From Jaminaea rosea (lineage: Eukaryota > Basidiomycota > Exobasidiomycetes > Microstromatales), in NCBI RefSeq assembly GCF_003144245.1, contig NW_020289977.1, positions 62,001 to 126,000 on the forward strand: DNA of 64,000 nucleotides, read 5' to 3'. Shown here in pieces: positions 1-64,000 of this stretch. The notes beneath the pieces were generated by a model. The model ran no database searches. It was not told where the DNA came from and worked only from the letters and a program-made list of their open reading frames with translations. The position numbers were made by a program, and so were the translations under genes. The first letter of the stretch is position 1, and every line of letters begins with the position of its first letter.

Positions 1-626
1 TTACCTGGCACTGCCGAACCCGATATTGCATCAGGTGGCTTATGCTGCCATCCAGATTGCCACCACGGGGAGGGTGCTCTGGCTCCTCTTTGCCGCTGGA
101 TCACCGCTGGGTAAACTGGATGACGGCGGCGAGGCGAGACGCAAACGGGCTATGATCAGGAAGAGCTACGTCTTCGGGACTGCCGTCTTCTTGCTGGGAT
201 TCGCGATTTGGAACATTGATAATGCATTGTGGGTGGCATGACGGTAGCGAACAGCTGGCACATCAATGCTGACAGACGATCTCTCCCCTCTCCTCCCTTG
301 CCTGCACGCGCAGCTGCGACTCCCTCCGCGTCGCACGCCGCTACGTAGGCTACCCATTCGCGGTCCTCCTCGAGGGCCACGCGTGGTGGCATATGCTCAC
401 AGGCTACGGTGCATACCACCTCGTAGCTTCCGCCGGGCTCCTCGGCATGATCCTCAAGGACGATGCTCACACGTGGACCTTCAAGGGTTGCGATGCCCCC
501 TCGGCGGGTGCGAGGAGACGGGCTTTCTTGCTGCCAGAGGTGGCGCCTGATAAGGCTGCGGTGGCCAAGAAGAAGGGAGCGGCTGTGATGAATGGTCACG
601 CGAATGGCAAAGCCATGGCAGACTGA
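1..626 (+). CDS. Alkaline ceramidase, C-terminal part (5' end outside the window)
   Basis: Integral ER/Golgi membrane hydrolase that cleaves ceramide to a sphingoid base and a fatty acid (Ypc1/Ydc1/ACER family, CREST superfamily). Exons are 2-228 and 314-626; the 85-base intron starts GTGGGT and ends GCAG. The visible protein contains a membrane helix ending FAIWNIDNAF, joined across the intron to CDSLRVARR, then the motif EGHAWWHMLTGYGAYH. In this family the two histidines of HAWWH are zinc ligands of the active site. A last hydrophobic helix and a Lys/Ala-rich tail follow. The opening residues (PNPILHQVAYAAI) lie inside the family domain, so roughly the N-terminal half is missing. The IWNIDN and HAWWH signatures make the family call strong. 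Which yeast paralogue it matches cannot be told. Confidence 0.9.
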
Positions 627-668
627 GGGTTTATATATGACGCGATAATACCATCTCGATGACCCTGC

Positions 669-2615
669 TTACAGGTCGAGACCAAACCCGCCAGCATCTT
701 GACTGTGAACGTGCTCAGCGGGCCGCCTCACCGTCTCATGTCGCCGCTCCTGCGGCTCGCGTTGCTGTTGCTGCCCCTCTTGTGCTCTCTGACTCTGCCG
801 CATTACCTCCTCTTCCTCCCTCTTCAACCTTCCCCACTCCTTCCAACTAGGCAGGAGGCCACTCATGGCCGAGTCGGCCTGTCCCTCGCCCCTACCCTCA
901 GCAGCTTCACCCAGTCTGGCCATATCAGTCAACATTGCCACCCCCATCAGGCCGCGGCGCATATCCGCGTCAGAGGGGAAGGGGAGGGTGTACGGCGCAG
1001 AGGAGGTGGACGCGGCCGGATCCACCAGAGGCGCTTGAGAGGCTGAGCCGTTGGCAGCGGCTTCACGGTTTTGCTGCTCGGCGAGGGCGAGAAGAAGGAG
1101 CGAGGAAGAGCCACCGGCTGGTTGTGGCGGTTGCTGCTGTTGCTGCTGCTGTTGTTGCTGCGATTGTTGTTGGCCAAAAGTCGTTGCGGGCGTGGCAGAT
1201 TCGGCTGGAGTAGCTGAGGATGACGGGTGGGCTTCGCCATTCTTGTTGTCGCCTTCTGCGACGTCGCGCATAGAAGTGTCCTCTCCTGTCTGCTCTCCTG
1301 CTTGTCCATCTTGGCCTTGCGCCGTAGGCACAGCTGCTCCTGTCTCGCCGACCTTTTCCTTCGCTAGTATCGCAGCCGCTCCACCCCACCCAGGCGGGGC
1401 CGAAGTAGTACGGGCAAGCTCGGCCGCGTACGCTAGAACATCCGCCCTGTTCACCAATCTGAACCCAGACTGAACCTGTCCACCCTTCCCAGACTGTGCT
1501 TCTTTTTCTCCCACGCGCCCAGCGTGCCCTGCCCCTCTAGCAAGCAATTCCCTCAACTCCCCCGCCGCGTCCCTCAACTTCCTAACCCTCTCCCTTCTCG
1601 CTCGACGCAGCCTCCCGACCTCCTCTGAGAGGGAAGCTATACGCACTGTATTGGCGCGATGCGTTCTTGCGCGGAGCAGAGCTTCATCCAGCGATGCGTG
1701 CACCATGATCAGGCTGGGTAGCAAGGTTGCCGGAGTGATGGAGGAAGACGCGGACGACCCGCTCCAGATGGGGAGAGAGGCGAGGGAGGAGGGAGGCTCC
1801 TCCAGCTCGTCGTCATGTTCGTCGTCTTGCCTGATTCCACGATGGATCGATCGACTTTGCTTGCCTGGTCGAGGGATTGGGTCTGGCGGTAGGGCTGAGC
1901 CGGAGAAGGAAGACTGCAAGCTCGTGAGGAGTGCCTGGACTATTTGGGAGGACAGCCTGAAATGGAGCAGGAGCTCTGCGCCCATCGGCCTGCCGTGATC
2001 TGCCTCCTCGCTACCACGCACTCTCTTAGCTGGAATCATTTGCGCTGCAGTCTCAGCAGCCGTCGTCGTCGCTTCGAATCGTGCCTTCCTCCTCTCCTCC
2101 GCCCTCATCCCTTCCAACTGCCTAATGGCAACCGTCTGCTCCTCTATCCCCCACTTTGCGCCCTCCATCCCTCTACAAGCCTTCTCCGCCTTGCGATAGA
2201 CGTCACGTAGTTCACGTGCTTCGCGAAGGAGGGAGAGGCTCAGCTCAGTAGGAGTGGAGGAGGAAGCTGCGTCGCCAGGAGCGGCGGAGGAGGAAGAGAA
2301 GAGAAAGTCGTACAGGGAATGGTCGTCCTCCGATACTGCGCCGAGGGCTATCGAAGGACCGGTGGACGATGTCGCTGCTTCTGGCTCAGCCTTTGCTCTG
2401 CTAGTAGCGCTGCCATTGTCCTCTAGCTTGGACTCAGCACCACCTTCTTTCGCGATGGGCGTCGAAAGGGACTGACCGTCCTTTGCCGCCTGCTGTAGCA
2501 TGCCCACAATTCGCTGCAGGCGGGGAAGAATGCTCCTCACTAGATGAGGGTCGAGAACATCGTCCTCGCCGCTGCTACTGGCGGCGCCAGACTGTCCTTC
2601 CTTTGAGCGAGACAT
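669..2615 (-). CDS. MED4: Mediator of RNA polymerase II transcription subunit 4
   Basis: Med4 is a middle-module subunit of Mediator, the nuclear coactivator bridging regulators and RNA polymerase II. The intronless frame of about 648 residues contains the family's two fingerprints: RADVLAYAAELARTTSAPPG (about residues 387-407) and LPFPSDADMRRGLMG (about 543-557). Upstream is a helical stretch with Arg/Glu-rich heptads (EEVGRLRRARRERVRKLRDA). Between the fingerprints lies low-complexity sequence with a polyglutamine tract encoded by CAG/CAA triplets (reverse complement of about 1130-1180). Yeast Med4 is under 300 residues, so this copy is inflated by disordered insertions. I chose the ATG at 2615 (MSRSKEGQSG). 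An in-frame ATG at 2726 would add 37 residues with no family similarity. Confidence 0.8.
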   Translation of the reverse strand: MSRSKEGQSGAASSSGEDDVLDPHLVRSILPRLQRIVGMLQQAAKDGQSLSTPIAKEGGAESKLEDNGSATSRAKAEPEAATSSTGPSIALGAVSEDDHSLYDFLFSSSSAAPGDAASSSTPTELSLSLLREARELRDVYRKAEKACRGMEGAKWGIEEQTVAIRQLEGMRAEERRKARFEATTTAAETAAQMIPAKRVRGSEEADHGRPMGAELLLHFRLSSQIVQALLTSLQSSFSGSALPPDPIPRPGKQSRSIHRGIRQDDEHDDELEEPPSSLASLPIWSGSSASSSITPATLLPSLIMVHASLDEALLRARTHRANTVRIASLSEEVGRLRRARRERVRKLRDAAGELRELLARGAGHAGRVGEKEAQSGKGGQVQSGFRLVNRADVLAYAAELARTTSAPPGWGGAAAILAKEKVGETGAAVPTAQGQDGQAGEQTGEDTSMRDVAEGDNKNGEAHPSSSATPAESATPATTFGQQQSQQQQQQQQQQPPQPAGGSSSLLLLALAEQQNREAAANGSASQAPLVDPAASTSSAPYTLPFPSDADMRRGLMGVAMLTDMARLGEAAEGRGEGQADSAMSGLLPSWKEWGRLKREEEEVMRQSQRAQEGQQQQREPQERRHETVRRPAEHVHSQDAGGFGLDL

Positions 2616-2875
2616 GCTGCCGTAGATGGTGAAACGCGAAGGGAGGCGAAGCAGCCAAGTTCGGATCGAGGCACAAAGGATCGACGAGAGAAAGCGACGC
2701 ACGGACGGCCAGTCAACTTCAGCCACGCGGCACGACGTTCAGGCAAGTCGATGGTGAGATCAAGGTGTCAGAATGATGATGAGTGATTAGAGGAGTGCAG
2801 CGAAATGTAGAGTAAAACGAAAGAATGGGACAAACTATCACGACAGATCCGCACAGACCGCTCGTAAGCACATGC

Positions 2876-5800
2876 CTACTTCTTTTCCTCGTCCTTCCCC
2901 TTGTCTCCATCCCCTCCGCCAGCGCCTACGCCCGGTACCAGATGCGAGAGGGCAGACGTGGCTGCGTTGATGACCGAGGAGGGAGCGCCGAGCAGTGAAG
3001 AGGGAGCAGCGGTGGTGCTTCCCTTCTTGTCCGAGGACTGATGAGCAGTGGCCTGGCCGTCACTTGCGGGGGTCTCCTTGCCATCCAATCCACCTAGGAG
3101 CGTCGACCCAGACGAAGCGCGACTAGAGCTCGATCGGCTGCCTCCGGGCGTCCTCACCTCCGCGGCGGACGACGACAACACTGCTTCGCCCTTGGTACCG
3201 GCCTCCATCCTCAACGCAGCCAGATCAGTGTGGTGCCCTGTCCCGCTCTTGCTGCTCGCACCACTACTCCTCCTCCTCAACTGCTTAGCAAAATCGTCCC
3301 CGGCATCCAGCGCTGGTGACCCAAAGGCTCCCTGCTCGAAGCGCGGACGCGGGATCAGGTCGGTCGTGTAGCGTCGGAAGTCCGGGCTAGGCTTCTGCGG
3401 CGTGAGGACGACGTCGTCGCGATCTGGAGGGAACTGGCTCGCTACGCCCTCCAGGTCGAGATGTTGCACCGCGCTGCTCGTCGTGCTGTCGACGCTTCCT
3501 CGGGGCTTGTGACGAGCAGAGTCGGGTAGCAGGCGAAGGGAGGCGGAGCGTGTGGGAGCATTCTCCACAGAGGGAGTGCGCGGGGGCATACCAACGCGAT
3601 CCTTGCTGGCCTGACGTTCTTCACCTTCTTGCGGGCGAGGGGCGTTGCTGATCGCACGACGACGGTAGCGTGGTTGCTGAGCTGCCGGGTCATCTGGTCC
3701 ACCGCCTACAGAGATGCTGTTGAGCGTCTGACGAGGGCCGCGCACTGCCTGCGTAGTGGCGGGAGGGGCACTGCTAGCTACCACTGTGTCGTCAGCCGCG
3801 ACTGAGCTGGGCGTCTCCTGATTAGGCGTGCCCCCCGCAGGCGTCATAGCGATGCTGGACTTGGTTGGGCCAGAAGGAAAGGCCCTGCCTCCCATGTGCT
3901 CGCCCAAGGCCGACTCTCCAGAGGGGGTGATGGGGGAGGGGGCCGTGCCCGTGTCTGTGCTGTAAGGATCGGGCGAAGAGAGAGCGCCAAGTCCATGGCT
4001 ATTGCGCTTGACGCGGGAGAGGTCTGAGCTTGACCCACCCGACGAGGAGCCGGAGGATGCTTCGGAGGGTAGACCAGGCCGAAGAGAATCCATACCACCG
4101 CCCGCGTTGGAGCCGTTCGACTTGGATGGAGTGGTCTTTGCACTTTGGTAGTCCTGACTAGCAGTACTCGCGAACGCGCGACTGCCCACCGACGAGTCAT
4201 CGAAGCTGTGTCTGCGCGACGACCCGACGTCGTTATCGGGCCCCTCTCCTTCCTCCTCCCCATCCGCATCTCCGTCAGCCGTAGCAGCAGAGTCGGCTGT
4301 ACTCTCATCCCCATCTTCTCCACTCTCTCCGAACAAGGCTTCATACTCGCCCTTGACCTCGTCCGCCTCTTTTTGAAGCGCGCCCTTGAACTCCTGCAGC
4401 GAATTGATCAGCTCCACCTCTGCAAACTTGCTGAAAGGCTCGGGCCGCTCCCATTGCTCGATAATGCCGTGATACGCAGAGAGCCAAGGGTGCTTGAGCG
4501 CATCGGCGGCGCTGAGCCTCTCGCGAGGGTCCCAGGCTAAAAGCTTGTCGAGCAAGTCGAGCAGACCAGGCGAGGCACGCTTGAGGATCTTGCTGAGCGG
4601 GACCGGTGCTTGCTTCGGCAGAGACTCGACGTAGACGCGAGCACGCTCTGAGCTGATGCGGTCGATGACCGACTGCGAAGGTGGGCCAAGCACGCTGTGG
4701 ATGCGCGCAATCTGGTCGACGTAGTCTTTGCCGTCGAACAAGGGCTTGCCAGACGCCAGCTCCGCGAGAATACACCCGACGGACCACATGTCGATCTCTG
4801 TGCCGTAGCCCTCGCGGAACCCTAGCATGATCTCGGGAGCGCGATACCAGCGCGTGGAAACGTACTCGGTGAGCGGGCCGCCGGGGAAGTCGAGGCGGGA
4901 AGTGCGGATTGGCGGCAGCGTCTTCGGAGGGATTGAGGTCGCAGATGAGGATGACGGCCCGTCGACCTGCGGCGCATCTGCCACTTTGCTTGATTCTTCT
5001 TCTTCGGTCGCGGGACCAGCAAAGGCCCTCGCTAGACCAAAGTCACAGATGAACAGAGCGCAGTCGGCGTTGACGAGGAGGTTGCCCGGCTTGAGGTCGC
5101 GATGAATGATGTTGGCTGCGTGCATGTGGCGTACTCCTCGTAGCAGCTGGGCTGCAAAGTACTGCAAGTGGGCATCGGAGAGGGCCTGACCAGAGCGGAT
5201 GATCTGGCTGAGGTCGGCCTCGCTCGCTGAGAGGACGAGGTAGATTTCGGAAAAGTCCTGGCAGCGTGGCGCGGGAGAGGGAGGGCATGATGATTAGTTG
5301 GGGAGCGACGCATATAGTCGCCGCACCGCCCGTACTCACGATGAATGTGGTATCAAAGTCGATGAGGGCCGTGCAGTTCTGATTCTTGAGCATATGTCTG
5401 AGCACTGCCACCTCGCGCAGCGCCCTCCTCGCGAGCACGTCTCGCTCAAAGACGCGCGTGACCTTCTTGATGGCTACGTTGGTATCGAGCTCTTCATCTC
5501 GAGCTAGTGCAACGCATCCGTATGCACCGATGCCCAGCTCGCGTAGGAAGGTGTAGCGCTTGGGTACGTGGAAAGGAACACCTAAACAGCTAAAGGAATG
5601 GTAGCCCTTTGCTGCCAGCTTGTGAGCCGAGAGCGGGTGGTCTTCGCTATTGTGTCGGGGAAGATTCGGGGGCGGATTTGTACTGGATGCATTAGAGGCT
5701 TTGCGTGTCGTCCTTGACCTTGATCGCATCCCTTGCCTCTGGCCGACTTGCTGCACCTGAGCGGCAGATGCTACGCTAGCGCTTGTACATGAGGACGCCG

Positions 5801-6005
5801 TTGCCGACAGCGGCACAGCGGGTGCGGGTGCGGATGGCTGAGAGGATAGTGAGGTTGCCTCATTGCTGTTGTTGACTCGAGTGGCAGAAGAGCGACGAGG
5901 AGGCGTCGTCTTTGCTGGGGGCGTGGCTACTCTATGTGGTGCTGACGACGACTCGGCGACGGGCTGGTCCGCCGTCGCCGCCGCCTTCTCGTGATTGATG
6001 TCCAT
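2876..6005 (-). CDS. MAP kinase of the Slt2/Mpk1 type with activation-loop insertion
   Basis: Serine/threonine kinase of the MAPK family. Exons are 5340-6005 and 2876-5257, with an 82-base intron. In the 1015-residue model, residues 1-147 are disordered. The kinase core follows: glycine loop GIGAYGCV (about 158), lysine in VAIKKV, HRDLKPGN (about 274), DFGLAR (about 294), phosphorylation motif TEY (about 352) and STRWYRAPE. LVNADC before DFG and the overall spacing resemble cell-wall-integrity kinases (Slt2/Mpk1). Two oddities stand out. DFG and TEY are about 55 residues apart instead of about 15, and the C-terminus carries some 450 residues of Ser/Pro/Gly-rich tail. The start is the first ATG at 6005. 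An open extension to about 6104 has only a TTG codon, so an upstream exon is possible. Confidence 0.85.
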
Positions 6006-8197
6006 TTCGCTGTCCCCCGAGGACGGGGAGTAAGGTGCGCCCTTGTCCTCGCTGCGGACGATGCGCGAGACTTGTCCCTTGAGAGCAGCTGCGTTTGCAG
6101 CCAAATAGCTATAGAGGGCGTAAGACGTCTGTTGGACTACAATGGTGGGCCAGAGGCGGTAGAGGCGGTGGAGCTAAAGAGAGAAGCAGAAGCGCCGATT
6201 GGTTGGACCTTAAGGGCGGTGGCGGCCACGAATCAAATGAGTGAGGGGGTGGACCCTACGAAGGAGCGTAATTGGGCGGCGCTCGGCGGCGAGTTCGTGA
6301 TGCTGTGCCTGACTGAGCGTCGTGATGATCGGCGGCGTAACTCGCCTTGGCTGATGCCGAATGCCAGGATCGCGCTTCTCGGGGCGGGATGATGTTGATG
6401 TTGAGGGCAAGCAATTGCTCTTGCTCGTTGCTCCGGGGGATCGCTCGCCGCGGATCGAGAGATGTGTCGTTACGGGCCGCGGGAGACGACGAAGGAAGCT
6501 CGAGATTCGAGGCTCGCGGGGTCAGGAGCAGGGGCCGTACGGCGGGGGGGAGGTGAGGAGACGAGGGAGAGAGATTGCCGTCGGCGCGCGTGACCAGCTA
6601 CGTGTGTGGCTGATTGGCTCGCTCTGGCTAGGAGAGAGAGGAGATGTCGCACGACTCGCGGATTGCGGTGTGATGATGAGGATGGTAGTGAGGATGGCAG
6701 CAACAATCAGACGACGTCGTGGTCGCGATTATGCGCGTGGGCCTGGTGGTGGGCTCGATCGGCCAAATGTTTAGTGAGTTAGCCAGGCTGAGCGGGCGGC
6801 GACGCTCACGCTCGCAGGGTCCGAGCAACGGACGAGGCGAGGCGTGGCGTGAAAGCCTGAGTCAGGTTGTGTGGCGGCAGTCGCGGAAGACAATCGAGAC
6901 AAGCACTCTGCGAGCGACCAAACAGAGAGTAGTCGCAGATGAGTGGTAGTGACGAGGGAGATGGTAATGAGGATGCGAGAGAAAAGAAAAAGAAGAATCG
7001 AGAGGAGCGCCGGGGGGTGAGGGGCGGGGGGAGAGGACTGAGGCTGTGACGAGACAAGACGAGACTCGATGTAGGTTCTCCACGAAAAGCAAACATCAGC
7101 CTCGGCGTAGACATACGTCCTCTCTTCACTCGTCAGACTTTGGGGACGACGGCGGGGATGCAATGGGGGCTGGGCTGCGCAGCGAGATCGCGGTAAAAGT
7201 GGCGTGGCGCTCGCAGCTCTGCGATGACGGCCGGCGCGGACGATGAGCATCGAGCATCGAGGTGCGAGGTGCAAGGTGCAAGGTGCGAGACGACACACAA
7301 TCGAGCAGGGAGCAATGAGTGACGAAGGCTGCTCTCACAGCTACACGTTGCTCCCTATTCCTCCATCCCACCGGCGAGACATCACCAAGAATGGGCTGTG
7401 ACACCTAACCCCCAATTGCCGGCCGTTTGTGAGTGGGTTAGTCGTCGACCGGCCGCCTTGGCTACAGTTAGCTGGGCAATGGACTGTCTGTCACATGGGC
7501 CCTCCTTCTTCGCTCTGGTGCCGCCGTCATGATGATGATGAGCCTTGGCCGGCGGTCTCAGAGCACTAAAGAGCTTCATTGCCTCGCCGATGGCCGTTGG
7601 CATGCCGGCCGCCGTCTTCGCCGCGGATCACCGAGATATCCTGCCACACGCAGGCGTAGACAGCAATGCCCGACGCCGCCGCCGCCGCCGCCGTCTCTCG
7701 TCGATGGCAGGCATGCCTGCACGACGTCTGTCTGTCCGTGGTTCAACTACGACTTCACCCAACCGACACCGCTTCGATGGCGGGATGAACGTTGAACCCT
7801 AGTCGCAGCAGTCCAAACGCGCCTCGCAAAAAAATACTCCCCCATCCCCCCGCCCTGCCCCCCTCCCCTTCTGCCGCTCTGCTGCCGCCTTCACGCCGCC
7901 CCCGATGCCCTCTCTTTTTTTTTTTGGTTTCGAGGCCGAGGTCACGTCACTAATCCTCACAACTCAGCAGAAGCCGCCTCAGATCTCGGTCTCGATGGCA
8001 CTTGCCCCGCCACCTCATCGCAGCGGGCGTGTCGTACGTACGAAGAAGTGACGAGGAGAGGAGCAGCCTTGTCCTGTCGACTGCAACGCGACGCATCCGT
8101 CTCAACTACTCACAGCTCCTCGCTCTCGGACGAATGAGGCGGTCAGATCAGAGTGGCATTGTTGAGCGCGACTCCCAATCACGAGGAGCCCAAATCC

Positions 8198-8220
8198 GTC
8201 AGTCAGTCAGTCAGTCAGTC
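8198..8220. repeat. GTCA tetranucleotide microsatellite
   Basis: About 23 bases of uninterrupted GTCA repeat in the gene-free interval. The units are contiguous, so it is not a spacer-containing array. Confidence 0.9.
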
Positions 8221-8321
8221 GGCCAGCCTGTGACATACACACGCCAGGTGGCGGCGGCGAGAGGAAAGTAGCAAAAATAAGTCACGATTAGACTCAGCGG
8301 GCATCAGGCGGCGTAGCGTAG

Positions 8322-8460
8322 CGCAGGGCAGGGCAGCAGCAAGCAAGCAAAGCAAGCAGAGCAAGCAAAGCAAAACAAAGCATGGCAGTGGCGCGGTGTG
8401 GCATGGCATGGCATAGCATGGCATTGACCGGCCAAGCAGGCAGGCAGGCAAGCAAGCCAG
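8322..8460. repeat. Degenerate AGCAA / GGCAT / GGCA pentamer-tetramer patch
   Basis: About 140 bases dominated by imperfect short units: AGCAA or AGCAAAGC first, then GGCAT, then GGCA. The sequence is strongly purine-skewed and looks like slippage-generated simple DNA. No protein or RNA gene is evident. Confidence 0.75.
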
Positions 8461-8998
8461 CCTCTGCCTCCCCCACAATGCAAATGCTAGCAGGCAAGGA
8501 TAGGGGGGCCTGATTGGCAGCAAAAGGGCGTACACCCCTCTGCGAAGACAGGGGCTTAGCCTACTAGCAAGCGCCGGGACCTGTCCACAGTACCTGTCAC
8601 ATCTTCTTCCGGCATCGACGACAGGCTACGACAGTCGGCCGGTCTGCCGGATAGACTATCCGGAGTCGCGAGCAGTGTGAGAGAGTTCCAGCGTATCGAT
8701 CCCACCATGCTCATCGCCAGAGCCTTGTAGAGCGCCTCGTTAATGCCCACGAGGTAGGCGCGGTGGCTGGCGTGCTCTTGAAGGCTACGGGAGCTATTCT
8801 GAGACGAGAAGGGAAGACAGAGGGAAGCTTTGTGACCGGAGAATCTCAGACATTACCCCACACGACTTCGTCCACGTCTAGGCGCGACACGGGTCACACG
8901 TCACACGACACGTCCACGTTTCAGCCAGGTTTACAGATTGATGGATGCGACGGGATGGTTGTTTGAGTGACACGATTGCCATTTGGAGTGGACGATGA

Positions 8999-10574
8999 CT
9001 ATGATCCCCCTCCTCCGCGACCTTTGCCCCGCCTCCCGCCTCTCTTTGGAGCTCGCGGTGCCGCAGACCCCGGTACTCTGGTCGCTGATGTAGTTGCGCT
9101 CGAGCTCGCCTGCGCGCCCTGCCCACCATCGAAGTCAATGCCATTCTCCCCCACGCCATCCTCAGTTCCAGGTATGGCCGGCCTCTCATCCGCAGGCACG
9201 TACCGCACATCGAGTCCCTTTGGCTGTCTGGGTCGCTCTATCGCTGTCGTCTCCGGCAGATCGAGCTCCTCCTCGTCCTCACCTGCACTGCGGAAACAAT
9301 CATCATCCGGATCGATGACAAAGCCGAGCCTTTGGAGCTCCTCTTGCTCCCTCTCGTCTTCGAGATCGTCGTCCTGCTGGGCTGCATCCTCCTCCACCAC
9401 TGGGGCAGCTGCTGTGGAAGTCGATGCCGTCTCGGTGCCATTCGTCTGCTTCTCTTCGGCTTTTTTCTTCTTCGCGGGCTTGCTCCCATACATCACCTTG
9501 CCCTTCTTGCCAATCGTAAGCACCCTAGCCTGTCTCGGTGTGGGGCTATTCCCGCCTGCAACAGTCCCTGCTAGCCCATCAATTTGCCTCGCTCCACCCC
9601 TGCCCAGGGCAGCATTGACATTGTCCCTCTGCTGTCTGCCCCTCGAGTCTACACCCCCGCCCAACTCAGGAAAAACATCCACCGCCTGTCCCGCCTGTTT
9701 CGCTTTGTCCCTGGCGGCTCTCTGTGCCCTCAGCTGGTCCACCCTCCTCTGCTCCGCTTGTTGTGCCTTGACCCGCTCGTCACTCAACTCTGCCACTAGA
9801 GCTGCGCGCTTGCCCTCGTCACCGAGGAGTAGCGTGTGGCACGATGGGCAGGTCGCTCCGGGGTGAAGGGGTGGGGGTGAGTTGAGGCTGCATTGAATTA
9901 GCCCGCAGCTGGTGCAGATGGGGATACGATGTGAGGGAGAGTGTCGAAGCGAGCGACAGAAGCATGCCCGGGGACGGGTTGTGATGGGTGCGTCACCGGT
10001 GAGGGTTGCGAGATCAGAGTCGAGCTTCTTGATCGCATCGTTTGGGACTAGGTCGAAGGGTGAGGTTGAGGAGGGTGGCGGGGCTGCTGTGGGAGGGGCT
10101 GAAGGTGGCGGGCGTGGACTTGAGGGGCCTGCTTGAGGTGATGCTGCCGAGTTGAATGGCTTTGTGGCCTGCTTCGTATCAGCCTTGACCGACGCTCCAG
10201 TTGGCGCCTCCCTCGGTGTTATCGTCTTGGCTGGGGGCCACCTCGCCTCCACGTAGCGCTGAGTGAAGCTAGCCTGAGCTGTGCCTGGGCCGATGAGATC
10301 CTGCAGCGGGGGCACAGCGAGGGGTCAATGATCATCGAAGGGCGAGGCAAGACCAGGTGTGAGAGCTCACCCCGAGATGATGCCGTACAGCCTGCGCGTC
10401 GCTCAGCGTATTGAGGTAGGGGACAAGCTGCGTGGAGACCGTCTCGTTGTCTGCGAGGCAGAGGAGGGAGCCATGAGTCTACTGAATTGCTGAGTAGCTC
10501 CGAGACTGAGCCTTCGTACACTCACCTAGCCCGGTGAAAGAAGCAATTTGCCTCGTCACCTCCTGTGGGTCCAT
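8999..10574 (-). CDS. Activating signal cointegrator 1 / Rqt4-like C2HC5 zinc-finger protein
   Basis: Homologue of TRIP4 (ASC-1) and yeast Rqt4. In other organisms these act with an RNA helicase to split stalled ribosomes in ribosome-associated quality control. Exons are 10526-10574, 10371-10450 and 8999-10300, with introns of 75 and 70 bases, giving about 476 residues. The first exons encode a helical N-terminus (MDPQEVTRQIASFTGLG, then LVPYLNTLSDAQAVRHHLG) like the LLGLDEE...LxSLxD segment of the family. The zinc finger at about residues 156-197 reads CFC, CTSCG, QC and CPSC, matching the C2HC5 spacing. The rest is charged, with a Lys-rich patch and an RGG-like tail (GGRRGKGRGGGGS) that could bind RNA. 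No C-terminal ASCH domain is seen, as in Rqt4. Divergent from PRMT3, 247 bases apart. Confidence 0.82.
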
Positions 10575-10821
10575 CTTGATTGCTCCTTTCTTGATGCTAA
10601 CACAAACTCGTGGAGTCGCTCGACACGCACGCTCCTTCCTGCCTGTCCGTCCGTCCCTCTCTCGAGCGGACGGGCCACTCCTCTTCTCGCGCGTTTACGT
10701 AATCACAGCAATTTTGTGGAATCTCTCATTCGAGAAGCGGGCAGCCACTCGCACTTGATTGGCCGCCTTCCGCCTGTGCCTGGTGCGCCTTCTTCTTCAT
10801 CTAGCATCCACTCTCTACACG

Positions 10822-12847
10822 ATGAGCGCCCAAGACACAGAGAGCATCCACTCCGACTCGTCCTTTGACGAGCACGACGATCAAGATTGGGCCGACTGGG
10901 TCGATGACGACGATGCTGCAGCTGGAGGAGATGCTGCTATGCACTACGGCGCATCCACGTCGTCACAGGGCCAGCAGCAAAGCTTCAAGCTGCCCACGCG
11001 CGCCCTCTTCAGCAAGGAGAGCTTTGATTCGCCCATGGAAGCGCTGGCCCAAGCAAAGAAGGCGCATGGCGTCGACCTAGTCACAATCGTGCACCGTCTC
11101 GGGCTGGATACGATGCAGGTAATCCGACTTATCAACCACATCCGTAGATCGGGAATGAGCCCCGAGGAGGTTAACGCGCTCAGCGGCAAGGAGGGATGGC
11201 TGGACGATGATGCGGAACTGATGCCAGTCGAGGGGCAGGAGAACGACGGCCTGCTCCAACTAGACTTCGACGATCTGCTCCCCGAGACTGGCGCGACAAA
11301 CGGTACGAAGGACGGCGCAGCTGGGCAACCGAGTAAGCGCGAGCAAGAGCTCGAGAACGAGCTCATCGCAATGCGCATGGCTTTCCAGGACTTGCGTCAG
11401 CAGTATCTTGCCCGCATTGGCCTCAACGAGCAGGACACCAATGACAATGTCCTCGCTGCTGGCCCCTCGACATCCTCCTCATCCTCCTCGGCCGCCGTGC
11501 CCGCCACCACCACCCCCAAGCCCGCCAAGCCCGCTCCGGTGGACAACGACACGCACTATTTCGCCTCTTACGCAGGCAACGATATCCATCAAACCATGAT
11601 CGAAGACTCAGTCCGCACTTTGTCCTACGCAAAATTCCTTCTCTCCCCGCGTAACGCTTCCCTCCTTCGCGGTAAGACCGTGATGGACGTGGGATGCGGG
11701 TCGGGGATCTTGAGCTTGTTCTGTGCAAGGGCAGGGGCGAAGAGAGTATTGGCAATCGATGCGAGTGATGTGGCCGATCGGGCGCGAAAGAATGTTGAGG
11801 CGAATGGGTGGGATGGGGTTGTCAAGGTACACAAGGGGAAGTTGGAGGAATTAGGGGAGACGCTCAAGGAGTACGAGGGCAAGGTGGACCTCATCGTTTC
11901 CGAGTGGATGGTGAGCAGCGCGCCGCCCCAGTACAGCGCCTTGTCAACGCAGCATCGCTGACCTCTCTTCCTCTCTTCTTCCCCCTCTCGCCGCACAGGG
12001 CTACTTCCTCCTCTACGAATCCATGCTCCCCTCCGTCCTCGTAGCTCGGGACCTCTACCTCAACCCGTCCACGGGCACTCTCGCCCCTTCGCACTGCCGC
12101 ATGCTCCTCTCAGCCGTATCCGACCAAGCTCTCTTACACCAACGCATCCGCTTTTGGGAGAACGTCCACGGCTTCACAATGCCCGCCATGCGTCGCGGCC
12201 TGGAGGATGAGGCGTACACTGAGACCCTTGCGGAGGATAAGGTCGTCACGAGCGCGGAGCAGATCTACGATTTGCCGCTGCAAGAGATGAAGCCTCGTCA
12301 ACCGGCTTTTGTGTCTGACTTCACATTGCAAGGCAAGGAGAAGGAGATCAAGACCATCCATGGGTTCCTCAGTTGGTTCGACACCTGGTTCTTGCCACGT
12401 TCCGAGCAGGAGCCATTGCGCACCTCGCCTTCTTCGCCTGAGAAGGAAGGGACACTCATCCCTGGCTTGCCACCGGTTACGACGAAGCCCATCGTTGAGG
12501 CCGACGTGGAGGGCATCGACCTGCAGGGCAAGGCAGCGATGCAGCGCTTGCCGAGCCCGGAGGAGCAGAAGAAGGGTGAAGAGATCGTCTCCTTTACCAC
12601 AGGGCCGCAGGGTAAACCCACTCACTGGGCGCAGACCGTCTTCCTGCTCAAGGAACCTTTCGAGCTTCAACCCGGGGAGAACATCGTCGGTAGGATTCAC
12701 GTGACGCCTTGCGATGCAAAGGAGGGCAAGAATGATCGTGAGCTCGACGTTGAGATTCACTGGCGGGTGGTGGGGAGGGAGAGCGAGAATGCCGAGGGGA
12801 AGAAGAAGGTCGAGGCTATGAATGTGCAACTTTGGTCTGTGCGTTGA
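10822..12847 (+). CDS. Protein arginine N-methyltransferase 3 type
   Basis: S-adenosylmethionine-dependent type I arginine methyltransferase; PRMT3 orthologues methylate ribosomal protein S2. Exons are 10822-11910 and 11999-12847 (88-base intron), giving 645 residues. Visible motifs are the SAM site VMDVGCGSGILSLFCARAGA, the double-E loop SEWMGYFLLYESML (joined across the intron) and the THW loop PTHWAQTVFLL. The acidic start (DQDWADWVDDDD) and the segment ending VIRLINHIRR are PRMT3 hallmarks. The zinc finger that normally lies between them is eroded: LPTRALFSKESFDSPMEALA has no cysteines and only one histidine follows. The catalytic region also has inserts around residues 520-560. I chose the ATG at 10822; the open stretch before it lacks an ATG. 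Confidence 0.9.
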
Positions 12848-12973
12848 GCAGGCGAGCAGAGGAATGGAATAGAGAGAACATCGTTTGCATGATTGTATGG
12901 GCGTCCCACTCGTGACTGCGATTCTATTCCTTCCTGGACCCCACCATTCCGCTCCCTCTACGTCGTCGCGCGC

Positions 12974-15679
12974 CTACAACTCCTCGTGCTTAGGCGTCTC
13001 ATCAGCCGCGCTTGCCGTACTGCTGCTGCTGCTGCTGCTCGTCTTGTTGTCTCCCCTCTTGCCACTCGCAACAGGTCGCGTCTTCGGTATCCTCCTCTTC
13101 TTCAGCTTACCCACCTTATCCGCCAACTTCTTACTACGCTTCTCCACCTCCTCCACACGCCAAGCAGGCTCCTCATCTTGGCCCTTCTTCTCTTGCTCCT
13201 TCTCCACCTTCGCAAACCAATCGCCCTCCGCCTTGATCTGCGTCTCGAGCGCATCCAAGTCCGTTCGGGCGAAACGGGAGCTAGTCCCGGATGCGACGGC
13301 CTCGGTGAGGTTTGCGTCAGCTTGAGTCAGGAAGTCGCGTGCGTCAGAGAGGACACGGTTCATCTTGCTGCTCGCACTCTTCCTTCCCCGGGCTTCGGCC
13401 TGCCTGCGTTCGACGGGCTGGACGAGCTTCTCCAGGCTACCCAGCTTACCCCTCAACTCCTCCGCGCTTGCCCGCTCCACAGACTTGCCACCAGCGCTCA
13501 GCCACTCCCCAATCTCCCCGGCCAACTTGGCCATCTTCTCCCTCTCTGCGGGTTTGGAAGCCGCCACGAACCCGGCCGGCGCGTCGGAGCTGGTGAGCTC
13601 GCGGACGCGGTAGATGTAGGACTCGAGCTTGTTGCGTACTTCCTCTGTCTGGAGCTTGCGGCGTGCTGCGGCATCGGCCAGGTAGAGCTTGTCTTTTGAC
13701 TTGGTCTGCGTTTCGCCTGACATGGGCTTGATGGAGCCGAGAGGAATCGTCTTTACGGAGAGGCGGACGTGGCGAGGGTGAAGGGCGTCCGCGACGGGGG
13801 TACTGCTCGAGTTCGTCGCTGAGCTGACGTTGGTAGCGTTGTCCGCCGAGGCTTCCGAGCCAGCGGCGTCGACGTCGACTGCCGCAGCGCTGTCCGCCTC
13901 ATCTCCCGCAGCGCTCCCGCCAAAGAAGTTGCGCAGGGCACCGACGACCCCGCCCTTCTTTGGCTTGACAGTCAGCCAGGCACTCTCCACCACAACAGCA
14001 CCGAGCGGCCTGCTGGCGATCGAGACGTTGACACTCGTCTCCACTTTGCTCAGCTCACCAGCGGCCTTGAGCGCTGCGAGCGTATTGTTGATCTCCTCCA
14101 CCTCAACGCGGTAAAGCGGGCGTTCGAATTCCCCATCGCTGAGCAACTTCTCCGCCCCTGGCCCATACTCGATCTCAAAGGAGAAATCCTCCGTAGCGCC
14201 ATCGTAATATCGCGCCTTTACCTCCTCCTCAAACGTCTCCGGGCTGCCCTTCCACAGCAGCTCCTCCTTGCCGTCCGACTCGCGCAGCACGATGGGGTAC
14301 GCATTGACGTCTGCAACGCGCATGGGCTTCATCTTGAGCTGCGGGTTGAAGCTCGCACCGTAGAAGCCAGCACCGAGCGCGATGGCCTCATCCGCATTGA
14401 GATTCTGAGCGATCAGGTTCGCGGGCACGCCAGCCGTGCTGAGGGACTTTTGAACGAGGGGAACACGAGATGTTCCGCCGATGAGAATGACCGAGGACAG
14501 GTCGCTCATCTTTGCGTTGCCGCCGCGCTTCAAAGCGTCAGCCACGACGGAGGAAAAGGCCTGGTCGAGCTTCTGCTTGGATACGGCCGCCTCAAACTCT
14601 TCGCGGGTGACCGAGGTGCGGAAGTCGACGTCGTTGATTAGTCCCTCGATGTTTACGCGCGCATCGCTGTTGGCTGAGAGGACGTGCTTGGCTTTGGAGG
14701 CCGAAAGAAGCAATTTGGCCATCGCGCGTGGGTTGGCCTCGATGTCCTCCCTCGAATTCTCTTTGAATTTTTGGACGAGCAATTGGCGAAGGATGTCGTC
14801 CAGAGCGAGACCACCCGAGTCGCGCGACCAGCCGACGGAGAGGACCTCGATGAAGGTATGCTCCTTGAGTGACGTGCCGAAGAGATCTTGCGTGGGGAAA
14901 GACTTGGTCGAGAAGCGAACAAGCGAGGCGCGCGTGGCTGAGTGGCCTGAGTCGTAGAGTAGGTGCAACTCTGGCGTTGGGAAGTTGCGCGAGAGGGCAA
15001 AGGAGGTGGCAGCGGCTGCTGCATCGCTTACGATTCTTGGCCTGAAGCCGGCGAGGGTAGCAGAATCGAAGATGGCCTGGCGCTCTGAAGCAGTCCAGTA
15101 TGCTGGGACGGTGACTACCGCGTCTAGCCCGCCAAAGGTGCCGATAGTTCCCGGGTAGGTGACCTTGAGCTTTTCGTCTGCCGTCTCCTCTGCTAGCATC
15201 TTGGCGTGGGAGAGCTGCATACCCACGAGCTCCTCGGCGGTATGGGTGTCCGGTCCGGAGTTGTCGAGCGTATAATCAGTGGCTCTAGTGACGGCGAATG
15301 TATTTCTGTCCGTAGCGGTGAGGTTGGCGGCCAGAAGACGAGCATATCGTGAGGCAACTGCCTGGTCGGAGAAAGAGCGACCTAGTAGCAGCTTGGCGGC
15401 TGGGTAGCTGTCCCCTGGGTACCTCGTGGCGAGATTGAGGGCATCAGTACCGTAGGATCGATCTTGCATCTTCCATGCGACGACGGCTGGCAGCTTGCGC
15501 TTCGAGTCGCGTGTGAGTACGACGTCCGGTGTCATTCCCGGTTTGATGAGGGCCGTCTTGAGCGAATCAGCGCCATAGTCGAAGGAGACTACGCCCAGTG
15601 ACGCTGCCGTCGAGGCTAGCAGCGCAATGGCTGATAGCACGAGGAGCGCTAGCGATGCGCCGTGCCTCGCGATGATCAT
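12974..15679 (-). CDS. LHS1: ER lumenal Hsp110/GRP170-type chaperone
   Basis: Lhs1/HYOU1-type Hsp70-superfamily protein. It acts in the ER lumen as nucleotide-exchange partner of Kar2/BiP during translocation and folding. The single exon encodes 901 residues. A signal peptide (MIIARHGASLALLVLSAIAL, then LASTAAS) precedes the ATPase start VVSFDYGADSLKTALIKPG. Phosphate and adenosine motifs include YDSGHSATRASL and ILIGGTSRVPLVQKSL. The C-terminal half holds the beta domain, an acidic low-complexity loop and a long helical extension typical of large Hsp70s. The protein ends KHEEL, an HDEL/KDEL-like ER-retrieval signal. I chose the ATG at 15679 because it puts the signal peptide at the terminus; an upstream ATG at 15760 would bury it. 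Divergent from UTP20. Confidence 0.9.
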   Translation of the reverse strand: MIIARHGASLALLVLSAIALLASTAASLGVVSFDYGADSLKTALIKPGMTPDVVLTRDSKRKLPAVVAWKMQDRSYGTDALNLATRYPGDSYPAAKLLLGRSFSDQAVASRYARLLAANLTATDRNTFAVTRATDYTLDNSGPDTHTAEELVGMQLSHAKMLAEETADEKLKVTYPGTIGTFGGLDAVVTVPAYWTASERQAIFDSATLAGFRPRIVSDAAAAATSFALSRNFPTPELHLLYDSGHSATRASLVRFSTKSFPTQDLFGTSLKEHTFIEVLSVGWSRDSGGLALDDILRQLLVQKFKENSREDIEANPRAMAKLLLSASKAKHVLSANSDARVNIEGLINDVDFRTSVTREEFEAAVSKQKLDQAFSSVVADALKRGGNAKMSDLSSVILIGGTSRVPLVQKSLSTAGVPANLIAQNLNADEAIALGAGFYGASFNPQLKMKPMRVADVNAYPIVLRESDGKEELLWKGSPETFEEEVKARYYDGATEDFSFEIEYGPGAEKLLSDGEFERPLYRVEVEEINNTLAALKAAGELSKVETSVNVSIASRPLGAVVVESAWLTVKPKKGGVVGALRNFFGGSAAGDEADSAAAVDVDAAGSEASADNATNVSSATNSSSTPVADALHPRHVRLSVKTIPLGSIKPMSGETQTKSKDKLYLADAAARRKLQTEEVRNKLESYIYRVRELTSSDAPAGFVAASKPAEREKMAKLAGEIGEWLSAGGKSVERASAEELRGKLGSLEKLVQPVERRQAEARGRKSASSKMNRVLSDARDFLTQADANLTEAVASGTSSRFARTDLDALETQIKAEGDWFAKVEKEQEKKGQDEEPAWRVEEVEKRSKKLADKVGKLKKRRIPKTRPVASGKRGDNKTSSSSSSSTASAADETPKHEEL

Positions 15680-16013
15680 GGCTGGCGAAGTGTGATGGAA
15701 GAGAAGAATAGGAAGAAGCTGCGTCGCAGCTGCTTGCGTAGCGCAACGCTCTCGTGTCAATTGCCAAAGTTGAGCTCAGGCCGCCTCTTCGGGGCGCTCC
15801 GTCGACGTGGAGCTGTCGCGTGGTCGCGTGGTCTCTGTCCTCTCGTCTCGATCCCGATCCGTTTCGTCGTCGACTCGACTCGACTCGACTCTCTGCCGTC
15901 TGAGCGGAACCAGGAATTTTGGCCAACGACGGAAGAGAGGCGGCGGAGGCGGCGGAGGCGGCGGCGGCGGAGCGTTGCTTTCTCATTACCACCTATCATC
16001 ACCACTCGTCATC
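15680..16013. promoter_or_regulatory. Shared divergent promoter region of LHS1 and UTP20
   Basis: 334 bases separate the two start codons. The interval contains a GACTC pentamer repeat (15871-15892) and a GGCGGAGGC-rich purine tract (about 15939-15972) just before the UTP20 start. It is open in the UTP20 frame from 15807 without an ATG, so it is more likely leader than coding sequence. Confidence 0.5.
15871..15892. repeat. CGACT pentamer repeat
   Basis: Four tandem copies of CGACT in the LHS1/UTP20 promoter interval. Simple sequence only. Confidence 0.8.
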
Positions 16014-19000
16014 ATGGCAGGCGACAAGGGAAAGGCTCGTGCCCGCCCCATGAGCCGAGAGACCGCCTACAACAAGTCAAAAGCTCGGGCAAAGGCTGAG
16101 CGAGAGGCCAAGACTCGATCAGCAACAGGCGCAGCATCTGCCTCTTCATCATCATCGTCGTCCTCATACTCCTCCTCCGCGCCACTCACACGCACTATGC
16201 AGAGCTTCAGAGCAATGGCAGAGGACCCACATCCCTTTCGCTACAAGTCTTTCAACGACAGACTGGCCTCCGTACACCTCTCAGCCGCCACTGGCCTCAC
16301 TTCAGGCAGAGGCTCCACGCTAGCTGGTCTCGATGTACATGGAGTCGCCCCATCAGCAGACGAGACGATGCGCCGTGATGAGGATGACGACTTCGACACG
16401 GAAGAGGCTCGCATGGCAGCCTTGCAAGCCTCTACAGCCTTTGGTTCAGCCCTCAATGCCTGGTCTGAGCTCAATCTCACCGTCCCCTTCGTGGCGCTTC
16501 TGAGAAGCATCTCGCAGCAATCCCTCTCCCTCCCTTTGCTCATCCACTACCGCTCGTCCATCGTCGAGGCACTTTGCTCTACGCTCCTCACGAGAGAATC
16601 AGACTCTCATCTAGCTTACGAGCCAGTACTCGATCTCATCCCGCGTCTGGCGCTGGACTTGGGCTCCGAGTTCCTGCCTGTGTACCCTCCCTGCCTCGAT
16701 GCGCTACTCAAGTCTACGACGATCACCAAGAATGCAACGGCAGGCGATGAGCAGGGCGCTGCTCGTATCGTGGAAAAGGCATTCGAGAGCGTGGCGGCCT
16801 TGTTCCGCAATCTCGCTCCCCTCATCCTGAAGAAGGCCGACACGGATGATGGGCACGATCTGCTGCGTGAGACGTGGACAATCATGCGACCGTACATGGG
16901 TTGGGTTGCAGAAGAGGAGGTGCCGCATCGAACCCCTCCGCATGTTCGGCGCTTCGCTTCAGAGGCCTTCTCGCATCTGCTGCGACGATCGAAACAGCAA
17001 CACCTTCGCAATGCTGCGACATTCATGCTCGCGGATGCGCAAGCTATGCTGGATCAGGAGCCTCCGCGCGCCACCATGTCAGCGGGCGTGGCGGGCGTTT
17101 GGTCAGAGGTAGCCAAGTCCGTCGATCGAAGATTGCATAGTCAGGCTACTTCGCACCTCTCGGCACTCCTCCTGGCCGGTGGCCGGGAAGTTGCGCGCGC
17201 CAGGCTTCTCGTCGGCAAGCTCCTCCTCACCTCGCTCGTTCATCATGGACAGTCTGCGCACCTCGCTCCCATCTTTCAGCTCCTCGTCGAGTGGCTCAAG
17301 CAACGCCAAGAGAGTGGGGATACCCTCGCGTTGGAAGAGGTCATTCGCTGGCTCATAGCAGCCATGGGAACCCGCAAGGGAAACAGGGTCGACGATATCT
17401 GCAAAGCGCAGATCTTCGCCGCCCTCTCCAATCTCGTGGCCAGCGTCGATCAAGGGCAAGACAACAGTTTTACTCTGGCTCTCTCTTCTCTCATCACCAC
17501 CGCACTGCCCATCGGCCGAATACCAGACCTCGTCGGGCCAGGTATTAAGATAGTCGACAAGCTGGCCAAGGCGCGCCAGCAAGACGGGACGGCCACCCCG
17601 CTCTTTATCACTGTGGTTCTCTCCCTCGCCGACTCGGAGACGGCCTGGTCTGGATTTAGGCAGTTCGTACTCCCTCAAGTGTTGGGGGCGACGCTCGACT
17701 CGATCAGCAGGGGAGAGAAGGCAAGAGCGCAAGCGCTGCATCTACTTGCAAGTCTTGTCGAGGCGGATCAGCTGGCTGCGCTCGAGGAGCATGCTCCCAA
17801 TGTTGTCAAATGGCGAAGAGTTGTCGGGGAGCATCTCGAGCTGGAGGTTGCCAAGTTGGACACAGCGATCAAGCAGGGCGAGCACAGCTTGGCTGCTACG
17901 CAGACGCCGCTGGCTGCATTGCGCATCGTACCACTCTTCGCGGGCAATGCGAAGATCGCAGCGTCACTTCGGTCGTGCATCAAGATGCTCGCCGGCAAGA
18001 TTGGAGACGACGAAGGGTACCAGGAGTCGCCCGTCAACGCACGATCCCTCCTCGCCGTCTGTGCCACTGCGCTGGTTGCGGTCGCGTCCAGCGAGAAGGC
18101 TCTGTTGGGCGATGTCTGCAGTAAGACATTGTGCGAGTCAGCCCTTCACCACCTCAGTGCGCATCGTTCAGCCCTTCAAGCGACGCTAGAGCTCTTCAAC
18201 GCAGGCAAGGCGAGCGCAGAACAGCTTGTGACCGCATCAACCGCATCCAGCCTCCTCACCTCCGCGCTCATGAGCGAAGACGAGCACCTTCGCCAAGCGG
18301 CTACAGGATGGGTGGCTGCCTGCTCTTCATCCGGCAATACAGCTCTCGCGAGCCTCTTCGCTACCATGAGCACGATTGAGCAGATCCCTCTGCGCGTCGA
18401 AACGGTTCGTGATCGCAATGTACGTCTTCGCGGGCTCGTACGCGAACTCATGCGACTCGACGTTGAGGCACCGAACGACGAGGAGGTCAAGCATGCAGCG
18501 CAAGTGGTGTGCCGCTTCGTTGCGGGCACGCTCAAATTGAACTTCAAGCCGCTTTGGGAAGAGTGCCGAAAGGGGCTTGCGGACATGGTAGGGAGATTTG
18601 GCGATACGCTGTGGGAGGTGGCGTTCGAGGAGCTGGTGGCAACGAGAAGTAAGAGGACGCTGCCCGCTGAGTGGTCGACCGAGGAGGAGGCGAAGGGCAG
18701 CTTGGATACCGTCGAGGAGGATGCCGCCGAGCCGGAGCCCGAGTCAGATCTCGAAGCAACCTTCATCGACCCACAACGCTCCGCACGCTCGCAGCGCGTC
18801 CATCATTACTGGGCAGACAGCCATCGTCCTCTCTCGATTCTACTTCGTCGCCAACTCGTCAAGCTGCAAACCCCGCAAGGCAGGCTGGATGTGGCCAATT
18901 ATCGCGCGCAGATCCTCTTGCTCTTCTCTGAGCAGCCCCAGGTCGTCGAGAAGCATAATCACGACTTCATGGAGCACTTCTTCGGCGTGGTGGAACAGGT

Positions 19001-22000
19001 TGGGCTTGAGACGCGCGAGGAGCACGCAACAAGCGACGAAGATCATGAGAGCGCGACATCCTTATCCGCTCGCCTCGATCGCCTTTCCTCGTATCTCAAG
19101 GTCTTTACCAAATTCTCCAACCCCAAGGCCCTCTATCGCAGCAGCGAGCTGCACGCCCTCCTCTACAAGCTTGTGGCACGCAGCGAAGTCAGGCTTCAAA
19201 AGCTGGCGCTCGAGTGCGTGATGACGTGGAAGGATCCGACGCAGAAGCCGTATGAGGAGAAGATGTATGCTCTTCTAGAGCAGGGCAAGTTTAGAGACGA
19301 GCTGGTCGGGTTAGATCTCTCTGCCAATTCGACGGCCGTGCAGCCGCAGCATCGAGGGGGGGTAATGCCCCTCATTATTCGCTTGCTGTTCGGCCTTGCC
19401 ATCGCAAAGAGGACAAGCGCGAGTGGAGCAGGCAAGCGTATTGCGATCCTCAATGCTCTGTCGGAGTGTACACCCGATGAACTCGGCGAATGGGTGGGCC
19501 TGATGCTCGCCCCCTTTTCGGACCAGCGGCACGTCGTCTCCCCTTCCCCGCCCACCGCCTTTCCTCAGCAGCAAGAAGGGTACCTCTCTCTATTGAGCGA
19601 CGTCATCAAGCACCTGGGCGCGCAGCTCGTCGCGCACTGGCCTTCCCTCGTCTCCGTCACCATCAATCTGGCGTACCATTCTTCACTCAAAGCCGCAGAA
19701 GAGGGGCCAGGAAGAGCTTCGGCCCAGTCTCGCGACATAAGGCAGAACGCGGTCAGGAGGCTAGCAGATTTCTACCGATGCCCTGGCACCGAAGAATTCG
19801 ATTGGAGCGCGTTTGAGCCGGCCATCCAAGAGCATCTGGTACAGCCGCGCCTGCCCCTCTTTGCTGCGGAGAATACTCAGAGCCCCTCGGCATTGTTGTA
19901 CCTCTTTGCTGTTTGGTCTACGCGACAGGAGACGCTCAAGCTTTTAGATCTCGTACTGCCGAGCGTGTACGCCGTACTGGCCGTGCCTTCCGTCAAGCCG
20001 GCAGTGGTAACGGTCATACTGGACTTGATCGACCGATTGCTCACCTTCAGCGAAGACGATACGGCCGCCACACCGCAACTCTTCGTCTCGGACCTTGTCA
20101 CTGGCCTTGCACCAGCCCTGCATCGCTCTGCCACGGCGAGCACGCCCGATCCACTCCTTCAGCGTGAGGTGCAGCTCCTCGCCCGCCTCGCCTCGTTCGT
20201 CGACCAGTCGAGCGACGCCGAGCTGGTCCTCTCTGCTCTTGGCCCCATGATGAAGAAGAGCAATCGTCTCATCCCCGAGAAGAGCAAGGCCGACCTCCTC
20301 GCGACATTCAGGGACCTGCTCCTACTCACGGACTCCTTCAAGGATCCGCAATCTGAGCTCTTCAAGAGGCACTACGACCTCTTCTCCTCCATGTGGTCTC
20401 GGCTGCGCTCCCGTGATGCGCGCCTCAACCTCGCGGGCTTGTTCGAGCAGATCAGTCGGCTCGACACGCCCAACCTCAGTAGGGTCGCAGGCTGGGTGCG
20501 AGCCTTGAACGCGTACAGCGAAAGAAGACTTGACGAAGTGGACTTCGACAAGCGACTGGACGCATTCGATGAGCTAACTAGCGAGGACACGCCAGCGCTT
20601 ACCGCGGTCGAATGGCAGCCTATAGTGCACAACGCCTTGTTCTTCCTGCAAGACGCGGACGAGCTTGTACTCCGCACCAACGCGGCGGCAGTGCTGAAGC
20701 GCTTCGTCTCCTCGGTCGCTGTTGACGCCAGCCACGAGGACCTCTTTGTTCGTACAGTGTTCCCCGGCTTGAAGCGTACCCTCAAAGCTCGCTCCGAGCT
20801 GGTGAGACGCGAAGCCCTCTCCGTCCTCGACGCCGCCGTCAAGGAGCTCCCGCACCTCGCTGCACTGGACGAGATGCGCGGCCTGCTGGCGGGCGGGGAC
20901 GAGGAAGCCAACTTCTTCCACAATATCCACCATGTCCAATTGCACCGTCGCGCTCGTGCGCTGCGTCGTCTCTCGGACCATGCGGCTACTGGAGCCTTGA
21001 AGAGCAAGACTCTCACCGAAGTCCTGCTGCCCTTGATTGGCCATTTCCTCGAGGCGGGGCATACCGAGATTGGGGACCACAATCTCGTCAATGAGACGAT
21101 CGCCTGTATGGGGTCGCTCTGTCGACACCTCCAGTGGGGTGCCTACAATGGTTTGCTTTGGAAGTACTTGAAGCTGGCGGACGGCAAGACGCAGGGAGAG
21201 AAGGTCTTCGTGCGTACCGCAATGGGCATTCTGGACAACTTCCACTTCGCCATGGAGGATGAGATTGTTCCCGAGGAGGGCGACCCAGCGGCGGAGGCGG
21301 AAGTTGAGGTGGGCGAGGAAGATGAGGCAGAAATGGCTCCAGCACCCGCGCATAAGCCCCGCGACGACGTACAGCAGCAAAAGGTCATCTCGTCGGTGAC
21401 CACCAAGCTGCTTCCCGCGCTCATGGGCTACCTCGAGCACCACGACGACAAGACAGACGACGCCATTCGCCTACCGATCGCTGTCGGCGTGGTGCGCGTA
21501 GTTGACGCTCTGCCCTCGAGCGACAAGGAGATCCACCTCTCCAAACTCCTCAACGTCCTCTCCAACGTCTTCCGCAGCAAATCGCAGGAGACGCGCGATC
21601 TCGCTCGCGAGACGCTATGCAAGACGGCAGTAGCCTTGGGACCGGCAAGACTCGGGCAGATCATTAAGGAGCAACGACGCGCCCTCACTAGGGGACCGCA
21701 GCTGGCCATCTTGGCATTCAATGTGCACTCTCTCCTCGTGCACCTGATGCAGAGCTCGACCAACCCGCTCACCCTCCTCGACGACGCCGTCGTCGACGCT
21801 ATCATCAGCATAGCCGCCGAGGATCTCTTCGGCCACACAGGCGAGGATCGCGAGACGATCGAGTCCCGCACCAAGGTCAAGGAGATGAGGCACAGTAAAA
21901 GCTTGGACACGTTTGAGCAAGTGAGCAAGATGGTTTCTCCGCAGAGGATGAGGGCAGTGTTGGAGCCTCTGAAGAAGGTGCTCGAGGAGACAGAGGTGCC

Positions 22001-24476
22001 CCGCAGCATGAAGGCCGTAGAGGATGCCCTGCGCAGGATCGCCTCTGGCATCAATGCGAATCAGCACTTCGACGCTGCAGGGCTGCTGGGATTGTGCCAC
22101 GCCTTGATCGGCCGCAATGCCGCCTTCCTCAAGGCGCGCAAGGCTGCAGCGAAGAGCAGCAAAAGTGGTGTAGCGGCGGCCAACGGTTCGAGCGATCTCG
22201 TCCTGCTCAAACGCAAGGACGTCGAAGCGGGCAAGTCTGGCAGCTCATCGCGCGACCACTTTGCCGTCAATGCCTACCGTTTCGTAGCTTTCGGTCTTGA
22301 CCTCCTCATCACGGCGCTGCGTCGCACCCGCTTCGACTTCAGCGACGTTGACGTGCTTGGTCGTCTCGACCCTCTCCTGGCAGACGTGGGCAACACACTC
22401 TATGCAGCAGACAGCTATGTCCTTTCCCTCGGTCTCAAGGCAGCGGGAGCATTGCTGCGTGTTCCCTCCCTCCCCTCTTTGCAGGCAAGTCTGCCCATCT
22501 ACATTCGCCAAACCACCTCCATCCTCACGCGCGAAGCCAATCCTAGCTCGGACGTATCACAATCAGGTCTCAAGACTCTCACCGTCATCCTGCGCGACTG
22601 TCCCTCTGCCGACTTCAAGGAGAAACAACTTTCCGACCTCCTCTCCCTCGTCTTGCCCGAAATTGAGGAGCCGGGTTCGCAGAGCGCCATCTTCGCCTTC
22701 GTCCGCGCCATCGTTTCGCGACGCTTCGTGGTACCCGAGGTGTACGATGTCATGGACCGGGTGGCGGAGATGGTTGTGACCAATCAGTCCTCACAGGTAC
22801 GTGAGGTTAGCCGAGCGGCCTTTTTGCAGTTCTTGCTGGACTACCCGCAGGGCAAGGGGAGACTGAAGAACCAGCTCGAGTTCCTCGCCAAGAACGCATC
22901 GGGGTACACGTTCGAGGCGGGTCGGATGAGCACTATGGAGCTGCTTGGAGCCATCTTTGCCAAGTTCTCGGACGAGGTGCTCAGAGAGTATGGCGAGCTG
23001 TTTTTCGTCACGCTGGTCATGGTGTTGGCTAATGATGAGGCGACAAAGTGTCGCGAGAGGGCAGCTGTCCTTCTGAAGGCGCTGCTCGGCATCATGGGTG
23101 CGGAGCAGCGGGCCCGCTTCGTCGGTATGACTCATGCTTGGGCTGAGGGTCAGAAGCAGGAGCTGGGTCGTGTAGGCTTGCAGGTGTACGGTCTCTTCCT
23201 CGATGCTGGGAGTGTGGACGACGAGGGAGACTCACAGTGGACAAATCGCGCTCTACGCAACGTCCGCAAGGTGCTGAGCGAATGCGCCGACGCTCTCGAA
23301 GAGCTTGAGCAGGAGCAAGCGAGCACCGATTTCGACACGGCTATGGACATCGATCTGGACTGGCAACTCCCCTACCACGCTCTGCAAGTCCTCTTCAAGC
23401 TCACGCGCGTCCCATCGGTCTCAGCCCAACTGTTCACCGCGCCCAACCTGTCCAACAAAGACGTAGCAGCCACCTGGTCCTCGGTGCGTCGTCTCCTCCT
23501 CTTCCCGCACGCATGGGTACGCTCCGCCTCGTCTCGCCTGCTGGGCGCCCTCTTTGCTGGTGTGGGTCAGCCGACGGAGGCGATGCTTCCGAGAAGTGGG
23601 AGCTCGATGCTCAGCGTTGAGAATTTGGTGGACGCGGCAAAGAAGATGAGCCTGCAGTTGAGAAGCGAGGCGTTGGATGACGCGCTGGCGTTGCAGATCG
23701 TTAAGAACCTGCTCTGGGTGGGCAGGGCGTTTGCGCTGGTCTCGAGCGAAGGCGACGAGGGAGAGGCTAGCGGCGACGACGACGACGATGGCAGCAACGC
23801 TGCAGACAGCGAAGACGGCAGTGATGACGATGATGGCGAGGAGGACGGCCCCTCGAAGGTCAAGCGCTCTGGCTCCTCCCTCTCAGCCCCGTTGCCTTGG
23901 CTATTCACCAAGCTTTCCTACCTGGCCCGCCCCTCCGATTCTGCCCCGCTCACGTCGACCTCCATCTTGACGCCACAAAGCGTCCTTCGCTGGTTCGCAG
24001 CAATGGCTCAGCATCTCTCCGTCGAGCGGCTGACCCCCTTCTTGCCGCACATCGTGACACCAATCTGGCGCATCACGGAGACGCGCGCTGATGATCAGGC
24101 AGGTGGCAAGAAGATGAGCGCGGAGGATGGGCCTCAGCAGGCATTGCGTGGATTAGCGATCGAGGTGCAGGAACTCGTGCAGGGGAAAGTCGGGGCGAGC
24201 CGATACGGCAGTGTGGTGGCTCGCGTCGCTGAGCGTGTCAATGAGCGCAGGAGGCAGAGGAGGGAGCAGAGGAGAAGGGCCATCTTTGGCTCCCTTGCTG
24301 GTGATCGAGACGATAATGGTGACGAGGAGGACAAGGAGAAGGCTGCAGCCACGATCGCTCGCAAGGAGAAGCGCAATGCGGCCAAGCATGCCAGTAGGAA
24401 GAGGAAGAACAACAGCATGGAGCGTGGTAGAGGGGTGAGGAGCGCTAGGGGGATGAAGAGGGTGAGGCAGAAGTGA
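16014..24476 (+). CDS. UTP20: U3 snoRNP / SSU processome component UTP20
   Basis: Giant HEAT-repeat nucleolar protein needed for 18S rRNA maturation (Utp20/DRIM family). A single uninterrupted exon encodes 2820 residues, close to human UTP20 in length. Family landmarks are WKDPTQKPYEEKMYALLEQG followed by KFRDELVGLDL; the passage GGVMPLIIRLLFGLAIAKR; FLLDYPQGKGRLKNQLEFLA with YTFEAGRMSTMELL; and YGELFFVTLVMVLANDEATK. The N-terminus is Lys/Arg/Ser-rich, acidic stretches interrupt the solenoid, and the C-terminus is strongly basic (KRKNNSMERGRG and following), consistent with nucleolar RNA binding. The start at 16014 gives MAGDKGKARARP; the open extension upstream lacks an ATG. The 3' end faces the metaxin-like gene 92 bases away. 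Confidence 0.92.
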   Translation: MAGDKGKARARPMSRETAYNKSKARAKAEREAKTRSATGAASASSSSSSSSYSSSAPLTRTMQSFRAMAEDPHPFRYKSFNDRLASVHLSAATGLTSGRGSTLAGLDVHGVAPSADETMRRDEDDDFDTEEARMAALQASTAFGSALNAWSELNLTVPFVALLRSISQQSLSLPLLIHYRSSIVEALCSTLLTRESDSHLAYEPVLDLIPRLALDLGSEFLPVYPPCLDALLKSTTITKNATAGDEQGAARIVEKAFESVAALFRNLAPLILKKADTDDGHDLLRETWTIMRPYMGWVAEEEVPHRTPPHVRRFASEAFSHLLRRSKQQHLRNAATFMLADAQAMLDQEPPRATMSAGVAGVWSEVAKSVDRRLHSQATSHLSALLLAGGREVARARLLVGKLLLTSLVHHGQSAHLAPIFQLLVEWLKQRQESGDTLALEEVIRWLIAAMGTRKGNRVDDICKAQIFAALSNLVASVDQGQDNSFTLALSSLITTALPIGRIPDLVGPGIKIVDKLAKARQQDGTATPLFITVVLSLADSETAWSGFRQFVLPQVLGATLDSISRGEKARAQALHLLASLVEADQLAALEEHAPNVVKWRRVVGEHLELEVAKLDTAIKQGEHSLAATQTPLAALRIVPLFAGNAKIAASLRSCIKMLAGKIGDDEGYQESPVNARSLLAVCATALVAVASSEKALLGDVCSKTLCESALHHLSAHRSALQATLELFNAGKASAEQLVTASTASSLLTSALMSEDEHLRQAATGWVAACSSSGNTALASLFATMSTIEQIPLRVETVRDRNVRLRGLVRELMRLDVEAPNDEEVKHAAQVVCRFVAGTLKLNFKPLWEECRKGLADMVGRFGDTLWEVAFEELVATRSKRTLPAEWSTEEEAKGSLDTVEEDAAEPEPESDLEATFIDPQRSARSQRVHHYWADSHRPLSILLRRQLVKLQTPQGRLDVANYRAQILLLFSEQPQVVEKHNHDFMEHFFGVVEQVGLETREEHATSDEDHESATSLSARLDRLSSYLKVFTKFSNPKALYRSSELHALLYKLVARSEVRLQKLALECVMTWKDPTQKPYEEKMYALLEQGKFRDELVGLDLSANSTAVQPQHRGGVMPLIIRLLFGLAIAKRTSASGAGKRIAILNALSECTPDELGEWVGLMLAPFSDQRHVVSPSPPTAFPQQQEGYLSLLSDVIKHLGAQLVAHWPSLVSVTINLAYHSSLKAAEEGPGRASAQSRDIRQNAVRRLADFYRCPGTEEFDWSAFEPAIQEHLVQPRLPLFAAENTQSPSALLYLFAVWSTRQETLKLLDLVLPSVYAVLAVPSVKPAVVTVILDLIDRLLTFSEDDTAATPQLFVSDLVTGLAPALHRSATASTPDPLLQREVQLLARLASFVDQSSDAELVLSALGPMMKKSNRLIPEKSKADLLATFRDLLLLTDSFKDPQSELFKRHYDLFSSMWSRLRSRDARLNLAGLFEQISRLDTPNLSRVAGWVRALNAYSERRLDEVDFDKRLDAFDELTSEDTPALTAVEWQPIVHNALFFLQDADELVLRTNAAAVLKRFVSSVAVDASHEDLFVRTVFPGLKRTLKARSELVRREALSVLDAAVKELPHLAALDEMRGLLAGGDEEANFFHNIHHVQLHRRARALRRLSDHAATGALKSKTLTEVLLPLIGHFLEAGHTEIGDHNLVNETIACMGSLCRHLQWGAYNGLLWKYLKLADGKTQGEKVFVRTAMGILDNFHFAMEDEIVPEEGDPAAEAEVEVGEEDEAEMAPAPAHKPRDDVQQQKVISSVTTKLLPALMGYLEHHDDKTDDAIRLPIAVGVVRVVDALPSSDKEIHLSKLLNVLSNVFRSKSQETRDLARETLCKTAVALGPARLGQIIKEQRRALTRGPQLAILAFNVHSLLVHLMQSSTNPLTLLDDAVVDAIISIAAEDLFGHTGEDRETIESRTKVKEMRHSKSLDTFEQVSKMVSPQRMRAVLEPLKKVLEETEVPRSMKAVEDALRRIASGINANQHFDAAGLLGLCHALIGRNAAFLKARKAAAKSSKSGVAAANGSSDLVLLKRKDVEAGKSGSSSRDHFAVNAYRFVAFGLDLLITALRRTRFDFSDVDVLGRLDPLLADVGNTLYAADSYVLSLGLKAAGALLRVPSLPSLQASLPIYIRQTTSILTREANPSSDVSQSGLKTLTVILRDCPSADFKEKQLSDLLSLVLPEIEEPGSQSAIFAFVRAIVSRRFVVPEVYDVMDRVAEMVVTNQSSQVREVSRAAFLQFLLDYPQGKGRLKNQLEFLAKNASGYTFEAGRMSTMELLGAIFAKFSDEVLREYGELFFVTLVMVLANDEATKCRERAAVLLKALLGIMGAEQRARFVGMTHAWAEGQKQELGRVGLQVYGLFLDAGSVDDEGDSQWTNRALRNVRKVLSECADALEELEQEQASTDFDTAMDIDLDWQLPYHALQVLFKLTRVPSVSAQLFTAPNLSNKDVAATWSSVRRLLLFPHAWVRSASSRLLGALFAGVGQPTEAMLPRSGSSMLSVENLVDAAKKMSLQLRSEALDDALALQIVKNLLWVGRAFALVSSEGDEGEASGDDDDDGSNAADSEDGSDDDDGEEDGPSKVKRSGSSLSAPLPWLFTKLSYLARPSDSAPLTSTSILTPQSVLRWFAAMAQHLSVERLTPFLPHIVTPIWRITETRADDQAGGKKMSAEDGPQQALRGLAIEVQELVQGKVGASRYGSVVARVAERVNERRRQRREQRRRAIFGSLAGDRDDNGDEEDKEKAAATIARKEKRNAAKHASRKRKNNSMERGRGVRSARGMKRVRQK

Positions 24477-24568
24477 GGAGTAGACTGAAGACTAGCAATC
24501 TTGTTCAATAGACAATCGTGACATTCCCGGTCGCTCGTCGTCTGACATGACGGAGCTTAAGCATGCTT

Positions 24569-25984
24569 CTAGTCTTGCACCCGCTGCCACTCAATCTCGC
24601 GTTCCTTGACCCACTCCCCATATACCCGCTTCGCCCAGGCGGCGAGCACGCCTGCCTTCTCATCCCCTTCACCTTGCACGGCAGCTCTTAGACGCTGCAC
24701 CACCTGATTCCCCGTTGCGCCAGGCAGGGATAGAATGGTGTGCAGCACCGCAAATAGCAGCGCATCGAGCCCCGTCGGCTGGCTCGCCCCTAAGAACCAC
24801 CCTCCTGCTGGCTCCTCGATGCTACTCTTCCCCATCCTTCCGGCAACAGCCCTCAGCCCCTGCACCGCATCCTCAACGATGCCCTTTTCATCCCACTCCT
24901 CCCCCTCCGGCCAACCCACAACCTCCGTACCAGGCTCGACGCCCCCTCCAGTCCCGCGTAGGGGCCCGTCGAGGGAGAAGTTGAGGGAGGGTAGCCAGGA
25001 TGACCAGCTCGCGCCGCGAGACAGGGTGGCGGAGCGCGGGAGGGAAGGGATGGTGAGAGTGGAGATGTGATGTGCGCGACGATTCAGTCGTTGAGTCGTA
25101 AGATGGGTGTGGAGGAGGGAGGAGAAGAGGGGCAGGGAGGAGGGGCTGGTAGGCGGGGAGCAGATCATTTGTGCTAGGAGCTGCAGAGAAGACATAGATG
25201 TCAGCTTTCCTCGTTCGTCGTAGCAGGTGGCCGCATCGCTCTTCGAGCAACTCACCACTGCGCCCATGATCTTCCCCTCCAGAAGGCTTGTCCACATTTC
25301 CGCCTCTAATCTCTTCTCCTCGCTCTCGTACGCCCCGCTCATCTTCTGCCCTCTCTCCTCTTCAGCGCCGTGCTTCTCGACCTTCTCCCATTCGAAGGGC
25401 CATCGCGTCTCCGCCCACGTTGGCAGAGCCTCGTCGTCGAGCAGCCTTGGCGGGGCCGAGGGGACGTACGCTGTTGACGAGGGGACGACCTTGCCCTTCC
25501 CATGCGGCGGGAGCTGAAGGTACGGTAAGGAATCGATCTTTGGTCCCCACGCATCTTGGTGCTCAATCTGCTCGCAATCAAAGTGGCCCGTTGACTTGCT
25601 TCCCGAGGTACTGGCACGACTTCCATCCACCTCGTAGCCTTGAAGGGACGGCGAAGAGCGGAAGAGCAACTCCATCTGCCACCTCAAGCAGCGAGCATCT
25701 GCGCTCGTCCATGTCCTCTCTACTCTCCCGTTCTTCTCCCTCGCATGGCCAGGAGCGACGTACAATGTCGGTTTGGTCACTCTTGTATCGTCCTCAGGGT
25801 AGAGAGGCTGAGCAGCTGGGAATTGATGGAGAGGGAAGAGGGAGAAGAAGCGCGCCAGAGAGGATGTGAGGCTGCGTGAGGTTGAAGGGGCGGGAGGTGC
25901 GAGTGGTGTTGAGGAGGAGGAAGCGGTGGAAGTGGGAGGGGGAGAAGGGATATCCTCCCATGCTGGATAGGCGGCTGTAGCCAT
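24569..25984 (-). CDS. Metaxin/Sam37-like mitochondrial outer-membrane import protein
   Basis: Probable subunit of the sorting and assembly machinery that inserts beta-barrel proteins into the mitochondrial outer membrane. Exons are 25256-25984 and 24569-25180, giving about 446 residues. Evidence is family-style: an N-terminal glutathione-transferase-like start (KPTLYVAPG, then SADARCLRWQMELLFRSSPS), a central helix block (EMWTSLLEGKIMGAV) and a C-terminal GST-like block (GWFLGASQPTGLDALLFAVL). The order and spacing fit Tom37/metaxin, but no single motif is diagnostic. The 75-base intron (25181-25255, GTGAGT...CTGCAG) is a multiple of three and contains no stop. Retaining it would only add 25 residues (VSCSKSDAATCYDERGKLTS and five more). 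I prefer the spliced form because the insert interrupts a conserved helix. Confidence 0.6.
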   Translation of the reverse strand: MATAAYPAWEDIPSPPPTSTASSSSTPLAPPAPSTSRSLTSSLARFFSLFPLHQFPAAQPLYPEDDTRVTKPTLYVAPGHAREKNGRVERTWTSADARCLRWQMELLFRSSPSLQGYEVDGSRASTSGSKSTGHFDCEQIEHQDAWGPKIDSLPYLQLPPHGKGKVVPSSTAYVPSAPPRLLDDEALPTWAETRWPFEWEKVEKHGAEEERGQKMSGAYESEEKRLEAEMWTSLLEGKIMGAVVSCSKSDAATCYDERGKLTSMSSLQLLAQMICSPPTSPSSLPLFSSLLHTHLTTQRLNRRAHHISTLTIPSLPRSATLSRGASWSSWLPSLNFSLDGPLRGTGGGVEPGTEVVGWPEGEEWDEKGIVEDAVQGLRAVAGRMGKSSIEEPAGGWFLGASQPTGLDALLFAVLHTILSLPGATGNQVVQRLRAAVQGEGDEKAGVLAAWAKRVYGEWVKEREIEWQRVQD

Positions 25985-26229
25985 CTTGGGGGAGGAGAAG
26001 GAAAGGATGAAAGGTGCGAGGCGAGGCGAGGCAAGGCGAGTCGCAGGACCAACTTTCTGCCAGGATCACATCAAAGGCCGCTTCCGCTCTCTCGACTCCA
26101 CGCCTCCGCCGCTTTCGCCTTCGCGTCCAATCCCCGCCCTCAGCCTCAGGCTGCCACGACGAAGGCTCTCTTCTGAAATGACACAGATACCCCTTGGGAT
26201 GGACCAATGATGCAGTTCGAATGAAGCGA

Positions 26230-26714
26230 TTACAATACAGCCTCAGCCTCTGCACTAGCCGCACTCTCAACGCTTTGTTCCCCAACACCTGCCCCGGGCC
26301 CCGGCCCTGCAACAGCCTCTGGCCTCGGATCCGCGCCCACGCTTTCGGACATGGTTACATCGCTGAAGATGATCTGACTAGGATCGACGGCACCGACACT
26401 TTCTCGTCCCGCTGTGTCGCCATCCTGTGCCTCTCCCTCCGCTGACGGTACCGCTACCGGCTGTGCCTCGTTCTCTGCGCCAGAGGTCTCTCCCTGCCCT
26501 GATGTGGACGCCTCTTCCTCGCCTTGTTTTGTCGCGCTCGCCATCTCTTCATCATGACCCTGCTGAGTCGCTGCTTCCGTATCCGGTTGCGTGGTCCCTC
26601 CATTTTGCTGCGTAGCTTGCTGTGTTGTCGCCTCGCCAGTGACGCCTGCTTCCGCTGCACCATCGCCTCCCCCTGTTGCCGATGGCTGATCAGCTTCTGA
26701 TCCCACCCCTGCTG

Positions 26715-26753
<39 letters not shown>

Positions 26754-27752
26754 GTGCCGCCGGAGGTGGAGCTGGCACGGCATCCGGCACAGGAGGGACA
26801 TCCTTACTAGGCGGGGTCCACCTCAGCCTCGACTCGTAAAGCGCTAGCATCTTCTGTGGGCATCTCCTGTTGACAATGGGAGTCTCGAACTTGAACTTGG
26901 CTCCATCCTTGAACCTGACCGACGCAACTAGTCGTCCTTGGTCTGTACGCGCTACAGTCTCCACAGCGTCCACCACATCCTCCCAGTCCGCCACGCGCTC
27001 GTACTTCTTACGAGCGCGTTTGATGAGGAGAACTTCTCGCTCTTCGCTGCTCAGGAGGGTCAGATCTACGTCTGCATCGGGATCGTCGCTGTCGTCTTCC
27101 GCGTCGGCATCTGCGTTGCGTTGTTTCTTTGATTTGCTCTTCCCCCGCGAAGAGGAAGGATCCGCCGATCCACTCGCGCCGGCAGCGTGTGATCCTCTTC
27201 CCCGCTTCTTCGATCCCGCACCTCCCTGCGACTGGCTGAGCTCCTTGTCCTTATCCAACTGAGCCCACACCTGCCTCGCCGTCTTGGAGATGGCCAGGAT
27301 CGATTTGGCAGGTCGCTTCTGCCTCTTCCAGTACTCGGCGAGCATGTCTGCCGCATTCTCTGCATCCTCCTCACGCACCCAGCTGTCGTGCTCGTCACCG
27401 TAGCCTACCCAGGATACGAAGTAAGCCATTTCGTTCTGGCAGCGCATGTACGCGGAGCCGGGGTGAGCGGATGTCGCGTATATGCTATGCGCGCTCTGCC
27501 GAGCATAGTACCACTCACCTCAGCATATAGACCCGTCTCGTGGGAGATGATGGTTGCAATCTCGTATTCTCCCTCTTCGTCTTCCTCGTCTCCTTCGGCA
27601 TCTCCGTTGCCGCTTCCGTTTGTCTCGTGGGCAGCAGGCGAGGCTGTGGATGTCGCACCGGCCAAGGACGTCTCCGCTTCTTGATTGGCGCTCTTGGATC
27701 GGCCGGTTCGACTGTGCGCTGGACTGGATGACGCTGCTGCTGCTGCTGGCAT
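26230..27752 (-). CDS. Heterochromatin protein 1 homologue (chromodomain plus chromoshadow domain)
   Basis: HP1/Swi6-family reader of methylated histone H3 lysine 9. Exons are 27519-27752 and 26230-27435 (83-base intron), giving about 479 residues. After an acidic stretch, the chromodomain (about residues 62-115) reads GEYEIATIISHETGLYAE, then NEMAYFVSWVGYGDEHDSWV across the splice, then MLAEYWKR. The Tyr, Trp and Tyr expected in the methyl-lysine cage are present. A basic linker follows. The chromoshadow domain (about 228-284) contains DWEDVVDAVETVARTDQGRL and NRRCPQKMLALYESRLRW. Unusually, about 195 residues of Ala/Thr/Gln/Glu-rich tail follow it, including a polyalanine run from a GCN repeat at about 26712-26753. 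I chose the ATG at 27752; an earlier in-frame ATG at 28070 overlaps the divergent CDC5 start. Confidence 0.88.
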
Positions 27753-28050
27753 TGCTGGTGAGAACACGGGGCGAGGCTGATTGCGAAGAAGAGGGGAGGC
27801 GACTGTCTGCAGCTGGCCAATTGGAGGCGATGAGGGAGGCAGGAAGTAATGGTCGTGGTCGAGGCGCGGGGGAGCAAAGGAGCGCGTCTGTGGCCGCATC
27901 CGCTCTGGAGTCGCTCGCCCTTCAAGTTGTCGGAACGGGATGCCAGGCCATCGCGACGGACGAGGCGATTGTCGGGTGGCTACCAAACCTCGACCCTTGA
28001 CTTCACTACCACTACCACCGCGAGAGCATCGCGTATCAAAATCGCCCAGC

Positions 28051-30783
28051 ATGGTCCGCGTACAGATCAAGGGCGGCGTGTGGAAGAATGTGAGCCTTGA
28101 AGGCGGCGAGGAGCAGCGAGGTGCGGAAGACTGACCATCATCATCCCCGCTCTCGCTGTGCAGACGGAGGATGAGATCCTCAAGGCGGCCATCTCTAAAT
28201 ATGGCATGAACGTGAGTTGCAGAGCAATGCTCAACTACGATACACGATCACGACACTGACCCACGTCCTCACCGCCCCCGCCCCTCGCAGCAATGGGCCC
28301 GCATCTCCTCCCTCCTAGTCCGCAAAACCCCCAAGCAATGCAAAGCGCGCTGGTACGAATGGCTGGATCCAGCCATCAAGAAGACAGAATGGTCCAAAGA
28401 GGAAGACGAGAAGCTCTTGCACCTCGCAAAGCTCATGCCCACACAATGGCGAACCATTGCTCCCATCGTCGGTCGTACGGCGACGCAGTGTCTCGAAAGG
28501 TACCAGCGACTGCTGGATGAGGCCGAGGAGGCAGAGGGAGGTGCAGAGGCTGGACCATACAAGCTGGGCCTCACGGGCGTCTCAGGGCCCGAAGCCGGTC
28601 CATCAGCAGAGGACGTGAGGAGGCTCAGGCCAGGAGAGATCGACCCCGACCCGGAGTCCAAGCCTGCCCGTCCGGATCCCATCGACATGGACGAAGACGA
28701 AAAGGAGATGCTCTCCGAAGCCCGTGCCCGTCTCGCCAATACGCAAGGAAAGAAGGCCAAGCGCAAGGATCGTGAGCGCGCACTGGAGGAGGCTCGTCGC
28801 TTGGCCATCCTACAGAAGAGGCGAGAGCTCAAAGCGGCTGGTATTGTCACTCGCGGGCCCAAGGTCAACAAGAAGGGCACAGTAGACTATAATGCCGACA
28901 TTCCCTTCGAGAAGCAGCCAGTCAAGGGGTTCTACGATACCTCCGAAGAAGCTTCGAAGTCGTATCAAGCTCCAGTGGGGAAGACGCTGGGCAGTATGGA
29001 GCGTAAGCGCCCCACGCCGGATGATGCGGAGGCGGAGCGACGGAAGAAGCAGAGTCAGCAGAGCAAGGAAGAAGCGGGGAAGAGGAAGGACGATCCGTTC
29101 GGCGAGAGGGCGGAGCAAATTAGGAAAATGAAGGAAGCTGAGCAGATTAGCAAGAGAAGGAAGTTGACGCTTCCGGCCGCGCAGGTGGGAGAGAAGGAGT
29201 TGGAAGAGATTGTCAAGCTGGGCCAGTCGGGAGAGCGGGCGCGAGATTTGGTCGCTGGTGAGGAGCAGGATGGAGAGGCTACAGAGGGGCTGTTGAGCAG
29301 CTTCGATGCGCTCGAGAAGGCCAAGACGGCTCGCACGCCGCGTACTGCGCCGGAGGATGATGCGGTGATGCGTGAAGCGCGCAACTTGCGCAACATGACT
29401 GCAGCGCAGACACCGCTGCTCGGCGACGCCAATGCGGACATGGAGGATGGCCTCGCCCAAGGAGCCACGGGAGCCACGCCCCGCAGCTCAGTCGTACAAA
29501 CGCCTAACCCACTCCTCACACCGCGCACCCAAGCAGGCCCTAGCGACGATCGCGTTGATCCTCGAGGCCGAAGCGTCAGCCAAACGCCCATGCGCACCCC
29601 CTTTCGAGACGGATTGGGACTCAATGACTCGATGAGCGTAGCGGGCACGCCCTTTGACGAACGTCGAGCGCAGAAGGCGGCTAAGCAGGACTTGCTCTCG
29701 GCCTTGCGCAACCTACCTCGCCCGAAGAACGACTTCGAGTTGGTGCTCGACGATGAGGATGAAGAGGACGATGATGAAGAGGACGACGACGACCAACTCA
29801 TCTCCATCAGCGAAGACGCGGCGGACCGCGATGCGCGCATGCGCCAGGAGAAGGAGGAGGAACGTCTCAAAGCCCTCGCAAGACGCTCACTGGTGGTGCA
29901 GCGTGACCTACCTCGCCCGGCCAATGTGGATGCTCAGCAACTCCTTGCAACTCTCAACAAGGGCAAGCAAACCGCCGCCCAACGCCTCGTCCTGCGCGAG
30001 ATGGTCGCCCTCATCAAGCACGACACTCTCGCCCACCCCATCGCGGGGAGTAGCACGACGGCGGGTACCAAGAGCGATTTGCCCGTCCTCTCCGACTCTG
30101 CCTTGGCTGCAGCACGTGAGGAGGTTAGGGCGGAGATGGCCAAGACTATTGGGTTCCCCGGCGCTAATGAGACCCTGCTGAAGCGATTGATCGCGCAGCG
30201 ACTGGACACTGCAGAGGATGAGGATGAAAGCCGCGAGGAGCGCGAGGAGCGCCTCAGTGAGGTGGCCGCATTCGATGAGCAGCTCAAGAAGCGAAACGAC
30301 TCGTCGGCTTGGTCTGCCTCGTCGCACTCTTGGGTGCCCCGCTCCAGCCTCTCAATGCAGCAGTGGCGTCAGGGTCAGGCCGAGCTGCTCAATCTCGCTC
30401 GCGAGCAGATGACGGAGCTGGCCAGCAAGGCAGCAAAGGAGGAGCGTAAGCTTGGCAAGGTGCTTGGAGGCTATCAGGCGCGCTCGCGCACTCTTGGAGA
30501 CGAGCTCAAGGGGCACGCCCATCGTCTTGCCGAGGGAGAGGTGGAACACGCTGCCTTCGAGCGTCTTGCCCTCGGGGAGGGTGTGGCGGTGGGTGAGCGT
30601 GTGGGCAAGTTGGAGAAGGAGGTGCAAGCACTGGAGAGACGTGAGGCTGTTGGACAGGGGAGGTACAAGGAGTTGGACGATGAGCGTAGAGCGTTGAGGG
30701 AGAGGGTCGAGGAGCTGCGAGCAGAGAGGGATATGAGAGAGGCGGAGAGGTTGAATGAGGCGGCGCTTGCTGCTGAGGATTAA
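28051..30783 (+). CDS. CEF1: Pre-mRNA splicing factor Cdc5/Cef1
   Basis: Core component of the Prp19-associated (NineTeen) complex, required for activation of the spliceosome. Exons are 28051-28089, 28164-28211 and 28291-30783, all in phase 0, giving 859 residues. The first two tiny exons encode MVRVQIKGGVWKN and TEDEILKAAISKYGMN, and the third starts QWARISSLLVRKTPKQCKAR. Together they form Myb repeat 1. Repeat 2 follows (TEWSKEEDEKLLHLAKLMPT, then QWRTIAPIVGRTATQCLERY). The family segment MDEDEKEMLSEARARLANTQ with GKKAKRK and the Arg-rich helix are present, then DIPFEKQPVKGFYDT and the Thr-Pro-rich regulatory region (TPLLG, TPRTQAGPS). The C-terminus is coiled coil. Orthologues have exactly this order. 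Tail-to-tail with POP4, 72 bases apart. Confidence 0.95.
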
Positions 30784-30855
30784 GTTGAGCTTGACAAAAG
30801 GGTATCAATATTGCACACGCATATCTACAATGACACGACACGACGACTTGCGCCA

Positions 30856-31788
30856 TCAAAAATCCATTGTCCTCTTCTGCTTCCACTTCCTCGTTGCGCG
30901 AGTCACCATCTGGCCTTCCATCTGATTGCCCTGCAGTGGCATTTCCAGGTACGTCGGGCTTCCACCTCCGACCTTCTCCCCGACGTCAGGCAGAGGCACC
31001 CTCACGACAAAGACGGCATTGTGCTTGGGTACGACCTTGAAGATGCGTTTCGCCTTCTTTGACCGCACCCCGTCTTCCCCCTCTGCGCAACGATGCGCAA
31101 GCACAATGGTATGCTCCGTCTCCCTTGCCACTAGTCCCTCCAACCCAACCAAGCTGGGATTCGCCGCTCGCTCCACCCTCATGAGCGCGCCGAGTAGATC
31201 GGCTTTGCAGATCTGCTGCTGTACATTCGCTATTGCACTCTCCGTGAGGCGCCATCGCGGCGGGCGTGAGGTATTGTCGAGGAGAGCGGCGTTGGGCAGC
31301 CACTCCTGTGTAGCTGGGTCGGAGCGGACGAGGTTGAGGAATTGCTGGATGTATGAGGTCCAGAAGTGATGTAGCGGGAGCAGAGCAGTGTAGCTCATCT
31401 CCTCGTCGAGACCCTGGATGCCGCGATGTGCTGGTGGCCGGCGTGAGCCGCCTTCTCGAGCTGCTGCTGCTGCTGCTGCCGCCGCCTGCTCTTTCTGCAT
31501 CGCCTTTGCCGGCTTCCTCAAGACGCGACCCGCCTTCTTCTGCCTCTTTGCGAGCTTCTTCGCCGTGTGAGCCCCACCGCTGCTCTCGATGCCATCTGTC
31601 GAGCGTGGTCGACGTCGATCTGGATTGGCTAGCTGGACCTTCTTGTCCTTTAAGCGGGTCTCGTAGTGCTCTGCTACCTCTGAGCGAGGAGTGGAGGAGG
31701 GTAGGATCGAAGAGAGGAGTTGCTGTGCATACGGCTGTGCGCTTGATGAGCCTGAGGCAAGCTGCGCCTCATCATCGTCGAGCTGCAT
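30856..31788 (-). CDS. POP4: RNase P/MRP protein subunit Pop4 (Rpp29)
   Basis: Protein subunit shared by nuclear RNase P (tRNA 5' maturation) and RNase MRP (pre-rRNA cleavage). The single exon encodes 310 residues. The C-terminal Sm-like barrel is recognisable: ICKADLLGALMRVERAANPS, then LVGLEGLVARETEHTIVLAH, then a basic loop and FKVVPKHNAVFVVRVPLP. Upstream are a Lys/Arg-rich segment (KKLAKRQKKAGRVLRKPAKA), a polyalanine run and a helix with LLPLHHFWTSYIQQFL, which is typical of eukaryotic Rpp29. The protein ends with a basic MKWKQKR-like tail (ATRKWKQKRTMDF). The start at 31788 is the first ATG of the frame. It is divergent from the deubiquitinase gene. Confidence 0.9.
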   Translation of the reverse strand: MQLDDDEAQLASGSSSAQPYAQQLLSSILPSSTPRSEVAEHYETRLKDKKVQLANPDRRRPRSTDGIESSGGAHTAKKLAKRQKKAGRVLRKPAKAMQKEQAAAAAAAAAREGGSRRPPAHRGIQGLDEEMSYTALLPLHHFWTSYIQQFLNLVRSDPATQEWLPNAALLDNTSRPPRWRLTESAIANVQQQICKADLLGALMRVERAANPSLVGLEGLVARETEHTIVLAHRCAEGEDGVRSKKAKRIFKVVPKHNAVFVVRVPLPDVGEKVGGGSPTYLEMPLQGNQMEGQMVTRATRKWKQKRTMDF

Positions 31789-32184
31789 CGTTCATTAGCT
31801 GGCGGTGGTGGTATGAGGGCGGAGGGTGAGTGAGTGAGTGAGTGGTGGGAACGGAAGTGGAAGTGGAAGTGAGGACGTCGTGGAAATGGAAATCAGACTT
31901 GACAGTCGACCGACTGACTGACTTTGCGCGCCGACGCCGCTGCCGCCGCCCTCAGTTGTGTCGTCTGCCGAGGAGCAGGTGCAATTCCACTGGTTCCCTC
32001 TCTTCATTTCCCCACAAAAGGAGCGCTCGCACGCTTGCACGCACGCACGCGCACACAATCAACAATAGGGCTGGTGGTGCTGGCTATCATCGCATAGCCT
32101 CGCATTGCCTCGCCTCGTCACCGCTCCTTTGACAAGCAGCGTCGCCCTCCTGGCCTTCCACCCGCTCGCCCGCGTGCACACCTG
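31789..32184. promoter_or_regulatory. Shared promoter region of POP4 and the UBP12-type gene
   Basis: 396 bases between divergent starts. It contains a GTGA tetranucleotide run (31826-31844), a GGAAGT repeat (about 31851-31872) and a CGCACGCA tract (about 32038-32055). There is no open frame of note. Confidence 0.45.
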
Positions 32185-35100
32185 ATGTCCAGTCCTCCCT
32201 CTGCATCTGAGCACAAGAATCAGGATTCACTCATCACCGCAACGGCGTCGAACTCGAACACATCATCCTCTCCCTCTTCCGTCCGACATTTATCACCCAT
32301 CACCTCATCGCAGCCCCACTCTCCCTTCCACGTCGCGCAGACACTCGGCGCTGGCTCATCTCGCGCAGATTCGCCCAAGCTGAGAAGACATCCAAGCGGG
32401 TCACAGCAGCTTCACCACGCTTTGCCCGCTCACAAGCGTCCACGCCCTTCGACGCCCAACTCAGACGTCGACGGCAACAGCCTTGCCTCTTCTGACTTGG
32501 CATCAGCCGCAACAGCGACGGACTCTGCAGCTAGCCCGTTGCGCCAGTGGACAGATACTCAGAGCTACGTGCCTCGCCCTGTCTTTGGTACCAAGATGAG
32601 CGACAGCGGCTCGCTGGCCGGGTTGACAGATGAGCAGAAGCAGCTGCGCATCGATGACGGCGTGCGAGCTGGTAATGGCGCGGCAGATGATTCGGGCAGC
32701 GTCATGGCGCCAGATACTCCACCTCGCTCAGCAGCCGCATCGTCTGGATCGGCATCCCCCGTCGTGTCTTCGCCAGCTCCATCATTGCACAACGAGCCTC
32801 CATCCGACGACTCTCCTCCTCCCTCGCCCAGTGAGCAGCTGGCCAAGATCACAGAATATAAGAATGCGCCACTAGACTCTAATCAGGATTACCACCTCAT
32901 CTCGCGAGCGTGGTATCGTCGCTGGGCCGCGTACACAGCCGCGAGTGGGGAGAACGACGACGATGACGGTGCTCCCTCATCTCCTGGTCCAGTCGACTGC
33001 TCAGACCTCCTTGCCAGTCCACCGAGTCAGGGCGAGGCTAGCAGTTCGAAGGTCAAGTTGGCGAACGGACTGCAGGAAGGTCACCACTTTGAGATCCTCC
33101 CTGCTCCAGCATGGTGGCTCCTCACTACCTGGTACGGTTTGCGTGGTCCAGTTATCAAGCGAGGGGTGCTGCCCAAGAGCAACCCACCTATCCTCGAGAT
33201 CTACATGACCAAGGTCGTCTTTGTTCGACTCACCGCCGAGCGCGAAGCGGCGAACGAGTTTGCGGCAACATCCACTCCGCCAGCAACGAGCATCAGTAGA
33301 GCCACGCCCCTCGAGATTGTTGCTCGATTGGCGCGCGAGCAGATGGGCGCGACCAGCTCGCAGACGGAAGTGAGGCTTTGGACCTGCCCTCCATCGACGA
33401 AGGCTTCTTCGTCCAGCGTCACAGTTGACGAAGTCACTGCGGAGGACTCTGGTTATTCGCTGGTGGAAGACAAGCAAGGCAGCGAGTCTCTTGCCTCCAT
33501 TGCTGATCGGCTGCCGTGGGAGCCTATGCCGCTCGTCGTTGAGCTTGCCTATCGCAATGGCGACTGGCCGACGGAAAACGGCAGGCAGAGCAGCGCAATC
33601 GCAGACGCGGCACCGCAAGCTCCTCCGCCTCCCCCCAGCGGCAAGCACGGCCTCTTCGCCCAGGCCAAGGGGCAAGACTCGTTCTCTCGCCTCCAACAGC
33701 AGTCACCAACAATCACGCCGGCCAGTACCACCGCAAGCACGAGCGCCAGCAGCGCCTCCGTCTCAAACGCCAATCCCTCTCGCATTACTCGCTCGCAGAC
33801 CGCTACCGAGCGCGGTAGCTCGAGCCGTACGCTGGGGCTCAAAGGTCTAATGAACTTGGGCAACACCTGCTTCATGAACTCCGCGCTTCAATGCCTCAGC
33901 AACACGCCCGAACTCAAAGACTACTTCGTCTCTCGCGTCTTCGAACAGGAGATCAACACAGACAATCCGCTTGGCAATGGTGGAGCCCTCGCCGAAGCCT
34001 TCGGCGGGCTGATCAACGCCCTCTGGTCCCCGCAGGGGAACAACGCCTACTCCCCTCGCGACTTCAAATGGACCCTCGGACGCTTCGCCCCGCAATTCTC
34101 TGGCTACTCCCAGCAAGACACGCAGGAGCTCCTAGCCTTCCTCCTCGACGGACTGCACGAGGACCTCAATCGCATCAAGAAGAAGCCCTACATCGAGGCG
34201 GAGGATTGGAAGGGCGGCGGGCTGATGGAGATGGTGCAGTTCGCCCGCAGGCAGTGGGCCGACTACCGGCAGAGAAACGATTCGGTCATCGTAGACCTGT
34301 TCCAGGGTCAGTATAGGTCTACGCTGGTATGCCCAGAGTGTGGGAAGGTGTCGATCAAGTTTGACCCATTCATGTATTTGACGCTGCCCTTGCCCAACAA
34401 GACGTGAGTCCGCGGCGACCGCCAAGAGCGGATATACGCGCGCGCGCACACGACACTGACACCCTTTCCTCTCGCGCCCCTCGCCCAGCATGTGGCGCCA
34501 CCAAGTCTACTTCGTGCCGCTCGACCCCAGCAAGCCCGTGCAGGCAGTCAACATGGTCCTCCCCTCTGAGGTCTCAATGTCCAAGCTCAAGACGGAGCTC
34601 GCAGATCTCTTCGCTGTTCAAGGCGGCCCTTCGCGAATCCTCGGCGCCGAAACGTGGAAGTCCGTCTTCTACCGCCTCTACTACGATTACGAGCCAGTCC
34701 ACACAATCGAAAGGGCAGACCACGCCTGGTTCTGGGAGCTTCCCTGCGACTTTACGCCTCCTCCCCCAGAAACGAGCGGGTTGCGAATGTCCTTCTCGAA
34801 CTCGCTGCAGTTCCCACAGACGATTGAGTCGAGGGCACGGGAGGAGGTCAAGGAGGCGGTGTTGAAGGAGCACGGCGAGGGGACGCACGTTGTCCTGCCG
34901 GTCTTTACGTATCTGGAGAGGACGAGCCAGGGGAATCCTTTCTTCGTCGCTATTCCTCGCGAGGACGTTAATGATGCGGGCAAGGTCATGGGCGCCGTGA
35001 TGGACCAGTACAGGCGTGTCGCGCCGGACGTGCCAGAGGATATCGCTCGCGAGCAGCGAGGTGCGATGCGACGGAAAGAGAGCGAGGACGAATTCGTCGG

Positions 35101-36763
35101 CCCGGCGCCCACCGTCCAGTCGCAGGACGTTGTGGCCGAGGTGCGCGTCAATAGCGACGTCTTTGAGCCGCAAGAGGCCGACGCCGACACTGACGAGACA
35201 ATGGGCACGCCTCCTCGCGCGACGATGAGCACGCCACCTCCTCCTCCGGCCCACCCGTCTGTGGTCCAGGAGCTCAACACCCCCACGCGCCCACCCCTCT
35301 TCCAACTCTACTACGCCGCTGACCTCGACAAGCCCATCAAGGACCTCGACAACTGGAACGAGTACAACGTCGAGCCGCTCGCGGATCGCAGTGCACGCCT
35401 GGCAGCACATCGTGAGGGTGCTTGGCCTCTCGTGTACCGCGGTGGAGCACTCCTCTGCGTCTGGAGCGAAGAGGCGGCGCGTGACCATCTCCCCCGCAGC
35501 GCCGATACTGGGCACTGGGGCTCCCCCGACTCTCTCTCGGAAGTCGACTCGAAGCGTCTCGCTGAGGAGAAAGCAGAACAAGCCACTCGCTCCAAACGAC
35601 GTGCCGGGTCCAAGCAGCAACAGCTCAGCATCGAGGACTGTCTTGACGAGTTTACGCGCGAGGAGCAGCTGGGCGAGGAAGACCTCTGGCATTGTCCCGA
35701 CTGCAAGGAGTTCAGGCAGGCGACGAAGAAGTTTGATCTCTGGAAGGTGCCCGATATTCTCGTTGTGCACTTGAAGCGATTCAGCGCGGGGAGGGGATTG
35801 AGGGATAAGATCGACGTTGCGGTAGACTTCCCCATCGAGGGGCTGGATCTCACAAAGAGGGTCGAGGGGACAAAGGCGTTGGCGCAGTTGAGGGAGGAAG
35901 GGAACGCTCCTGCCCCACCAAGCCCGTCCGCTGGCAGCGACATGGCCGACTCTCCGCCTGCCACGGCGGCGGACGCCCTCTCCTCTAGCGTACTCTCAGC
36001 CCTTTCAGCCACCAACGACGAGTCCGTCACGTCCGATGCGCCCATCTACGACCTCTTTGCAGTGGACAACCACTTTGGCGGGCTCGGTGGCGGCCACTAC
36101 ACTTCCTCAGCGCGCAACGCGGAAGACGGGCAGTGGTACTACTTTGACGACTCGCGCGTGCACAAGATCGATGCGGACAGTGTGGAGCAGGAGGTGAAAG
36201 GCCCGGCGGCCTACCTGCTGTTCTACAGACGGAGGACGACTAGGACCATCGGCGGGAAGAGCAAGGAGATGGTCAGGATGGCCAGCGCAACGCCCAGTGG
36301 GGTCAACTCGAGGAGTGACGAGGCAGGCGCGCGTGCAGGGCCGAGCGCATTGGCGAGTACGGCGCCATGGGGGCCAGGAGGCGGGGAAGACTTCCTCCCC
36401 CTGTCTCGCCGCTCCTCCTCGCGTTCGAGCAGTCAAGCCGCCTCTGCCGGCGAGTGGGACCACGATGCAGGCGACTCGACGATGCGCAATCGCGAAGATG
36501 ACGACGAGCTGCCGACGTACAACGACGTCACGGCCGGGTACACTCCGGGCAGTCCCACCAGCCCTTCTTGTAGACCGACCGTCATGACGAGGTCGTACAG
36601 CGATGTGAGCAGTCATGATGGGCACACGGCGGGTAGCTTTGATTGGACGCATGGGGTACATCACGAGTTTGGGCTCGGTGAGGAGAAGAAGCGGGGCGCA
36701 GGGAGTGAGGCCGGGGTGTATCGTCGTACAGGGGCGGGAGAGGATGATGAGTACGATGAGTAG
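32185..36763 (+). CDS. Ubiquitin C-terminal hydrolase of the Ubp12/USP15 type
   Basis: Cysteine protease that removes ubiquitin from conjugates. Exons are 32185-34403 and 34489-36763 (85-base intron), giving about 1497 residues. The N-terminal 215 residues are Ser/Pro-rich. A DUSP domain follows ([20 protein letters not shown] ... [20 protein letters not shown]). The catalytic domain starts [20 protein letters not shown] (Cys about 562) and ends with [10 protein letters not shown] (His about 1276) and [13 protein letters not shown]. Zinc pairs CPECG and CPDC lie on either side of a long insertion carrying a ubiquitin-like segment, the arrangement of Ubp12/USP4/USP15. After YLLFYRRRT comes a tail of about 170 disordered residues. 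All catalytic residues appear intact. The start is the first ATG of the frame. Confidence 0.92.
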
Positions 36764-37980
36764 GAGTAGACGAGGAGAGGCAGATCAGAGGCGGGCGCAA
36801 CACACAGCACACAAATCTATATCATACGTCATCTTCTTCAAGTCATGGCTTTGGCCTTTTTCCCTGATCTCGTGAGCAACGACGCAGGAAACGCAGGCGC
36901 GGCTTTCTCCTCAACCGTAGGTGGTGGACCGTGCGCGAGCCAAGGGCGGCTCGCTCGTCTCGTCTTGAGGGCAACTCGATCCTCGCGGTCGCCATCGAGC
37001 GCTCCGCCCGCTCATCTCTCGCCGCTCCGCACAGCTGAGCCCTGAATGTGATTGTGCAGTGAGGGCGAGCAGAGCCGCATTGGGCAAGAGATTGCCTGCT
37101 ACGATGCTCAACGAGAGTCGACGGCGTCGACGAGGGAGGGGGTGTGGCTGTGCTGTTGCGAGGATACAAAAGGCCTTTGCTCGCCGCTTCTTGTCTTCTT
37201 ACCACGTCCCTTCCCCTCCTCAGGTCAGCCAGTCGGCACTATCATCAGGCCTCACCTCTGCCCTCACAGCGCTGCTGGTCCTCCCTCGCCTCCTCTTCTC
37301 CACTCGCTCAAGCATGGCCCTCGCGCGTCGCGTCACGTCAAGCTGGCATTCGCCTCGTGCACTTCATCTTCCCCTGTCGCCCCACTCGTCAACCTCGCAA
37401 CCTCAAGGCATCCATCACTCCATCATGGCGCCCACTCGTCAAGCAGCCTCGCATCTACGACAGGTGCAAAGCACCGAGAGCAGCCCTCAATCCACGTGTG
37501 GTCACTCTGCAGTGCAACTCACCAAGCTTAGCATCAGCGGCACTGTATGTGAGTAGCGGTGTGGTTGTGCGCCTGACTCAGATCTCGTTGCTGACGCGTC
37601 GCGCCTCAACCTCGACTCGCTCGCTATCAGTTGCTTGGCTGAGCCTTGCCTTCATCACCTTGGCGCAAGCACGAGTTCGTAAAAAGTGACGATCAAGTCA
37701 CTGCGCATTGGTGAGTGTCAGCGAGCGCAGCAGTGCCTGCAAGAGGGGTGATTGCTTACAGTCTTGCTCCCTGCTACGCGCGCGCTCAGAGCCATCCTGC
37801 CCATCTTCCTCTCAAGTCACGGCTCGCCTTCGTCACCGTCACCGTCACGCAAGATACGGTCTTGGTCAAGTGGACCGGGCCTCGCATCTTTCGTGTTGGT
37901 CACGCAAGCTTGACCTCGAGCCTGTCTCAGGCAGGTAGTTGGTCCACGTCACGGTCACCATAACCATCGTCAGCCCCTCC
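36764..37980. other. Unassigned interval before the endonuclease copies
   Basis: Several overlapping open frames occur on the + strand between about 37050 and 37700 (up to 181 residues), rich in Ser, Arg and His, with no recognisable domain. Splice-like signals are present: GTATGTGAGT at 37543 with TATCAG at 37630, and GTGAGTGT at 37711 with TTACAG at 37761. Spliced leader exons are therefore conceivable, but no continuous frame into the downstream copy could be built with confidence. The segment 37830-37960 has reiterated GTCACCGTCAC-like motifs. Confidence 0.35.
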
Positions 37981-38800
37981 CCAGAAGCCGGGACTTCAGC
38001 AGCGATGACGGAGATGAGAGTGAGCACCAGACGATGTCTCACTTCAACGCATCGAGGCATAAGGAGATTCAGGCCGACCTCTCCAAGCCCTGCCCCTGCG
38101 GAGCTGTTCGCACCTTCTCCATGCTCATGCAAAGTCACTTCGAGGCGGAGCATCTGGTCGCAATGGCCCGCGACATGAGCGCCGTCAGCCTCCTCGACAC
38201 GAGCGTGATCCGGGTCGGCGAGCCCCACACAATGACCATCAAACAATTCATGACTGCGAAGCACGTGAACAACGCCGCGTCAGGAAGGCCAGAGCGACAA
38301 CCCACCATGAAAATGCCACGGGCGGAGCCCGAGACGCTCGCCGCCGGCGGCGCCGGCATCGCACAGATGCCAATCAACCCTTGGCTGATCGGTGCCTGGC
38401 TCGGGGATGGATTCCATTATGCACCGACACTATGCTCGGCGGATGATGAGACTCGCCTCTACCTTTTACGCATCGTTGAGGAGCTCAATGCCTCCAAGCC
38501 CCCTCAAGCTTGGCCCGTCGCCCTCAAGAGCGTCAAGAAGCCGCCTGACTCGCTCGGAGCAAGGACGTCTGGCTACACTCCATCGTCTCAGTGCCGCGCA
38601 CGCAGACAAATTCTCGACGATGCCCGCACCATCGCTGAGGGACTGGGGATCCACGTCGGGAAGGTGGGCACCCGGGCCAATGCCCATCCCACCAAACCCA
38701 GCAAGGTTGATAACCTCGACTACTGCACATTCTCTGGACCTGCCTTGCTCAAGATGTAGCCCTTCATCGTCATATCCTACAAGCGCCTTTGTCACGCTAG
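37980..38800 (+). pseudogene. Intein-type LAGLIDADG homing-endonuclease relic, copy A
   Basis: This segment resembles the endonuclease part of fungal inteins and HO (DOD/LAGLIDADG family), which cut a recognition site to spread their own gene. The open frame with an ATG runs 38034-38759. Readable order: an acidic start (DFSSDDGDESEH), CPCGAVRTFSML, a segment MTIKQFMTAKHVNNAASG resembling the stretch before intein endonuclease domains, and the first LAGLIDADG motif LIGAWLGDG (38385-38411) with its acidic residue. Later comes ILDDARTIAEGLGIHVGKVG, near the end of such proteins. Compared with copy B the middle, including the second LAGLIDADG motif, is absent. The frame stops at 38757 although similarity to copy B continues (PFIVISYKRL). 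It is therefore probably inactive. The family call rests on motifs and on the similarity to copy B. Confidence 0.6.
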
Positions 38801-38835
38801 CAGCGACAGCGGCGATAATAGGACGACCAGCGTGG

Positions 38836-40057
38836 CAGAGAGGACGGCCAGCATGGCAGCGAGGACAATCATAGCGGTAGCGAGGACGAGGCAAATGATC
38901 CTAGACTCGCCATCGACATCGACAGCCAGGACTGGCGGAACGACGGTGACTTCAATCCCGAGTGTCTGCAGGAAATTCAACGCCGTCTGCCTGCGAGCTG
39001 CCCCTGCGGCGGCACGAGGACCTTCACAATCCTCATGCCAAGCGACGAGGAGGCCCAGCACTTCCTCCGAGCGACGCTCAGCCACGACGCTACCTACCTG
39101 CTGGACGCAAATATCATCAGGCCCAAGGAGATCCACTCCTTGACCGTCGCTCAGTTCTTCTCCGCAAAGCACATCGAAAACGCTGCAAAGGGCAGTCCAG
39201 AGCGTCACCCAGCGCTTGAGATGCCCCGCTACCCTTTTGAGACGCTTCCTTCGGGCGGCGCAGAGGCAGACGATATGCCTTTCCCCCCTTACCGCCCCCA
39301 CCCCCACCTCCTCGGCGCTTGGCTAGGAGACGGATGCCAAAAGAGCATCACCATCTTCTCCAGCGACAACGAGATGAGGGAGTGGATCTACAGCCTCATC
39401 ATCAGTATGAATGAGCGCAGGCCTGCCGGCACCCGCCCGCTCGAAGTCACCTCAACCAAGCAATCTCGCGGTCCAATCAGCACCATCGACTGCTGGAGGC
39501 ACAATAAGCTGCCCGCGCGAGGATGGAGAGTACTTCAACCCTCTCCTGAGGGCGATGCAGGAGCTGGACATGCTCGGCAACTGGAAGGCTCGCAGTATCC
39601 CCTGGATTTACCTCATTGCCAGCGAGGGCGTGCGCGCGCAAGTCCTCGCCGGTCGGCTGGACACAGACGGCACTCCCAAGCCCAATAACGGCAGACACTA
39701 CTGCTTCACCCAGTGCGACAAGCATCGCCAAATTTTGGACGATGTCGGCTCGCTGAGGGCTTGGGTATAAGAGTCGGCAAGATCGGCAGCCGCCCCGCGT
39801 ACGGGCCGTACGATTCTGAGCAGTGCAATGGCACGATCGATTACTTCACCCTTTCTCGCCCTGCGCTCATCAAGCTGCAGCCATACATCCTGCTTCCCCG
39901 CAAGCGACTGCGCCACACGCGCTTCTCTGAGCGCGAAGGCCGCTCGATAAGAGTAGAGGAGGTCAGCGAGCTACGCGAGGGCCGCACCATTCAGATGCCT
40001 GGCCGAGAGGCACCTCTGGTCCAGCTTGAGGGAGCATACATGATTCGAAAAGACTGA
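38836..40057 (+). pseudogene. Intein-type LAGLIDADG homing-endonuclease relic, copy B
   Basis: Tandem paralogue of copy A, in the same orientation and starting within about 80 bases of its end. The acidic head (GSEDNHSGSEDEANDPRL) leads to CPCGGTRTFTILMPSDEEAQ and EIHSLTVAQFFSAKHIENAA, then motif one HLLGAWLGDG (about 39305-39334). Next come NPLLRAMQELDMLGNWKARS, IPWIYLIASEGVRAQ, motif two VLAGRLDTDG (39642-39671) and HRQILDD, followed by AEGLGIRVGKIGSRPAYGP. It ends APLVQLEGAYMIRKD at a stop at 40055, where a functional intein would have its His-Asn. The reading frame changes twice (near 39500-39520 and near 39745-39755) without convincing splice sites. I take it as decayed, although unusual introns are an alternative. 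Both catalytic aspartates of the LAGLIDADG pair survive. Confidence 0.62.
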
Positions 40058-41068
40058 GCTGGCAGCAGAATCGCAGGCTCCACCACGGTTCTCCTCACTG
40101 CTCAATTTAGCTCCCACCCATCAGCGAGACTGGCCATATAAGTCTTACACGGAGTACCGTGACCATCGTCGACGCTTCCATCCTCAGCGCGAGGCTCAGC
40201 ATCGAGCGAGTCCCGCGGGCGCAATATCGCCACCTTCACGGACAGGCTCAGCGAAAGCGCTTGAAGACGGCGGATGATGGGCAAGTGAAGGCGGTGGGCA
40301 TGTGACGTGCTGCACTGGTCGAGATGAAATGGGAGAAGGGCTGTAAGCACCTGCCAAACGATAGCGGTGTCAGGGAGGCGGCAGGGCGCTGGCTCAGCAG
40401 CATCATAGTGCGCCGCTCAGACAGAAAAAGAAAGATCTAATGCTTCGCTTGGGAGGCCTCGAGGTGTGGGTGGTCGACAGCTCCTCCACATGTGTACATG
40501 GTGGGTCGAGAGCCACCCAGCTCATGTTCTGCTGCGACGCTCGAGGGGAGGGGAGAAGGAGTAGAGTCTGCGAAACACTCTGAATTTTGTGGTGATCAGG
40601 AGGCGCGCGTGATAGGTGGTGTTGAAGGAGCAAAGACTCTCTGCGTAGCTCAAGGGCTGCTACGATCCCGACGCCCGTGAAGGAGAAGAGGAAAGCCGGG
40701 CCGCCGAGGAGGGAAACTTCGCATGGTGTTCGCGTGGGTGCTGAGAGCGGTACAGAGGAGGGCAGACCCGACGAGAGCGTATGTTCAGAGCCATCGAGAG
40801 CCGTGAACCTGTAACTGATGCCGCTTCAGTCGCATCGCATGATCCAGCCGTCTCGGAGCTGTAGCAGGGCCATGTTGTTGAGTTTGACTAAGACGATGAT
40901 GAAATTGACAAATGTAGCTAGCGAGAAGACGAAGAAAACGAGCAGGGTGCGTCGAAGGCAGTGAAAGCTGGTGCCGGCTGGGTACGACGCTCGCAAGATA
41001 CAGACGCCGGATCGGCGAGTTGATTCTTATCCTACGAAGTTGAAAAACGTGCGCCGAGCGTGTGCTCC
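40058..41068. other. Intergenic, nothing recognised
   Basis: About 1 kb between the endonuclease relic and the 3' end of the secreted-protein gene. Short open frames only, with no motif or repeat of note. Confidence 0.5.
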
Positions 41069-42380
41069 TTAGGCGACAGGACGAGCGGTCTCCATGACCT
41101 GGCGCTTGGATCCGGGCTTCTTGATGGCGTCGCCACCAGAGGTGAGCGAGGGGTAAGCGCGGCAGTTGGACGACTTGCCAGGAGTCTGAGGTCCAGGGGT
41201 GTGCTTCTGACCCTGGTAGAAGGTCGAGCCGTGGTAGACACCGGGCCACTCGCCCTCGGTACCGTCGCACTGGTCCCAGGATCCGGCGCTGAAGGAGAGA
41301 GTGCGGAGGCGCGGAGGTCAGCGTCGTTCTGTGATCCCAATTGACGCATTGAGCTACTTACTTGTAATTGGCGGGTTCATTCCAGTAGCAGCCCATGACG
41401 TCGTAGATGTGCTGTAAGGTCGAATTTGATGAGAAGAAGAGGTAGGATGGGGATAGGGAGCGTGACGCGAAGGAGTTGACCGTGGCGGCGGGCGGAGACG
41501 GAAGCACGTGGCAGATAGGCGAGGCGGAAGGGCGGGGCGGAGAGCGGAGAGCGGAACGGAAGGACGCGGTCAGTGATCGGCTCACAACACCTCGAATCGC
41601 GGCGTATACGGTCTCTCGACCACCCTTCTTCGCCATCGAAGACCACGAAGATACTCACAGGGCACCACTCCTTCTGATTGGCCCCCTTTGGATTACAAGC
41701 ACGGAACTTTTTTTGCGGAGAAAGAGGCATGTCAGTGTGTACTGGGCCGTCTACCACGTCCGACCATACCCACGCAGAATTCCCTGTCGGAAATGAAGTT
41801 CTGCCACTCGTAGACTCGCTGAAACTGGCCGGTGTAGGCACGAGTGTAGACGAGACCGCCGACGGGGTTACCAGAGCCGGTGGCGCCGTGGGGGTCGAGC
41901 TCACCACCGTCGTCGCCCTTCTTGACGTTGATCTTGGTGAGGTCTCCGGTACCGGTAACCTGGACGTAAGATGGTGTCTTCAAAAAGTGCGCTCCTAAAA
42001 AATGAGGGTGTTGTCAGCATGCGCAAACTCAGCAAGACCGTCCGCCCACAGCGCAACGCACCCTTGATGGCACCGTTGGGGATGAGCCTGGTGCCGTAGC
42101 CGGACTTGAGGCACCAAGCGACCTCGATGGCCTCGGTGTCGCCGACGGTGGAGCCGGCCTTGGGGGGACCCCAAAGACAGAAGTCCTTGATGGAGTTGAT
42201 GTAGGCGTTCTGGCACATCGACTTCTGGCTCGACTCGCCGTAGCGCTTACGGCAGTCGTTGTAGCCGATCTGGCCGCCCTTGGAGTCGGTCTTGGCGGGC
42301 AGGTTGTCGGGCGTGTCGTACTTGGCCTGGCCAACGGCGGCGAGGGCCAGGACGGCGAGGAGGGAGAGCTTGTTGAACAT
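41069..42380 (-). CDS. Secreted cysteine-rich protein, fungal 'macrofage activating glycoprotein' type
   Basis: Predicted extracellular protein of 285 residues from five exons: 42062-42380, 41774-41994, 41659-41706, 41362-41411 and 41069-41288. Three introns are 67-73 bases and one is 247. All junctions have GT-AG and keep frame. The signal peptide is MFNKLSLLAVLALAAVGQA. The mature part has conserved-looking blocks: CLKSGYGTRLIPNGAIKGAH, TPSYVQVTGTGDLTKINV, GDDGGELDPHGATGSGNPVG, EFCFRACNP, HIYDVMGCYWNEPANY, SWDQCDGTEGEWPGVYHGST and SSNCRAYPS. I recall this block order from a basidiomycete family commonly annotated 'macrofage activating glycoprotein'. Its biochemical role is unknown to me. 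The many paired cysteines and the lack of a membrane anchor fit secretion. A sirtuin gene lies divergently 1.1 kb away. Confidence 0.75.
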
Positions 42381-43484
42381 TGTGTGTTGGTGTTGGTAAA
42401 GACTGTGAGGATGAGAAGGAGAGTGGGAGTTGCGACCTGGAGATGAGAGGGGAAGAGGGCCGGGGACGAGGAGTTGATGAGGGTCAGGAGAAGGCGAAAG
42501 CGTTGGACCCCTGGGGCCTTTTATTCGCAGGCACACCCACTTGGCTGGCGTCGTTGCGCTGGTCCCGTGGCACTACAGTAGGTACCCCTGCCCAGCCGAC
42601 CTGCCCAGCCGACGTCAACTTGGACCTCGACTTGCAGGCACACAGCGACGCATTCTTTGCGTCCATGCGCGAGCCAGAGGGGCCTGGCCAGCGAGCTTGG
42701 CGCAAGTCGTGGGCGTCGTCGCTCGCCGCCTGCTCGCAGCGGGGTCAGGGCGACTAGGCATCCCAGCCGCGTCGGAGAAAAGTCGACGAGGCGATTCTGT
42801 GTGTTCTTTGGAAGAGGGGCGGCCAACTCCGCCGCGTAAAAATGCGAGCCTCGCCTCGCAGCAAGAGCCAACATCGAGGGGGCCTACCCCCTGCCTACGA
42901 ACCAACACGCAGTACGGCCTCGAGCCTCGAGCTTCGAGCCTCAACGCTCGAGCCTATCCTCATCGCGCGCGCCATGATCTGTCAACCATCTTTTCGGCAT
43001 CGTGACGGACCCGGGGCCGGTAGACGCTCGATGCTAATTCGAAGAAGTCGCAGGATTCCCGTCAGTGCGATCGCGAGTCGTCACCATGCTGCTGCTGCGA
43101 TCGATGTCTCTCGTTGTTGTGAATCAAACAAGCAGCGGAGGAGCAATGGCGGATCAGGTCCAAAATCGGAGCGAATTGAAAGGGACCGGCACGTCAAGTT
43201 TCCCGTTGACAGCCTGCGCTCAAGGCTGGCTGCGAATCGGCGCGGGGCGGCGAGTGGCGAGCGGCTCGCTGCGCGCCTGCGTATGTTGGCTTTGTGTTTG
43301 TGCGTGTGTTGCTCTCGTCGTCCGACATTCCTTTGCGACATATCAACTCGCTCCCACGTCGCGCCCACGTCGCACTGTCTTCGCATCGAGTCTCGACGCC
43401 GTTGTGACGTCGGACGTCAAGCATTGACGCCGCTCGACGCCGCTCGCTCAGGAACAAGGTCTGCTGAGCACGGGCTTCACAGGA
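42381..43484. promoter_or_regulatory. Divergent upstream region of the secreted-protein and sirtuin genes
   Basis: 1.1 kb without a supported gene. A short degenerate CCTCGAG-type direct repeat lies at 42918-42954. Overlapping Arg/Ser-rich open frames on both strands have no domain resemblance and are probably compositional. Confidence 0.4.
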
Positions 43485-44517
43485 ATGCCAGCCGGCAAGC
43501 AGCTTCCTGGTGGCGGGGGCGGCGCCTCCTCGACGGCCGCTCTATTTCGTCAGGCTTGCGCTCAGGCTCGCTCACCATTGGCATTGGCCGGCGCCGGCTT
43601 GTCGGCAGCATCTGGCAGTGCGTACGGCGGCGTACAGACTTGCCTGGCGAGGCAAGACGATGTGCACGAACGCTGATCGATTCGCGTCTTTCTCGCCGCT
43701 AGTCCCCACCTTTCGAGGTCCCGGCGGTCTGTGGCGATCGCACGACCCATTGAGCCTCGCAACACCTGCAGCCTTCCAATCAGACCCATCTCAAGTCTGG
43801 CAATTCTATCACTGGCGTAGACAGGCCTGCCTCTCCGCGAAGCCAAACGCCGCGCACGAGGCCATCAGCTGGCTCTCCTCCAAGCAAGGGCACGAGGCTA
43901 CCTTTCCCGCAGCGTCATCGCCGTCGCGCCGCTTTCGTCTCGTGACGCAAAATGTCGATGGCCTGTCCAAGCGTGCGAACGATGCGCTGAGCAAGAGCAT
44001 CGACTCAGGTGGGGCCCCGCTCGACCCGCTCGAGATGCATGGCTCCCTCTTTCGCACGATGTGTACCTCCTGCGGCGACCAGCAGTGGAACTTTGATTCG
44101 CCAATCTGTGACAGCTTGCGTGGTACGGAGGACACCTCGAAGCCACTTGCACGCCTCTCCCTCGACAAGCTACCGCGCTGCAAGAGTGCGAGGTGCAACG
44201 ATGCGGTGGACGGAGGCGGGCTTCTGCGCCCAGGCGTAGTCTGGTTCGGCGAGTCGATCCCGCTGCTGGACACAATCGCTCCACTGGTGGAACGCTGCGA
44301 TCTGCTCCTCGTCTTGGGAACTTCGAGCACAGTCTACCCTGCGGCAGGATTTGCGGCACAGGTCAGGGCGAGGGGAGGGAAAGTGGCGGTGTTCAATCTC
44401 GACGGAGGAGAGGAAACTGGATCGGGTGAGGCTGACTTCTTCTTTCAAGGGCCAGTCGAAGAGACATTGCCTACTGCCTTGGGTCTCGCAAGCCCGTCGT
44501 CCGCGGCAAGAGCGTAG
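43485..44517 (+). CDS. SIRT5-type (class III) sirtuin, NAD-dependent protein deacylase
   Basis: NAD-dependent lysine deacylase, 315 residues. Exons are 43485-43617 and 43703-44517; the 85-base intron splits the NAD motif, and splicing yields ALAGAGLSAASGIPTFRGPG. Other motifs are TQNVDGLSKRAND, LEMHGSLFRTMCTSCGDQQW (catalytic His in MHG, first zinc Cys pair), LPRCKSARCND (second pair), GLLRPGVVWFGESIP and VLGTSSTVYPAAGFAAQVRA, ending FFFQGPVEETLPTAL. FYHWRR has the Tyr-x-x-Arg that in SIRT5/CobB binds succinyl and malonyl groups, so desuccinylase/demalonylase activity is predicted. The His usually found after TQNxDxL is Ser here. No clear mitochondrial presequence is visible (MPAGKQLPGGGGG), so location is uncertain. 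Confidence 0.9.
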
Positions 44518-44612
44518 TCATCGTCATCGTCTCGCCACTGTATCATAGCCTGTATCGCAGCATGTATCGCTTTCATTCCTGATCTCGCCTTGCTTCCACT
44601 GCTTGCGCCCGC

Positions 44613-45430
44613 TCAGCCGAGACGCAACCCCAACGCCAGACCCGCCAACAGCGATGCCCTCTCCTGGAAGTTGGCAGTCAAAAAGTCCACGAAGCGATGG
44701 TAGATCCTCGCACCCATCGATCCGCTCCACCCCTTTGCCTTGGGGTCCGCAGGCCCGCCAGCGCTCGACTCGAGCACGTTGCTGTATCGCTGACCGAGCT
44801 TTAACCAGTCGACAGACACGACGCGCTGCGATGAGAGATACTGCAGGAAGACGAAGCCGCCGCCCAGAAGGAAGGCGATGAGCTTCAGGCCCTTCTTGAT
44901 GAAGACGCCGGCGCAGATGCCGCTGCAGTAGAGAGGGAGGAGAGGGGCATCAGTCGCGGGTCCGAAGCCGCGCATCTCGATCCTGCTTGCTCACCACACG
45001 GCACCGAAGCTCAGCTGATACGGGTTCACGATGCTCTCCGGCTCCCTCTTGGCGCCCGTGTACTCAGGCGAAGCGTACGTCTGGCGTCCAAGCTCGGGAC
45101 CCTCTGGAAGAGGCATGGAGGGTCAGCCACTCGCCTTGCTTCATTCGCTCGCGCGTCGCTGCACGCACCGCACTGAATCGCCTTGCCACTCGACGCCACA
45201 CCCGCTACGCTGCCAAAAGCGAGCGCAGCGACGGCGGCCCAATGAAACGCGCGCTGCTGTGATTGGTTCCTGGCAATGGGCGCCGCTGCCGCAATGGCCG
45301 TCGGGCGGCATGACGATGAGGACGAGGAGAGGAAGCGCAATGGCAGTCGCGCCGAAGCAGAATGCGAGGAAGCGGCGCTTCTCCCGACGAGAGTGCCCGC
45401 TGAACGGAGACCGAGCCGCAGGGTTGCCAT
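44613..45430 (-). CDS. FUN14-family mitochondrial outer-membrane protein
   Basis: Small FUN14-domain membrane protein; animal FUNDC1 is a mitophagy receptor, while the fungal role is less defined. Exons are 45169-45430, 44995-45103 and 44613-44922 (introns 65 and 72 bases), giving 226 residues. The N-terminus is rich in Ser, Ala and Arg (MATLRLGLRSAGTLVGRSAA), as in mitochondrial proteins, with a hydrophobic helix AAVAALAFGSVAGVA. The FUN14 core is spread over the junction: PYQLSFGAVCGICAGVFIKK, GLKLIAFLLGGGFVFLQYLS, then VVSVDWLKLGQRYSNVL. It ends with another hydrophobic stretch (ASLLAGLALGLRLG). I see no WxxL/YxxL-type LC3-interacting motif at the extreme N-terminus. It is divergent from eIF3h and convergent with the sirtuin gene. 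Confidence 0.85.
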
Positions 45431-45659
45431 ATCGTGTTGTTGATGCGAATGCGGAGAGAGGTTGTGGAGTCGCTCGCCCGTCCGTGCTTGGACCCGTTTC
45501 ATTCAGTGAGCTCGAGCCGCGAGCCTCGACCTCGACGTCGCCCCGCCCGGAACGGAGGCAATGATTTCTTCCCCCCTGCCGCCCGCCTCGCTCTGCCCGC
45601 CCTCACATCTCGGCCGCGCAGCAACTGACTTCTTCCACTCAACGCCATCACGCTTCATC

Positions 45660-46940
45660 ATGTCGACTGCCACTCGCACAGCAGCCGCTGCTGCTCAACC
45701 GCCGCCGGCGCCAGCAGCGCCCGCAGCCAAGCCTGCTTCGTCAGAACTTGACGCTGCTGCGCTCTCCTTTTCACTCAGCTCTGGCCCGCCCTCTTCGATT
45801 CGCCTCGATGGATTGGCATTCACCAAGCTCGTCAAGCACTCACGCGATGCTCATCCCCACAATGCTACCGGCTTGCTCCTCGGTCTCGACCTTGATGGAG
45901 CGCTCGAGGTCACCAACCTGTTTGGCCTCCCTCGCAACGCCCTCCGCACCGATGACCACGACGACAGCCGCACGCCCGCTGCTGCTACCTCGCAGACGCC
46001 CTCGCCGGTCACGAAGCACATCCAGGACGCCCTCGGCCTCCTTGCGTCAGTCAACGCCGACGCCAACCCCGTCGGCATCTACGTCTCCTCCTTCCTCGGC
46101 TTCGGCGCTGCCTTCACTGCACAGGTCCTCGAGGGCCTCAAGGTCGTAGGCAATCTTATGGACAACGAGGGCTCCTCACCCGCATCTCGCTCAAAGAATA
46201 CGGCGAGCGGTGACGGCATGGAAAAGGCAGTCGTCCTCGTCCACGACCTTGCTCAGTCAGCGCAGGGCAACACAGTCGTCAAGGCATACCGCCTCAGCTC
46301 CGACTTCGTGGCAGCGTACAAGGCAAACGACTTTTCTGCAAAGGGACTCATCGACCACCGCCTTACCTTTGCTCACTTCTTCCACGAGCTGCCCCTCTCT
46401 CTGCATAACACGGCCCTCCTCGACGCCTTCATCTCGACGCTCGCAACCCCGCAAGCACCGCAGGCCTCGATCCTTCCCTCCTCTTCCTCCCTCTCCTCTT
46501 CTTCCTCCTCTCTCCTCTCTCAACCCCCTCGCGCGGCAATCGAGTCGACCTACTCGAACCTGACACTCGCACACACTCCCGTCCTCTCCTCGGCTCTCGA
46601 ACAGACCCTCGAGCACGTCGACGACTACCTCTCCGAGGCAGGCAACATCGGCTTCCAGTCGCGCCAGCTTGCAAGGGAACGCACCCGCCTCGAGGCCTCT
46701 ATCGCTCGTCGTAAGGCAGACAATGCCAGTCGCGCAGCGCAGGGCCTCGCCCCGCTGCCTGTTGCGGCCGGCTCGGTTGCTGAGGACGAGAAGAGGCTGG
46801 AGAAGCTGCAGAAGAGCGAGCCCTCGAGACTGGAAACGACACTTATGCTGGGAGCGCTGGATGCAAAGGCGAGGAGGACGGCAGAGGAGAGCGCGGCGGC
46901 TGCTGTCAGGCTCGAGGGGGCAAAGGCGGGAACCGTCTAG
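45660..46940 (+). CDS. Eukaryotic translation initiation factor 3 subunit H
   Basis: MPN-domain subunit of eIF3, which acts in the cytoplasm at 40S scanning and mRNA recruitment. The single exon encodes 426 residues. After an Ala/Pro-rich start the MPN domain runs from about residue 40: IRLDGLAFTKLVKHSRDAHP, GLLLGLDLDGALEVTNLFGL and NPVGIYVSSFLGFGAAFTAQ. The JAMM metal ligands are absent, as expected for eIF3h. The middle contains LTFAHFFHELPLSLHNTALL, and the C-terminal helices include FQSRQLARERTRLEASIARR, all typical of the family. Compared with human eIF3h there is a Ser-rich insert (about residues 280-300). I chose the ATG at 45660 (MSTATRTAAAAA); the 33 in-frame residues before it have no similarity. 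Confidence 0.9.
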   Translation: MSTATRTAAAAAQPPPAPAAPAAKPASSELDAAALSFSLSSGPPSSIRLDGLAFTKLVKHSRDAHPHNATGLLLGLDLDGALEVTNLFGLPRNALRTDDHDDSRTPAAATSQTPSPVTKHIQDALGLLASVNADANPVGIYVSSFLGFGAAFTAQVLEGLKVVGNLMDNEGSSPASRSKNTASGDGMEKAVVLVHDLAQSAQGNTVVKAYRLSSDFVAAYKANDFSAKGLIDHRLTFAHFFHELPLSLHNTALLDAFISTLATPQAPQASILPSSSSLSSSSSSLLSQPPRAAIESTYSNLTLAHTPVLSSALEQTLEHVDDYLSEAGNIGFQSRQLARERTRLEASIARRKADNASRAAQGLAPLPVAAGSVAEDEKRLEKLQKSEPSRLETTLMLGALDAKARRTAEESAAAAVRLEGAKAGTV

Positions 46941-47084
46941 ACAAGCGTTGGATTGAGCGGTGGAATCTCTTCACTACCACGAGCAATGTCTGCTAGCATA
47001 GCCACTGATTCAGCTCTTCTTGTAATGGTATAGTTTGCGCGATAGAAACGAGCGGGGCAGTGACGTCGCTCTTCGTGCCCGCGC

Positions 47085-48311
47085 CTACCTCGGCAGCCCC
47101 GCCAGGCCAGCACGCACAGCCCTCGCGGCTGCGACTTCTCGATAATCTCCCTTCTCCAGCAGGATGTGATCTTCCCCATCTGCCCCTTCTTCGCCCGCTA
47201 CTTGCTCATCGTCTCGCTTCGCCTCGGCTTCTGCTCGCATCGTCGCAGCGGCCTCCTCCCTTCTCCTGCGTCGCTCTCTGCCTGGCGAATCGTCATTCTC
47301 GTCTGATGCTGGGCTGCCGTTCGTATTGCTCGCACTGCTCGTGCTCGCCTCGCCCACCTGAGCCTGTGCGTGTCGTTCAGTCCGTGCTCGTGCCCTTCTC
47401 GACGGCGTACGAGGCGCGGATGGCGAGACTTGCTCCGACCTGGCTACAGCAGTCAAGATTGCCTGCCCCTCCCTGGGCGTCGACGGCAGCACGTCCTCGC
47501 GCGAAGTGTCAGCCATCGAGGACGTGCTGGCCACCGAGTCGTCGAATATGGAAGAACCAAAGGAGTCATCATTCCGCGTATCGCTGCTGGGGACCAGACT
47601 TGCGGTGGTGGTAGGCACACCTCGCCCACTGCTCGGCCTGGATCGCCTGCCAAGTGAAAAGGTTCGAGGGGCCGCCCGCGCAGAGGATGAGGATGGAGTC
47701 AGAGGGCCCGAGCTCTCCACACCTCGTTGCTGCTCGTGCGTCCATCTCCTCTCCTCTTGCTGCTCGTGTCGCGACCTGATCTCTCGTGCTTGTCGATCAG
47801 CATCAGCCAAGGTCATCTCTCCAAGCACCCTGCGGCTGCCGGCCGAGGGGGGGTTGCCGCTGCTAGCCGATCGAGGGGCCAACGCTGCTGCTGCGGATCT
47901 CGGCGGATGACAGCTCCCTTCACCACCGCTAGAGACGATGCGACGGCTGCTTGGGCCAGGAGCAGTCCGCGACCGGCCCGCTGTCGAGATTGAAGGTGAT
48001 GAGCTGTTGAAGGGGCGAATAGGGCGACGCGGGGTCATCGTCCGTCCACTGTTGGCTGCGGACGCTACTCTGAGATCGATGGGATCGATGGCAGATCTTG
48101 AGGACTCTTCCGCCTCTGCTTCGCTGCTGTGTAGTCTTGGACTTCGTCGAGAGGGGCCTGCTGCAGCATTGCTCGTAGACGGCGAGGGTAAGCTAGGCTC
48201 ATCGTGCTCGATCCCGCTCCTCCGCCTGCGCTTTGATGGCGACTCGTCCTCGTTGGCACGATTCATTGGCGGCGGTGTCGATGATGATGATGAGGATGCA
48301 GGTCCCATCAT
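47085..48311 (-). CDS. Hypothetical Ser/Arg-rich disordered protein
   Basis: Intronless frame of 408 residues that I do not recognise. It is almost wholly low-complexity: Ser, Pro, Ala and Arg clusters, a basic patch (SPSKRRRRSG) that could be a nuclear localisation signal, repeated SP/TP dipeptides (potential kinase sites), then a charged C-terminal helix (RERRRRREEAAATMRAEAEA) ending AAARAVRAGLAGLPR. A short segment VLGEMTLADADRQAREIRSR with more Glu and Arg is the only part likely to be helical in the middle. Its size, lack of stops and tail-to-tail position 145 bases from eIF3h support a real gene. The start could be either of two adjacent ATGs or the Met at residue 16. Confidence 0.5.
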   Translation of the reverse strand: MMGPASSSSSSTPPPMNRANEDESPSKRRRRSGIEHDEPSLPSPSTSNAAAGPSRRSPRLHSSEAEAEESSRSAIDPIDLRVASAANSGRTMTPRRPIRPFNSSSPSISTAGRSRTAPGPSSRRIVSSGGEGSCHPPRSAAAALAPRSASSGNPPSAGSRRVLGEMTLADADRQAREIRSRHEQQEERRWTHEQQRGVESSGPLTPSSSSARAAPRTFSLGRRSRPSSGRGVPTTTASLVPSSDTRNDDSFGSSIFDDSVASTSSMADTSREDVLPSTPREGQAILTAVARSEQVSPSAPRTPSRRARARTERHAQAQVGEASTSSASNTNGSPASDENDDSPGRERRRRREEAAATMRAEAEAKRDDEQVAGEEGADGEDHILLEKGDYREVAAARAVRAGLAGLPR

Positions 48312-49940
48312 CTTGTTGACTGGTAACGAAGATGATTTTCAGGTGGATGCGAGCGCTGCGACTTGGGTCGCGATGGATCGAGTGAGAGATTAGGGCACGG
48401 CTGAGTGCCGCCAGTCGGGAACGGAAATCGATGCCGCACCGCGAGACGCGTTTCGCGTTCTCCTCACACCACGCGACACCGATGCCCGCCACCTCGACCA
48501 ACGACTGCTCTTTCTCTCGCTCCTTGGCACTTGGCAGAAAGATCGGAGCATTCATTGACCTGATCACAAGTTTCGGCGCAAGGTTGAGCAAATAGCTTCA
48601 ATGCTGTTGATCGTGGGCCGTCACTGAGCTGATGAACAAAGTCGTACCTTCCACCTTCCACCTTCCACTACGGCCGCTGAGTGTGTCAAAGCTCACGATG
48701 GATCACGCGTGGTAGTGTGTGCAGTCGTTCATTCCTTTCCTCATCCAGGGTCCACTGACAATCGCACGACCCACAACCGATGCCGTCCTCGGCTCTCGTC
48801 GGCCATCGTTGTGAGAGCTTCAAAGAACAGCATGCCGACCTTGCTCTTCCACCGGGATCGATCGCGGTACTCCTCGTTCGCTCCTCGCTCCTCGCTCCTG
48901 GCCTACTCTAAAATCCCAGCGTGCGATCTCTCTGCAGCGGGCGAGGGTCCTCCTCGATGGCCGCGGAAGCTCGGCTTGTTTGCCCTGCGCATGCTGGTGC
49001 TTCTTAGCGCCGCTCGAATGCGGTGGACAGCCCTGGCCACGATCTACACTGCCTTGGCGCGCTCTGACCTCCTGGCGTCCCGCGCGTAGGCCAACCCTGC
49101 CGTATCAAGCTCATCGCGCAGTAATCGGCTCGCCACTCCCTCTCCTTTGACGCTTCGACGGCTACCCGGTCGCGCTGAGGCCGTGAGGCGGTGAGGCAGT
49201 CCCCGGCCGCTCAAGCGTCCCTCCGCACCGCTGCTGCCAGTCTGTCAAGTAAGGCTCGGCCGTGAAGATCGCGAGCGAGGCAGAGCATCTGTGCTGATCC
49301 AAACGCCACTGCAACAAATTTCAGTGCCCGCGCAAGGGCAGCGGAGGACCCTGATCATGACCTGAGACGGCGATTGGGTCGGGATCGAGCGTCGTGACAT
49401 TCTCCTTGCGAGCTCGCCCCAGGACTTGTCTCTCCTAACCACTCATCCACCTATTCACCTCGTCGTTACCAGTTTTCCAAGCAGCCGATATCGCTCTGCA
49501 CTATTTGGAAAACGCTACGGCAACGTTCGAGATATCAAAGACTCTTCTGAGCCGAAAGCTTCCACTCAAGCTGAGCTAGAGAGTCACCTCCTTTCGTTCG
49601 ATCTCGCGCGACTCCGGCGCACCTTCGCCTGGTCAGCGCATCCTCATCCCGGACTCATCCCATCGTTCTCCCATTCCATTGGTGGAGGTCTTATAAGTGC
49701 TGTCCCATTGGCTACAGCGTGAGTACGTCCTCGTCCTCGTTACTGCGGGGTAGTTCCACCCCGTACCCCAGTTTCGTCGACTGACACCGTGTCACATCTC
49801 TCCCGTGTCTCACTCAGCGTGCCCCCCAATTACCTCAACTCTGTCCCGATCACCTCTCTCCTTCTCGATCGCCGACCGCACCATCCGCTCTACCACAAGC
49901 ATCACCCACTCGACTCTCGATCTCTCACCACACAGTCATT
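48312..49940. promoter_or_regulatory. Long upstream region of the response-regulator gene
   Basis: 1.6 kb without a supported gene. It contains a CCTTCCA heptamer repeat (48647-48667), an inverted CCAAT box (ATTGG at 49707-49711) and a TATAAG at 49692. A plausible 5'-leader intron starts GTGAGTACGT at 49719 and ends CACTCAG at 49817, followed by the ATG at 49941. All are pattern matches only. Confidence 0.4.
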
Positions 49941-51500
49941 ATGAACGCACACGCCGACAAGCATCTCCTTCGCGTCCTCGTCGTAGACGACAACGCTCTC
50001 AATCTCTCCGTGCTTACGCGCCTTCTCAAGAAGAAGTTCTCGGACATCCTCGATGGTCCACCAGTAGCAGTCGATTCAGGCCTGAAGGCCTTGCAGCTGC
50101 TCCGCTCCAACGTTTTTGACGTCATCTTGATGGACATCGAAATGCCATTTCTCTCTGGCGTCGATTGCACCAAACGCATCCGTGCAGGACAGGACGGCGT
50201 GCTGCAGATAAACCGCACAGCACGTATCGTCGCAGTCACCACCGCCGTCGGCGACGAGCCGGAGATACTGTATCGCCGTACCGGGTTCGATGGATTAATC
50301 GGCAAGCCCGTCGTCTACGATTCCATCAATGAGCTGCTCGCCCCGCTCTCATCGGAAGCGACTTCAGCCCTTGGTCACGACAATCTGCCCAGTACCGATG
50401 TCGAGGGACAACGTATCCTTGGCCCATTGCCACCAATGCTGCCCATCACCCTCGGCGCAGAACGTCTCTTCTTCCTCCCCTCAGGCAATCAGCCTGTTAA
50501 TTCTCCTGCGCCGGAGATTACCAAGAGCTCCGACTTTGAGCTCCTGCTGCGTGAGCAGACGCGCACGTCGCTCAGGCAATTTGGCGCTTGTGCCATGACG
50601 ACGATGGAAGCCACATCAGGCGGAGGCGTATCAGACAGACGCACGCTGAGGCAGTACGACGACGGCGAGTGTGCGACACCGCCGATGGGTTGTGCGCAAG
50701 AAGAGCCGACTGCGGCCGGCAACAGCATCCGTCGGCACGCCTCAGAGAAGTACACCAGCCCTCGCTCTCAAACCCACACCGGCCAGCGCCACGGTTCTAT
50801 GACGATCAGTCAGCAAGCCTTGTACCAACAATTGGAACGCGAGATGGAGGCAGCGCGCGTCGATGTACCCGAAAGAAGTCCATGCCGTCCGGCCTTTAAG
50901 CATCGCCATTCGGATCCTGCGGACGTCGAGCTTGCGGCCCGCAGAATCCCGCCGCTGTTCATTCGCAAGGCAGGCGACGAATGTGCGGCCGAGGATGGCT
51001 TCGACGATTACGCTGAGGTGCTCAGCCCTTCGGACGACTGGTCGCGCTTCTCCCCGGCCGTCAATTTGTCCGCACGACTTGGCGTGCCCTTTGGCTGCTA
51101 TGATCGCAGAGGAAGCAACACGTCGGATTCGTCGCCTGGTCAGACGTCCACCGGCTTCGAGTCCTCACCTTTGGCATTCGACTCCGCGGCGGAACCTCAC
51201 TTCGCAAGGAGGTCAGACTCCCTCACCACGACCGACGATGGCACCATGAGCGACGTCACCACGCCAGAGTCCGATGCCGCTGATAGTGGGGAAAGCGGCG
51301 GCGACGGCGGCGACAAAGGAGAGATGGGCGATCGGGCCCTGGCTCTGCCAGCGCCGCTGTGCCATGCTGTGCCATCAATCCAGAAGCCGCCACCTCGCCG
51401 TCCTTCTTTCGAGCGTCACGACGCATCGCTCGACATTCGTCGTCGATCAGATGGTGACCAGTCGCTTGCTTCAGCAACGCAATGGCTCACTCTGGCATAG
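49941..51500 (+). CDS. Stand-alone response regulator receiver protein
   Basis: 519 residues. The N-terminal 140 form a complete CheY-like receiver domain: VLVVDDNALNLSVL with the acidic pair at about 16-17, phosphoacceptor Asp65 in VILMDIEMPF, Thr100 in VAVTT and Lys122 in GKPV. It should accept phosphate from a histidine phosphotransfer protein of the multistep phosphorelay. The remaining 380 residues are disordered, Ser/Arg/Pro-rich, with Glu/Asp stretches and no DNA-binding or kinase domain. It is therefore not Skn7 (no HSF domain) and not Rim15, and it lacks the position of the receiver in Ssk1. It resembles the small receiver-only regulators known in some fungi (Candida Srr1 type). The output mechanism is unknown. 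Confidence 0.85.
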   Translation: MNAHADKHLLRVLVVDDNALNLSVLTRLLKKKFSDILDGPPVAVDSGLKALQLLRSNVFDVILMDIEMPFLSGVDCTKRIRAGQDGVLQINRTARIVAVTTAVGDEPEILYRRTGFDGLIGKPVVYDSINELLAPLSSEATSALGHDNLPSTDVEGQRILGPLPPMLPITLGAERLFFLPSGNQPVNSPAPEITKSSDFELLLREQTRTSLRQFGACAMTTMEATSGGGVSDRRTLRQYDDGECATPPMGCAQEEPTAAGNSIRRHASEKYTSPRSQTHTGQRHGSMTISQQALYQQLEREMEAARVDVPERSPCRPAFKHRHSDPADVELAARRIPPLFIRKAGDECAAEDGFDDYAEVLSPSDDWSRFSPAVNLSARLGVPFGCYDRRGSNTSDSSPGQTSTGFESSPLAFDSAAEPHFARRSDSLTTTDDGTMSDVTTPESDAADSGESGGDGGDKGEMGDRALALPAPLCHAVPSIQKPPPRRPSFERHDASLDIRRRSDGDQSLASATQWLTLA

Positions 51501-52105
51501 GCACTTCGTTGTCGTGCCTAGACATCACCCCGTCACACACTACACATACACGACCTCCTAACGTCCCATCGACGACAGCTTTTCACGACACCATTATCGA
51601 CTCTCATCGCATCTTCGCAGCTATATCCTATACACGTCATCGCTGCAGCACTGCTTCTCTTCACCGTTCTTATAATATTCCGTGGGCCCCTCACAAATAC
51701 TCCGTGACTCGGCAAGGTCTCCCATCTCGTCAATCCTCTTTCCCGTCTCTCCACCATGCCTTTCAGCGTCACGCCTTTCTCTTGTCATCGTGTTGTCCTT
51801 GTAATCGCCCCCGGAAATCAATGAGAACTACTACAAGGAACAGCCATTCGAAGTGCGCTAGACGTAGTGTGCTCTGCGTGTAGCCATCGTAAATGATGGC
51901 TGCTCAGACGCGACGCCTGACCCTGAGCGTGAGCGTGAGCGCGGCTGGCGAGGCGCACGGAAGGCAGACCCGATCGTTGTGGACTCGACGTCGTCTCCAT
52001 CCGTCCGCCCGCTCTCCTTGCTCATCTTCTCCCTTTGCAATCTTCGCGGCTTTCATCCACTTCAGCGCCGCCTCATCACAAAGATAGCGTGACGGCGCCT
52101 TTGCA
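51501..52105. other. Intergenic, 3' flank of the response regulator and leader of the Ssr4-like gene
   Basis: 605 bases; nothing recognisable apart from a GAGCGT-type short repetition near 51920-51940. Confidence 0.4.
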
Positions 52106-53716
52106 ATGTCGACCCAAGATCACCACGCTGCTGGCGGCTCTTCGCGCAAGATGAAGCGCAAGGCCGGCCCAGGCGCATCAGCGTCCCGTCATGCCAATCA
52201 CCAACAGCACCATCAGCAACAGCAGCAGCATCAACAGCAGGGCAGGCCCTCTGCAGGTCAGCCCATGAACATGCATCCGCCCCTCCATGGTGGAGCAATG
52301 GGATGGGGATCCGCCTTTGATGACGATCAAACGGATTTCGTCCTTGGTGAGTCGGCGCATACAGGCACCTGCGTAGTTGAACGTTCCACTCATCGCGCCC
52401 TCTCCTTTACAAACCACTCTTGCAGATGAGATGGACAGACTCACACCGCGAGACCTCGCCGTAGCCCGATTCAGGCGCAATCACGAGCTCATGGAGGGCA
52501 TCTTCGATGAGCGCAAGATCGGTGCGTAGCGGCGGGCGCGCGCCAACGCAAGCAGGTTCAGCTGATACTCGCCCACCCGCCTGACCCCACGTCACTCCCA
52601 GCCAAACTCGTCCCACCCCCCTCACCCTACTCAGTCCTCTCCCCCGAGAGTTTGCGCATCCAATTGCGCAAGGCTCAAGAGACCGCAGAAGAGATGACCA
52701 AAGTTCACGCAGAGCGTCTAGCTTCCCTGCGCGAGTCTCTCAACCCAGAGCGAATCGAGGCCGACCTTGAGCAAGCCCGCAAACGCGCTCGTCAAGACGA
52801 TGAGAGCGCTGAGCCTTGGGCACGAGCCCCTGGAGAGGGCAGGACGCTGGCACGCGGCGGACTCGTGTATGTGAGAGCGAGGACACCTGAGCCTGTGAGG
52901 AGGGAGAGGCTTTTGGAGCAGCAGCAGCAGCAGCAGCAGGGGCAGCAGCAAGGAGGCCCATCTCAGCCTAGCGCGGAGGAAGCTCAAGAGATCAGTGGCA
53001 TCAACCAGACGCTCGGAGTTGAGGTGCCCAAGGAGCCTAAGCCGCCGCAGCCAGCTCAGTCGGGTGCTCCTCAACAGCAGCAGCAGCCCGCCGAGATGGT
53101 TCCATCGCAGCCTGCAGCAGGGACCGCAGTCGAGCCCTCTGCTGCAGCAGCCAATTCAGAGGCGCCCATCGCGGACAGCCAAGACAAGGGCGAAGACGTC
53201 ATCATTGTACAGAACGAGAACGCCGATGGAACAGCAAAGGAGAGTGGGGAAGGTGGAGAGGAGGCGGACGCAGATGCAGATGCAGAGGACGAAGACGGCG
53301 ACGAGGGAACAAAGCTCGATCAGCCTGAGGCCCTTGCGACGGAGGCAGAGGCTCTCACTCACCCACTATCTGCTGAGGCGCAGGCTGCTTCGAAAGAGCA
53401 GACCGAGGGTGGGAAGGGGCAACAGCAGGAGGAATCAACGCCCGCCGAGGCTATGCAGCAGGATGAGCCCTCCTCTGAGCTTACAGCCATGAGCACTCAG
53501 GAGGCAGCGCCCGCTGCTATCCCCGCAGTCCCTGCGCCCGTTGAGCAGAGTGCCGCACCTGCTCCTGGTGAAGCCAGCATCGAGACTGGTGCAGACGAAG
53601 ATGTGGGCATGAAGGCTGCCACGCCATCGAAGGAGGCTGAGAACGCCGTTGATGTGGGTGCGACGGAGGCAGGCGCGCCAAGTGATGCTGCCGCTCCTGA
53701 TGCGCCCGCTCAGTAG
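52106..53716 (+). CDS. Putative SWI/SNF-RSC subunit, Ssr4-like
   Basis: Exons are 52106-52346, 52426-52521 and 52602-53716 (introns 79 and 80 bases), giving 483 residues. The recognisable part is short. After a His/Gln-rich start comes FDDDQTDFVLDEMDRLTPRD, then LAVARFRRNHELMEGIFDER and a Pro-rich KLVPPPSPYSVLS, with a helix IQLRKAQETAEEMTKVHAER. The 'LTPRD-x(5)-R-x(2)-NHE-ME-IF' phrase resembles the fungal Ssr4 family, a subunit of SWI/SNF and RSC remodellers in fission yeast. This is from memory and needs a profile search. The C-terminal 280 residues are Gln, Ala and Glu-rich with polyglutamine from CAG runs (about 52915-52945). All splice sites are GT-AG and keep phase 1. Confidence 0.5.
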
Positions 53717-53943
53717 ATGTCGTGACATGCTCTTGTACTAGTAAAATCAGCTGAATCGATGCGACCATCTCGTCTCGTCCGCACCTCCGAGTGAGCTCCA
53801 CGAACGCGTCACTGAGATGGGCGCGTCGGTCGCTCTTGTCTCCGTCCGTGAGGGCGGACTGAAGGCCAAAAGTTGCAGTCCGTGCAGGCGGGCGTCGTTG
53901 CCTCTCCCTTCCTCACATCATCCTCTCCTCAATGGACTGAGCG

Positions 53944-56900
53944 ATGGGCCGCTTCAAGCCCAGGACAACGGCGGGCGCGACAGCTTCCACATCAATCGCT
54001 ACCAGTCAGCTGCCAATCGGCGAGAGAAGCAGCGACAATATCGATGAGGAGGGCAGCGGCGAACGTGAGCAGGCGGAGGCGTCGACCACAGTAGCTGGGC
54101 TGGGCGACGATGCTTCTTCCTCAGCTTCAGGCATTAAAGCCATCTCTCGCTCGGACGTTCATCGGATTACGAGCGGCCAAGTTATTCTTGTGAGTCAAGA
54201 CGCATGTATGCAGGCTCGGCGCTACGTCACCACCGACTGAGCCCTCCTCCCCACACACTCGTAGGACCTTACATCCGCGGTCAAAGAGCTGGTAGAAAAT
54301 GCTCTCGACGCTCGCTCGACCAGTATCGAGGTCCGATTCAAGAATTTTGGCCTCGACGGTATCGAAGTCATCGACAATGGGCATGGCATCGCTTCGCACG
54401 ACTACGGCAATGTCGCCCTACCTCATCACACCTCCAAGCTGGCCCGCTTCGACGACCTCACTACGGTCACCACCTTTGGCTTTCGTGGCGAAGCACTCGC
54501 ATCCCTCTGCGCGCATGCGGACGTGACGCTGCTAACAGCTACACAGGATGAGGCGCCGATGGGAACGCTGGTGGAGCTGGGTAAGGATGGCAGCTTGGTG
54601 AGCTGCGAGAAGAAGCTGGCAAGGCAGCGCGGGACGACTGTATCTGTCAATGGTCTCTTTCAGGGTTTGCCGGTCCGTCGCAGGGAGCTGGAGAGGAACT
54701 GCAAGAGGGAGTATGGAAAGGCACAGGCCCTTCTGCAGGCTTATGCGCTCATCTCTAAGGGAGTGAGGTGGAGCAGCTCGAATACCACCGGCCCTTCCAG
54801 CGGCAGTGGTGGGGCTGGCAGCAGCAGCAGCAACGGCACGCAGCCACGCAAGAATGTCGCCCTCACCATCTCTTCGGCCAGCTCGCCAGACTATTTGATG
54901 CGCAACTTCGCTGCCCTTTTTGGGTCCAAGGCGCCCGCTGCTGTGCAGGAGTTGAAGCTTGACCTCGAGATTGAGCGTGGTAGACCGAAGAGACGGCTAG
55001 GTCAGGTGGCAGGATCCGCGAAGCCCAGAGCACCCAGCAAAAGGACGCGCAAATCCTCAGACGACGACGGCGAAGCTTTAGGGGGCGAGGAAGACGATGC
55101 CGCCTCAGGCAGGGAGGACGAGGCGAACAGCGCTAGCGAAGACGACGAAGATCAGCAAGACGATATCGACACGTCCAACCGCCAGGCCATATCCGTCCGT
55201 GGGCTCATCTCTCGCCCCACTCGAGGCTCAGGCCGCACCTCGACGGACAGGCAATACCTCTACATCAACGGTCGCCCCTGGGACAACGTCAAGGTGACGC
55301 GCGCCTTCAACGAGGTGTATCGCCACTTCAATATGAATCAAGTACCCATCGTCGTTGCTGACTTCCTGCTACCGACGGAGAGCTACGATGTCAACGTGAG
55401 CCCGGATAAGCGCACCATCTTCCTGCATGAGGAAAGCCAGCTTGTCGAGGCGCTCAAGGCTGCATTGGAGGAGCTGTGGGCTCCCGCGAGGAGTACGTTG
55501 GCTGTCAATATGATTGGGGGAACGCAGCAGAAGTTGCCGATGGCGAGTGCTCCGGCTCCGGCTACCAGGACCTCGTCAGCGATAGCGAGGGATGAGGGGC
55601 AGGAGGACGAGGACGAGGACGAAGAGATGATGGAAGAGGCTGCAGGGAGAGATAGTGTCGAAGATGAGGGGGAGCAGGACGAAGACATCACTCCGCAAGC
55701 CCCGTCACGCTCAGACGAAATTGACGAGTCGGACGAGGATACAGCGGACCCTTCTACACTGTCAAGCACACGTCGCTCCACCGCTGCGATCCCATCAAGA
55801 CTCAACGGCAACGTATCAGCCGCAGCAGCTCCATTTAGCGCTCGCAGAAGCACAAGCACAAGCGCTGCTCCGTCTTTTCCCTATCTACCGCCTGCCCGCT
55901 CCTCCACGAATCCCTCCAGCAGACCATCAGCCTCCATGCCAGCCGCCCTGGTCGCTCGATCAAAGCAGCCGTCACAAACTCTTCATCAGATGCTCGCCCG
56001 GTACAAGGCTCCTCAGAGTGAGGCGCCGGCGGTCGATGAGGACGGGGAAAGAGACGATGCAACAGGAGAAGAGCATGGCGAGATCGAGGCTGAGCAAAGG
56101 GCGGAAGAAGAAGCGCAAGAGTCGCCCGCCGGCGCAGCGCTCCAGCCCGTTGAGGATCTAGAGTATCGCGAATCGCTACCGGAGTCACAGCTGGAGGCTG
56201 GAGAGCAAGAGGCGTCAGATATGGTAGAGCATCCCGCGCCGCAGGCTGACCGTGGCGATGGAAGCGAGGATGGAGAAGACGACGCTGAGCAGCTACGCAA
56301 GTCTAAGCACGTCTCACGAGACGGTGCGGAGGCCGATGAGGACGACGATGAGAGACGCCGCAACCTCGCTGGCCTAGATGAAGGCGACGATGAGGCCGGC
56401 AACGGCGCCGCACCCTCACAGAGCCATCGAGAGCGACCGCTATGCACAGCCGCTGCGGGCACATTGGCTATCGACATTGCTTCCCTAGCCGAGCGCTTGT
56501 CCAGCATGCGTACAACGCAGCGATCAAGCGAAGCCAACGAGCAAGGCAATGAGGATGCGGAGGTCGACCTCTCCGAGGCGGGCATTGAGAATGCCAACTT
56601 CGCTGACGTGGAAAGCAGACTGGAGCGCGTGATCAGCAAGACCGATTTCGCAGAGATGGAGATCCTCGGTCAATTCAACTTGGGCTTCATCATCGCCCGC
56701 AGAAGGAGGAGTGCCAAAGACTCTGGTGTGGGAGTAGCTGGAGCGGGCATGGACGACCTCTTCATCATCGACCAACACGCTTCGGACGAGAAGTTCAACT
56801 TCGAGACCCTCCAAACCCAAACCAAGATGAGAAGCCAACGCCTCATTGTCCCGCGAGCGCTGGAGCTGTCAGCCACCGACGAGCTTGTGGCTACTCAGCA

Positions 56901-57327
56901 CTTGGACGCATTGAGCGCCAACGGCTTTGAAGTTAGCATCGACGAGTCCCTCCCAGCCGGCTCGAGGGTGCATCTCATCTCCCAGCCTGTAAGCAAGAAT
57001 GTGACTTTCGGCGCCCGCGACCTAGAAGAGCTTCTCTACCAGCTACGAGACGTCACGCCCGGCTCAGTCAAGGCAATGTCCGTCCGCTGTAGTAAGGCGA
57101 GAGCTATGTGGGCTTCTCGGGCTTGCAGGAAGAGTGTCATGATTGGGACGGCTTTGAGTAAAAGGCAGATGCGCGGGATCGTGCGCCATATGGGGACTAT
57201 TGAGCAGCCTTGGAACTGCCCGCACGGAAGGCCAACGATGCGGCATTTGGCTTGTTTGAGGAGCGTGGGCGCAGAGGCGGGAAAAGGGAGAAGGGAGGTT
57301 ATGTGGGGGAATGCGGGGGCACTGTGA
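53944..57327 (+). CDS. PMS1: DNA mismatch-repair endonuclease Pms1 (PMS2 orthologue)
   Basis: MutL-family protein that pairs with Mlh1 and nicks the mismatched strand. Exons are 53944-54189 and 54265-57327 (75-base intron), giving about 1102 residues. ATPase motifs are VKELVENALDARSTSIEV, EVIDNGHGI and TFGFRGEALASLC. The transducer domain ends in YLYINGRPWDN and VNVSPDKRTIFLHEE. A disordered acidic linker of several hundred residues follows. The C-terminal endonuclease has all three signature elements: DQHASDEKFNFE (about 918), SVRCSKARAMWASRACRKS and CPHGRPTMRHL (about 1067). It should therefore be catalytically competent. The N-terminus before HRITSGQVI is about 75 residues longer than usual. 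The linker is also expanded relative to yeast Pms1. Confidence 0.93.
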
Positions 57328-57459
57328 GTGGGTGCGTTTGCGGATCGCGCTACTCGTGGGCTGTGTATAATGATAAGTAATGATCGCCTTTGATGATGAT
57401 GGTGGTGATGATGATGTTACAAGAGGTCTGCCATTGATTGAGGGGGGCAGGGACAGCCT

Positions 57460-57843
57460 TTACTTCTTACCCGCAGCCGCCTCTGCAGCCTTCTCAGCAT
57501 CCCTCTTCTGCTCGGCGAGCGGGATGGCGGACAGGAATGGGTCAGCGCCTCACTCGCCGACATGAGCTTCCAGCTGGCTGCTTCTTCCACTCACCAGCTG
57601 CTTCTCTCTCATGGCCTGAGCGTCCCTCTCCTTCCTCTGCGTGACCGTCAAACCATCATCCTTGACTTTGCCCTTGCCCGCAGCCGCCGCCTTCTTGTTT
57701 GCCTTTTCGCGGGCGAGATCTCGTTGGTTGCCGCCTGCAAAGGAGCGAGGGAGCGAGTGGAGAAAGTAGATTCGTCAGAAGGTCCGCGATCATTGGGACT
57801 GAACATGGCTAGAGCGCAGCATCGTCGTCGACTCACGGGCCAT
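57460..57843 (-). CDS. Small SERF/4F5-like protein
   Basis: A 64-residue protein built from three exons: 57837-57843 (7 bases), 57595-57734 and 57460-57507, with introns of 102 and 87 bases. Splicing gives MARGNQRDLAREKANKKAAA, then AGKGKVKDDGLTVTQRKERD, AQAMREKQLKRDAEKAAEAA and AGKK. The MxRGNQR(D/E)LAREK start is the signature of the 4F5/SERF family, small highly charged proteins that affect aggregation of amyloid-prone proteins. The start codon sits in a micro-exon, so single-exon prediction would miss it. Tail-to-tail with PMS1 (132 bases apart) and divergent from the beta-helix gene. The third exon's acceptor could shift by one CAG, altering one residue. Confidence 0.85.
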
Positions 57844-58366
57844 GCTGCTTTGCTCAACCAAGTCGTATCGAAGCGGACGATGGGAACGCAAGAGCGAGGC
57901 GAAGCAGCGGAAGGCGACGCCGCTTTCCACTCGGCTTGAATTGCCTCCGCCGAGGCCGGGAGAACGCACAGACAGGCCACGCGGCGAGCGCATCGCCTGA
58001 TCCCCGCACCTCGATCCGCCATCTCATTAACGCTCTTTCTCTACTTGTTTACGGCCCCTGAATAAGGACAGCTTGAAGATGGACCTGACACCTCATCCGA
58101 GGCAATGAAGTCCCCTTGGCGAGGTCGGAGGGTGTAGCTTGTCATGGACTGATTCAAGTGAAGGGACCCCTGTCTTTGCCGTCGCGCCGTACGAGGCCAG
58201 CGAGAGCATCGTCTTCGAAATGAGTTCGCTCGGACCGCCTGACCCCTCGCCATCGAGACCCCTCTTTCCACGATGGCGGCCTTGACATCCAGCGCTGAAT
58301 CCTTAGGACGCTCATGTCCTCTTCATTCCTCACCCTTCCATCCACTGATACCTCACTCCAATCAGC
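57844..58366. promoter_or_regulatory. Divergent promoter region of the SERF-like and beta-helix genes
   Basis: 523 bases between opposed start codons. I see no repeat or clear box. An antisense-looking open frame crosses it, but its composition follows the complement of the beta-helix gene. Confidence 0.35.
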
Positions 58367-60484
58367 ATGGCCAAAGACTCTGACGCTCTCTCCTCGACCT
58401 CTGACCCTAGCAAGAATGGCGGCCTGGCAGGCAAGATGCGCCGCAAACTCAGCGTCAAGAGCATGAAGACTAAGGGGGACAGCGGCGCATCTGGTGACGA
58501 GTCCGAGACGTCGGCCCAGCGATCTGGCATTCTTCAGCGCCGCCGTAGCAAGGCATCGCTGGGTAAAAGCAAGCAGCGCAACGGCGATGGCAATGATAGC
58601 GACTATAGCGCTGCAGGTACGCCAGCTCCTCCAACGCCCGTGACTCCAGCGTATCCGACGCCCAAGAAGGCTGCGCCCTCCAATGGGAACGGAGCTCCTG
58701 CAACGATGCCTGTTCAGCAGCTCGAGATGGGCCCTAAGGTGCTCGTCTTCTCTCCTGACCAACAGATGGACGTAATCCAACAGCAAGTCAATGACGTGTA
58801 CAAGGTGAGCTCTCGCTGATGTGAACACCTTGAGGTCTTCTGCTGACACGAGATCACGCTGCGGCAGGCGCAAGTGGACAATCAGTTCGGCGCAGATCGT
58901 TGGGCGCTCCTCTTCCTCCCCGGCCGCTACAAGCTCGACGTTAAAGTCGGCTACTACACCACCGTACACGGCCTTGGCGACTCGCCTCAGGACACTGTCT
59001 TCGACGGTGCGGTTCGCGCCAAGGCAGACTGGATGGACGGCAATAACGCTACTATCAACTTCTGGCGCGGCATCGAGAATCTCACCGTCATCCCTTCCAT
59101 TGCCGAAGATGAAAAGAAGCTCGTCTGGGCCACCTCTCAGGCCACCTGGGTGCGCCGTGTCCACGTCATGGGTGACATGGTACTCTCGGACCACGGCGGC
59201 TGGTCGAGCGGCGGTTTCATCGCCGACTCGCTCGTCGACGGCGTCATTGACAATGGCACTCAACAGCAGTACTTTCTGCGCAATTCGGGCATGAAGAACT
59301 ACACCGGCGGAGCATATGCACAGGTGTTCGTTGGCTGTCGTGGTGCGCCCGAGGAGAATTGGCCGAGCAAGCCCTACTCGACGGTCAAGAAGACGCCAGC
59401 CGTGCGCGAGAAGCCCTACTTTTCCGTCAATGATCAGCAGGAATTGCTCATCAACGTCCCTGCGGTGAGGGAGAAGAGCACGGGCCCTAGCTGGAGTGCT
59501 GTTGCTACGCCAAGTGGGGGCAAGGCTGCGAGCGCCACTACGAAGCAGATCCCTGTTGCTCAGTTCCACATTGCGACCCCTACGGGCGAGACGAGTCGCA
59601 CGCTCAATGCCGTTCTAGCCAAGGGCCAGTCGATCCTCTTCACACCGGGCATCTATCAATTGGATAGCGCACTCCAAGTCACGAAGCCGGACACGATTCT
59701 CCTAGGCATGGGCCTCGCCACGCTCAAGCCGATGAACGGTACGCCGGCCATCAACATCTCGGACGTGGATGGCGTCCACCTCGCTGGCTTGCTCCTCGAC
59801 GCAGGCCCGCACATGTCGTCGACCTTGTGCAAAGTGGGCGATGCCAAGTCCCCAAAAGATCACATGGCATCGCCTACCGTGCTGAGCGACGTCTTCTTCC
59901 GCGTGGGTGGGGCTGGGCTGGGCAGGACGGCGAGCATGTTGCAGGTCAATCTCAAGGATACCATCTTGGATAACACGTGGCTCTGGAGGGCGGATCACGG
60001 TAGTGGAGTGGGGTGGTACCTCAACCCGTGCAAAAACGGCATAATCGTCGACGCAGACGATGTCATCTGCTACGGCCTCTTTGCCGAGCATTGCCAGGAG
60101 TATCAAGCCCTCTGGAACGGAGAACGCGGTCAGGTCTTCTTCTACCAGAGCGAATTCCCCTACGACGCTCCCAACAACGAAGTCTGGGGCCACGGCCGGA
60201 TCAAGGGCTACTCAAGCTACAAGATCGCGCCGGCTGTCAAATCGCACTATGCCACTGGCTTAGGCATCTATTGCGTGTTCCTAGTAGACGACGTCGTAGC
60301 CACGACGGCTATTAGCCAGCCCTTGTCGAGCGGGTGGCACGACGTGAAAGACTGCTTGGTGCGCCACGCCACTATCGTGCGATTTGGCGGCAACCCGGGA
60401 ACCTCGATTGAGAATGTGATCAACAACCTCGGTGGCGAAGCGTCGGAGCACCAAAAGATGTCGATGCTCGAGAGCGCGTATTGA
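58367..60484 (+). CDS. Pectin-lyase-fold beta-helix protein of a bacterial-type family
   Basis: 684 residues; exons are 58367-58804 and 58868-60484 (63-base intron, the shortest here). Residues 1-110 are basic and disordered, with no signal peptide. From VLVFSPDQQMDVIQQQVNDV the protein follows a family I know mainly from actinobacterial secreted proteins, annotated there as 'adenylyl cyclase' or coagulation factor 5/8 type without a basis I can confirm. Landmarks are WALLFLPGRYKLDVKVGYYT, TVHGLGDSPQDTVFDG, NFWRGIENLTV, QATWVRRVHVMGDM, SSGGFIADSLVDGVIDNGTQ, PDTILLGMGLATLKP, FFRVGGAGLGR, NTWLWRADHGSGVGW and RGQVFFYQSEFPYDAPNNEV. Repeated short beta-strand turns predict a right-handed beta-helix, as in polysaccharide-active enzymes. 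The substrate is unknown. The gene's base composition looks like its neighbours', so any transfer is old. Confidence 0.72.
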
Positions 60485-62296
60485 TACGACCGGGTCAAGT
60501 CTTCTCGCCCTCCTCACCGTCTGTTCGTGTATTTCGCCTCCTCTCATGTTTTGTCAACGAGCGGCAATTGCTCCCCCATTCTTGGGCCGTATTGCTGCGA
60601 TCTGAGTGAGCAAATGGATTGTCCCGCCCTACCATTACCTATCATGGCACGGCACTCGTCCGCAACTCGCGCGAAAGTCTTCCTCGGGTCGTCTCCTCCA
60701 TCACGCGAACCCCTATCTTGGAATCGATGCAGAGCACAATGCGCGCCTTCGGCTGTGTGGGAAAGAAGCTAGAGATCGCTCGTAGATGTATCTACCGATC
60801 TCGTGTCGACGTCGATGCGGATGCGCGAGTGTCACATTGTGGTCCTGACTCCTGAGTGAGCGTAGGAGCGAGCGATCAATCGAGCGAGCTACCAGCTTCA
60901 TGTCGTGTCAAGTCATGTCGTGTCGTGTCGTGTCGTCGCAGCGCCGTAGCGTCGCAGCGTCACTGAGACAAGACGTCTCGGCCAGCTCTCTCATCAGTCG
61001 AGCCCGGCCTAGCCTGGCCTGGCCTTGGCTTGGTGCGCATACCCTCGTTGCCCGAGGGCCGCGGACCCTCACTCACCCTCAACCTCGGGTGATCTGGCGG
61101 GGCGCAATCTGGAACCTGGGCAACGGTTCGCCTCTCCGCCCGCCCGCCCGCCCGTCCGCCTCAACCCCCTCGAACGCTTCCGGCTGCAGTGCCCACCCAC
61201 ACCGCCGTCGACTTTTTGCTATGCCGAGCCCACGTCGACGAGACGCGAGAAGCACCCTTGTTTGGCTCCTTGGCTGCCCCCAGACGACTCGCTGGGAGTC
61301 TCTCTCTCTCGTCACCCTTCTCATGGCAAGTCTCAAGTGTCAGTCGTTGGTAGTCTTACCGTACGGCGCTAATGCAAGAAGAGTGTACGAAGAGCGAGGT
61401 CGAGAACCAGCAGTCCCCTTCCCTTTCGCAGCCCACATCCCTATCAGCTTTCATCGGCTTTGGTCGCCTAAACCTCGGCCAACTAATTGCAAGGCGACGA
61501 AGACGGAAGCTCTTCTTATTGCACCGCCGCTGCTGCTGCCATCGCCGAGCTTCGAGCCCATGGGAACTAGTGTCGATCCCACACACACTGTCACCCCGCC
61601 CAGCATGCTTGTGCGCGCATGTTGCACCTTCGAGCATGATGATCTCCGATTGGAAGCGCCGTCTTTTCATCGTCAGCTCTTTTTTCTACCTCCGGTATAT
61701 CCTCCTAAACCCTCCTCTCCCTCCTCCAGCACCGCTCCTAGTCATGCCACCACCACGATGCCGATTGTTTGGGTCGTGCGAGTGACCGAGGATCTGAGAC
61801 ATCTGAGACCTCCCGTCTCGTCGCACCGCTTTTCTGCCTCGCTCCCCTCTATTTTTCATCTGCCACTAGCTAGCGAACCGTTGCCTCGGAGTACCAGTAG
61901 CAGCAGCAGCAGCACCGACAGCGACAGCACCTGCTAGGGGAATAGCGGCCGCAGATTTCGTCTTGCTTGGTGCTTGGACCCAAGTAGCCAAGGCGAGCAA
62001 GGAGCGAAGGAGGTGCAGCCGTCGCCGTGATAGGATGGTCCAAGGCTACCTTGCTTCCTCTCTTCTTACAAATTCCTCTTTCTTCATTCCAGCATCAGCT
62101 TCAGCATCAGCATTATCGCGAGGCGATACTCTTCGTGGATAACTCTCGTCTCTCGTATTCGTCTACGAAGCGTAGCGCGGTCGCAGAGGAGCGGAGCAGG
62201 GTGCAAGGCTCTGCTGGAGCTCCGTTTCAGCCAGCTCCGAGCGATCAAGGCCATTGACAGCGAAAGTCACCTCGTGCCTTGTTCGTTGCTGTCACC
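60485..62296. promoter_or_regulatory. Long region upstream of the velvet gene
   Basis: 1.8 kb without a supported gene. It includes a TGTCG pentamer patch (60901-60938) and an AGC run (about 61902-61915). A 345-residue open frame on the + strand (60900-61937) is Ser/Pro/Arg-rich without any domain and is probably chance. A long leader or promoter for the velvet regulator is the likeliest use. Confidence 0.4.
60901..60938. repeat. TGTCG pentamer microsatellite
   Basis: Imperfect tandem TGTCG units over about 38 bases in the non-coding interval before the velvet gene. Confidence 0.8.
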
Positions 62297-64000
62297 ATGG
62301 CAGGACCCAGTAGAGGTCGCGGGCGGCGATCACTGCCCTCGTTACGGCGCTCTCCGCATTCTGCGACAGAAGGCAACGAAGAGGGCCAATCACGACCCGC
62401 ACCGGTCTTGGCAGCAGGCTCATCATCAGGTACGACGGACACGGCATTCGACTCTGGGCCGGCGCATAGCGATCGCAACGAAACAGCGGAACAGACGTCG
62501 ACGGCAGCACCGTCAAGACTACCCGCCTCTCACTCGTATCCATTCCTAGCGGCGCCTCCACCGGATAGAGTCTTTACCCGGCGACTGAGGCGCCGCTCGT
62601 CGACGCCGACTGCATCGTCCTCCTCGTCAGCAGGTATTACGAGGAGAGAAGCAGGGGCAACACAAGAGCAAATGCCGACTAGCAGCAGTGGTAGTGCAAG
62701 CGGCAGAAAGGGGCACGCTTCGAGATCGACGGCCTCGAGTGGTGTGGGCATCGGCCCAAGCGATGCTGGTACCAAAGTCTCAGGCGCTGGTGACCCTGCA
62801 ACTTCTGCTTCCACCCCTTCTCATCGTCGCTCTCCCTCGTCTTCCCCGCCAACATCACCTTCCTCGAGCAGGCCAAAGCGTCGTAGGCCAAGCCGCCGTC
62901 GTTCACTTGGTGCCTCGACTCCTCGCTCACCTCCACCGCCAACGCCAACTTATACACGTTCGGCGAGTGGCAGTCTCAGTGGATCGGTACAGGCGCTGGA
63001 GCCTCGATCCGTGCAGCGAGCCATGGATTTCTCCCATCGGTGAGTAGATCTTGAGCAGAGCAAAGCAGAATGAGAAAGATGATAAGCAGCGGCTCACAAG
63101 CGTACCTGACTGCCTTCGTGTCGTTGTAGCCGCTACGAGCTCGTCTCGATTCAAGAGCCTACAGATGGGTCTGCTTTCGGCTCCAATCTCCTCTCCCGAC
63201 TCCCTCTTGCACCTCCGCTAATCCTCCGGCTTCGCGTATTCGACACGCGCGACGGCCGAGAGCTCCCTAGTGATGTAGAAGGCTCGTGGCTACTCTGTCA
63301 AGTTCAGCTCACTACCGAGTCAGGGCAGACGGCCGACATGATTTCGTCCCTTGCGGCGGCGACGACGACTCAGGGTGAGGTGGCAGCGTCTGCTCGTGTC
63401 AGCGAGACTCGTCAGAAGCGCCGTCGAGATAGCGCAGACACCGCAGCGGACGAGGCCGGTGGTAGCAGCATTGAAGGTGGCACCAGCACCAGCGCCGCAA
63501 CTAGTGGCAGCGTCACGAGTCCTCCCGTTCGGAGGTCGTCCCGCCAAATAGCCAGATCGACTGCCGCAGCGACAGCCTCGTCCTCATCCCCACCACCCAC
63601 ACAAGCAGTCGTCTCGGGATCCGCCGGAGCTGGCACGGCTGAAAATACAGATGCTAGCGGCCCGGTCAGCACCTCATCCCCTTCAGGCATCCTCACGCAC
63701 CCTCTGCGCATGCTCTACGGTAGCCTCACCGCCAGTCCGCAAGTGTTCCGCTCCACGGACGGACCCCTAGCTACCTTCTTCTTCTTCCCGGAGGTCTGCG
63801 TCCGCGTACGAGGTCGATACAGGCTGCGGGCCACGCTGCTGCGACTGCCGAGCTCTACTTCGACCACCTCAGTTACGGCTGCGGCTGACACCAATGAACC
63901 GACCTCGGGAGATGCGTCGACCTCACAGTCAGCGAGCGCCGTCTTGGCCACGATACAGACAAGCCCCTTCAACGTCCAATTGGCTTCGGAATACATAGCA
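62297..64000 (+). CDS. Velvet-domain transcription regulator, 5' part (runs off the window)
   Basis: Velvet proteins are fungal-specific NF-kappaB-fold DNA-binding regulators of sporulation, light response and secondary metabolism. Exon 1 is 62297-63039, the intron is 63040-63129, and exon 2 runs to the end of the window and is still open. Exon 1 encodes about 240 Ser/Arg/Pro-rich residues. The velvet domain begins at the splice: RRYELVSIQEPTDGSAFGSN, then PLAPPLILRLRVFD. A disordered insertion of roughly 130 residues follows (including PPVRRSSRQ). The domain resumes at LRMLYGSLTASPQVFRSTDG, PLATFFFFPEVCVRVRGRYR and SPFNVQLASEYIA. An insertion splitting the domain is known in VelB, so a VelB-like member is my guess. 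The C-terminus is not visible. Confidence 0.85.

What the first reader, a model, noticed from the sequence alone, without database searches (positions are those of the whole stretch)
37980..40057. Tandem pair of decayed intein-type homing endonucleases outside any host gene
Two adjacent, same-orientation copies share CPCG-x-RTF, the TIKQF/TVAQF-AKH segment, LIGAWLGDG or LLGAWLGDG and AEGLGI-VGK-G. Copy B also keeps the second motif VLAGRLDTDG and an intein-like C-terminal phrase (PLVQLEGAYMI) without the terminal His-Asn. Seen in sequence: motifs and duplication. Family knowledge: paired LAGLIDADG motifs of this spacing occur in VMA/PRP8 inteins and HO. Inference: a free-standing, HO-like selfish gene that escaped from an intein, duplicated and decayed to different degrees. 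Free-standing intein-derived endonucleases are well described in yeasts (HO and its relatives) but I know of no described family in this lineage.
Basis: partly seen in the sequence, partly recalled or inferred. Interest (0 to 1): 0.75.

Follow-up and report, generated by a model that had tools for sequence, protein, structure and literature searches.

The report
Decayed free-standing intein-type homing endonucleases
A leaf-dwelling relative of the smut fungi carries the broken remains of a small family of selfish DNA-cutting genes, related to the cutter inside a yeast intein but standing free in the genome, a kind so far described mainly from budding yeasts.

Summary
Copy A lacks the second LAGLIDADG motif through an in-frame deletion and ends in TAG where relatives have CAG. 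Copy B keeps both motifs but has two frameshifts. Alone, the window copies hit no Pfam, NCBIfam or PDB entry. Two more family loci on contig C5 of the same genome supply the link: a six-sequence profile hits PI-SceI, the yeast VMA1 intein endonuclease, at E 6e-8 across both motifs. The genome is Jaminaea rosea (Exobasidiomycetes); its annotation fuses A and B into one hypothetical protein. VMA1 and PRP8 show no intein. Members seen lack splicing residues, a zinc finger and copies of a neighbouring gene's 3' end, so they are neither inteins nor WHO elements. Best reading: relics of a free-standing, splicing-dead homing-endonuclease lineage. A and B diverged mostly as working genes (dN/dS about 0.4) before decaying, unlike a recent duplicate pair. 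The Hint-like N-terminal part is weakly supported; cutting and homing are inferred.

The parts
37986..38759 (+). Copy A: open frame from the pre-endonuclease region (CPCG motif) through the first LAGLIDADG motif, then an in-frame deletion of the second motif (profile positions 192-247), then the AEGLGI...SGPALLKM segment and TAG
   Evidence: relative's protein P0001 is 85% identical with the same deletion and the same end
38091..38117 (+). CPCGAVRTF motif of copy A
38385..38411 (+). First LAGLIDADG motif of copy A, LIGAWLGDG (Asp kept)
38634..38669 (+). AEGLGIHVGKVG of copy A
38760..38798 (+). Remnant past the TAG of copy A (PFIVISYKRL...), resembling QPYILLPRKRL of copy B
   Evidence: by eye
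38822..38920 (+). Acidic linker of copy B, joined closely to the end of copy A with no Hint-like sequence between the copies
38921..39530 (+). Copy B, first reading frame: CPCG region and first LAGLIDADG motif; the first frameshift lies at about 39511-39535 (placed by eye)
38999..39025 (+). CPCGGTRTF motif of copy B
39308..39334 (+). First LAGLIDADG motif of copy B, LLGAWLGDG
39486..39755 (+). Copy B, second reading frame, with the second LAGLIDADG motif
39642..39671 (+). Second LAGLIDADG motif of copy B, VLAGRLDTDG
39746..40057 (+). Copy B, back in the first reading frame after the second frameshift (about 39746-39757): AEGLGIRVGKIG, intein-like tail PLVQLEGAYMIRKD, stop
38756..38838 (+). Intron of the public gene model joining A to B (GTAGCC...GGCAG); judged artefactual
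   Evidence: splicing it out, with the next intron, reproduces P0004 exactly
39405..39480 (+). Intron of the public gene model inside copy B (GTATGA...ATCAG); it removes a segment that is in frame in A, P0001, the C5 copy and P0002
32098..36763 (+). Upstream neighbour, ubiquitin carboxyl-terminal hydrolase (two open frames; UCH and DUSP domains)

Best explanation
The segment is a graveyard of two members of a free-standing homing-endonuclease family in Jaminaea rosea. Each intact member would have had an acidic linker, a CxCG-containing region and a two-motif LAGLIDADG endonuclease of the VMA1-intein (PI-SceI) type; at the C5 loci a Hint-like but splicing-dead part precedes these. Such a protein would cut a specific site on a homologous chromosome lacking the gene, and repair would copy the gene into the break, without protein splicing. 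Once sites were filled, selection lapsed: copy A lost the second active-site motif and the end of the protein, and copy B took two frameshifts. Shown: homology, motifs, breakage, three loci, intein-free VMA1 and PRP8, old divergence under protein-level constraint. Inferred: cutting, homing, the target and the Hint ancestry.
For: PI-SceI is the best PDB match of the open-framed C5 paralogue (E 8.7e-5, aligned over both motifs) and of the six-sequence family profile (E 6e-8; of 10 sequences listed the 5 significant ones are PI-SceI forms or the VMA1 precursor). hhalign gives 97% probability, E 6.6e-11, against a PI-SceI sequence recalled from memory whose residues 209-387 equal the printed chain. 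Pfam Hom_end is above its cut-off for that paralogue (21.7 and 25.1 against 21.1 bits); LAGLIDADG_3 is above its cut-off for the second C5 copy (23.6 and 25.7 against 22.5 bits). The final aspartate of each motif is kept in every aligned row that keeps the motif. VMA1 and PRP8 show no intein. Ten paralogue comparisons give dN/dS of 0.20 to 0.61, with third-position excess at P below 0.01 in five of eight tested. In three searches of a 5.8-billion-protein database the family was seen only in J. rosea and in four unnamed assembled proteins, plus one distant bacterial helicase with LAGLIDADG_3.
Against: Window copies alone give no domain hit. The Hint assignment is weak: P0003 against Hint_2 E 3.5e-5 but below cut-off (24.7 against 28.4 bits); 2 of 5 separate units match it, best E 0.014; nothing in the PDB; hhalign against PI-SceI fails (0.1% probability). 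The lysine equivalent to PI-SceI K301 is not at the aligned place. Both AlphaFold2 models were poor (mean pLDDT 38 and 43), so there is no structural support. Third-position excess was not significant in three of eight pairs, and the pairs with B and C5 have dN/dS of 0.50 to 0.61. No empty-site allele, target or activity was seen.
Confidence: 0.75

Rival explanations
1. A single functional multi-exon host gene, as the public annotation has it (525-residue hypothetical protein BDZ90DRAFT_258815).
For: The gene model exists and is listed for NCBI, UniRef and nr; its exons can be placed exactly, with GT...AG introns; copy A's frame is open and P0001 is gap-free against it over 273 residues.
Against: The intron needed in B removes a segment that is in frame in A, P0001, the C5 copy and P0002; the first intron has donor GTAGCC; the model still ends out of frame in RAWV and drops the conserved AEGLGI...LVQLEGAYMI end; its start MSHFN is not a Met in P0001. 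Absence of stops between A and P0001 is not evidence of constraint: 21-22% of neutral simulations also have none.
Confidence: 0.08
2. WHO-like elements: each copy arrived by homing beside a target gene, replacing that gene's 3' end, so tandem divergent copies record successive insertions.
For: Tandem members about 40% identical and partly broken, like the 24-55% among WHO proteins of one cluster (PMC7282813); three loci; at C5 relics of four Hint-like units, two CxCG units and two endonuclease ends in one array.
Against: No fragment of a neighbouring gene was seen repeated at the window or C5 725-kb locus or within the 9 kb around the third locus; no zinc finger; upstream neighbours differ (ubiquitin hydrolase, mitochondrial carrier).
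Confidence: 0.2
3. Remains of an ordinary intein or of a host gene that once held one.
For: Closest solved relative is an intein; B keeps an intein-like tail.
Against: No extein-like domain in the frames of the copies (the flanking intergenic sequence was not scanned with Pfam); VMA1 and PRP8 carry no intein; no Cys1, TxxH His or terminal His-Asn in the members that reach those positions.
Confidence: 0.1
4. A mitochondrial intron LAGLIDADG gene transferred to the nucleus.
For: Such a transfer into a nuclear genome is reported (PMC7593156, title and start of abstract in the listing).
Against: The significant solved-structure matches are all PI-SceI or the VMA1 precursor; the stretch has the 60% G+C of the rest of the window. 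No mitochondrial genome was searched.
Confidence: 0.02

Closest known systems
PI-SceI / VDE, the VMA1 intein of Saccharomyces cerevisiae
   Same: Two-motif LAGLIDADG endonuclease, aligned over both motifs (E 6e-8); similar motif spacing; B's LVQLEGAYMI resembles, by eye and from the recalled sequence, PI-SceI's FELQELKEDDYYGI
   Different: Not inside a host gene; no splicing residues; extra acidic linker and CxCG region; VMA1 in this genome has no intein
WHO elements of Torulaspora and Lachancea (PMC7282813, parts 1, 2, 4 and 5 of 9 of the text read)
   Same: Free-standing, no exteins, lacking the C-terminal intein motif; clusters mixing divergent copies and pseudogenes
   Different: No zinc finger, no FBA1 or host-gene 3' fragments seen, another phylum
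HO mating-type switching endonuclease
   Same: Free-standing relative of the VMA1 intein (relationship from PMC7282813)
   Different: HO is domesticated and has a zinc finger; the members here are broken and lie at three or more loci. No HO sequence was compared here
Basidiomycete inteins in PRP8 and RNA polymerase genes (PMC5784728, PMC10849329, passages seen)
   Same: Nuclear, in part with an endonuclease domain, some in Ustilaginomycotina
   Different: Those are in-frame inserts with splicing residues; the passages seen mention no free-standing ones

Membership tests
LAGLIDADG endonuclease, PI-SceI/Hom_end type | Significant profile match over two LAGLIDADG motifs | tested here: met
   Met through the family profile and the C5 member; window copies alone give none
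LAGLIDADG endonuclease, PI-SceI/Hom_end type | Active-site aspartate in each motif | tested here: met
   Kept in copy B and in the C5 copies; copy A and P0001 have lost motif 2. Roles recalled
LAGLIDADG endonuclease, PI-SceI/Hom_end type | Catalytic lysines (K301, K403 of PI-SceI; roles recalled) | tested here: inconclusive
   K301 site aligns to Asn or Arg with a Lys two places earlier; a Lys-Arg pair lies near K403 (by eye)
Intein | In-frame insertion in a host protein | tested here: not met
   Copies lie between a ubiquitin-hydrolase gene and a gene without Pfam match; no extein domain in their frames
Intein | N-terminal Cys/Ser, TxxH, terminal His-Asn (motifs recalled) | tested here: not met
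   Five Hint-like units start with Met and read TxGxN in place of TxxH; tails of B, C5 copy 2 and P0005 end without His-Asn. No such unit was found in the window
Hint domain | Profile match above the curated cut-off | tested here: not met
   P0003 to Hint_2 24.7 bits against 28.4; 2 of 5 units match at best E 0.014; PDB and hhalign tests negative
WHO element | C-terminal zinc finger | tested here: not met
   Tails of B, C5 copy 2 and P0005 end soon after LVQL with no CxxC
WHO element | Duplicated 3' fragments of a neighbouring target gene | tested here: not met
   None seen at the window or C5 725-kb locus; the third locus only against itself and the other regions
WHO element | Cluster of divergent copies mixing sound and broken genes | tested here: inconclusive
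   Divergent and broken copies present; no fully intact member seen
HO | Cleaves the mating-type locus | not testable with these tools
   No activity data

The most novel reading that the evidence does not exclude
A second, independent origin of free-standing, splicing-free homing elements from inteins, in Basidiomycota and without the zinc finger, that re-targets itself by exchanging tandem partial cassettes of the DNA-binding second half: at the C5 locus the two second-half types appear in the opposite order in J. rosea and in its unnamed relative (7 of 7 informative sites).
Probability: 0.15. Interest if true: 0.8.

Novelty: new variant of a known kind. Interest (0 to 1): 0.5.

Why it matters
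Free-standing intein relatives are, as far as the papers seen here go, a budding-yeast story that ended in HO and mating-type switching. Relics of a similar lifestyle in a basidiomycete without the zinc finger suggest that inteins can leave their host genes more than once, and give an independent case for asking what a homing endonuclease needs in order to live without splicing. They also show that such genes can sit in public proteomes as fused hypothetical proteins with no domain label.

Tried and rejected
Pfam, NCBIfam and PDB with the window copies alone: nothing. AlphaFold2 of P0003 and P0002 with alignments of 4 and 7 sequences: mean pLDDT 38 and 43; no fold search was run on such models. 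Hint profile against the PDB and against PI-SceI: nothing significant. Host-gene fragments as in WHO elements: none seen; the other short matches there were a 36-nt L006-L007 match, an 81-nt match of the acidic linker to window 23774-23854, and two of 44 and 54 nt on C7 and C4, the last lying in the carrier gene. Rfam at gathering scores over the window and three loci: nothing. Genome-wide Hom_end: nothing, but the C5 member, which passes that cut-off on its own, was missed too, so the negative is weak. Constraint on copy A from the absence of stops between A and P0001: rejected, 21-22% of neutral simulations match it. Uneven divergence between relatives was tested in five comparisons (P 0.02, 0.18, 0.002, 0.59, 0.006) and not pressed. 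Flanking 24-nt direct repeats (37957-37980 and 40156-40179, 75% alike) were taken as chance, since six direct-repeat families appear in 4.3 kb.

Rows left out: the profile A3 used 6 sequences (C5 copy 1, read-through B, A, P0001, P0002, C5 copy 2); P0003 and the C5 812-kb copy were left out and P0005 was not yet known. Of ten codon comparisons, eight were tested for third-position excess; A/C5 and B1/C5 (third-position shares about 0.39 and 0.38) were not. Genome searches score only the best candidates, so three loci is a lower bound. The protein database runs scored 1223, 7998 and 7999 candidates, the last two cut to those sharing most words. Literature: PMC7282813 parts 1, 2, 4, 5 of 9; passages of PMC5784728, PMC10849329, PMC7766764; listings only for the rest. 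Searches behind the statement that no such family was found in print for this lineage.
Full report
What is there. The window is contig C3:62001-126000 of a 16.6-Mb genome in 21 contigs. A database protein whose contig has C3's exact length (1,448,610 bases) is named a hypothetical protein of Jaminaea rosea, a Microstromatales member of the Exobasidiomycetes.

State of the copies. Against the family profile, A covers positions 2-191 and 248-302 in one open frame: an in-frame deletion has removed the second LAGLIDADG motif. It ends in TAG; past it the resemblance runs on for about ten codons. B covers 1-186, 184-263 and 262-322 in three successive frames, so it has two frameshifts. A and B helped to build that profile, so their scores are not independent. 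B's tail (PLVQLEGAYMIRKD, stop) lacks His-Asn. No Hint-like sequence was found in the window (A5 profile, six frames, pieces of 15 residues or more, E up to 1).

The public gene model. P0004 joins A and B into 525 residues. Its exons are 38034-38755, 38839-39404 and from 39481 on; splicing them reproduces it exactly. The second intron removes a stretch that is in frame in A, P0001, the C5 copy and P0002, and the model still runs out of frame before B's conserved end. I read it as an automatic bridge over a broken gene; no transcripts were available.

Family identity. The window copies alone hit nothing in Pfam, NCBIfam or the PDB. The own-genome searches gave two more loci, C5:724.6-727.6 kb and C5:812.2-813.1 kb, minus strand. 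The first hits PI-SceI at E 8.7e-5 over both motifs and Pfam Hom_end above its cut-off. The six-sequence profile hits PI-SceI at 6e-8; the 5 significant sequences of 10 listed are PI-SceI forms or the VMA1 precursor. A profile comparison with a recalled PI-SceI sequence agrees (97% probability). A weak NCBIfam match of P0005 is to an intein-bearing protein (E 4e-4, far below cut-off), and one of six database hits of the profile is a bacterial helicase with LAGLIDADG_3.

Neither inteins nor WHO elements. The copies lie between a ubiquitin-hydrolase gene and a gene without Pfam match. VMA1 reads uninterrupted through its P-loop. PRP8 is one 2312-residue frame in which seven Prp8 domain families and a JAB domain match in order, with no Hint or LAGLIDADG family. 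LAGLIDADG_3 at E up to 1 gave two matches genome-wide, both in the C5 member; the Hom_end search gave none and missed even that member. The five Hint-like units aligned begin with Met and read TxGxN where inteins have TxxH. There is no zinc finger in the tails seen and no repeated fragment of a neighbouring gene was seen. WHO clusters in budding yeasts mix divergent copies and pseudogenes in a similar way (PMC7282813), so the lifestyle is comparable but membership fails.

The Hint question. Four tandem Hint-like relics precede the C5 endonuclease. P0003, a protein of an unnamed relative with two such units, matches Hint_2 at E 3.5e-5, below that family's cut-off. Single units match it in 2 of 5 cases, best E 0.014. 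Their profile finds nothing in the PDB and does not align to PI-SceI. Intein ancestry of this part is therefore a reasonable inference, not a result.

History. Ten codon comparisons within the genome give dN/dS of 0.20 (two CxCG units), 0.26 (two C5 endonuclease ends), 0.28 and 0.33 (Hint-like units), 0.39 and 0.40 (A with B's pieces), 0.30 (A with C5) and 0.50 to 0.61 (B's pieces with C5), with high or saturated dS. Eight were tested for third-position excess: five are significant at P below 0.01 (shares 0.42-0.52) and three are not (0.38-0.41), those three involving B's later pieces. So most divergence between A and B came while both were coding. P0001, from an unnamed contig, is 85% identical to A over 273 residues without gaps and shares both the deletion and the end. 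That puts A's truncation before that split, but a neutral simulation leaves no stops in 21-22% of runs, so constraint is not shown.

Signs of recombination at C5. In the second-half segment, seven informative sites of seven pair C5 copy 1 with P0005 and C5 copy 2 with P0002 rather than by apparent position (support only 83/89 on about 82 columns). P0003 has two Hint-like units and one CxCG unit where J. rosea has more. The array seems to have been rearranged by exchange between repeats. A TAG at the same codon in copy A and in C5 copy 1, where copy B and C5 copy 2 have CAG, may be coincidence or exchange.

How it probably works. An intact member would be a site-specific nuclease that converts empty chromosomes by break repair, with no need of splicing since it lies outside genes. 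Cutting, target and homing are inferred from the family, not shown. What is shown is a broken, multi-locus, free-standing family related to the VMA1 intein endonuclease. I found no description of such a family in this lineage in the paper searches made, which cover open-licence PubMed Central papers only.

Noticed in passing
L006 (C5:721000-730900) 3397-6518, minus strand: Best-preserved family locus: relics of four Hint-like units, two acidic-linker plus CxCG units, one endonuclease ending in TAG and a second endonuclease end with tail, downstream of a mitochondrial carrier gene.
   Followed up: yes
L007 (C5:808000-817000) 4284-5059, minus strand: Third family locus, heavily broken; the frames just upstream (5512-6904, minus) look by eye like an OTU-type and an HNH-type segment, but Pfam gave nothing significant.
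   Followed up: partly
L006 6612-6655 and C7:537480-537523: A 44-base sequence, 93% identical, lies beside the C5 array and on C7 about 0.9 kb from an HNH-nuclease-like frame. A 36-base core has just these two places at up to 3 mismatches. Unexplained; could be captured filler or a shared site.
   Followed up: partly
window 38757-38759 and L006 3945-3947: Premature TAG at the same codon (CAG in copy B and C5 copy 2) in two members at different loci.
   Followed up: partly
window 38091-38117: The CxCG region of the fused gene model P0004 gives a weak Zn_ribbon_CSL match (E 0.021, 15 against 29.2 bits); possibly a metal-binding remnant placed before the endonuclease.
   Followed up: no
window 37957-37980 and 40156-40179: 24-nt direct repeats, 75% alike, bracket the pair of copies; taken as chance in this stretch.
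   Followed up: partly
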